Origin: a virus
Reading direction: 5' to 3' (one strand)
Length of the DNA stretch: 33,914 nucleotides
Virus record (IMG/VR): IMGVR_UViG_3300035701_000157
Location: 1-33,914 of that record
Below the pieces are notes generated by a model. The model did no database searches. It was not told the origin of the DNA and worked only from the letters and a program-made list of their open reading frames with translations. The translations under genes were made by a program, and so were the position numbers. Shown here piece by piece: positions 1 to 33,914 of this stretch (position 1 is its first letter; each line of letters begins with the position of its first letter).

Positions 1-1
1 T

Positions 2-133
2 ATTGATGGTCAGACGGGCATTGCGATGGCGGCTCAATTAAAGAAGTCGATAAAGCGAGCCGAGAAGATTTCGGTATATTCTGAGGCTGTCATGCTTGGG
101 AGCAGGATGGAGGACATGGGTTTAGGGGGTTAG
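2..133 (+). CDS. C-terminal fragment of an unidentified protein
   Basis: An open frame runs from the window edge to TAG at 131-133, giving the last 43 residues of a protein whose start lies outside. The fragment is basic and probably helical, with a Lys/Arg-rich patch (QLKKSIKRAEK) and a Gly-rich end (MEDMGLGG). Its codons favour G in third position (acg, gcg, ggg, tcg), like groEL downstream and unlike the later genes. I do not recognise the family. It is probably part of the same left-hand gene block as groEL, separated from it by the 238-nt leader. Confidence 0.55.
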   Translation: MDGQTGIAMAAQLKKSIKRAEKISVYSEAVMLGSRMEDMGLGG

Positions 134-152
134 ATTGGTATTATTTTTCAAT

Positions 153-185
153 ATCGACATTATTTATGTTACTTTTTATGTCGAT
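153..185. repeat. Inverted repeat ATCGACAT / ATGTCGAT
   Basis: ATCGACAT at 153-160 is mirrored by ATGTCGAT at 178-185 around a 17-nt AT-rich spacer. The half-site ATGTCGA recurs at 219-225. The stem is short and not followed by a T-run, so it fits a regulator-binding site better than an intrinsic terminator. It lies 20 nt after the stop of the upstream gene and about 155 nt before the groEL promoter box. Its role is inferred only from this position and symmetry. Confidence 0.4.
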
Positions 186-273
186 TCTAAAGATATAACT
201 AATTAATAATCAATAGAAATGTCGAAAATGTCAATTTCAAATTCAAAAGCTAGTGAGAAAATAATAAGAAAGG

Positions 274-294
274 GAGAGAGAGAGAGAGAGAGAG
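274..294. repeat. (GA)10 dinucleotide tract upstream of groEL
   Basis: A perfect GA run of ten units plus one G, inside a longer purine stretch (about 261-300). It lies 46 nt upstream of the TATCTTTG box of groEL. Such tracts are rare in compact phage genomes. It could be a slippage-prone promoter spacer, a remnant of expansion, or an assembly feature. Confidence 0.85.
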
Positions 295-340
295 TAGGGA
301 AATTTCAATTTTGACATATCGTCATTATAGTTTTTTATAT

Positions 341-348
341 TATCTTTG
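341..348 (+). promoter_or_regulatory. Bacteroidota-type -7 box for groEL
   Basis: TATCTTTG matches the Bacteroidota -7 consensus TAnnTTTG and ends 23 nt before the groEL ATG. No TTG lies at the ideal 19-21 nt upstream; the nearest is TTGACA at 311-316, with a longer gap. The leader that follows is A-rich and ends in AATCAAATG, resembling the leaders at 6867 and 15312. Confidence 0.55.
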
Positions 349-371
349 TTGGCATAATTAAATCTAATCAA

Positions 372-1985
372 ATGGACTTCAAGACGGACACGAGTTATTT
401 ACCCAAGGACTTACATTTTGGGGATATAGGCAGAAAAAAGTTAATTAATGGTGTATTAAAGATGTCACGTGCTGTAAAGAGCACGTTAGGACCATCGGGC
501 AATACGGTATTGATTGAGTCGCCTCATCACACGCATGGCATTACTGTTACGAAGGATGGTGTTACTGTTGCGAAGTCTGTTGACTTACTTGATCCGGTGG
601 AGAACCTTGCGGTTAAGATGATGAAGGAGGCTGCGGATCGGACGGCTACTGCTGCGGGTGATGGGACTACTACGGCTATTGTTTTAACGGAGGCGTTGGT
701 TCTTGCTGCGGGTGAGCACATCAAAGATGGTCATAATCGCACGGAGGTATTGCGTCATATGGTGGACATATCGGGCAAGGTGGTGGACAAGTTGCGCAAG
801 AAGGCGAAGAAGGTAACGGGGGGTATGTTGGTTGACGTAGCGAGTTTATCGGCGAACAATGACAGGGAGACGGGTCGTATCATTGCCGAGGTCTACAAGG
901 ATGTGGGCAAGAATGGTATTGTTACTGTTGAGAAGAGTCAGAACGCTGAGACGTATGCTGAGACGACGATGGGATTAAAGTTTGACAGGGGTTATATGAG
1001 CTCTATGTTCATCAACGATGTGAAGAAGGATGAGTGTGTCTTTGAGGACACGATGGTATTGGTAGCTGACATGGAGATAGCGAATGTTTTACAGTTGGAG
1101 AATGTATTGAAGCCAATCATCAGTGAGGGTAAGAAGTTATTGATTATCTCTCCTTGCAATGCGAATGTTATTAACACGTTAGCGGCGAATGTTGTGAAGG
1201 GTAATTTAAAGATATGTATTGTATCTCCGCCGAACTTTGGGTACAAGCAACATGAGATCATGCAAGATATTGCTATCAGTGTTGGGGCGACTTATTTCAG
1301 TGAGAAGACGGGTGATGACTTGAGTCATATCAACTATGGCGATCTTGGTCACGCTGCAAAGGTGATCGTAAGCAAAGACAAGACTGTTATTATTAAGTCT
1401 GACTTGAAGTTAGACCAATCGGCTATTGACGAGCGGGTGGCGCAATTGTGGGACGCTCATTCTCAGTCGAAGCGGAAGAACGACAAGGACTTTTTGTTGG
1501 AGCGTATTGCGTCTCTGACGGGTGGCATTGGGGTAATCTTTGTTGGTGGCAATACTGACTTGGAGCAGAAGGAGTTATTTGATAGAGTTGATGATGCGGT
1601 ATGTGCTGTGAGGTCGGCTCTTGAGGAGGGCATCCTTCCCGGGGCGGGCAAGGCGTTGGCTGAGATTAGTGCGGAGTTATTGCTTGACGTGTCGGGCAAT
1701 GGGGAGCTTCATGCTGCAACGCAGATCATCAAGGAGGCACTTGTAGTTCCGATGGTTCAGATATTACTCAATGCCGGCTTAAGTGTTTCTGACATCTATG
1801 ATGGTCAAATTGAGAACGGTTATGGTTATAATGTAAAGACAGGGGAGCATGGGGACTTGATAAAGATGGGTGTCATTGACCCATTGAAAGTAACGAGGTA
1901 TGCTTTACAAAACGCTGTGAGTGTTGCTGTAACGATATTGTCAACCAACTGCATAGTTACAATGGCAAGAACGTATGGGCAATAA
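372..1985 (+). CDS. groEL: Phage GroEL-like chaperonin (60 kDa, Cpn60)
   Basis: Chaperonin subunit expected to form an ATP-driven folding ring. The 537 residues cover the equatorial, intermediate and apical domains at near full length. Visible signatures are TLGPSGNTV (38-46), TKDGVTVAK (60-68), AAGDGTTTA (95-103), FDRGY in the apical domain, RVDDA around 404-409 and EEGILPGAG. The nucleotide and hydrolysis aspartates of E. coli GroEL (D52, D87, D398) correspond to D62, D97 and D408. The N terminus carries about ten extra residues, and the C terminus ends at ARTYGQ with no GGM tail. The start follows a -7 box and an AATCAAATG leader. groES lies 118 nt downstream, so the pair is probably one operon. 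Sequence is far from bacterial housekeeping GroEL (for example PNFGYKQHE where E. coli has GFGDRRKA), consistent with a viral lineage. Likely role: folding of phage virion proteins. Confidence 0.95.
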   Translation: MDFKTDTSYLPKDLHFGDIGRKKLINGVLKMSRAVKSTLGPSGNTVLIESPHHTHGITVTKDGVTVAKSVDLLDPVENLAVKMMKEAADRTATAAGDGTTTAIVLTEALVLAAGEHIKDGHNRTEVLRHMVDISGKVVDKLRKKAKKVTGGMLVDVASLSANNDRETGRIIAEVYKDVGKNGIVTVEKSQNAETYAETTMGLKFDRGYMSSMFINDVKKDECVFEDTMVLVADMEIANVLQLENVLKPIISEGKKLLIISPCNANVINTLAANVVKGNLKICIVSPPNFGYKQHEIMQDIAISVGATYFSEKTGDDLSHINYGDLGHAAKVIVSKDKTVIIKSDLKLDQSAIDERVAQLWDAHSQSKRKNDKDFLLERIASLTGGIGVIFVGGNTDLEQKELFDRVDDAVCAVRSALEEGILPGAGKALAEISAELLLDVSGNGELHAATQIIKEALVVPMVQILLNAGLSVSDIYDGQIENGYGYNVKTGEHGDLIKMGVIDPLKVTRYALQNAVSVAVTILSTNCIVTMARTYGQ

Positions 1986-2046
1986 TAAAATATTAGAGCA
2001 AATTTTAGACGCATATCCTGACGAGGAGACTTATGACGGACCATAA
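1975..2046 (+). CDS. Possible 23-residue micro-ORF overlapping groEL end
   Basis: ATG at 1975 lies inside the last codons of groEL in another frame; the frame reads MGNNKILEQILDAYPDEETY and ends in DGP before TAA at 2044-2046. It is acidic and could form one helix. It overlaps groEL by 11 nt and the next micro-ORF by 14 nt, so ribosomes ending groEL could re-initiate here. No homology is recognised. It may be a chance frame. Confidence 0.3.
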   Translation: MGNNKILEQILDAYPDEETYDGP

Positions 2047-2107
2047 GAGTTCTTCTACTACAGGGGAGAAAACACCAATATTCATAAACGACAATTTCAA
2101 CCAATGA
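2033..2107 (+). CDS. Possible 24-residue micro-ORF coupled to groES start
   Basis: ATG at 2033 is preceded by a purine-rich GAGGAGA stretch, a passable ribosome binding site. The frame encodes 24 polar residues (starts MTDHKSSSTTGEK) and its TGA at 2105-2107 overlaps the groES ATG at 2104 as ATGA, the classic arrangement for translational coupling. It may be a translated peptide, a coupling device, or coincidence. Function unknown. Confidence 0.35.
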   Translation: MTDHKSSSTTGEKTPIFINDNFNQ

Positions 2108-2376
2108 AACCAATGTCATTAAAGCCCATAGGCAAATATATTGCGATTAAAAATATCGAAGAGGAGATTAAGACTGAATCCGGCTTGATACTATCGGGAG
2201 AAGACACCAATCAGCTACGATACAAGAAAGGGTTGGTCATTGCTCCGGGCACGGACGTGGCTGCAATTCAAAAGGATGACATTATCTATTATGATAAGGG
2301 TCATAGTTATACGATGATAATCAATGACGAGCAGATTACTATTATTCGGGAGTCTGATGTCGTGATTGTCGTATAG
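2104..2376 (+). CDS. groES: Phage GroES-like co-chaperonin (10 kDa, Cpn10)
   Basis: Lid of the chaperonin chamber, partner of the GroEL encoded just upstream. The 90 residues match Cpn10 length: KPIGKYIAIK opening strand (7-16), mobile loop with SGLILSG (26-32; LIL in place of the usual IVL contact tripeptide), GLVIAPGTD (43-51), the KDDIIYY strand (58-64) and the closing IRESDVVIV. A second ATG at 2113 could also serve as start; 2104 is preferred because it forms an ATGA overlap with the preceding micro-ORF. The 3' end overlaps the convergent winged-helix gene by 35 nt, so the two transcripts collide tail to tail. Identification as Cpn10 is firm; pairing with the phage GroEL is inferred from adjacency. 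Confidence 0.93.
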   Translation: MKPMSLKPIGKYIAIKNIEEEIKTESGLILSGEDTNQLRYKKGLVIAPGTDVAAIQKDDIIYYDKGHSYTMIINDEQITIIRESDVVIVV

Positions 2377-2785
2377 CGGCATTCATTTCCGTAATCATAT
2401 TACGATAAATCTTATCGGTATAGCATACATTTTTTAAAAACATAGGGTTATAAGATAAGCTAACGGGGATTTCTTCTCCATTTAGTTTTTTATATATATC
2501 TGTGACCAACCGTATTGCTTTATCCGAAAGCTGATATACACCTCTTCGGTTCCCTGTACGTCTACGGAATATTACGATCCAACCTTCACTACGCAATCGT
2601 TCAAATCGGTTTACATCCCATGAAAGGAGTTCATTGAATTGAGAAAATTTGTCTTTACTAAAGTAAGGTTCGGAGTAAAGAAATAGTATCATATCTAGGT
2701 CAGCTTGATTGAGACCATACTTAGCTTTATAGAAATACCGTATTACTCGCCAAAATTTAAGGTAGTCATTTGCTTTTGATTTCAT
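2342..2785 (-). CDS. Winged-helix DNA-binding protein, candidate switch regulator
   Basis: A 147-residue protein and the only confident minus-strand gene. Helices around LNQADLDMILFLYSEPYFSK (25-44) and FSQFNELLSWDVNRFERLR (47-65) are followed by a wing-like GWIVIFRRRTGNRRGVYQLS (67-86), the pattern of MarR/PadR-type winged-helix proteins; the Arg-rich wing fits DNA contact. A C-terminal helix (AIRLVTDIYKKLNGEE) could dimerise. I recall similar small proteins in flavobacterial and crAss-like phages, usually without assigned function. It is convergent with groES (35-nt overlap) and its promoter faces the promoter of the late-gene array. Likely a regulator of that promoter pair or of the early/late change; targets are unknown. 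Confidence 0.75.
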   Translation of the reverse strand: MKSKANDYLKFWRVIRYFYKAKYGLNQADLDMILFLYSEPYFSKDKFSQFNELLSWDVNRFERLRSEGWIVIFRRRTGNRRGVYQLSDKAIRLVTDIYKKLNGEEIPVSLSYNPMFLKNVCYTDKIYRNMITEMNAAIRQSRHQTPE

Positions 2786-2807
2786 TTAATTAAATTTATT
2801 ATCTTTG
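2776..2807 (+). promoter_or_regulatory. Rightward promoter for the small-protein/late block
   Basis: TTG at 2776-2778, a 21-nt spacer and TATCTTTG at 2800-2807 fit the Bacteroidota promoter model (TTG at -33, TAnnTTTG at -7). Initiation is expected near 2813, leaving a leader of about 14 nt before the ATG at 2827. The -33 element lies inside the 5' coding end of the winged-helix gene. This is the best-formed promoter in the window. Confidence 0.65.
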
Positions 2808-2810
2808 ACA

Positions 2811-2839
2811 CAAAGTTAATGGAATTATGAAACACGCAA
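2811..2839 (-). promoter_or_regulatory. Leftward promoter for the winged-helix regulator
   Basis: Read on the minus strand, TTG (2839-2837), an 18-nt spacer and TAACTTTG (2818-2811) resemble a Bacteroidota promoter. Initiation near 2805 would leave about 20 nt before the regulator ATG at 2785. Its -7 box and that of the rightward promoter form a palindrome, CTTTG-ACA-CAAAG (2803-2815), so polymerase cannot occupy both at once. Confidence 0.5.
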
Positions 2840-3000
2840 AAGCAAAGCATAAAAAAACAGCTACGTCAAAGTCGGCTGCTAAAAAGTTTCCAACTAAGGC
2901 TGCAGCTCCTGTTCAAGCTATGCCTGAGCAAGGTGGGATGCCACAAGGACGACCTGATCTTCCCTTGGCGAATACGCCTGAACCACAAATGATGATGTAA
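2827..3000 (+). CDS. Small basic Lys/Ala/Pro-rich protein (57 aa)
   Basis: First gene of the rightward block, starting 20 nt after the -7 box. The N-terminal half is strongly basic (MKHAKAKHKKTATSKSAAKK) and the C-terminal half is Pro/Gly/Met-rich, ending PQMMM, so it is probably disordered. The composition resembles small nucleic-acid-binding or virion-packaged peptides, but no family is recognised. The next gene begins 1 nt after its stop. Being first in a stack of eight similar small genes, it probably shares their expression and perhaps their role. Confidence 0.6.
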   Translation: MKHAKAKHKKTATSKSAAKKFPTKAAAPVQAMPEQGGMPQGRPDLPLANTPEPQMMM

Positions 3001-3001
3001 T

Positions 3002-3262
3002 ATGGCAACTGACGCAAAGCCTGCTGCCGCAAAAAAGGAGGAAGAGGTAAAGCCTTTGACACTTACACAGAAGATAGCTGCTATCAATACTGCAAAGTTT
3101 ACTTCAGATAAGGAGGCAGCAACAACTAATGAGAACAGTAAGTTAAAGCTACAGATTGCTGCTGCTAAAGCTAAGAGAGGACCGAGCATGTCGAGTAGGA
3201 TTACGGGGCTAGGGAAGTTAGCACCAAATTTGGGACAACAATTTACTAAAGCAACAGATTAA
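3002..3262 (+). CDS. Small Ala/Lys-rich protein (86 aa)
   Basis: Starts 1 nt after the stop of the preceding gene. An Ala/Glu/Lys-rich N terminus (AKPAAAKKEEEVKPLTLTQK) leads into a likely amphipathic helix rich in Ala and Lys, then a Gly/Ser/Arg tail (RGPSMSSRITGLGKLAPN). No domain recognised. The KLKLQIAAAKAKRG stretch could be helical and basic enough to bind nucleic acid or the capsid interior. The antisense frame over the same bases is ignored because codon use and gene spacing favour the + frame. Confidence 0.6.
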   Translation: MATDAKPAAAKKEEEVKPLTLTQKIAAINTAKFTSDKEAATTNENSKLKLQIAAAKAKRGPSMSSRITGLGKLAPNLGQQFTKATD

Positions 3263-3284
3263 TAATTAATTAAAAAAAAACAAA

Positions 3285-3416
3285 ATGGCAAAGGGAAAAT
3301 CAACAAACAATTTACCAATGGCTTCAAAATTGAAGGGTCCTGCTCCGGCTAACAAGCCTGCGATCAAGGGAGCAATTAAAGGTGCTGTTAAATCATCTAT
3401 GAAAAAAAAATATTAA
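3285..3416 (+). CDS. Tiny basic protein (43 aa), paralogue of the next gene
   Basis: Encodes MAKGKSTNNLPMASKLKGPA followed by a Lys/Ala-rich tail ending KKKY. The motif NLP-x-S-(K/R)-x-x-x-PA at its N terminus recurs in the next gene (NLPASSRMQMPA), indicating tandem duplication. Net charge is strongly positive. The start follows an A-rich leader (TTAAAAAAAAACAAAATG), the usual initiation context here. Function unknown; a DNA-condensing or capsid-internal peptide is possible. Confidence 0.6.
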   Translation: MAKGKSTNNLPMASKLKGPAPANKPAIKGAIKGAVKSSMKKKY

Positions 3417-3417
3417 G

Positions 3418-3630
3418 ATGGCAAAGTCAAATGACACTCCGAATTTACCTGCTTCTTCAAGAATGCAGATGCCCGCTACAGGTGGTTCTTTAAGCAAAGA
3501 AATCTCTGAGTACGGTGGTATGAAAAATGGCAAGGCTACTGCTTCAATCAAGCAAGGTGGTATTGCATCTAAGATTACAAGTACAGCAAAGGGCAAGTCA
3601 GGGATGAAGGGTTCAAATCCTTATTGTTAA
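3418..3630 (+). CDS. Small basic protein (70 aa), paralogue of the preceding gene
   Basis: Begins 1 nt after the preceding stop. The N terminus MAKSNDTPNLPASSRMQMPA parallels that of the 43-residue neighbour; the rest is Gly/Ser/Lys-rich and probably disordered (GGMKNGKATASIKQGGIASK), ending NPYC. The extra 27 residues relative to its paralogue carry most of the Gly/Ser repeats. No domain recognised. Likely co-expressed with the other small proteins of the array. Confidence 0.6.
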   Translation: MAKSNDTPNLPASSRMQMPATGGSLSKEISEYGGMKNGKATASIKQGGIASKITSTAKGKSGMKGSNPYC

Positions 3631-3649
3631 TTCATAAAAAAAATTAGAA

Positions 3650-3823
3650 ATGGCTAAGAAACAATCAGATGATACTACTCCTGAATCAGGATTAGTAGAT
3701 CAAGTTATAACTGAGACTACTACTGTAGGCGTAGAAGAAGTTACTTCACCGATATTAAACGAGGCTCCTGCGGAGAGGGTGGATCCGGGGCATACAAGTA
3801 GAGACTTCTTTTCACAGGCATAA
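3650..3823 (+). CDS. Small acidic protein (57 aa)
   Basis: The one clearly acidic member of the array: MAKKQSDDTTPESGLVDQVI, then Thr/Val/Glu-rich sequence, ending HTSRDFFSQA. It begins after an A-rich leader and stops 2 nt before the next gene. The MAK start matches its basic neighbours, but the body does not. The C-terminal RDFFSQA could be a short docking motif. Function unknown; it could balance or bind the neighbouring basic proteins. Confidence 0.6.
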   Translation: MAKKQSDDTTPESGLVDQVITETTTVGVEEVTSPILNEAPAERVDPGHTSRDFFSQA

Positions 3824-3825
3824 CA

Positions 3826-4116
3826 ATGGCTGACAAGTCAAAGATGAAATGCAACCATCCTGTTCCTTCGGATAGACCGGGGAAGAAGATGATGGTCAAG
3901 GCTTGTGCTAATGGAGAAGAGAAACTTCTTCACTTTGGGGCTAAGGGCTATGGCAACAACTATTCTGCTGCTGCTCGCAAGAGTTTTCGTGCGAGGCATG
4001 GGTGTGATGGGGCGACAGACAAGCTAACTCCTCGCCATTGGGCGTGTAGTTACCTATGGAAAGGACCGGGCGGTCCAACCACAAGTAATCCAAGTAATCG
4101 TAAAGGTAAATACTAA
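3826..4116 (+). CDS. Conserved small phage protein with SFRARHGC and WAC motifs (96 aa)
   Basis: A compact 96-residue protein with signatures I associate with a widespread, uncharacterised phage family: KLLHFGAKGYGNNYS (33-47), then RKSFRARHGCDGATDKLTPR (51-70) and HWACSYLW (71-78). Cys60, His58, His71 and Cys74 are spaced to bind a metal or form a disulfide; Cys9 and Cys27 may add ligands. In related phages this domain sits near head-assembly genes, sometimes fused to larger proteins. The tail (PSNRKGKY) is basic. It is the only gene of the array with an evident folded core. Role unknown. Confidence 0.7.
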   Translation: MADKSKMKCNHPVPSDRPGKKMMVKACANGEEKLLHFGAKGYGNNYSAAARKSFRARHGCDGATDKLTPRHWACSYLWKGPGGPTTSNPSNRKGKY

Positions 4117-4131
4117 AACTAAAAAGTAATC

Positions 4132-4329
4132 ATGAATAGAGACTATCCATTAGCACCTACATTCTTTGGAGACGAAGAAAAAAAGGTAAAAAGACTTGAA
4201 AAAAGAGAGACTAAACTTGTAGACAAAGGCAATAAAGCTGTAGATGAGGGTAGAGACAAAAAGGCTGACAGATTATTAGGAAGAGCAGCAAGAGTTCAAG
4301 ATCGTTTGATTAGAATGTCAGAAAAATAA
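4132..4329 (+). CDS. Small highly charged helical protein (65 aa)
   Basis: After MNRDYPLAPTFFGDEEKKVK the sequence is almost entirely charged and likely one long helix or helical hairpin (RLEKRETKLVDKGNKAVDEG, then KKADRLLGRAARVQDRLIRM). Lys and Arg outnumber acidic residues. No family recognised. The next gene starts 2 nt after its stop. Coiled-coil self-association or binding to nucleic acid are both compatible with the sequence. Confidence 0.6.
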   Translation: MNRDYPLAPTFFGDEEKKVKRLEKRETKLVDKGNKAVDEGRDKKADRLLGRAARVQDRLIRMSEK

Positions 4330-4331
4330 TA

Positions 4332-4601
4332 ATGAAAAGTATTGACTTCGTAGGTAAGGGAGAGCTGATTAATAGACTTACTTCTCAAGTAGGAGACAAG
4401 AAAAAGGCAATATCTATCTTACAAAAACGAGGTCATCTGATGTCAGACGGTAAAACCTTTACTGCTGAGGGAGACAAGCGTAATTCTATGACTGCTGCTG
4501 AGAGGGCAATAGACAGGACTACTAAAAGGCTAAAGAGATCTCCTAAGGATTTAGAGTTTGACAGGTTTGCTAATGCCACAAAAAGAGTATATAAAATTTA
4601 A
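4332..4601 (+). CDS. Small basic protein (89 aa), unknown
   Basis: Encodes 89 residues with a likely folded N-terminal half (IDFVGKGELINRLTSQVGDK, then KKAISILQKRGHLMSDGKTF) and a basic helical C-terminal half (AERAIDRTTKRLKRSPKDLE). The ILQKRGHL-x-DGKTFT stretch looks like a helix-turn-strand element, but is not specific enough to name a fold. It closes the first run of small genes; a possible weak promoter box follows. Confidence 0.6.
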   Translation: MKSIDFVGKGELINRLTSQVGDKKKAISILQKRGHLMSDGKTFTAEGDKRNSMTAAERAIDRTTKRLKRSPKDLEFDRFANATKRVYKI

Positions 4602-4609
4602 TATCTTTA
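4602..4609 (+). promoter_or_regulatory. Possible weak -7 box before the holin-like gene
   Basis: TATCTTTA matches TAnnTTTG at all but the last base and ends 19 nt before the ATG at 4629, the spacing seen at other boxes. No TTG lies at the proper distance upstream. Called only because of position. Confidence 0.3.
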
Positions 4610-4628
4610 CATTCTAAAAATAAAAATA

Positions 4629-4805
4629 ATGGAAAATTCAAAACCGTGGTATCTATCAAAAACAATTTGGGGAGTTATCATTACAGGAGTAGGATTAATT
4701 TTAAAAAATACAGTTATTCCTGATGTTTCATCTGATATAATTCAGATAATCGGGTTAATAATGGCGTTGATAGGACGTGTTAAAGCAAAAAATCTTATAG
4801 CATAA
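4629..4805 (+). CDS. Small holin-like membrane protein (58 aa)
   Basis: Reads MENSKPWYLSKTIWGVIITG at the start, then a second hydrophobic stretch, closing with ALIGRVKAKNLIA. Two membrane segments are likely (about 12-27 and 35-50), joined by a short loop with PDVSSD, and a basic C-terminal tail. The KPWYLSKT-x-WG opening and the GR-x-KAK ending are typical of very small phage proteins annotated as holins. It lies about 1.1 kb upstream of the endolysin and is one of three candidate lysis membrane proteins here. Length is at the low end for a holin, so a holin accessory or a membrane-exclusion protein remains possible. Confidence 0.6.
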   Translation: MENSKPWYLSKTIWGVIITGVGLILKNTVIPDVSSDIIQIIGLIMALIGRVKAKNLIA

Positions 4806-4806
4806 A

Positions 4807-5013
4807 ATGGCAATAATCCATCGTGATAAATGGAAGAGCAAAGGTCTTGGAGATACAATCGAAAAGATTACAACTGTTACAGGGATTAAGAAGGTAGCAG
4901 AAGCAATTAGTAGGGCAACAGGAGATAACTGTGGTTGCGAGGAAAGAAAGCAACGACTGAATAATCCTGACTTGCTAGTCAACAAAGTATTTTATAATAA
5001 TAATAATAAATAA
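4807..5013 (+). CDS. Small protein with GLGDTIEK motif and CxC pair (68 aa)
   Basis: Contains SKGLGDTIEKITTVTGIKKV followed by ATGDNCGCEERKQRLNNPD. The combination of GLGDTIEK-x-T-x-x-TGIKK and DCGC/NCGC-x-x-R is familiar from small proteins of Bacteroidota phages, none with known function. Cys46 and Cys48 form a CxC pair that could bind a metal or be redox-active. It starts 1 nt after the holin-like gene, so co-expression is likely, but no link to lysis is shown by its sequence. Confidence 0.6.
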   Translation: MAIIHRDKWKSKGLGDTIEKITTVTGIKKVAEAISRATGDNCGCEERKQRLNNPDLLVNKVFYNNNNK

Positions 5014-5018
5014 AAATT

Positions 5019-5507
5019 ATGTCAGTATTTAAGTCACAATTTTCAAGAGCAGTAGCGGCATACCTATCAGATAATGCCGTTATCCCAAACCCTGCTCTTT
5101 TGGTTAGTAGAGGTGTTAATACGGATAAAGATCCTTTTTTATTAGTAGATGAGACTGTTGATTTTTATCTTCTAGGCATATATCCTGGAGATGTTGTTTA
5201 TAGTGAAGTGTATGAAATTTCTGCAACTGTTTTGGAGATTTTAAATAGCACTACACTTCTTTTAAATGCTGATATATTTCCTACTACAGAGTTGCCTTAT
5301 TTTATTTATGGGATGTCTTCTCAGGCGGGCATGGGACAAACCGGATGTTATCTATATGTTGGTATAGCGGGAGATCTTGATGTCATTACAATTGGAGGAG
5401 ATCGAGTAGTATTTCTTGGAGCTATAGCAGGAACAATTCTTCCTGTTCAAGTTAAGCAACTTATGAACGAAAATACTAACGCAGCAAAAATAATCGCACT
5501 TTTTTAA
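5019..5507 (+). CDS. Small beta-rich virion protein sharing a module with a ring protein
   Basis: A 162-residue, strand-rich protein. Residues 39-97 (PFLLVDETVDFYLLGIYPGD, then VVYSEVYEISATVLEIL, ending DIFP...YFIYG) align by eye with residues 133-194 of the ring-type protein encoded at 18777-19763 (PFVLEDFAVDFIVAGVKVGD, DIFQ...YTIYD). The C-terminal part (DLDVITIGGDRVVFLGAIAG, LPVQVKQLM) resembles the trimeric spike or decoration ends of phage structural proteins that close with a PVQV strand. It probably sits on the virion as a decoration or spike, though it lies next to lysis genes. It overlaps the next gene by one base (TAATG). Confidence 0.6.
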   Translation: MSVFKSQFSRAVAAYLSDNAVIPNPALLVSRGVNTDKDPFLLVDETVDFYLLGIYPGDVVYSEVYEISATVLEILNSTTLLLNADIFPTTELPYFIYGMSSQAGMGQTGCYLYVGIAGDLDVITIGGDRVVFLGAIAGTILPVQVKQLMNENTNAAKIIALF

Positions 5508-5800
5508 TGGATGCTATTTATGGAAACCATACACTTGACTCGATGTCACAAGAATTAGAGACCATAAAAAGAGAAGTTTCTGAGATGAAGGCTATGCTTA
5601 AAGATATTCATACTTTATTAGCCGGGAATCCTATTGACAAAAGTTCGGGAGGCTTATTGCGTGATTTCAAAGAAATGGAAATTAAGTTAGATGACATAAA
5701 GGATCAGCTAAGAAAATACAAATCATATTTTTATGCTCTTGTCACATTAATTGGCGTTGGAGCATTAAAAGTTATCGTTGAATTTTTAACTTCTAAGTAA
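5507..5800 (+). CDS. XhlA-like coiled coil with C-terminal membrane anchor (97 aa)
   Basis: Residues 12-40 and 50-72 are heptad-like (LETIKREVSEMKAMLKDIHT; FKEMEIKLDDIKDQLRKYKS) and residues 74-94 are a single membrane segment (YFYALVTLIGVGALKVIVEF). This plan matches haemolysin XhlA-type proteins that work with holins in phage lysis. A short linker with SSGG separates the two coils. Both ends overlap neighbours through TAATG junctions (5505-5509 and 5798-5802), implying coupled translation with the basic peptide and endolysin that follow. A spanin-like or holin-partner role is inferred. Confidence 0.65.
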   Translation: MDAIYGNHTLDSMSQELETIKREVSEMKAMLKDIHTLLAGNPIDKSSGGLLRDFKEMEIKLDDIKDQLRKYKSYFYALVTLIGVGALKVIVEFLTSK

Positions 5801-5937
5801 TGGCGAAGGCAAAGGTATCAATAGACTCTGCTTATAAAAAGAAGGCAAAGATAAAAGGTGTAGCGTCTAAGACTAAAACGAGTGCGTTAAAGTCAAGTAA
5901 GTTATACAAAAAAGAATATCGAGGGCAAGGGCGATAA
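5800..5937 (+). CDS. Tiny very basic protein (45 aa) between lysis genes
   Basis: Reads MAKAKVSIDSAYKKKAKIKG followed by Ser/Thr/Lys-rich sequence ending YRGQGR; more than a third of residues are Lys or Arg. It is chained on both sides by TAATG overlaps, which supports real translation. It resembles the basic peptides at 2827-3630 in composition and MAK start. No family recognised; a DNA-binding or cell-envelope-active cationic peptide are the two readings the sequence allows. Confidence 0.55.
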   Translation: MAKAKVSIDSAYKKKAKIKGVASKTKTSALKSSKLYKKEYRGQGR

Positions 5938-6356
5938 TGGTAACATCAGCACAAGCATTAAAAAAATATGGAGACCCTACTTTAGAACATAGTATGGTTG
6001 TATGGGATGTTCCTGCTATTTTAGAGGTAGGTATTATTCCTAAAAAACTTTACTGTAATAAAGATATGGTTGCTCCATTATCTCAGTCATTTAAAAACTT
6101 GATAGATACAGGATTCGTAAAAGAATTAAAAACTTTTGATGGATGTTTTAACATTCGTAAAAAACGTGGACTTAATTCTATGAGTTTGCATTCTTGGGGG
6201 ATAGCTATTGATGTAAATGCTGCTTGGAATCAATTAAATATGGTTCCGACATTATCATCAGGATTTGTTAAGTGTTTTACAGATGCAGGATTTGAATGGG
6301 GCGGAACTTGGAAAGGGAGAGTCGATGCTATGCATTTTCAATTAAGATCAATATAA
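5937..6356 (+). CDS. Endolysin: M15-family peptidase
   Basis: Zinc peptidase predicted to cut peptide cross-bridges of peptidoglycan at lysis. The 139 residues hold the M15 (VanY/L-Ala-D-Glu peptidase) signature: SLHSWGIAIDVN (83-94) with zinc ligands His85 and Asp92, and WKGRVDAMHFQL (125-136) with catalytic Asp130 and zinc ligand His133. The length equals a bare catalytic domain; there is no signal peptide and no cell-wall-binding domain, so export would depend on a holin. Neighbours fit: an XhlA-like protein upstream and a two-helix holin-like protein 1 nt downstream. The family call is firm; the exact bond cleaved cannot be read from sequence. Confidence 0.88.
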   Translation: MVTSAQALKKYGDPTLEHSMVVWDVPAILEVGIIPKKLYCNKDMVAPLSQSFKNLIDTGFVKELKTFDGCFNIRKKRGLNSMSLHSWGIAIDVNAAWNQLNMVPTLSSGFVKCFTDAGFEWGGTWKGRVDAMHFQLRSI

Positions 6357-6357
6357 G

Positions 6358-6831
6358 ATGCTTGACGAGAAAAAAAAATTTAAAGACACTAAAGTAGGTA
6401 AGTTTTTAACTCAGAAAGCACCTAAGATTTTAGATAGCGTAGGAGACATACTTCCTTCAAACGGGGTATTCGGCATTGTTAAAAACCTTATTTCATCTTC
6501 AGATGAAATGTCTGCTGAAGATAAAGTTACTGCATTGCAAGAGTTAGATAATTCTATTCAAGCATTTGAGTTAGAAGTAAAAGACAGAGATTCTGCAAGA
6601 TTACGTGAAGTTGAAATGGCAAAGGTGGGGAAGTTTGACTTTCTTTTTTATTTAACGGGGCTTGTAGGGCTTTTTGTTTTTTGTTTTATAGTTTATGCTA
6701 TTGTCTTTCTTCAGATCCCGGAACAAAATAAAGAGATATGGATACATCTTATTGGAATTTCAGAGGGCGTTGTATTATCTATTTTTGGTTACTACTTTGG
6801 CAGTGCTGTTAAAAAAAATGTACATCCATAA
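6358..6831 (+). CDS. Holin-like protein with two C-terminal membrane segments (157 aa)
   Basis: A soluble, charged N-terminal part (1-92; helical around EDKVTALQELDNSIQAFELE) precedes two membrane segments at about 94-118 (FLFYLTGLVGLFVFCFIVYA) and 127-151 (IWIHLIGISEGVVLSIFGYY), ending in VKKNVHP. This layout, and the residues around the second segment (G-x-x-EG-x-x-x-x-x-FGYYFGSA), match holins of the gene-transfer-agent type often paired with M15 endolysins. It starts 1 nt after the endolysin stop. Likely forms the membrane lesion that lets the signal-less endolysin out. Confidence 0.7.
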   Translation: MLDEKKKFKDTKVGKFLTQKAPKILDSVGDILPSNGVFGIVKNLISSSDEMSAEDKVTALQELDNSIQAFELEVKDRDSARLREVEMAKVGKFDFLFYLTGLVGLFVFCFIVYAIVFLQIPEQNKEIWIHLIGISEGVVLSIFGYYFGSAVKKNVHP

Positions 6832-6837
6832 AAACAC

Positions 6838-6845
6838 TATATTTG
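6838..6845 (+). promoter_or_regulatory. Bacteroidota-type -7 box before the accessory block
   Basis: TATATTTG ends 21 nt before the ATG at 6867, within the only gap after the lysis cassette. The leader continues into AAAATCAAATCAAATG, nearly the same as before groEL and the scaffold. No good TTG at -33. Confidence 0.5.
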
Positions 6846-6866
6846 TAAAAATTAAAATCAAATCAA

Positions 6867-7103
6867 ATGTCAAAAACATTTTTATTGCAAGAAGAGCTTG
6901 TTAAAATTAAAGAAATGAACAATGAATTTACAAAAGCTAAAATAGCTATTGGAGATTTAGAAATGCAAAAGCATAATATTTTAAAATCAATTGAATTGTT
7001 AAAAGCAGATTTTGCTACACACGAGATGGAGTTGATTAGCAAGTATGGTCAAGATGCAGTTATCAATATTCAAACAGGCGAGGTATCAAAAAAAGAAAAT
7101 TAA
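6867..7103 (+). CDS. Small coiled-coil protein (78 aa)
   Basis: A continuous predicted helix (LLQEELVKIKEMNNEFTKAK, DLEMQKHNILKSIELLKADF) is followed by KYGQDAVINIQTGEVSKKEN. The closing YGxDAxINIQTGEV signature is one I recall from small proteins of flavobacterial phages, function unknown. It is first after a -7 box and begins with the AATCAAATG-type leader. The helical part would suit oligomerisation or chaperoning of a partner. The next gene starts 1 nt past its stop. Confidence 0.65.
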   Translation: MSKTFLLQEELVKIKEMNNEFTKAKIAIGDLEMQKHNILKSIELLKADFATHEMELISKYGQDAVINIQTGEVSKKEN

Positions 7104-7104
7104 T

Positions 7105-7446
7105 ATGACACCGGGAAAGTTTATCGGAACATTATTCCATTCAAGAGATGCGATGCATATTGCACATCTTCAGACGACATCGTTTGCAGAACATAAAGCG
7201 TTAAATGGATATTATGATTCAATTCTTGATTTGACTGATACGTTTACAGAAACGTATTTTGGTCAAAATAAAAGAGTTGAGATTGTAATACCTGAAGCAA
7301 AAGTTCTTGATTCGACTGCTCACTTGAAAGAATTGCTATCAATTCTTAATTTAGAGAGAAGTAATTACTCTTCTGAACTTCAGAATATTATCGATGAGAT
7401 GCTTGGCTTGATAGATAAGACATTATATCTTCTAACTTTAAACTAA
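7105..7446 (+). CDS. Ferritin-like helical phage protein (113 aa)
   Basis: I chose the ATG at 7105, just after the TAA of the preceding gene; an upstream in-frame ATG at 7045 lies inside that gene and adds an unlikely basic leader. The protein is all-helical with a His-rich first half: TLFHSRDAMHIAHLQT (9-24), then FAEHKALNGYYDSILDLTDT (27-46). His12, His18, His21, His30 and acidic residues on the next helix are placed as in ferritin/Dps-like or DUF5856-like phage proteins. Whether iron is bound cannot be decided, as the canonical Glu-x-x-His pairs are incomplete. Neighbours are structural or accessory genes. Confidence 0.6.
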   Translation: MTPGKFIGTLFHSRDAMHIAHLQTTSFAEHKALNGYYDSILDLTDTFTETYFGQNKRVEIVIPEAKVLDSTAHLKELLSILNLERSNYSSELQNIIDEMLGLIDKTLYLLTLN

Positions 7447-7453
7447 TAATAAA

Positions 7454-8482
7454 ATGGCTAAGATAAGTTCATACGTCAACGATAGCCTTGTCACTCTGAG
7501 TGACAGGTTAATAGGTAGCGACAATGAGAACGCTAATCAGACTAAGAACTACTTAGTTGGAGACATTATCGCTCTTGCTCAATCTTCACTGCAAGGGATT
7601 TTTGTTCCATATATCGGAGCAGTACAAGACGTTAACATAGGTTTGCATAACTTATTTGCTACAGAAGTTATATGTAATCTTGCTCTTTATGCTCCTACTA
7701 TAACTTCAAGTTCTATTATTTACGCAGCATCTATTGTAAATTTATCGCCTAATCCAAATCTTTTTGTAGGCACTGATTCAAATTCAGTAGGATTAATGGC
7801 AGATTCAGTAAATAATCTTATTAGTATTGGAGATGTATTTGGAACTAGTAATTCTTGCACAGTCAGTATTGATGATTCCAATAATTTTATAGTTTTTTCA
7901 AATGGAAGTTTTAATATGGATGGGGTTCCCGGATATTCGGGAGATATATTAATTAGTAATGCAGCAGGTGTAACGCCAACATGGAAACCTTTTAGCGATA
8001 TTTATCTTCTTCCTTATTTAGCAGCACACTCTTATGTACAGCAAACTGCTGCCTTAGTAAATACAGGATATCCGATGACATTTGTGTCTACTGATCTAAC
8101 AAGTGGCATAACAATTACTAATAATGTGGGATTGCTACCTACAAGAATTACCTTTACAGAATCAGGCAAGTACAATATTCAGTTTTCTGTTCAATTTCAA
8201 AGGACGACAGGAGGTGCTTCTGCCGTAGCCGATGTTTGGTTTAGAAAAGGAGGCGCAGATATACTTTCATCGAATAGAAGCGTAAACTTACAAGCAAATG
8301 CAGGATATGTATTATCGTCTTGGAATTTTTTTACAGATATTAATGTTGAGTCGGCAAATCCTTATGTTGAAATTATGTGGGCTGTTACCGATATAAATAT
8401 TATTATAGCAGCAGCTTTAGTAAATGCAGTACATCCGGCTACTCCCTCTGTTATCGTAACGGTAAGCAAGGTTTCTTCATAA
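7454..8482 (+). CDS. Fiber or spike protein with C1q/TNF-like C-terminal domain (342 aa)
   Basis: The N terminus (ISSYVNDSLVTLSDRLIGSD, then NANQTKNYLVGDIIAL) is the head- or tail-binding segment common to fibers of Bacteroidota phages. The middle (about 60-185) is Ser/Asn/Thr-rich and beta-repetitive. Residues 192-342 form a probable jelly-roll tip of the C1q/TNF type: FTESGKYNIQFSVQFQ, a hydrophobic core strand pattern, and a final VIVTVSKVSS. Such tips trimerise and bind host surface sugars or proteins. Whether it sits on the head or tail is not visible; its location well away from the tail genes suggests a separate fiber. It may therefore be a host-range determinant. Confidence 0.7.
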   Translation: MAKISSYVNDSLVTLSDRLIGSDNENANQTKNYLVGDIIALAQSSLQGIFVPYIGAVQDVNIGLHNLFATEVICNLALYAPTITSSSIIYAASIVNLSPNPNLFVGTDSNSVGLMADSVNNLISIGDVFGTSNSCTVSIDDSNNFIVFSNGSFNMDGVPGYSGDILISNAAGVTPTWKPFSDIYLLPYLAAHSYVQQTAALVNTGYPMTFVSTDLTSGITITNNVGLLPTRITFTESGKYNIQFSVQFQRTTGGASAVADVWFRKGGADILSSNRSVNLQANAGYVLSSWNFFTDINVESANPYVEIMWAVTDINIIIAAALVNAVHPATPSVIVTVSKVSS

Positions 8483-8710
8483 ATGGATGTAAGGAAGATT
8501 GCGGTTGGTCCCGACTATAAGAATGGCGCAATGCACTATATTATAGGGCAGAAAGTTCTTAATGATACAAACGAAATCTATCTTATTAAGTTTGATCTTA
8601 ATAAAAATTCAATACTCATTTACATTATAAACAAAAAGAAAGAAATTGTGTTATGGAAAGAGTTTAGCTCATCTATGCCAATCTCTATCGAGTACAATAT
8701 AAGCTATTAA
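8483..8710 (+). CDS. Conserved small phage protein with PDYKNGAMHY motif (75 aa)
   Basis: Opens MDVRKIAVGPDYKNGAMHYI and closes with VLWKEFSSSMPISIEYNISY. This pattern (VGPDYKNGAMHYxxGQ at the start, LWKEF...MPISIEY at the end) is one I know from many Bacteroidota and marine phages as a short protein of unknown function. It abuts the fiber gene with no gap and overlaps the next gene by one base (TAATG). The strand-rich sequence without Cys suggests a small beta fold. An assembly helper for the fiber is a guess from position only. Confidence 0.65.
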   Translation: MDVRKIAVGPDYKNGAMHYIIGQKVLNDTNEIYLIKFDLNKNSILIYIINKKKEIVLWKEFSSSMPISIEYNISY

Positions 8711-9273
8711 TGAAATCACCATTTTATTTCATTGTTAAACCTAGCAATGGAAAGAGGTACGACAATACAAAGGAGATAGGAGGGATAGAATTAATAGTAA
8801 GTACGTCAGAAGAAGATCACAAATTTTCTAATAGATATGCTGACGTTATTGAAGTTCCTGTTGGGTATAAAGGTCCTATACAAAAAGGAGATATTTTACT
8901 TGTCCATCATAATGCGTTTAAGTTTTATAACGATATAAAAGGTAGGCAAAAAAGCGGAAGATCTTTTTTTAGGGATGACATTTTTCTTATTGATGAGGAG
9001 CAATTTTTTCTTTATAAAAGCGGGTCCACGTGGAATGCTTATGATAAATATTGTTTTGTAAAGCCAATGGATGCCGTTGATTCTTATATAAAAAAACCTT
9101 TTTCTGAAGAGCCATTGATGGGGATAATGAAGTATCCTAACGATTATTTAATTAGTTGCGGTATAAAAGAAGGAGACCACGTATGTTTTTCTCCTGACAG
9201 TGAGTATGAGTTTAATGTTGATGGGGAGAAACTATACAGAATGTATGACCATCAAATAACTATTAAGCTATGA
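8710..9273 (+). CDS. Tandem GroES-like (Cpn10-fold) protein (187 aa)
   Basis: The first half aligns by eye with this phage's own GroES: ELIVSTSEEDHKFSNRY (27-43) against GLILSGEDTNQLRY, and VIEVPVGYKGPIQKGDILLV (46-65) against VIAPGTDVAAIQKDDII. The second half (about 112-187) repeats the plan: YCFVKPMD, a GIMKYPNDYLIS strand, GIKEGDHVCF (151-160), then the Cpn10-like ending FNVDGEKLYRMYDHQI. So two GroES-like barrels appear fused. T4 gp31-type viral co-chaperonins show that the fold can diverge, but a tandem form would not make an ordinary heptamer. It could also be a structural protein that borrowed the fold. Overlaps neighbours at both ends (TAATG; 4 nt with the next gene). Confidence 0.6.
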   Translation: MKSPFYFIVKPSNGKRYDNTKEIGGIELIVSTSEEDHKFSNRYADVIEVPVGYKGPIQKGDILLVHHNAFKFYNDIKGRQKSGRSFFRDDIFLIDEEQFFLYKSGSTWNAYDKYCFVKPMDAVDSYIKKPFSEEPLMGIMKYPNDYLISCGIKEGDHVCFSPDSEYEFNVDGEKLYRMYDHQITIKL

Positions 9274-9836
9274 TAAATGTAATTGACAACTTTTTAGATG
9301 ACAATACATATAAGATAACTTACGATAAGTTAAGTTCAAATAACTTTAAGGAAGTTCCTGTAGGAGATAAGTCATTTTGGGTTCAATCTAGCACTCCTGA
9401 TTTTGATGCGTTAATCTTAGATAAAATCAGCAGGGCTGAAGGTATAAAAAGAAAAAATATATTTAGCTTCTTCAGGGTAGCTACCGATAAGGTAGATACG
9501 GATTGGAGGATTCATTCTGATGCTATTATAAATGGGGAAAGACCTGAAAGGGCATTAGTTCTTTATCTGTCTCCATCTACTATGAAGGGGTTACATGGCA
9601 CGGCATTTTGGAAACACAAAGAACTTGGAGATTGTTTACTTGAAGATATTTCTTTTGAAGAATATGATAAGGTACTTTTGAATGAGTCAAATAATATAGA
9701 GAAGTGGGAATTACATTCAGTTATAGGTTATAAAATTAATCGGGCTGTATGTTATCCTTGTAATTACTTCCATAGCAAATATCCAAATGTAGGATGGACC
9801 GGGGGGAGGATGGTGTACGTAATGTTTTATAAATAA
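9270..9836 (+). CDS. 2OG-Fe(II) oxygenase-like protein (188 aa)
   Basis: Predicted double-stranded beta-helix oxygenase that would use 2-oxoglutarate and Fe(II). The triad is visible: WRIHSD (79-84) gives His82 and Asp84, and YFHSKYP (166-172) gives His168; Arg180 in GGRMVYVMF is placed to bind 2-oxoglutarate. Between them ALVLYLSP and LHGTAFWKH fit the core strands. Length suits a single-domain phage oxygenase. The substrate is unknown; virion protein, nucleic acid or host-surface hydroxylation are possible. The start overlaps the tandem GroES-like gene by 4 nt, and the next gene is its degenerate paralogue. Confidence 0.75.
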   Translation: MINVIDNFLDDNTYKITYDKLSSNNFKEVPVGDKSFWVQSSTPDFDALILDKISRAEGIKRKNIFSFFRVATDKVDTDWRIHSDAIINGERPERALVLYLSPSTMKGLHGTAFWKHKELGDCLLEDISFEEYDKVLLNESNNIEKWELHSVIGYKINRAVCYPCNYFHSKYPNVGWTGGRMVYVMFYK

Positions 9837-9853
9837 AATAAAATCAAATAAAA

Positions 9854-10330
9854 ATGAATCTAATTACTTTTGACAACATTGTCAAAGACCCTGAACAGTA
9901 TGTAAAAGAAATTGAAACATACGGCTTTCAAGAAATTGCAAGTGGGGAAAAAACATTTAGCAACATACAACCAAGAGGAAACGATGATGAATTTGCTAAA
10001 TTTATGCTTACCTTGTTTCCGGGATATAAAATCAAATGGAATGTAATAAGAAAGTCGGACCCAAGCGACTCTTCTAATAGGCTAAACCTTGATGGGATGA
10101 CAGGAGATATTACCGCTATTCTTTCTTTAACAGATACCGAAAAGGATAGAGTAGAAGGGATTGTTCTTTTTGATGAAGATCACAATGTGCTTTGTACGAC
10201 TTATTTAAAGTTTAATAGGATGATTGCTTTTGATGCAACTGCTATTAAAGATAAAAATGCGTATGAACTAATAGCAAAAAAAGAAACGGTTAAATTAAGT
10301 CAAATAATATTCTTAGAAGAAAATGAGTAA
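9854..10330 (+). CDS. Degenerate paralogue of the 2OG oxygenase, metal site lost (158 aa)
   Basis: GFQEIASGEKTFSNIQ (24-39) parallels NFKEVPVGDKSFWVQ of the preceding protein, and NRLNLDGMTGDITAILSLTD (75-94) matches its WRIHSDAII...ALVLYLSP region, but the first His is Asn78 and only Asp80 remains. The second ligand His is missing (NRMIAFDATAIKDKNAYEL). Without the HxD...H triad it cannot hold iron in the usual way, so a binding, scaffold or regulatory role is likely. It starts after AAATCAAATAAAAATG and overlaps the next gene by 8 nt. Good codon structure argues against a pseudogene. Confidence 0.6.
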   Translation: MNLITFDNIVKDPEQYVKEIETYGFQEIASGEKTFSNIQPRGNDDEFAKFMLTLFPGYKIKWNVIRKSDPSDSSNRLNLDGMTGDITAILSLTDTEKDRVEGIVLFDEDHNVLCTTYLKFNRMIAFDATAIKDKNAYELIAKKETVKLSQIIFLEENE

Positions 10331-10604
10331 GGAGATAAAGTTAAGAATAATTCAAGCAGGACATAAAGCCGTACAAGAGCTTATTAAAGTTGCAGAAGAG
10401 TGTATTCTAAAGCCTGACCAAGAGGGTGATGATTTGTCTGCTGATAAATTAAAGAATGCTGCAGCGACTAAAAAGTTGGCAATATTTGATGCCTTTGAGA
10501 TCCTCAATAGGATTGAGACTGAAAAAGAAAATATTGATGCAATAGACAAAGGAATAAATGTAACTGATTCAAAACAAGGATTTGCAGAACGACGTTCAAA
10601 ATAG
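10323..10604 (+). CDS. Helical protein upstream of TerL (93 aa), candidate small terminase
   Basis: Nearly all-helical: KAVQELIKVAEECILKPDQE, then LKNAAATKKLAIFDAFEILN and RIETEKENIDAID. The DKLKNAAATKKLAIFDAFEIL stretch is one I recall from proteins preceding terminase in Bacteroidota phages. It overlaps the presumed terL start by 23 nt, so translation may be coupled. Position suits a small terminase subunit, but no helix-turn-helix is obvious, so that role is inferred from gene order. Confidence 0.55.
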   Translation: MSKEIKLRIIQAGHKAVQELIKVAEECILKPDQEGDDLSADKLKNAAATKKLAIFDAFEILNRIETEKENIDAIDKGINVTDSKQGFAERRSK

Positions 10605-12831
10605 AGAGTTATACAGGGTACTATATGACTACATACCTGCTAATGTTATTTCAAACAAGAACAGGGGGATGTCATGGGCTTATGGATATGATGACAAGTA
10701 CAATATGGTTGTTATTTCTAAGACAGGTCAAATTGGAGATATTATAAGTATTTCGGGATTAGTTATTGCATTGCCTTTTGCGCCTAAGACCTGTCTTCAA
10801 AGACATATTAAGCCATCTGAACAATATTGGGAAAGAAAAGAGTATCCAAGCGAACTTTCTAAAATTCAATCTATATTTCATTGGAATGAAATGCCTTCTC
10901 AATTTAAAAACAAATGGGTAGACTATATTGAGCAACAGTTTGATTGTAGAGATCAAGGCTTTTGGTTTATGAACAATGGAGTTAAGACATATATAACGGG
11001 GTCTCATTGGATGTATCTTCAGTGGGCAAGTATTGATATTGGGTATCCTGACTTTAGAGAAGCTAATCGTATCTATTGGATTTTTTGGGAGGCGTGCAGG
11101 GCAGACTTTAGATCATTTGGAATGATATATCTTAAGATAAGACGATCAGGATTTTCATTTATGTCATCATCTGAGTGTATTAATATCGGAACGCTTGCAA
11201 GAGATGCGAGGGTTGGCATACTTTCAAAGACAGGTGCTGATGCTAAAAAAATGTTTACAGATAAAGTTGTTCCTATAAATAGTAGACTTCCTTTCTTTTT
11301 CAAACCTGTGATGGATGGTATGGATAAGCCAAAAACAGAATTAGCATTTCGTTTACCGGCATCTAAGATTACAAAGAAGAATATGTATGATACCACCAAT
11401 AATGAAGTTGATGGACTAGATACTACAATAGATTGGAAGAATACAGAAGACAACTCTTATGATGGAGAAAAGTTATTGTTTTTGGCTCATGATGAAAGCG
11501 GTAAATGGACTAAGCCTGTAAATATCAAGGAGAATTGGAGGGTTACTAAGACTTGTCTAAGATTAGGATCTAAAATCATTGGGAAGTGTATGATGGGGTC
11601 TACCTCAAATGCATTAGCTAAAGGAGGTCAGAATTTCAAAGATATATATGAAGATTCACGTATTACTACTCGTAATGCTAATGGTCAGACTAAATCAGGC
11701 TTATATGCTTTATTCATTCCTATGGAATGGAATATGGAAGGGTTCATTGACCTTTATGGCTTTCCTGTATTTAGAAAGCCTAAAGATAAAGTAGCGGGAG
11801 TCGATAAAGGATGGATAAAAAATGGGGCAATTGATTATTGGGAGGCTGAGGTAGATTCTTTAAAAAGCGATTCAGATGCATTGAATGAATTTTATCGTCA
11901 ATTTCCAAGAACGGAATCTCACGCATTTAGAGATGAAAGCAAACAGGCTTTGTTTAACCTTACTAAGATATACCATCAGATTGATTATAATGACTCAATG
12001 ATTAAAGAGCATTATATTACTCGTGGATCTTTTAGTTGGAAGGATGGGATAAAAGACACGCAAGTAATATGGTCTCCCGACAAAAACGGAAGGTTCTATT
12101 GCAGTTGGTTTCCACCTAAGCATCTTCAAAACAATATCCATACAAAATTAGGCATTAAGTATGCAGGCAATGAGCATATAGGGTCTTTTGGCTGCGATAG
12201 TTACGATATATCTGCTGTTGTAGATGGAAGGGGCTCAAACGGTTCTTTGCACGGACTTACAAAATTTCATATGGATGAAGGTCCTGTAAATGAATTTTTC
12301 TTAGAATACATTGCTCGTCCTCAAACAGCGGAGATATTTTTTGAAGAAGTTCTTATGGCGTGTGTATTTTTTGGAATGCCTATTCTTATAGAGAATAACA
12401 AGCCACGTCTTTTATATCATATGAAGAATAGAGGATATAGAGGATTCTGTTTAAACAGACCTGATAAACAATATTCAAAATTATCAAAAACAGAAAAAGA
12501 GCTTGGAGGAATACCAAACACCTCTGAAGATGTTAAGCAAGCTCACGCAGCAGCAATAGAGTCTTATATTGAAAAGCATATAGGATTAGATTTACAAGGC
12601 AAGTATAGAGATCCCGAAGAGATGGGAACAATGCCTTTTACAAGGACGTTAGAGGATTGGGCGAAGTTTGACATTAACGATAGAACAAAATATGACGCAT
12701 CTATTAGCTCAGGATTAGCTATAATGGCTAACCAAAAACACCTATATATGCCTGAAAAAAAAGAATCAACAATTAGTATTAACTTCGCAAGATATAAACA
12801 GGATGGTAACTTAAGCCAATTGATACGATGA
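10582..12831 (+). CDS. terL: Terminase large subunit (TerL), DNA packaging motor
   Basis: ATPase plus nuclease that pumps and cuts phage DNA. The ATPase part shows a Walker A-like LKIRRSGFSFMSSS (184-197) without the canonical GK[ST], and Walker B KLLFLAHDES (297-306) with Asp304-Glu305. The nuclease part shows Asp539 in FGCDSYD, Glu604 in ILIENNKP and Asp705 in TKYDASISSGLAIMA. At 749 residues it is long, as in crAss-like phages. No ATG exists before residue 30; the assigned start is TTG at 10582 because KTGQIGDI and preceding residues look like genuine N-terminal sequence. ATG at 10669 is the fallback. The stop overlaps the portal start as ATGA. Confidence 0.85.
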   Translation: MQNDVQNRELYRVLYDYIPANVISNKNRGMSWAYGYDDKYNMVVISKTGQIGDIISISGLVIALPFAPKTCLQRHIKPSEQYWERKEYPSELSKIQSIFHWNEMPSQFKNKWVDYIEQQFDCRDQGFWFMNNGVKTYITGSHWMYLQWASIDIGYPDFREANRIYWIFWEACRADFRSFGMIYLKIRRSGFSFMSSSECINIGTLARDARVGILSKTGADAKKMFTDKVVPINSRLPFFFKPVMDGMDKPKTELAFRLPASKITKKNMYDTTNNEVDGLDTTIDWKNTEDNSYDGEKLLFLAHDESGKWTKPVNIKENWRVTKTCLRLGSKIIGKCMMGSTSNALAKGGQNFKDIYEDSRITTRNANGQTKSGLYALFIPMEWNMEGFIDLYGFPVFRKPKDKVAGVDKGWIKNGAIDYWEAEVDSLKSDSDALNEFYRQFPRTESHAFRDESKQALFNLTKIYHQIDYNDSMIKEHYITRGSFSWKDGIKDTQVIWSPDKNGRFYCSWFPPKHLQNNIHTKLGIKYAGNEHIGSFGCDSYDISAVVDGRGSNGSLHGLTKFHMDEGPVNEFFLEYIARPQTAEIFFEEVLMACVFFGMPILIENNKPRLLYHMKNRGYRGFCLNRPDKQYSKLSKTEKELGGIPNTSEDVKQAHAAAIESYIEKHIGLDLQGKYRDPEEMGTMPFTRTLEDWAKFDINDRTKYDASISSGLAIMANQKHLYMPEKKESTISINFARYKQDGNLSQLIR

Positions 12832-15263
12832 AAAATATATTAATAGACATAACATCTTCGGTCTTTCCTACTCAGATGGCTTCTGATGCTGAAAAATCAT
12901 CGGATGCTTATGGATTACAAGTTGGTCAAGCGATACAGTATGAGTGGTTCAGAAAAGATGGTAATACTTGTAGATTTTATGGTCAAGGAAGAGAGTTTCA
13001 TAGACTTAGATTATATGCAAGAGGCGAGCAGTCTGTTGCAAAATACAAAAACGAATTAGCTATTGATGGAGACCTTTCTTATTTGAACATAGATTGGACT
13101 CCTGTTCCTATCCTTCCAAAGTTTGTAGACATTGTTGTTAATGGAATGTCTGAAAGGTTATTTAAAGTTAAGGCATATGCACAAGATGCTATGTCTCAAG
13201 AACATCGTAATCAGTATCAAGAACAATTAGAAGGACAAGTTGCTGCAAAAGAAGTATTAGATATTATTCAGCAATCAACAGGGGCAAATCCATTTATGAT
13301 GGATCCCGAAAAACTTCCTACTAATGATGAGGAGATGAAACTTCATATGCAGCTTAGCTATAAGCCTGCCATTGAAATAGCAGAGGAGGAAGCTGTAAAT
13401 ACAATATTTGACAACAACAAATATGATGACATTAGAAAGAGACTTGATTATGATGCCACTGTTATTGGAATAGCGGTAGCAAAGCATGAGTTTCTTCCCG
13501 GAACAGGAGTTAAAATTTCATATGTAGACCCTGCAAACATGGTATATAGTTATACCGAAGATCCAATGTTTAAAGATTGCTTTTATTGGGGAGAGGTTAA
13601 GACCGTTCCATTAACAGAACTATATAAGATAGATCAATCATTGACAAAGGAAGATCTGAGTGAAATCTCTCAATTTAGCAATTCGTGGTATGATTATTTT
13701 AACGTAGCACAATTTTATCAGAACGATATGTTCTTCCGTGATACTTGTACTTTGATGTATTTCAACTACAAGACTTCTAAAAAAATTGTTTACAAAAAGA
13801 AAAATCTTGATGGTGGTGGAGTAAGAATTATTCAAAAAGATGATTCATTTAATCCTCCTCAGAATATGATGGATGAAGCGGGATTTGAAAAGATTGAAAA
13901 AACAATTGATGTATGGTATGAGGGTATTATGGTTATGGGAACCAATATATTACTTAAATGGGAGTTGGCTGAAAATATGGTTCGTCCTAAGTCAGCTTCT
14001 CAACACGCCATACCTAATTATGTTGCCTGTGCTCCTCGTATGTACAAAGGAGTTATTGAATCATTAGTTCGTAGAATGATTCCTTTTGCAGACCTTATCC
14101 AAATTACACATTTAAAACTTCAACAGGTAATAAATCGTATTGTCCCTGATGGGGTGTTTATTGATGCAGACGGACTAAGTGAGATTGACTTGGGTACGGG
14201 GAATGCTTATAGCCCTGAAGATGCGTTAAGGCTATACTTCCAAACAGGTAGTGTGATCGGGCGTAGTTTTACGGGAGATGGCGATTTCAATAATGCAAAA
14301 ATTCCAATCACTCAGCTTAGCTCTAGTTCAGGCACGGCAAAGACTCAGATGTTACTTGCTAATTATAATCACTACTTAGATATGATTAGGTCTGTAACAG
14401 GGTTAAATGAGGCTCGTGATGGATCTTCTCCTGATCCTAACTCTTTGGTTGGGCTACAGAAATTAGCGGCTCTCAACTCAAATACAGCAACTCGTCATAT
14501 TCTTGAATCAGGATTATATATTTATAGAACGATAGCGGAGGCTTTAACGTATAGAATATCTGATATTTTAGAATATGCTGAGTTTAAAGATGAATTTATA
14601 AACCAAATAGGAAAACAAAATGTCAACTTGCTTTCTGAGATAAGTGATTTGTATATTTACGATTTTGGTATTTTTATTGAAGTGGCTCCTGACGAAGAGC
14701 AAAAAAGTCAACTTGAACAAAATATTCAAATGGCTTTATCTAAAGGGGATATTAACCTTGAAGATGCTATTGACATTAGAGAACTTAAGAATCTTAAACT
14801 TGCCAATCAGTTGCTTAAACTTAAGCGAGTTAAGAAGCAAGAAAGAGAAGAGAAAATGGAAATGCAAAAGCAAGCTATGATTTCACAACAACAACAACAG
14901 TCTCAACAGTTGGCAGGTCAAGTTGCAATGCAAAAAATACAAGGAGAATTGCAAGGTAAAATGCAATTAAAACAAGCCGAATCTCAATTTGATTTACAGA
15001 TAATGCAAAAAGAAGCTGAATTAAAATTGATGTTAATGGATAAAGAGTTTCAATTCAGTATGCAATTAGCGCAAATTAATTCAGGAGCTCTTTCTCAACG
15101 TGACCAAATAAAGGAAGAGGGTAAGTCAAAAAGGATTAGCCAACAAAATACTGAGCACTCTAAAATAGTAAATCAAAAGAAAAATAACTTACCTCCATTA
15201 GATTTTGAATCTAATGAAGATAGCTTAGATGGTTTTGATTTGGCAGAATTTGAGCCTCGTTAA
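12828..15263 (+). CDS. Portal protein (811 aa)
   Basis: Follows TerL with an ATGA overlap, the standard place for the portal, the dodecameric channel for DNA at the head vertex. Clues are length, an N-terminal segment with tryptophan and charged helices (residues 30-110), a long alpha/beta core including the helix ahead of GNAYSPEDALRLYFQTG, and the SVTGLNEARDGSSPDPNSLV loop, typical of podoviral and crAss-like portals. From about residue 668 to 785 the chain becomes a Gln/Lys/Glu-rich coiled coil (QQQQQSQQLAGQVAMQKIQG and beyond), the expected barrel that projects into the capsid. The C terminus is acidic. Confidence rests mainly on gene order and the coil. Confidence 0.8.
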   Translation: MKNILIDITSSVFPTQMASDAEKSSDAYGLQVGQAIQYEWFRKDGNTCRFYGQGREFHRLRLYARGEQSVAKYKNELAIDGDLSYLNIDWTPVPILPKFVDIVVNGMSERLFKVKAYAQDAMSQEHRNQYQEQLEGQVAAKEVLDIIQQSTGANPFMMDPEKLPTNDEEMKLHMQLSYKPAIEIAEEEAVNTIFDNNKYDDIRKRLDYDATVIGIAVAKHEFLPGTGVKISYVDPANMVYSYTEDPMFKDCFYWGEVKTVPLTELYKIDQSLTKEDLSEISQFSNSWYDYFNVAQFYQNDMFFRDTCTLMYFNYKTSKKIVYKKKNLDGGGVRIIQKDDSFNPPQNMMDEAGFEKIEKTIDVWYEGIMVMGTNILLKWELAENMVRPKSASQHAIPNYVACAPRMYKGVIESLVRRMIPFADLIQITHLKLQQVINRIVPDGVFIDADGLSEIDLGTGNAYSPEDALRLYFQTGSVIGRSFTGDGDFNNAKIPITQLSSSSGTAKTQMLLANYNHYLDMIRSVTGLNEARDGSSPDPNSLVGLQKLAALNSNTATRHILESGLYIYRTIAEALTYRISDILEYAEFKDEFINQIGKQNVNLLSEISDLYIYDFGIFIEVAPDEEQKSQLEQNIQMALSKGDINLEDAIDIRELKNLKLANQLLKLKRVKKQEREEKMEMQKQAMISQQQQQSQQLAGQVAMQKIQGELQGKMQLKQAESQFDLQIMQKEAELKLMLMDKEFQFSMQLAQINSGALSQRDQIKEEGKSKRISQQNTEHSKIVNQKKNNLPPLDFESNEDSLDGFDLAEFEPR

Positions 15264-15282
15264 TTATATTAGAATTTTTGTT

Positions 15283-15290
15283 TAAATTTG
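15283..15290 (+). promoter_or_regulatory. Bacteroidota-type -7 box before scaffold and capsid genes
   Basis: TAAATTTG ends 21 nt before the scaffold ATG, in the 48-nt gap after portal. The leader TTAAATCAAATAAAATG repeats the form seen before 6867 and 9854. It could give the scaffold/capsid pair its own strong transcript. A matching TTG at -33 is absent. Confidence 0.5.
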
Positions 15291-15311
15291 TAACAAATTA
15301 AATCAAATAAA

Positions 15312-16409
15312 ATGGAAAACATAAAAGTAAGACTCTTAGATGGAGCAGAAGAAAAAGGAGTTGCTCAATTAGAACAAGAATTACTTACTAAGCACCAACA
15401 AGAATTAGGTAACGAAGGTGCTTCGGTAGGTAACGAAGGTGCTTCGGCAGGCAACGAAGGCGTTGAGCCTGATGAAGAGTTAGACGAACAAAAAGTTCTT
15501 TCCTATATTGAAAAACGATACAATAAACAGATTAATTCTTTTGATGAGTTAGTATCTGAAAGAAAATCTGCTGAGGAACTACCTGAAGATGTTTCTGCTT
15601 TTTTAAAGTATAAAAAAGAAACAGGTAGAGGGATTAATGATTTCCTTAAATTAAATAAGGACTTTGAATTAATGGAGCCTGATAAACTTGTTAAAGAGTA
15701 TTTAACAGCAACACAAGAAGGTCTTGACGATGAAGATATAGATGCGTTAATGGAAGATTACTCATACGATGAGGATCTTGACGATGATTTAAAGATTAAG
15801 AAGATTAAGATAGAAAGAAAAAAAATTATTAACGAAGCAAAAAAATTCTTCAATAATCAGAAGGAAAAGTACAAGATGCCACTTGAGTCAAGTCCGGCAT
15901 CCCTTTCCCAAGCAGAAAAAGAAGAATTTGATTTGTATCGTCAATATACACAGCAATCTAAGACTATTGAAGAAGAGAATGGTCGCAAGCGTCAGTGGTT
16001 TAATCAAAAGACTGACGAAGTTTTTGGTGGAGAGTTCAAAGGTTTTGAGTTCGAGGTCAATAATAAAAAAATTGCGTTTTCTCCGGGCGATGCAAAAGAA
16101 TTAAAAAAACTGCAATCTAATCCTGAGAACTTTATTAAGAAGTTTTTAGATGAAAGCGGTTTGATTAAAGATGCGGTAGGCTATCATAAGTCATTAGCAA
16201 TTGCTATGAATCCCGAAAAGTTCGCAAAGTTTTTTTACGAACAAGGACAGGCGGATGCAACAGAAGGTACTTTAAAAGGCATAAAGAATATCAATATGTC
16301 TGAACGTAGAGCACCTGACCTTACAAAAACCAATGAAGGGATGCAGGTGAAAGCTATGAACCCTGACTCAGGAAGGAGTCTTAAAATTCGTAGCATAAAA
16401 CGTATTTAG
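15312..16409 (+). CDS. Head scaffolding protein candidate (365 aa)
   Basis: A strongly charged helical protein directly before the major capsid gene. Its N-terminal part has a Gly/Glu/Ala repeat (GNEGASV, GNEGASA, GNEGVEP at 33-53), followed by acidic stretches (EPDEELDEQ; EGLDDEDIDALMEDYSYDED) and Lys-rich helices (KIKKIKIERKKIINEAKKFF). The C terminus is basic (SGRSLKIRSIKRI), as in scaffold proteins whose tail grips the capsid protein. It starts with its own -7 box and leader. No protease domain or active site is visible, so it is probably a plain scaffold. Call rests on composition and order. Confidence 0.7.
   Translation: MENIKVRLLDGAEEKGVAQLEQELLTKHQQELGNEGASVGNEGASAGNEGVEPDEELDEQKVLSYIEKRYNKQINSFDELVSERKSAEELPEDVSAFLKYKKETGRGINDFLKLNKDFELMEPDKLVKEYLTATQEGLDDEDIDALMEDYSYDEDLDDDLKIKKIKIERKKIINEAKKFFNNQKEKYKMPLESSPASLSQAEKEEFDLYRQYTQQSKTIEEENGRKRQWFNQKTDEVFGGEFKGFEFEVNNKKIAFSPGDAKELKKLQSNPENFIKKFLDESGLIKDAVGYHKSLAIAMNPEKFAKFFYEQGQADATEGTLKGIKNINMSERRAPDLTKTNEGMQVKAMNPDSGRSLKIRSIKRI
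15408..15464 (+). repeat. 21-nt tandem repeat in the scaffold gene
   Basis: Two nearly identical 21-nt units (15408-15428, 15429-15449) and a partial third (15450-15464) encode GNEGAS(V/A) repeats. The first two copies differ at only one base, so the expansion looks recent. It may vary in copy number among relatives, lengthening a flexible linker. Confidence 0.85.
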
Positions 16410-16432
16410 AAACAATTTAAAAATTTAAAAAA

Positions 16433-17851
16433 ATGGCAGGTTCATTACAATCAACACCTACCTATGCTCTCCAACCGGCAGCAGAACAGGTAGCGTTACA
16501 AACAAACTACATTACTAACTTCGACTTCTTGAATCAGTATCTTCCCGATACTTATGAGAAAGAATTTGAGCGTTACGGTAATCGTACAATTGCATCTTTC
16601 TTACGTATGGTAGGAGCAGAGATGCCATCAAATTCAGATCAAATTAAATGGGCTGAGCAAGGTCGTTTACATATCAAGTACACTCAGGTAACTTCGGCAG
16701 CGGCTGCCGCTTCGGCAACAGCAACCTTTACTGTAGCTGACACAGGAGTTACTTATATTGCAATCCGTGTTGGACAAACTTTAATGATTCAGACAAACAC
16801 TACCGGTGTTTTCAACAAAGCAATCGTTACTGCTGTTCCTTCTGCAACTACTTTCACTGTGGCTTTCTACGAAAGTACAGGGCAGGCATTTGCTGCTGCG
16901 GTTCAATGTACGGTATTCATCTATGGTTCTGAGTTTAAAAAAGGAACTAACGGAATGGTTGGTTCTTTAGAATCAGAAGATGATATCTTTACCAATAACC
17001 CTATTATCTTAAAAGATAAGTATGCGGTTAACGGTTCCGATATGGCTCAAATTGGATGGGTTGAAGTTACTACTGAAAATGGTGCTACAGGTTACTTGTG
17101 GTACTTAAAATCAGAACACGAAACTCGTTTAAGATTTGAAGACTATATTGAGACTGCAATGATTGAAGCAGTTCCGGCTGTTTCAGGTTCAGGTGCTAAT
17201 GCAGCAGGATTCATCGGCTCACAAGGTATCTTCTACGTTGTAAACTCTCGTGGTAACGTATGGGGTGCAGGCACTCCAACAACACTTACTGATTGGGATA
17301 CAATCGTATCTCGTTTAGATAAGCAAGGTGCTATCGAAGAGAACGTAGTGTTTGTTAACCGTGGATTGTCTTTTGACATTGACAATATGTTAGCGACATT
17401 GAATGGTTACACTTCAGGTGGTGTTGCTCAATCAGCATCATTCGGTTTATTCGACAATGACGTGAATATGGCGTTGAACTTAGGATTTACAGGATTCCGT
17501 AGAGGTTACGATTTCTACAAATCTGATTGGAAATACTTAAACGATCCAACAATGCGTGGCGGTCTTAACCAAACGATTGCGTCTGCAACAGGTACGATCA
17601 CAGGACTTATGGTTCCTGCAGGTTCTACTTCAGTGTATGACCAAATCATGGGTAAGAACGCTAAGCGTCCATTCTTACACGTTCGTTATCGTGCTTCTGA
17701 AGCAGAAGACAGACGTTACAAGACTTGGATCACAGGTTCTGCCGGTGGTGCTCAAACAAGCGACTTAGATGCAATGGAGGTTAACTTCCTTTCTGAGCGT
17801 TGCGTATGTACATTAGGTGCAAACAACTTCGTATTGTTCCGTTTCGGATAA
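16433..17851 (+). CDS. Major capsid protein (472 aa)
   Basis: The shell-forming protein of HK97-like fold, by position after the scaffold and by composition: an N-arm opening MAGSLQSTPTYALQPAAEQV, an amphipathic segment with FERYGNRTIASFLRMVGAEM (46-65), a long hydrophilic core, and a C-terminal strand ending LGANNFVLFRFG. Residues 85-168 form an inserted beta domain (TATFTVADTGVTYIAIRVGQ; VTAVPSATTFTVAF; VFIYG) that may sit on the outer surface. Codon use here is the most regular in the window, with many frequently used codons (cgt, ggt, gct), as expected of the most abundant protein. An intrinsic terminator follows 21 nt after the stop. Confidence 0.85.
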   Translation: MAGSLQSTPTYALQPAAEQVALQTNYITNFDFLNQYLPDTYEKEFERYGNRTIASFLRMVGAEMPSNSDQIKWAEQGRLHIKYTQVTSAAAAASATATFTVADTGVTYIAIRVGQTLMIQTNTTGVFNKAIVTAVPSATTFTVAFYESTGQAFAAAVQCTVFIYGSEFKKGTNGMVGSLESEDDIFTNNPIILKDKYAVNGSDMAQIGWVEVTTENGATGYLWYLKSEHETRLRFEDYIETAMIEAVPAVSGSGANAAGFIGSQGIFYVVNSRGNVWGAGTPTTLTDWDTIVSRLDKQGAIEENVVFVNRGLSFDIDNMLATLNGYTSGGVAQSASFGLFDNDVNMALNLGFTGFRRGYDFYKSDWKYLNDPTMRGGLNQTIASATGTITGLMVPAGSTSVYDQIMGKNAKRPFLHVRYRASEAEDRRYKTWITGSAGGAQTSDLDAMEVNFLSERCVCTLGANNFVLFRFG

Positions 17852-17872
17852 TATAAAAGGATTAGTGAAAAT

Positions 17873-17904
17873 GGAGGCTGTCTTCAAAGACAGCTTCCTT
17901 TTTT
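17873..17904 (+). terminator. Intrinsic terminator after the capsid gene
   Basis: A 12-nt arm GGAGGCTGTCTT (17873-17884) pairs with AAGACAGCTTCC (17887-17898) around a minimal CA loop, with one G-T wobble, followed by six T. Placed 21 nt after the capsid stop, it would end or attenuate the scaffold/capsid transcript. Confidence 0.85.
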
Positions 17905-17928
17905 AAATTAAATTAAATTAAATTAAAT
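17905..17928. repeat. (AAATT)4 run after the terminator
   Basis: Four AAATT units followed by AAAT fill the leader before the gene at 17939, ending 10 nt before its start codon. The run replaces the AATCAAATAAA leader seen elsewhere and may serve as an unstructured A-rich translation enhancer. Confidence 0.7.
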
Positions 17929-17938
17929 CATAAACAAA

Positions 17939-18685
17939 ATGGCAACAACAAACAACACCCCAACAGACAAAGTTTACCGATTAAAAATTGGAAACCCATT
18001 ATCATACACTTTAGCTTCAAGAAACCATCCGAGGTTTCCGCTTATGTGGTACGATGAAAAAAATAATGTAAATCGTGCTCTTAGATATGCAAAAAACCAA
18101 AAGACTCCTTTTGAGGATGAGCAAGATGGTAATGCAATCGTTGAGCCTATAATTTTTGAAGATGGATTTCTTAGAGTCCCAAAACAAAATCCTGTACTAC
18201 AATCCTTCTTGCATTATCATCCATTAAACGGAAATGTATTCGTTGAGGTAGATAAAGAAAAAGATGCGGCTGAGGAAGTAGAAGAGTTAAACACAGAGGT
18301 AGAAGCATTAATAGAGGCTCGTCAGCTTAGTATTGAGCAAATAGAAATGCTTACTCGTGTAATGTTTGGGAAAGACCCATCCACAATATCAACTGCGGAA
18401 TTAAAGAGAGATATTTTGGTGTTTGCTAAAACAGAGCCAAAAGAGTTCCTTAACATATTAAATGATCCTGAGCTTAAGTTCCAAGCTAAGATCAGATTGT
18501 TTTTTGAAAGTAAATTATTGGTTTTACGAAACAACGAAAAAGAAGTTTGGTATAATACTGCAACTAACAAGAAAAAAATGTTATCTGTTCCATTTGGAGA
18601 AAGCCCTAATGATATGGTAGCATTCTTTTTGAAAAGCGATGAAGGTCTTGATTCTTTGCAGATGCTAGAAACAACATTAGGATAG
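17939..18685 (+). CDS. Post-capsid structural protein (248 aa), unknown
   Basis: Conserved-looking segment IGNPLSYTLASRNHPRFPLM (17-36) and NRALRYAKNQKTPFEDEQDG (44-63) are features I recall from proteins encoded just after the capsid gene in flavobacterial phages. After residue 105 comes an acidic helical region (EEVEELNTEVEALIEARQLS), then a helical C-terminal half with KTEPKEFLNILNDPEL. No function is known to me; capsid vertex, head-completion or capsid chaperone roles are compatible. It lies between two terminators, so it may be expressed at a lower level by read-through. It ends in TAG. Confidence 0.65.
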   Translation: MATTNNTPTDKVYRLKIGNPLSYTLASRNHPRFPLMWYDEKNNVNRALRYAKNQKTPFEDEQDGNAIVEPIIFEDGFLRVPKQNPVLQSFLHYHPLNGNVFVEVDKEKDAAEEVEELNTEVEALIEARQLSIEQIEMLTRVMFGKDPSTISTAELKRDILVFAKTEPKEFLNILNDPELKFQAKIRLFFESKLLVLRNNEKEVWYNTATNKKKMLSVPFGESPNDMVAFFLKSDEGLDSLQMLETTLG

Positions 18686-18721
18686 TCAATTCTCTGATTG
18701 TGTTCTGATTAATGAGGGAAG

Positions 18722-18751
18722 GAGGGTACAAAATTGTGCCCTCTTTTTTTT
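18722..18751 (+). terminator. Intrinsic terminator before the connector genes
   Basis: GAGGGTACAA (18722-18731) pairs with TTGTGCCCTC (18734-18743), one G-T wobble, and is followed by eight T. It ends 1 nt before a TATATTTG box, so one transcript stops and another probably starts here. Confidence 0.88.
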
Positions 18752-18752
18752 G

Positions 18753-18760
18753 TATATTTG
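18753..18760 (+). promoter_or_regulatory. Bacteroidota-type -7 box for the connector/tail genes
   Basis: TATATTTG ends 16 nt before the ATG at 18777 and directly follows the terminator T-run. A TTG at 18734-18736 leaves only a 16-nt spacer, short for a -33 element. Confidence 0.5.
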
Positions 18761-18776
18761 TAAAAACATTGGATAA

Positions 18777-19763
18777 ATGATAAACGAGGTAAGAAATACG
18801 GTTTTGTCCATTCTTAATAAAAATAATTATGGATATATTTCTCCATCTGACTTTAATTTGTTTGCAAAAAATGCACAAATGGAGATGTATGAGGAATATT
18901 ATAGTAGTTTTAATAAAACAATGAATGCGGAGAATGGACGTGCGTCAGGATCTGACTATGCGGACATCAGCAAACCTTTGATGGAGGTATTAGAGAGTTT
19001 TTTAATGAATGATTTTATTGTTCCAAAAGTTGTAGCCAATCCCTATTTACCAACATTGACAAATAATTTTTATGTGCCTTCCACAACTACTGTTGGAAAT
19101 GCAGCCTATATGATTAATAAGGTAATCGTTTATACGAAATTAATTATATCAGGGTTTACAAGTAATACAACTCCCTTTGTGCTTGAAGATTTTGCAGTAG
19201 ACTTTATAGTAGCAGGCGTTAAGGTAGGCGATATAGTTGTTAATTCAACTACATATCAAAGTTCTGCCGTTATCTCAATTATTTCAACCACTATTTTGAT
19301 TTTGCAAGATGATATATTTCAAGACCCTCTTGTAAACGAAGGTTATACTATATACGATGCATCTTCTTATTCGGAAGCTGAAAAAGTTTCAAATAGTAAG
19401 ATATTGTTACTTCAAAATTCACTTCTTACAACGCCATCTTTGATCTATCCTTCTTATACAAATATAGGAGAATTAATGACTTTGTATCCAACTACAATAC
19501 AAGGATACGGTGCGGTAAGATGCGATTATTTTAGGTATCCTAAAGTTCCAAAATGGACATACATTACATTGTCAAATGGTGAGCCCGTATTTGACCAATC
19601 ACAACTTGACTATCAAGACTTTGAATTGCCAACTGAAGACTCCTATAAATTAGTTATGAAGATTTGTCAGTATTGTGGTATTTCAATTCGTGAGATGGAA
19701 GTTACTCAATATGCTTTAGCTCAAGAACAACACGAGCAACCATCATTCAGTGTACAACAATAA
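18777..19763 (+). CDS. Ring/connector protein (328 aa) with inserted beta module
   Basis: The N-terminal helices (MINEVRNTVLSILNKNNYGY, then SDFNLFAKNAQMEMYEEYYS) and the split C-terminal part (MTLYPTTIQGYGAVRCDYFR, EVTQYALAQEQHEQP) look like a head-tail connector ring of the crAss-like type. Between them, residues 133-194 form a beta insertion (PFVLEDFAVDFIVAGVKVGD ... SIISTTILILQDDIF) that is shared with the 162-residue protein at 5019. It follows capsid genes and precedes a second ring/adaptor gene, as in crAss-like phages. The first gene after a terminator and promoter pair. Exact ring position cannot be assigned. Confidence 0.65.
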   Translation: MINEVRNTVLSILNKNNYGYISPSDFNLFAKNAQMEMYEEYYSSFNKTMNAENGRASGSDYADISKPLMEVLESFLMNDFIVPKVVANPYLPTLTNNFYVPSTTTVGNAAYMINKVIVYTKLIISGFTSNTTPFVLEDFAVDFIVAGVKVGDIVVNSTTYQSSAVISIISTTILILQDDIFQDPLVNEGYTIYDASSYSEAEKVSNSKILLLQNSLLTTPSLIYPSYTNIGELMTLYPTTIQGYGAVRCDYFRYPKVPKWTYITLSNGEPVFDQSQLDYQDFELPTEDSYKLVMKICQYCGISIREMEVTQYALAQEQHEQPSFSVQQ

Positions 19764-19775
19764 AATTAAAAGAAT

Positions 19776-20699
19776 ATGGCTTATATTTCACAATATCAGT
19801 ATTACGAAAATAATGGTGTTAATCCAACAGATGTAAATTGGGGTTATTATCAATATGTTAGCTTGCAAGACATCGTAAACAATTTTTTACTGATGTATTC
19901 AGGAAATCACTCATTGGTAAATAATGAAGAACGATATAAAATATTATTCCACGCTAAGCGTGCTATTCAAGAGTTAAACTACGATGCTTTTAAAGAAATA
20001 AAAGTATTGCAATTAACTGTTCCTGAGTCTTTAATTTTTATACTTCCATCTGATTATGTCAATTGGGTTAGAGTTTCATTATATAAAGATGGATGGTTAC
20101 GACCATTGACAGAAAATATTCAGATCCTTTCCGCCAATGCTTATCTTCAGGATAACACAGGTATGATTTTGTTTGACCAAAACGGAGAAATACTTCAACC
20201 TCAAAACTCTGAGATTGACTTAGATAGACTTAATAAGACAAAAAAAAGTATTTATCTTAATCAAGGGAATCAATTCAACGGGCAATATGGTTGGAATATT
20301 GATGGGATGTGGTACTTCCAATACAATAGGGGTGCGGCATTTGGCTTAAATACAGAGACTGCTAACTTTAATCCTACATTTAATATAGACAAAAAAGCAG
20401 GCGTTATAAACTTTGACTCTTCAATGTCAAATGAATCTTGTGTCCTTGAATATGTGTCTGATGGCATGGAGAATGGAGATACGTCAAAGGTTACTGTAAA
20501 TAAACTTTTTGAACAATATATCTACGCAGCTATTAAATTTGAAATTTTAAATTCTAAATTCGGAGTTCAAGAGTACATAATTAATAGAGCAAGAAAAGAA
20601 AGGCAAGCGTTACTTCGTAATGCTAAAATTAGAATCAGTAACATACATCCCGGAAGACTCTTAATGAACCTTAGAGGAATGGATAAGATAATGAAATAA
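19776..20699 (+). CDS. Tail adaptor/ring protein of P22 gp4 or T7 gp11 type (307 aa)
   Basis: Features of adaptor proteins at the portal exit: an aromatic N terminus (SQYQYYENNGVNPTDVNWGY), a helix with NNEERYKILFHAKRAIQELN (50-69), an alternating beta part with LPSDYVNWVRVSLYKDGW (89-106) and a C-terminal helical arm (NKLFEQYIYAAIKFEILNSK; INRARKERQALLRNAKIRIS). The DYVN-x-x-RVS pattern is typical of tail tubular A-like proteins. The gene is followed 1 nt later by the stabilization protein. It probably rings the portal and joins it to the tail. P22/T7 naming is by analogy. Confidence 0.7.
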   Translation: MAYISQYQYYENNGVNPTDVNWGYYQYVSLQDIVNNFLLMYSGNHSLVNNEERYKILFHAKRAIQELNYDAFKEIKVLQLTVPESLIFILPSDYVNWVRVSLYKDGWLRPLTENIQILSANAYLQDNTGMILFDQNGEILQPQNSEIDLDRLNKTKKSIYLNQGNQFNGQYGWNIDGMWYFQYNRGAAFGLNTETANFNPTFNIDKKAGVINFDSSMSNESCVLEYVSDGMENGDTSKVTVNKLFEQYIYAAIKFEILNSKFGVQEYIINRARKERQALLRNAKIRISNIHPGRLLMNLRGMDKIMK

Positions 20700-20700
20700 T

Positions 20701-23700
20701 ATGACAAAAGTCTCAAGGAATTTTATAGCCGGCAGAATGAATAAGGTAATTGACCAACGTCTTTTGCCTGACGGAGAATATGTGGATGCTATGAATATTA
20801 GGATGGGTTCTACAGAAAAATCTGAGATTGGTGTAATAGAAAATACCAAAGGAAACCTTCCTCTTACTACTCTTGTTGGTCCAAATAATGTACCGTTAAG
20901 CACAAGCGCAAGGTGTATTGGTGCTATTGAAGACAGTGCTAATGAGGCTTTGTATTGGTTTGTTCACGACAGTAATTTTTCTGTTGGGGCTACGGGCGTA
21001 TGTGATTTAATTGTCTCTTTTAATGTTCTTACAAATACGCTTACTTACCATGTAATTAGTGTAGACGATGGAGGTGGGGTTCAGTCAACTTTAAATTTTA
21101 ATGAAACGTATTTGATTACAGGCGTTAATATTATTAACGACTTATTATTTTTTACTGATGACTATAATCCTCCAAGATTCATTAATACAAATAGAAACTA
21201 TGCTAATCCGATTGGTTTAATAGATAGTATTTATGCAGAGCAGTTATTAGTTATAAAGAAACCGCCTACACAGTCTCCTACGGTTGTCCCTGTGGCTTCT
21301 AACGGTCAGGAGAACTATATGGATACACGATTCATATCTTTTGCTTACAGATACAAATATATTGATGGGGAGTATTCTGCCACATCTCAATGGTCTCAGA
21401 TTTCATTTGTGCCAAATCCTTTTGAATTTAGCGTAAACAGTATGCTAAACGAGGGGATGACAAATGCTTGCAATACAGCTAATATTACATATAATTCAGG
21501 TAGTAAACTTGTAATTGGAATTGACCTTCTTTTTAAGCAGTCAGCTAACAATATTATAAAAGTTATTGAAAAACTTGATAAGGCTAATTTAGGTCTTGCC
21601 GATGATACAGAATATACTTATATTTTTTCAAATAGTAAGATATTCACAATTTTAAATTCTTCTGAATTACTTAGGTTGTATGATAATGTTCCAAGATATG
21701 CCAAAGCTCAAACAATTATGGGCAATAGGCTTATGTATGGTAACTATATTGATGGTTATAATTTAATTGATAAGTTTGGAAATCCAATTAAGTTAGAGTA
21801 TGGCACAACTTTAATTACAGAGGCTATAGGAAATGCAACAATTCCTGATAGACGAGCTTCGGGAAATTACTCAATACAAGGACCGGTAACAATAGTAAAT
21901 GCACAAGGATATATTGACTTAACAGGACTACCTTTAGTTGCAGGGTCTTCAATTACTGTTGAGATAACACTAGGTCACTCTCAATTTTCAGGACCAACAC
22001 CTTACCCTACGGAGACTACTGATGAATTTGATGTTGAATTTACTTTTTTTTTAATAAATGACTATACATCTGTTTATCAAATGGCAATAAGCCCTGAGTT
22101 TCAAGCGGCTATTGGTACATCTCTTCCTTTTGGAAATATTAAACCTGTCTATTCAGGTGTTCCGGGTGTTGAAACATCCTGTGATGGGACTACATTTACA
22201 GATTTAGTAAACTGCCTAATTCCAAATAACTTAGATGCATTTCAAAAAATAACAAGTGGGATTAGTTTTAATGGACAAGCAATATACATTATAGCAACTC
22301 CGGGAAGTGATGAAATAGGATTTCAATTTCCGGCAATGCAATTTGTTAGTCCCGCCCCTCCTACTGCTCCTACTCAAACAATTTACGAGTATTATACAAT
22401 TTCATTTTTTAATGCATTTTATCAAAAGATTTCAACGCCTCAGAGTTTGCATAGCAATAGAGGATATGAAATAGGAATTGTTTATATGGATGAGTTTAAC
22501 AGAGCCTCAACAGCTTTAGTTAGTCCAAACAATACACAATATGTACCTTGTGCATATTCTGCAAATAAAAATAGTATTCAAGTACAAATACCTCCCGCCC
22601 AACGTGCTCCGGGTTGGGCTCATAGATACAAGTTTGTAATTAAACCTGATACAGAGTTTTATGAAACAGTTTATTGTAACTTATTCTTTACTGATCCTGA
22701 TACAAATGAAGTATGGTTTTTTCTTGAAGGAGAGAACATAAAAAAGGTAGAGGTTGGAGACCGACTTATTGTTAAGTCAGACACTTCAGGTGCTGTATTA
22801 ACTTGTGCGTATGCAACAGTTCTTGAAAAGGCATCAAAGGCATCGGGATTTATAGTTCCATTACAAGGCGTAAAAGTCCTTGCAGGGGTTTATATGAAAA
22901 TCAACCCAAATACTTTTAGTGCAGTAGTAGACCCTAATGCAACTATTGCACCGGGAGAAATTTCGGTAAATACAATTGTAAGTATAGATGTAAGTGATTA
23001 TGTAATATTGAGTTACCCAATGAATCTTACACGTGTGGTAGGATATGATCCTTTAAACCCAACTTGGGCGTATGAAGACTATTCTGTTCCTGCAGGAAGT
23101 AGGATACAGGTAAAATGGGATTGGGATAGAGGTGGTACAGGGAATAATTGTGAGCATAGAGGTTATCTTTTTGAAAAAACTTTTATTGCGTCAAGAAATT
23201 ATGACAATATGGAAGATTGGTGGAATGGAGACCATATAGAATCTACGTTAAGCAGTGGCGTTTCAAAAGATGGCAGTACAAGTCTTCAATATCTTCCAAC
23301 TAATGGTATATTAAACACGTATGATGGGAATATTTGCTATCTTCAATGGTATAGAGATCCAACTACTAACCAATTAATTTTACAATATTCATCAGGTGGA
23401 AGTTGTCCGGGATTTAAGCAAGATGGAAGAAGATATTATATACACGTAGCGAATACTGTCTTTAGAGCGTTAGATACCATCATATTTGAAACAGAACCTT
23501 CTGATGCATCTCCTGACATTTTCTTTGAAAATAACTTATCTTTTGCAATTGATGTAGATGGTAATCACTCAGGTAATGTACAAAATCAAACATTTTCACA
23601 ACCTGCAATTGTTGATACGGAATTTTTCAATTGTTTTGCATTTGGCAATGGAGCAGAAAGTTATAAAATAAGAGACTCTATCATTGGTAGATACTTTACT

Positions 23701-25833
23701 CTTGGAGAAAGAGTTACAACTGTGTCTGCCCAAGATTATAAAGAGGCGGATAGGTTTGCAGATATTTCGTATAGCGGAGTATATAATGCAGAAACTAATG
23801 TAAATAAACTGAATGAGTTTAATTTAGGATTATTAGATTACAAAAACTTAGAAACTTCTTTCGGACCAATATTTATAATGGATGGAAGAGAGACCGATGT
23901 TCTTGTTTTACAAGAAGACAAAATATCGTATGTACTTGCAGGTAAGAACTTGATATCTGATTCTGCTGCCGGTGGCGTTATTGTATCTGTTCCTGAAGTA
24001 TTGGGTACGCAGATTGCTCGTGTTGAGAATTATGGTATTAGCTTTAACCCTGAGAGTTATGTTCAGTGGGGGTACAACAGATACTTTACAGATATAAAAC
24101 GTGGGGCTGTACTTAATATAAAGGGAGACTCTATGCAGCAAGATCAATTGGTAGTAATATCAGAAGCCAACATGAGAACTTGGTTTAGAGATGAGTTTAA
24201 CCAATCTTTTAATACTCAAAAACTTGGTGGGTACGATCCCTATATGAATGAGTATGTTCTTTCAACAAACGATAGATTAATTCCTGCCAATGAGCTATGC
24301 CTTGAGTGCGGTATATCTCAAACATTAAGTTTAAAGAACGAATCTCCTTTTGAGGAGAAGTCATTTAAGTATTGTGTTAATTTAGGTCCTCTTATTGGAG
24401 ATTCAACAATAACTTGGAACGTAGTTTCAAATTCAGGGGATCCATTTAATATCATTGTTACATACGATGGCAATACTTTTGAGTCAGGGCTTACGACCAT
24501 ATCAGGTCAATTTGATTTTCCTAAAAATAATATATTAGAAATTATTGCTCAAATCGAAATAGCATATACCTCAGCGACATTATTGATTGATGTATTAATT
24601 GACTGCCCTGTAGCAGAGCCATTAACTATTATAGAAGTTGTTTTGACAAATAATGAAGAAGTAGGAGATAGTAGTCATATTCAATACAGATATACGAATG
24701 GCTCGTATGTAGGACCATTAATATCAAGAGGAGTAACATTTGTGGCAGGAACGTCTCCCGTTGTTTCATTATATAATTTAACTACAGGATTTGCAGGGAG
24801 TGGAGGATTCCCTCCTGAGTTTAGCGTAATGACAATGCAATCAAATTCTATTATCCCTGATAACTTTGTATTTAATCCTATAAATGATGAATTTAAATGG
24901 TTAAGAGGAAATACATTATATCCTAATACTACCGTTGGCATAAATGCACTTATAGCAGCTTCTACTATTGCTACCCCTATTGCAGGAAGTGGATCATTGT
25001 ACTCATCAACATTTATTGTTCCGGCAAAAACAGTTGGAAGCTATTTGTATTTAATTTGGGACTATAGAGATCTGCTACCATTACAATTATGCTATGCTTC
25101 AACTGAATTTGAAAATCCAAGAGTGGAAGTTTGTTGTAATTGCAAGGCTTGTACAACACTCTGCGTAACAGTTTCAATATACAATCCTCTTGATATTATG
25201 GCGGAGGTATTATTTCCAAGTGGGGATGATTGGTGTACGGGCTTTCCTATTGCAGGACCATTATCTGTAGAAATTCCTCCTTTTGAAACAGTTGTGATAT
25301 GCGTAAATAACGATTTTATAGATGAAAATGTATGGCAAATAATTACAGGGCTAGCAATAGTTACAATTACAAGTTGTGAATGCTTAGTACCTTGTTTAGA
25401 AAATTGTTCTCAGTGGTATTATATAAACGATTCTGAATCTGACGCTCAACTTAGTGCTACAAACTGTGAGGATTGTAGTGTAATCGGTGTATTTGATATT
25501 CCTGCTCAGTCTATCCGTTATATTGATGCTTGTATTAATACCATACCCATCATGATTAAGGGCGATGAGGTAGGATTAGTATTGACTAAATATTGCGGTG
25601 TATGCGCTAAAAGCGATCCTTTTTGTGTTTATTGGGAGATTTATGATATAGCACGTGATTTTATCTTATCTTGGAGGGGATGTAATAGCGAAACTACTGA
25701 ATCAATATCTCTTACAACAGGAACTGTTACTTGGACTATTTGTGTGCAGTATCCGTTTATACCTGACATTGGGGCTCCCGGAACTGCTAAGAGAAGAATA
25801 GTTGGCAATGGATGTAATTGCTTTCCTCTTTAA
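20701..25833 (+). CDS. Tail stabilization (P22 gp10-like/crAss muzzle-type) protein, 1710 aa, Cys-rich C terminus
   Basis: The N terminus carries the hallmark SRNFIAGRMNKVIDQRLLPD, then GEYVDAMNIRMGSTEKSEIG and ENTKGN, the opening of the large stabilization proteins that plug the tail of P22- and crAss-like phages. About 1150 residues of mixed beta sequence follow, including a long chain of propeller-like or Ig-like strands. From CLECG at about 1200 the chain changes into small beta domains. From about 1476 onward it is Cys-rich: CCNCKACTTLC, SCECLVPCLENCS, NCEDCS, YCGVC and a final GNGCNCFPL. The many CxC/CxxC pairs suggest metal sites or disulfides. It is the largest complete gene in the window; the C-terminal part could touch the host envelope. 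Confidence 0.8.
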   Translation: MTKVSRNFIAGRMNKVIDQRLLPDGEYVDAMNIRMGSTEKSEIGVIENTKGNLPLTTLVGPNNVPLSTSARCIGAIEDSANEALYWFVHDSNFSVGATGVCDLIVSFNVLTNTLTYHVISVDDGGGVQSTLNFNETYLITGVNIINDLLFFTDDYNPPRFINTNRNYANPIGLIDSIYAEQLLVIKKPPTQSPTVVPVASNGQENYMDTRFISFAYRYKYIDGEYSATSQWSQISFVPNPFEFSVNSMLNEGMTNACNTANITYNSGSKLVIGIDLLFKQSANNIIKVIEKLDKANLGLADDTEYTYIFSNSKIFTILNSSELLRLYDNVPRYAKAQTIMGNRLMYGNYIDGYNLIDKFGNPIKLEYGTTLITEAIGNATIPDRRASGNYSIQGPVTIVNAQGYIDLTGLPLVAGSSITVEITLGHSQFSGPTPYPTETTDEFDVEFTFFLINDYTSVYQMAISPEFQAAIGTSLPFGNIKPVYSGVPGVETSCDGTTFTDLVNCLIPNNLDAFQKITSGISFNGQAIYIIATPGSDEIGFQFPAMQFVSPAPPTAPTQTIYEYYTISFFNAFYQKISTPQSLHSNRGYEIGIVYMDEFNRASTALVSPNNTQYVPCAYSANKNSIQVQIPPAQRAPGWAHRYKFVIKPDTEFYETVYCNLFFTDPDTNEVWFFLEGENIKKVEVGDRLIVKSDTSGAVLTCAYATVLEKASKASGFIVPLQGVKVLAGVYMKINPNTFSAVVDPNATIAPGEISVNTIVSIDVSDYVILSYPMNLTRVVGYDPLNPTWAYEDYSVPAGSRIQVKWDWDRGGTGNNCEHRGYLFEKTFIASRNYDNMEDWWNGDHIESTLSSGVSKDGSTSLQYLPTNGILNTYDGNICYLQWYRDPTTNQLILQYSSGGSCPGFKQDGRRYYIHVANTVFRALDTIIFETEPSDASPDIFFENNLSFAIDVDGNHSGNVQNQTFSQPAIVDTEFFNCFAFGNGAESYKIRDSIIGRYFTLGERVTTVSAQDYKEADRFADISYSGVYNAETNVNKLNEFNLGLLDYKNLETSFGPIFIMDGRETDVLVLQEDKISYVLAGKNLISDSAAGGVIVSVPEVLGTQIARVENYGISFNPESYVQWGYNRYFTDIKRGAVLNIKGDSMQQDQLVVISEANMRTWFRDEFNQSFNTQKLGGYDPYMNEYVLSTNDRLIPANELCLECGISQTLSLKNESPFEEKSFKYCVNLGPLIGDSTITWNVVSNSGDPFNIIVTYDGNTFESGLTTISGQFDFPKNNILEIIAQIEIAYTSATLLIDVLIDCPVAEPLTIIEVVLTNNEEVGDSSHIQYRYTNGSYVGPLISRGVTFVAGTSPVVSLYNLTTGFAGSGGFPPEFSVMTMQSNSIIPDNFVFNPINDEFKWLRGNTLYPNTTVGINALIAASTIATPIAGSGSLYSSTFIVPAKTVGSYLYLIWDYRDLLPLQLCYASTEFENPRVEVCCNCKACTTLCVTVSIYNPLDIMAEVLFPSGDDWCTGFPIAGPLSVEIPPFETVVICVNNDFIDENVWQIITGLAIVTITSCECLVPCLENCSQWYYINDSESDAQLSATNCEDCSVIGVFDIPAQSIRYIDACINTIPIMIKGDEVGLVLTKYCGVCAKSDPFCVYWEIYDIARDFILSWRGCNSETTESISLTTGTVTWTICVQYPFIPDIGAPGTAKRRIVGNGCNCFPL

Positions 25834-25852
25834 TCTGTAAAAACAAAATAAA

Positions 25853-26761
25853 ATGATAATACCACAATTCTATTTTTTAGACTCAGCCACGCTTGGAGGG
25901 GCGACAGGGGTATATATGGATAGTCAATTAACGATCTGTGCGCCTGATGGATTTTATTCTGATGGAGTAATAACAAGAGAGCAGTCGTCATGTTTGCTTT
26001 TTCCACAACAAGCGTGTGAAAGTTGCTCATTGCCATGTGATGGTCCAACTATAACTTCGAATGGAGTTATTGGGTTGCATAATATTAACATTAATGCAGG
26101 AACAAACATAGGCGCAATTTTAATTAGATTCAATCCCTTTGGTATTCCTGATGGCATAAAAGCTGTATTTAATTCTGTTGTTTACAACAAACTATCATCT
26201 CCTATAGATGGATTGCATCAAAGTACAAACCCATCTAACTATACGTTTGTAGGGGTTTCCGGTTTGGACTGTGGTCTTGCCGGCACAACATATCCTGCGT
26301 TGCCCAACTTTATTTATGATGGGACTACTTTTGTAAATCAAGGAACAACTTCTTCAGTAAGTGTTGCTGCAGGAGATGTTTCTTTGTCATCAGTAGCTCC
26401 CCAACAATGTATGATGGTGATACCAAAAAATACATCGTCTTCTTCTGTTATAAATATCCTTACTGTTAGTCCTTGTCTTAATGCTACCTTTGATATTGAG
26501 GTGTCTTGTGCTGCGCTTCTTCCTACTTTTGCGTCAGGCGAAAAGGCAACTACATCTATATTGGCTTGTTTGCAAGGCTTGACGTTAACCTATTATTTTG
26601 CATCATTACAAGGATATTATTATGTAGATATTTACGACTATGTATTTTCAGATGCAAATGGACAATATCCTTTAGAGGATGGATTTTATCATACCGACAG
26701 GTTTTTTTATGATTGGATAGAAGTTGCGAATGGTATTGTTATTACAATAGGATCTTGTTAA
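25853..26761 (+). CDS. Tail-associated protein with Cys clusters (302 aa)
   Basis: Beta-rich and Ser/Thr/Asn-rich, with Cys pairs near the N terminus (CLLFPQQACESCSLPCDG, 47-64) that echo the Cys-rich end of the preceding 1710-residue protein. The rest contains Gly/Asn-rich strands and a conspicuous aromatic C-terminal part (GFYHTDRFFYDWIEVANGIV). It lacks a recognisable family. It begins 19 nt after the stabilization gene and is probably a tail or spike component that packs against its Cys-rich domain. A secreted or surface enzyme is less likely; no catalytic motif is seen. Confidence 0.6.
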   Translation: MIIPQFYFLDSATLGGATGVYMDSQLTICAPDGFYSDGVITREQSSCLLFPQQACESCSLPCDGPTITSNGVIGLHNININAGTNIGAILIRFNPFGIPDGIKAVFNSVVYNKLSSPIDGLHQSTNPSNYTFVGVSGLDCGLAGTTYPALPNFIYDGTTFVNQGTTSSVSVAAGDVSLSSVAPQQCMMVIPKNTSSSSVINILTVSPCLNATFDIEVSCAALLPTFASGEKATTSILACLQGLTLTYYFASLQGYYYVDIYDYVFSDANGQYPLEDGFYHTDRFFYDWIEVANGIVITIGSC

Positions 26762-26780
26762 CCTTAAAAAATATATAATA

Positions 26781-27578
26781 ATGTCTACATACACACTAAC
26801 ATATAGCGAAGGAGTTAACGGATGGGTGTCATTTTATTCTTACTATCCTGATTGGATGGTAGGGATGAACAATTTTTTGTACACTTTTCGTGGAGGTAAT
26901 CTTTACAGACATAATGTAAATGATACTCGAAACACATTTTATGAAGATTGGTGGATACGTATTGGCGATCAGGGAGGAGCTTTTGTGTCAACTCAATTAC
27001 AGAGTGTATTGAATCAAGCGGTACTTGAGAATAAGTTATTTAAGACTATTGATTTACAGGGAGACGCTCCTTGGGAAGTGCAATTAGAAACAGACTTGCA
27101 ATACTCAGGATTCATACAATCAAGTTGGTTTGATAGAAAAGAAGCTACCTATTTTGCTTTTATTAGAAATAATGAAAATGGGCAACTTGTATTAAGAAGT
27201 GTTACAGGGATAGGCAATAGTATTGCTGTTACTTTAGGTAGTATAATTAAATTTAGCATAAAACCTTTAATTGAAATTAGCAGTATAATAAGCATTGGGG
27301 ATTTGGTATATTTTGGAAATCCATTGACATTGGCAGGTAAAATTGTTGCAATTAATGTAAATTATCCTGCAGGAATAAATCAAATGATTATAGACACGTC
27401 AATTCCGGGAGCTGTTCCTATTCCTTTACAGATAAATTATTTTGCTACCATTAAAGACTCTGTAGCCGAATCACATGGTGTCTTAGGGCATTATTGTACA
27501 TTTACTATGCAAAATGATTCTTCAAGTAAAATAGAGTTGTTTGCGGTTGAGTCTGATGTGATGAAAAGTTTTCCTTAA
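26781..27578 (+). CDS. Tail protein with SYYPDWM and RGGNLYRHN motifs (265 aa)
   Basis: The N terminus holds GWVSFYSYYPDWMVGMNNFL and TFRGGNLYRHN (14-47), motifs I recall from tail-region proteins of crAss-like and marine podoviruses, where they belong to a propeller-like repeat. The central part is beta-rich with several Trp residues (FYEDWWIRIGDQGGAF; WFDRKEATYFAFI). Residues about 165-210 (ISSIISIGDLVYFGNP...GKIVAIN) loosely resemble the VGD-type module seen at 5019 and 18777. Probably a tail component acting with the stabilization protein. Exact function unknown. Confidence 0.65.
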   Translation: MSTYTLTYSEGVNGWVSFYSYYPDWMVGMNNFLYTFRGGNLYRHNVNDTRNTFYEDWWIRIGDQGGAFVSTQLQSVLNQAVLENKLFKTIDLQGDAPWEVQLETDLQYSGFIQSSWFDRKEATYFAFIRNNENGQLVLRSVTGIGNSIAVTLGSIIKFSIKPLIEISSIISIGDLVYFGNPLTLAGKIVAINVNYPAGINQMIIDTSIPGAVPIPLQINYFATIKDSVAESHGVLGHYCTFTMQNDSSSKIELFAVESDVMKSFP

Positions 27579-27584
27579 ATTTAA

Positions 27585-27592
27585 TACCTTTG
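27585..27592 (+). promoter_or_regulatory. Possible -7 box before the GNAT-like gene
   Basis: TACCTTTG ends only 8 nt before the ATG at 27601, so a transcript from here would be almost leaderless. No TTG stands at -33. Called for its match to TAnnTTTG and its place in the only gap nearby. Confidence 0.35.
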
Positions 27593-27600
27593 TAATCAAT

Positions 27601-28014
27601 ATGAGATCATTGATTATACGGAAATTAAATAGTACCGATTATGAAGATATACTTGTAGGATGGTGGAAGGAATGGGGGTGGACTGCTCCTCAAAAAGACT
27701 TTCTTCCTGAATCGGGGGAGGGCGGTATTATTGTGTTTGATGGAGATATTCCTATATGTGCGGGGTTTATGTACATAACAAATTCAAAGGTGGCGTGGGT
27801 AGATTGGATTATATCAAGTAAAACCTACAACGAAAAGCCTTTAAGAAAAGATGCAATTAAATTATTAATTTCGTCTCTTACAATGTTTTGTAAAGACACA
27901 GGAAATAAGTACACGTATGCTCTAATAAAAAACCAAAGCCTGATAAAGGTATATGAAGAACTTGGTTATACTAAAGGAGATAATTACACAACAGAAATGA
28001 TAAAACTTTTATGA
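27601..28014 (+). CDS. GNAT-like acetyltransferase fold protein (137 aa)
   Basis: Sequence IRKLNSTDYEDILVGWWKEW (6-25) and the strand FDGDIPICAGFMYITNSKVA (46-65) followed by WVDWIISSK, a helix (KDAIKLLISSLTMFCKD) and ALIKNQSLIKVYEELGYTKG (107-126) give the order of a GNAT fold. The usual acetyl-CoA loop (R/Q-x-x-G-x-G/A) is not obvious (KTYNEKPLRKDAIKL), so activity is doubtful. It sits between tail and internal virion genes; T7 gp13, an internal/assembly protein in a similar position, is also described as GNAT-like. An assembly role is as likely as catalysis. Confidence 0.6.
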   Translation: MRSLIIRKLNSTDYEDILVGWWKEWGWTAPQKDFLPESGEGGIIVFDGDIPICAGFMYITNSKVAWVDWIISSKTYNEKPLRKDAIKLLISSLTMFCKDTGNKYTYALIKNQSLIKVYEELGYTKGDNYTTEMIKLL

Positions 28015-28015
28015 T

Positions 28016-28876
28016 ATGGGAGTAGCAACAGCAATAGCAATCGGAGGGTTAGTAGTATCCGCAGCGACAACTACCAAATCTTTTATAGATGCAGGTAAGC
28101 AAAATAAGTTAAAGAAGGAAGCGGATCAAGATGCAAAAAATGCAATGGATGCTGCACGTAAAAAACTTGAAGTAAACTACTATGACCTAATGGCTGTTAA
28201 AAAAGAGCCCTATGAATTAGAAAGAGAAGCGATGCTTTCTCAAGGGGCTCAAGCTATAGAGGCAGGGCAAGAGCAAGAAAGAGGAGCAGCAGCTACTGCA
28301 GGTAGGGTTCAGATGGCTATGAATGAAGGTCAATCAGGAATACGTACAGCAATGGGCAAAGAGATGACTGACATTGAAAAATTACAGTTAGGGGAAGATA
28401 GCCGCCTTCGTGATGTTGGCGTTCAATTGGACTTAGGAGAAGCCGAAGGGGCACAAGCAGCAGCAAGAGACGCTCAGCAAGCGGCAGCAGCAGCAACAAG
28501 TCAAGCGTGGCAGGGTGTTGCATCAACTGCCCAACAAGGGCTTGCAATGGTCTCTTTATACCCTAAAACTGCCTCAGCACGTCAGGCAGCCAAACTTGGA
28601 AAGACAGCTATGGGTACAGGTAGCAATCAACTTGGGTTAAGCCAAGCTGATATGCAAAACAGAGTTGCTTCTATGGGATCAATAAATGGTACAGATTTAA
28701 GTAAAGTAGGAGGCATGAACTCGATGGAATACAATGCTTTTATGGGAGGTCTTGACAAAGCAACGCTTAAACAAATTAGGGCAAAATTTCCTAGTTTAAT
28801 GCCTAATTCTAATATTACAGGGCAAGAAGGAGATTCTTTAACTGCTCCATCTAACCCTTATGACATAATAACATAA
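28016..28876 (+). CDS. Internal virion protein candidate (286 aa)
   Basis: A hydrophobic N terminus (VATAIAIGGLVVSAATTTKS, 3-22) followed by a long Ala/Glu/Gln/Lys-rich helical region (KKEADQDAKNAMDAARKKLE; EAEGAQAAARDAQQAAAAAT) and a disordered, Gly/Ser/Asn-rich C-terminal part. This is the pattern of T7 gp14-type internal proteins, which are ejected to form a channel in the cell envelope. Its place after the GNAT-like gene and before the larger cargo candidates supports this. It starts 1 nt after the preceding stop. No enzyme motif is seen. Confidence 0.6.
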   Translation: MGVATAIAIGGLVVSAATTTKSFIDAGKQNKLKKEADQDAKNAMDAARKKLEVNYYDLMAVKKEPYELEREAMLSQGAQAIEAGQEQERGAAATAGRVQMAMNEGQSGIRTAMGKEMTDIEKLQLGEDSRLRDVGVQLDLGEAEGAQAAARDAQQAAAAATSQAWQGVASTAQQGLAMVSLYPKTASARQAAKLGKTAMGTGSNQLGLSQADMQNRVASMGSINGTDLSKVGGMNSMEYNAFMGGLDKATLKQIRAKFPSLMPNSNITGQEGDSLTAPSNPYDIIT

Positions 28877-28879
28877 TAG

Positions 28880-30676
28880 ATGCCTACATACTACAAATAC
28901 GCAGAACGAGATGCCGACAGTTACATCAATTGGGCAGAGATAGGTAAGAATATGAGCGATATGCTTACGAACGAAAACAAAGTTCGTGAGGAGAAGAAAG
29001 CTGCTATTGACCAATCGTCTCGTGAGTTCGGAGAAATACTTGCAAATGCTCCTCAAGGAGAAAGCAAGTTAATGAATGAATGGGCATTGAAATATGGTGG
29101 AGATGCACAGTCCGCAAGACTAATGCAAGACAAGTTATTAAAGTCAGGTCAGCTTAAGTTAAATGACTACCTTGTCATGCGTCAGAACGTAACAGATGGT
29201 ACTACTTCTGCTTTTGCTTTATCTAAAGAATATCAAGAGGAATTTAAGACCAAGTGGGATCGGATGAAAGAAGATCAATCTCAAGACTTGGAGCAATTTT
29301 TAATGGGTGAGGCTGAAGGATTTGGAAATTTCAATCAAACTCAATTATACATTAACCCAACAGATGGCAAAGTGAGTGTAGCGTATAAAGAGAAGGGGGA
29401 GGATGGTGTTTATAGAATGACTGCAAACCCAAATAAGTTTACAGATATAAATTCTTTACGTAATCGTATTAAGGGGCAGTTTGACAAGTATGATGTAAAT
29501 ACCAATATGGAATCTTTTGTGGCAGGATTAGGTCTAGAGATTAATTCATTCGTAGAGGCGAAGAATGGTCTTTACGCTACAGGTACTATTAGAGAGGCAC
29601 TTGATATTACTCAAAGAAAAAACTTACCAAAAGATATGCAGTCTGTTGTTATAAAGTTTGAAGAAGCTGAGACAAAAGCCTTAAGTGTTCAATTAGCAAA
29701 TCCATATAATACATCATCTATCTTAACAAATGCTGTTGATATTTGCCCAACAAATAAAAAGCCATATACATACACTTGGAGTGCTGACGATGCTAAGTCA
29801 AATCCTGAAAAGATTTTGCTTACAAATAAATCTAATGGCAACCCTGTCCCTAACTTTAGTGAGGAGCAAGAAAGCGTTGCGTTAGAACATTTACGTTTAC
29901 AAGCAAGATTAAAATACGATAAGAAATCAACACTTACAGGTACTCCTCAAATCAATAGAAATGACAAGCCTCAATATGTTGCAGAAGGAGATGCTGCTAA
30001 TAAAGTTAAATTAGATGCAGCAGGGGCTTGGAATCAATTGTACACAGGAAAAACGGCAGCCGAGAAACAAGCGGCGGCAGATATTTTATTAGGCACTCCT
30101 CAAGCTATTGCAAATCAATTATTAAAAATTGATGCAACACAGCAGGGTAAAGTTACGTTGCAATATGCTAACCCTAAAAATAATAGAACTATTGATATGC
30201 TTGATGAAAATGGGGATCCTATATCATTGAATGACTTCTCTTCTAAGGGCGTAGAATTACACGGAGTTACTGACCGCAAAAAAGCAATGGCTGCCGGTGG
30301 CGGAGGTAAAGGGTATGGTAAGATTTCTGATTGGTCTACTGTTCATTCTGAAAGAGCAGGAGCAGCAGAAGAACCTGACTATACTGCTAATGTGGCTACT
30401 TACGCTAAGGCAAATACAGAAAAAAGTATTATGCCTGACAAAGCAGGTGATACAGTAAGTAATTTGACTTATTTATATTCAGATTATGGGTTTTCCTTTG
30501 AAGCTGATGAAGCAACTTTAGGTACTACTGATAATATTAAAATTAAAGCGCAGAATGGTAAGGTTTCGCCTTGGATTTCTGTAGACAATAAAAATAATGT
30601 AGAAGTTATAAACGCATTCATTAGAGCAAATTACGATAAAGAAGCTGTTAAAAAAATGTTTACAGCACCACGATAA
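28880..30676 (+). CDS. Internal virion/cargo protein candidate (598 aa)
   Basis: Opens YYKYAERDADSYINWAEIGK (4-23), similar to the starts of internal proteins of marine and flavobacterial podoviruses, then helices (NKVREEKKAAIDQSSREFGE). The region around 110-240 has strands and Lys/Glu-rich helices; a Gly-rich stretch (AAGGGGKGYGKISDWSTV) marks a flexible joint near 470. The last part again looks folded (ITISVD-like strands; FIRANYDKEAVKKMF). T7 gp15-like or crAss cargo roles are suggested by order only. No transglycosylase or polymerase motif is visible. Confidence 0.6.
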   Translation: MPTYYKYAERDADSYINWAEIGKNMSDMLTNENKVREEKKAAIDQSSREFGEILANAPQGESKLMNEWALKYGGDAQSARLMQDKLLKSGQLKLNDYLVMRQNVTDGTTSAFALSKEYQEEFKTKWDRMKEDQSQDLEQFLMGEAEGFGNFNQTQLYINPTDGKVSVAYKEKGEDGVYRMTANPNKFTDINSLRNRIKGQFDKYDVNTNMESFVAGLGLEINSFVEAKNGLYATGTIREALDITQRKNLPKDMQSVVIKFEEAETKALSVQLANPYNTSSILTNAVDICPTNKKPYTYTWSADDAKSNPEKILLTNKSNGNPVPNFSEEQESVALEHLRLQARLKYDKKSTLTGTPQINRNDKPQYVAEGDAANKVKLDAAGAWNQLYTGKTAAEKQAAADILLGTPQAIANQLLKIDATQQGKVTLQYANPKNNRTIDMLDENGDPISLNDFSSKGVELHGVTDRKKAMAAGGGGKGYGKISDWSTVHSERAGAAEEPDYTANVATYAKANTEKSIMPDKAGDTVSNLTYLYSDYGFSFEADEATLGTTDNIKIKAQNGKVSPWISVDNKNNVEVINAFIRANYDKEAVKKMFTAPR

Positions 30677-30688
30677 AAATAAATAATT

Positions 30689-33600
30689 ATGGATGAGAAA
30701 TATTTACAAGACACTTATAATTTTATAATAAGTAAAGACGCTTCTTATAAAAATGATTTTTCTTTTGATGCATTTAAAACTAAAATGCAAGACCCTACTT
30801 ATTCAAAAAAAATGCATGATTGGATGGGGACAATAGATCCTTCTACTTATGCTACATCTGCAGAAAGCTCTGATGAATTAAAAAAAAAAGACCAAATCAA
30901 TCCACAGCCTACTATGGATTTACGTTCGGAAGATGGTTCTTTGGGGTTACCATCAAAGCCTAAAGAGGGGCTTGATCTTGCTATTGCCAAATCACGTGGT
31001 GAGTTTATTCCACCAACAGGTACTTTACAAGAGCAGATAAAATATGCCGCACAGCAAAGTGCTTTTGGTGATTCATATATGGGGATGAATGTTGACCCAA
31101 GTATGACATATGCAGGGAAACAAAAAGAAAAAAAACAAGCTGAGGAATTATTTAATACTCAGACAAAATCAAAACAAGACTTTGATGAATCATTAAATCA
31201 GGTTAATCAAGACCTTATATCAAAAGACGAAGAGTTTATTGTTCCTCGTCTTAATTATCTTTTTGAAAATTATGGTTTTAAGTTTAATCAAGAAAAAATA
31301 GGTTCTGATGCTATAAGCGTTATTGCTCCTAATGGCAAGACAAAGGAGTTGTCTGTTGATATGTTTACTGATAAAGACGATATTCTTGCTTCTAATGAGC
31401 TTAAAGATTTTATCAACCAAAATAAACCAAAGATAGAAAATGAGACGAGCGATGTCAAAAAGTACAAGACGCAACAAGAGATAGACGATGCTACAAAAAG
31501 GATTAATACTAATAACCAACAATTAAATAATAGCCTCAAGTCATTGCAGTCTGAGTCAAAGATGTTAAATGAAGAGAGGGATAATCTCAAGAAGAATACT
31601 AATGATCCTGACTTTTTTAAAAAGGCAACTGCGTTAGACCAAAAAAGTGCTGATATAATAAAACGAAATCAGGAGTTAGAGGCTAAGCAGTCAGACATTA
31701 AAAACAACCAAGATGAAATACAACGCCTTACAGGATACTATGCCAAAGCAAAAGCCGAGGAGGGCGGTATCTTCAGAGCCTCTTATAACGCTGCACTTAA
31801 AGGCATAGGTAGTGCGGGCGCAGGGTTGTTTGATTTTCTTTTAAAGGTAAGTCCTCTTTCTGCCGGTATGGACCCTTATCAGGATGAAGTAAAAGAAGCT
31901 ACAAAGACTATTAGAGAAGGTCTTTTTAATGTGGCAGGAGCAGACGTTAGCAAAGAGTATATGGAGGCAGCTCAAAAGGATTTCTTAAAAAGAAATGTTA
32001 TTGGCGCAGCAGGCTTCTTGCCTATGCTTGGAGCCTCCATGCTTCAACCTGAGTTAGCCCCTGCATTATTTTTTGCTACGGCTTATGATGGAGCTAATGA
32101 AGAGATGGATAATAATCCTGCATTTAAGAATTTATCAACGGCAGAGAAGACGGCAGTAGCAACTACATTAGGCGTTGTAAACGCTGCATTATTAAAGTAT
32201 AATGCTACCAATACATTCTTAGAGTCGTCGGCAGGCAAATCATTTGTAGCTTCTGTCCTTAAAAAGATGGGCAGTGAAACGGCTGCTAAGTCTGTTCAAG
32301 AGTTTGTAGACAACGAAGTCCAAAGTGGTATTAAGAAAGGAATTATATCGACAGTTAGTGGTGGGGCGCATGGCTTTACGACAGGTATGGAATTGGTGGG
32401 GGGAGAGCTTGGTGTGAAGACAGTCTATAACTTGATGAAGGATGAAAAGATGTTTGATGTGGCAACAAAAGAAACTCCTGATGGACAGCCAAAAAAAGGA
32501 TTTGACATAAAGGATATTGACTTTGCGGGATATGGGAAGCAGATTGTAGAAGGTGGTCTTGATATGGCGATGGGTAGTGTTATGTTGGGTTCGTTAAAGA
32601 CAGTTATAGATGCTCATACAGAAAATAATTTTAAGGGTGTAACGGATGATAAGGTTTCTATTTTTGAGGCGTTTGCAGCAGATAATAACCTTAAAAATCT
32701 TAATGTACAAAATACAAAGTCCGATCTTTTAAAAAGGTACTATGATGAATACAGAAAGAAGGGATATACTTCGGTAGATGCTTATAGACAAGCAAATCAA
32801 AGCATACAAAGTTTAAACGAAGTTATTGGTGTTTACAATTCAATACCATTAGATTTAACTGTTGCAGGTAAGAGAAAGGCATTAGGATTATTAAACGAAA
32901 GGACTTTATTAGAAAGAAATATTGAGGGGAAGGACAAGAGTTTAACTAAGAAGGAGACAGATCGAATAAGTGAAATCAATAAAGATTTAGAAGATTTATC
33001 AACCGCACAAAAACCCAAAGAACAAACACCTACTGCATTAAGTGATGTAGAGTTGCAGGAAAATGGCGTATCGTTCATTAATGGTGCTGCTAACACAGCA
33101 AGAGAATTGGGAGTATCAAACGATAATGCAGAAGCACAGCATTTAAAAGCAGGGAAAGAAATTCTATCTATTATAAACAATGGGCTAAAAGATGGCAAAT
33201 CAGCAAATGAAATCATTAACGAAATAAGTCCAATTTTTGATAATGATTTAAAATTTTTCCCAAGTAATAAGCGAAATATTGTTGAGCAATTAGTTAAACA
33301 AAAAACATCTAACTTATCAGAAGTCGCAAAAGAAGTTAATTCAATTCGTGAAGAAATAAAAGGATTAAGAGAAAGTGACGGCAGCATAAACAGACCAGAA
33401 GATATTGCTAAATTTAAAGAACTTTGTGATAGAGAAAAAAAATTGCTTGGTGATTCAGGTTTTAATGATGCTGACCAATTAAATAAAGCAGTAGAATCCC
33501 TACTATCTAAAGAACAAACACCTACTGCAACAACAGAAACAGCAACAACAACAACAACCGATGTTCAGACTGAAGTTGCTCCCGAAAGGATGGCAGGATT

Positions 33601-33914
33601 TAATGAGGGCATTCAATCTGTTGCAGATACAGCAGCAGAATACAAAAAAACATTCCTCCCTGATGATAAACAAAAACAGCGTCCACACAAAGCTGTTCCT
33701 AAGTTAATTACAAAAATATCTAAGGCAATATCAAATGTTTACGACAGGATAGCAAACAGCCCTAATGACCCTAAGGTAAAAGAGGCTTATGAAGCTATGA
33801 TGGATGAGACTAAAGAGCAATACAAATTCATTGTGAGCAAAGGTCTTAATGTTATAAAACATACAGGAACAGGAGAGCCGTATGCTAACTCAAAAGAAAT
33901 GCTTTCGGATATAA
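30689..33914 (+). CDS. Giant virion/cargo protein, N-terminal 1075 residues (runs off the window)
   Basis: ATG at 30689 opens a frame with no stop to the window end. Residues 1-160 are polar; about 250-360 form a coiled coil (INTNNQQLNNSLKSLQSESK; KSADIIKRNQELEAKQSDIK). About 360-620 alternates amphipathic and hydrophobic helices (GFLPMLGASMLQPELAPALF; TAVATTLGVVNAALLKYNAT), possibly for membrane contact on ejection. A second coil and Thr-rich linkers (TATTETATTTTTDVQ) follow. The last segment, NDPKVKEAYEAMMDETKEQY then TGEPYANSKEMLSDI, resembles the phage polyvalent-protein domain (EAYEA-x-x-x-ETKEQY ... PY-x-x-x-x-ML-x-D). Context favours an ejected cargo protein; enzymatic domains would lie beyond the window. 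Antisense frames over this region are shadows. Confidence 0.7.
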   Translation, partial: MDEKYLQDTYNFIISKDASYKNDFSFDAFKTKMQDPTYSKKMHDWMGTIDPSTYATSAESSDELKKKDQINPQPTMDLRSEDGSLGLPSKPKEGLDLAIAKSRGEFIPPTGTLQEQIKYAAQQSAFGDSYMGMNVDPSMTYAGKQKEKKQAEELFNTQTKSKQDFDESLNQVNQDLISKDEEFIVPRLNYLFENYGFKFNQEKIGSDAISVIAPNGKTKELSVDMFTDKDDILASNELKDFINQNKPKIENETSDVKKYKTQQEIDDATKRINTNNQQLNNSLKSLQSESKMLNEERDNLKKNTNDPDFFKKATALDQKSADIIKRNQELEAKQSDIKNNQDEIQRLTGYYAKAKAEEGGIFRASYNAALKGIGSAGAGLFDFLLKVSPLSAGMDPYQDEVKEATKTIREGLFNVAGADVSKEYMEAAQKDFLKRNVIGAAGFLPMLGASMLQPELAPALFFATAYDGANEEMDNNPAFKNLSTAEKTAVATTLGVVNAALLKYNATNTFLESSAGKSFVASVLKKMGSETAAKSVQEFVDNEVQSGIKKGIISTVSGGAHGFTTGMELVGGELGVKTVYNLMKDEKMFDVATKETPDGQPKKGFDIKDIDFAGYGKQIVEGGLDMAMGSVMLGSLKTVIDAHTENNFKGVTDDKVSIFEAFAADNNLKNLNVQNTKSDLLKRYYDEYRKKGYTSVDAYRQANQSIQSLNEVIGVYNSIPLDLTVAGKRKALGLLNERTLLERNIEGKDKSLTKKETDRISEINKDLEDLSTAQKPKEQTPTALSDVELQENGVSFINGAANTARELGVSNDNAEAQHLKAGKEILSIINNGLKDGKSANEIINEISPIFDNDLKFFPSNKRNIVEQLVKQKTSNLSEVAKEVNSIREEIKGLRESDGSINRPEDIAKFKELCDREKKLLGDSGFNDADQLNKAVESLLSKEQTPTATTETATTTTTDVQTEVAPERMAGFNEGIQSVADTAAEYKKTFLPDDKQKQRPHKAVPKLITKISKAISNVYDRIANSPNDPKVKEAYEAMMDETKEQYKFIVSKGLNVIKHTGTGEPYANSKEMLSDI
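33017..33529 (+). repeat. Exact 21-nt direct repeat in the giant gene (33017-33037 and 33509-33529)
   Basis: The same 21 nt, encoding KEQTPTA, occurs twice 492 nt apart in the same frame, each time at a linker between helical regions. It may mark a duplicated linker or a site of recombination that swaps the segment between. Confidence 0.8.

Follow-up and report, generated by a model that had tools for sequence, protein, structure and literature searches.

How does a phage direct the host polymerase at a short interval from which two genes are read in opposite directions, when the promoter boxes of both genes face each other within it? The original prediction took the interval studied here for two face-to-face promoters whose -7 boxes form one palindrome, and proposed a compact bistable or early/late switch, possibly with the regulator bound to the palindrome. 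We consider it probable that the interval is an overlapping bidirectional sigma-A promoter at which polymerase occupancy is mutually exclusive. The locus lies in IMGVR_UViG_3300035701_000157, positions 1-33,914, a 34-kb fragment of a viral genome that was analysed as a whole and is called the window below. The phage is probably a virulent Bacteroidota podovirus, and the group of Bacteroidota phages that carries the arrangement is widespread.

MATERIALS AND METHODS

Profile scans of IMG/VR yielded more than 500 relatives of the regulator; a search of genome contigs for the regulator returned no relative. The comparison set consisted of 186 loci, which gave 129 distinct upstream regions and, with the window, 130 distinct loci. 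A strict pair was defined as TAnnTTTG-N0..6-CAAAnnTA. As loci were picked by box pattern, figures for box identity are partly forced, and the unforced figure is 122 of 130.

RESULTS

Two promoter boxes face each other beside a lone leftward gene

Between groES and the structural block, the regulator is the one gene that can plausibly be read leftward (Table 1). The rightward block first encodes small lysine-rich proteins, then an M15 endolysin, and farther on terminase, portal and virion protein; it thus leads to lysis and structural genes as had been claimed. A 96-aa protein at window 3826-4116 has a partial match to phrog_220 (minor head protein and DNA pilot, E 9.5e-14) and a weak one to DUF5754. 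The phage-encoded groEL and groES genes (window 372-2376) adjoin the regulator and are kept in nearly all relatives. Upstream of groEL there is a (GA)n run at 275-293, and close to it a further TATCTTTG box at 341-348, which has no TTG at 16-24 nt.

Table 1. Coordinates of genes and promoter features around the regulator junction of the window
Feature	Position	Strand	Remarks
groES	2104..2376	+	3' end overlaps regulator 3' end by 35 bp, convergent
Regulator gene, 147 aa	2342..2785	-	Predicted MarR/SarA-like winged-helix fold; matches phrog_17028 (unknown function)
Candidate rightward -33 TTG	2776..2778	+	Inside the regulator's first codons; 21-nt spacer to box
A+T element	2785..2799	+	Abuts rightward box upstream; consensus TTnAATTwAwTTTAT; doubles as regulator leader
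Rightward -7 box TATCTTTG	2800..2807	+	Fits TAnnTTTG; kept in 122/130 distinct loci
Palindrome CTTTG-ACA-CAAAG	2803..2815	.	Formed by both boxes; gap 0-7 bp in relatives, arms without covariation
Leftward -7 box TAACTTTG	2811..2818 (read 2818-2811)	-	Fits TAnnTTTG; kept in 122/130 distinct loci
First rightward gene, 57 aa, lysine-rich	2827..3000	+	Other small genes instead in most relatives
Candidate leftward -33 TTG	2837..2839 (read 2839-2837)	-	18-nt spacer to box; not conserved

The motif TAnnTTTG is the -7 box of the Bacteroidota sigma-A factor (PMC7366714, PMC9723704), and in Flavobacterium psychrophilum it occupies positions -12 to -5 (PMC9723704). On re-check both boxes, their coordinates and the two TTG spacers were exact. 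The boxes are opposed with 3 bp between them. With the F. psychrophilum geometry the rightward start is predicted at A2812 and the leftward one at the A opposite T2806. Both predicted starts thus fall inside the -7 box of the other promoter, in agreement with the original prediction, and the predicted transcripts diverge without overlap. The two starts would be separated by 9 minus the box gap, which gives 6 bp for the window and a range of 2-9 bp for its relatives, and by this geometry the promoter elements of both strands fit within one polymerase footprint. Several dozen TAnnTTTG matches are scattered over both strands of the window, and just one strict face-to-face pair (gap 0-6 bp) is present in its 33.9 kb, where Markov-1 sequence of that length would be expected to hold 0.14. 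Shuffling the 41-bp intergenic sequence produces a strict pair in 0.03% of cases.

The TTG elements are present in the window on both sides, and this part of the claim stands. No favoured spacing of the leftward TTG was found among 86 representatives, and the rightward TTG occurs with a spacer of 21-22 in 23 of these 86, which lends it weak support and may be a coding effect, since the element overlaps the regulator start codons. Likewise, a -33 motif was not found in F. johnsoniae (PMC7366714). In the A+T element of the rightward box, the fifth and fourth positions ahead of the box are T in 90% and 96% of the 86 representatives, respectively; at 183 other promoter-like sites, which lack the element, there is at most 0.3 bit per position. 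When the extended rightward motif was run against six genomes of 60 kb each, the best match was the regulator junction in five of them; the few other matches in the six genomes revealed no regulon.

The pair is kept with the regulator start

In 125-126 of the 129 distinct loci the regulator is flanked by groES on one side and by a divergent block on the other; groES and groEL are on its far side in 125-126 of the 129, and the divergent block is on its near side in most. In three loci the regulator is not divergent or is located elsewhere (L002, L003, L108). The face-to-face pair was recovered in 119 of 130 distinct loci by pattern and in 122 with CGAA variants allowed, between the same two gene positions in these 122, and in 57 of 62 clusters at 80% protein identity. 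Retention of the pair in relatives, an expectation of the original prediction, is thus borne out. Of the 129 focal regions, 87 contain a strict pair, versus 3 pairs in the 960 kb of remaining sequence of the same contigs and pairs at 2 of 183 other promoter-like sites. In the six 60-kb genomes the strict pair, wherever one is found, is at the regulator junction.

The gap between the boxes has a median of 3 bp and an SD of 1.6 bp; when leftward positions are shuffled between loci the SD is 5.1, and the lowest of 5000 shuffles gives 3.8. The leftward box keeps a distance of 25 +/- 3.6 bp from the regulator start, and the intergenic length, which ranges over 24-121 bp, follows the rightward leader with a correlation of 0.98. 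Only 2 of the 129 loci encode a protein similar to that of the first rightward gene of the window. What stays together, as one cassette, is the regulator start with both boxes; the rightward gene and how far away it lies are variable. Mean identity at four-fold synonymous sites of the regulator is 35% (saturation, 29%), and 35-41% in the leader next to the boxes. As the synonymous sites are near saturation, retention of the boxes is not due to recent descent alone, and both boxes are under selection. This comparison shows that selection has kept the boxes, and has kept them next to each other and tied to the regulator start.

The boxes are in the opposite order in five distant or divergent loci (L062, L063, L136, L143 and, by eye, L001), and one locus (L094) apparently misses the leftward box; a face-to-face order can therefore be dispensed with. 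In L004, L005, L055, L073 and L087 there is a second rightward -7 box (for example TATATTTG or TATCTTTG), which lies downstream of the pair and nearer the rightward gene.

The main rival to a regulatory reading is passive compaction, which would give the overlap no regulatory role: each -7 box would be needed some 20-25 nt upstream of its own start, and a gap of about 40 bp would force the two to interlock. The spacing fits, as the boxes of the window lie 19 and 25 nt from the start codons and other promoter-like sites mostly 15-26 nt before theirs, and the pairs interlocked in reverse order fit as well. However, the rightward box stays by the leftward box even where the intergenic region is as long as 121 bp, and four of the loci just named (L004, L055, L073, L087) add a better-placed second rightward box and still keep the first. 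We regard passive compaction as a somewhat unlikely explanation of the pair.

The palindrome is not kept as an operator

An AlphaFold2 model of the regulator, built from 30 homologues, is a winged-helix with a mean pLDDT of 68. Its best structural match is Tm0710 (VIA Z 10.7, rmsd 4.0 over 107 residues), and all of its listed PDB matches are MarR- or SarA-like except one fusion chain. MarR Pfam models matched none of 30 family members, and the SarA/Rot Pfam model matched 2 of the 30 (best E 2e-4). With moderate confidence, the predicted fold is that of a MarR/SarA-like winged-helix protein, and the winged-helix character claimed for the leftward product is supported by the model and its structural matches.

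Palindromes between divergent genes are the typical binding sites of MarR family repressors. A dyad operator CTTTG-N3-CAAAG, at which the bound regulator would close both promoters in a MarR-type autorepressor loop, would suit the MarR-like predicted fold and this usual arrangement, and the symmetry is perfect in several relatives, for instance TATCTTTGTAGCAAAGATA (L030) and TACCTTTGTATCAAAGGTA (L137). The palindrome itself was verified in the sequence of the window. Across relatives, however, all box gaps from 0 to 7 bp occur (7, 5, 18, 36, 12, 32, 8 and 1 loci, respectively), and the consensus letters differ between the boxes, being TAn[AC]TTTG rightward and TA[AT]CTTTG leftward, with C at position 4 of the leftward box in 83% of representatives. 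The free bases of the arms match in 17 loci versus 14.8 expected (p = 0.27), and in the loci with d=3 the central inverted-repeat complementarity is 0.68 versus 0.71 in shuffled columns. A covariation centre at -1.5 (z 6.5) reflects an excess of 4 points only, with relatedness uncontrolled. Because the spacing varies and the arms do not covary, the palindrome is unsupported as a binding site of the regulator; we judge a dyad operator unlikely and read the palindrome, on this comparison, as a by-product of opposed TTTG boxes.

A lysogeny switch is unlikely at the junction

In the six 60-kb genomes a large structural block points away from the regulator; a second large block, on the opposite strand, is found elsewhere, mostly beyond groEL. 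Two large gene blocks do not meet here, because the regulator is a lone gene between groES and a structural block of the same direction; since the other large block starts elsewhere, the junction is an internal restart point that a single gene opposes. A search confined to tyrosine integrases (PF00589) gave no match in 32 near-complete IMG/VR relatives (57-67 kb), nor in MW202828 and elemoE. The only checked relative with such an integrase is the distant Maribacter phage Panino (PP540027.1 71833-72258), and the regulator is not divergent there. The bistable switch of the original prediction is not supported in a lysogeny-type form. Although opposed overlapping promoters do adjoin a winged-helix regulator gene, a switch like that of coliphage 186/P2, be it bistable between lysis and lysogeny or between early and late, is very improbable, because tyrosine integrase is missing from the 32 relatives, and the predicted transcripts do not overlap and the regulator is a single gene rather than the head of an early block.

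Strict pairs in host chromosomes

Strict pairs are mildly enriched but rare in host chromosomes. In about 98 Bacteroidia genomes those with a gap of 0-6 number about 180 versus about 110 in a mirrored control (hand tally), and in 196 Bacteroidia genomes those with a gap of 3 number 70 versus 25. A 21-bp face-to-face element, TTAGATTTGCGGCAAATATAA, recurs in five Bacteroidia genomes (G013, G060, G130, G161 and G190) and is perhaps a conserved host regulatory site.

DISCUSSION

What would an overlapping bidirectional promoter do for the phage? With the -7 boxes opposed only 3 bp apart, the geometry implies one polymerase at a time. Host polymerase would bind the overlap in one direction or the other, never both, and a polymerase held at or leaving one promoter would block the other. 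Given its extra A+T element, the rightward promoter may be the stronger. The MarR-like product may then act on the overlap and thereby limit or time its own synthesis relative to that of the rightward small proteins and structural block. At bidirectional promoters of E. coli simultaneous binding is excluded, and strong activation in one direction represses the other; basal ones are too weak for polymerase competition (PMC12825309). By that precedent, exclusion may be without consequence where neither side is strong. The overlap probably serves autoregulation or timing. We offer only tentatively the fuller reading, in which a purpose-built overlap, common to the lineage, would let the choice of polymerase direction, tuned by the MarR-like protein, time the structural genes, and in which the geometry and not an operator would be the regulatory element under selection.

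Bidirectional promoters and face-to-face phage promoters are already known. The two-box TAnnTTTG geometry, its conservation throughout the lineage and its tie to a MarR-like regulator appear to be undescribed in the limited literature searched. Descriptions of bidirectional promoters so far concern mainly sigma-70 bacteria, and there is very little work on how such promoters are regulated. The relatives assembled here are a natural replicate series of more than 120 loci, with box gaps of 0-7 bp and a different (Bacteroidota) sigma factor, on which one can ask directly whether selection for regulation acts on the geometry of the overlap. They also provide a compact, evolution-tested two-way promoter for Bacteroidota phages, whose promoter architecture is little mapped.

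How does the locus compare with known systems? The regulator resembles the autoregulators MepR, MarR and SarA/Rot in that structure comparison of its model gives a winged-helix and its gene is divergent from its neighbour; it differs from the MarR/SarA family in the Pfam results given above and in that a conserved dyad operator was not found. The Pe and Pc promoters of phage P2 form a face-to-face switch comparable to that of coliphage 186. The latter is cited to Dodd et al. 1990 in PMC5526970. As in 186 and P2, phage promoters are opposed and one of them serves a regulator. However, those phages are temperate, their transcripts overlap and collide, and their regulators form a CI/Cox pair, whereas the transcripts predicted for our locus diverge, the 32 near-complete relatives yielded no tyrosine integrase, and the regulator belongs to no such pair.

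Bidirectional promoters have been described in E. coli and Salmonella by Warman and Grainger (PMC12825309, PMC10268837). The phage locus shares with them opposed -10/-7 elements in a short stretch, and divergent transcripts and steric exclusion of two polymerases, both predicted in our case. To count as a pair in E. coli, measured starts must lie 7-25 bp from each other, whereas the phage starts are predicted and 2-9 bp apart. In the common E. coli class, with starts 18 bp apart, both directions share one near-symmetric -10 hexamer, in contrast to the two separate TAnnTTTG boxes of the phage. In the 10-bp class, by our own arithmetic with the -10 element at -12 to -7, the hexamers would be opposed about 3 bp apart, like the phage pair.
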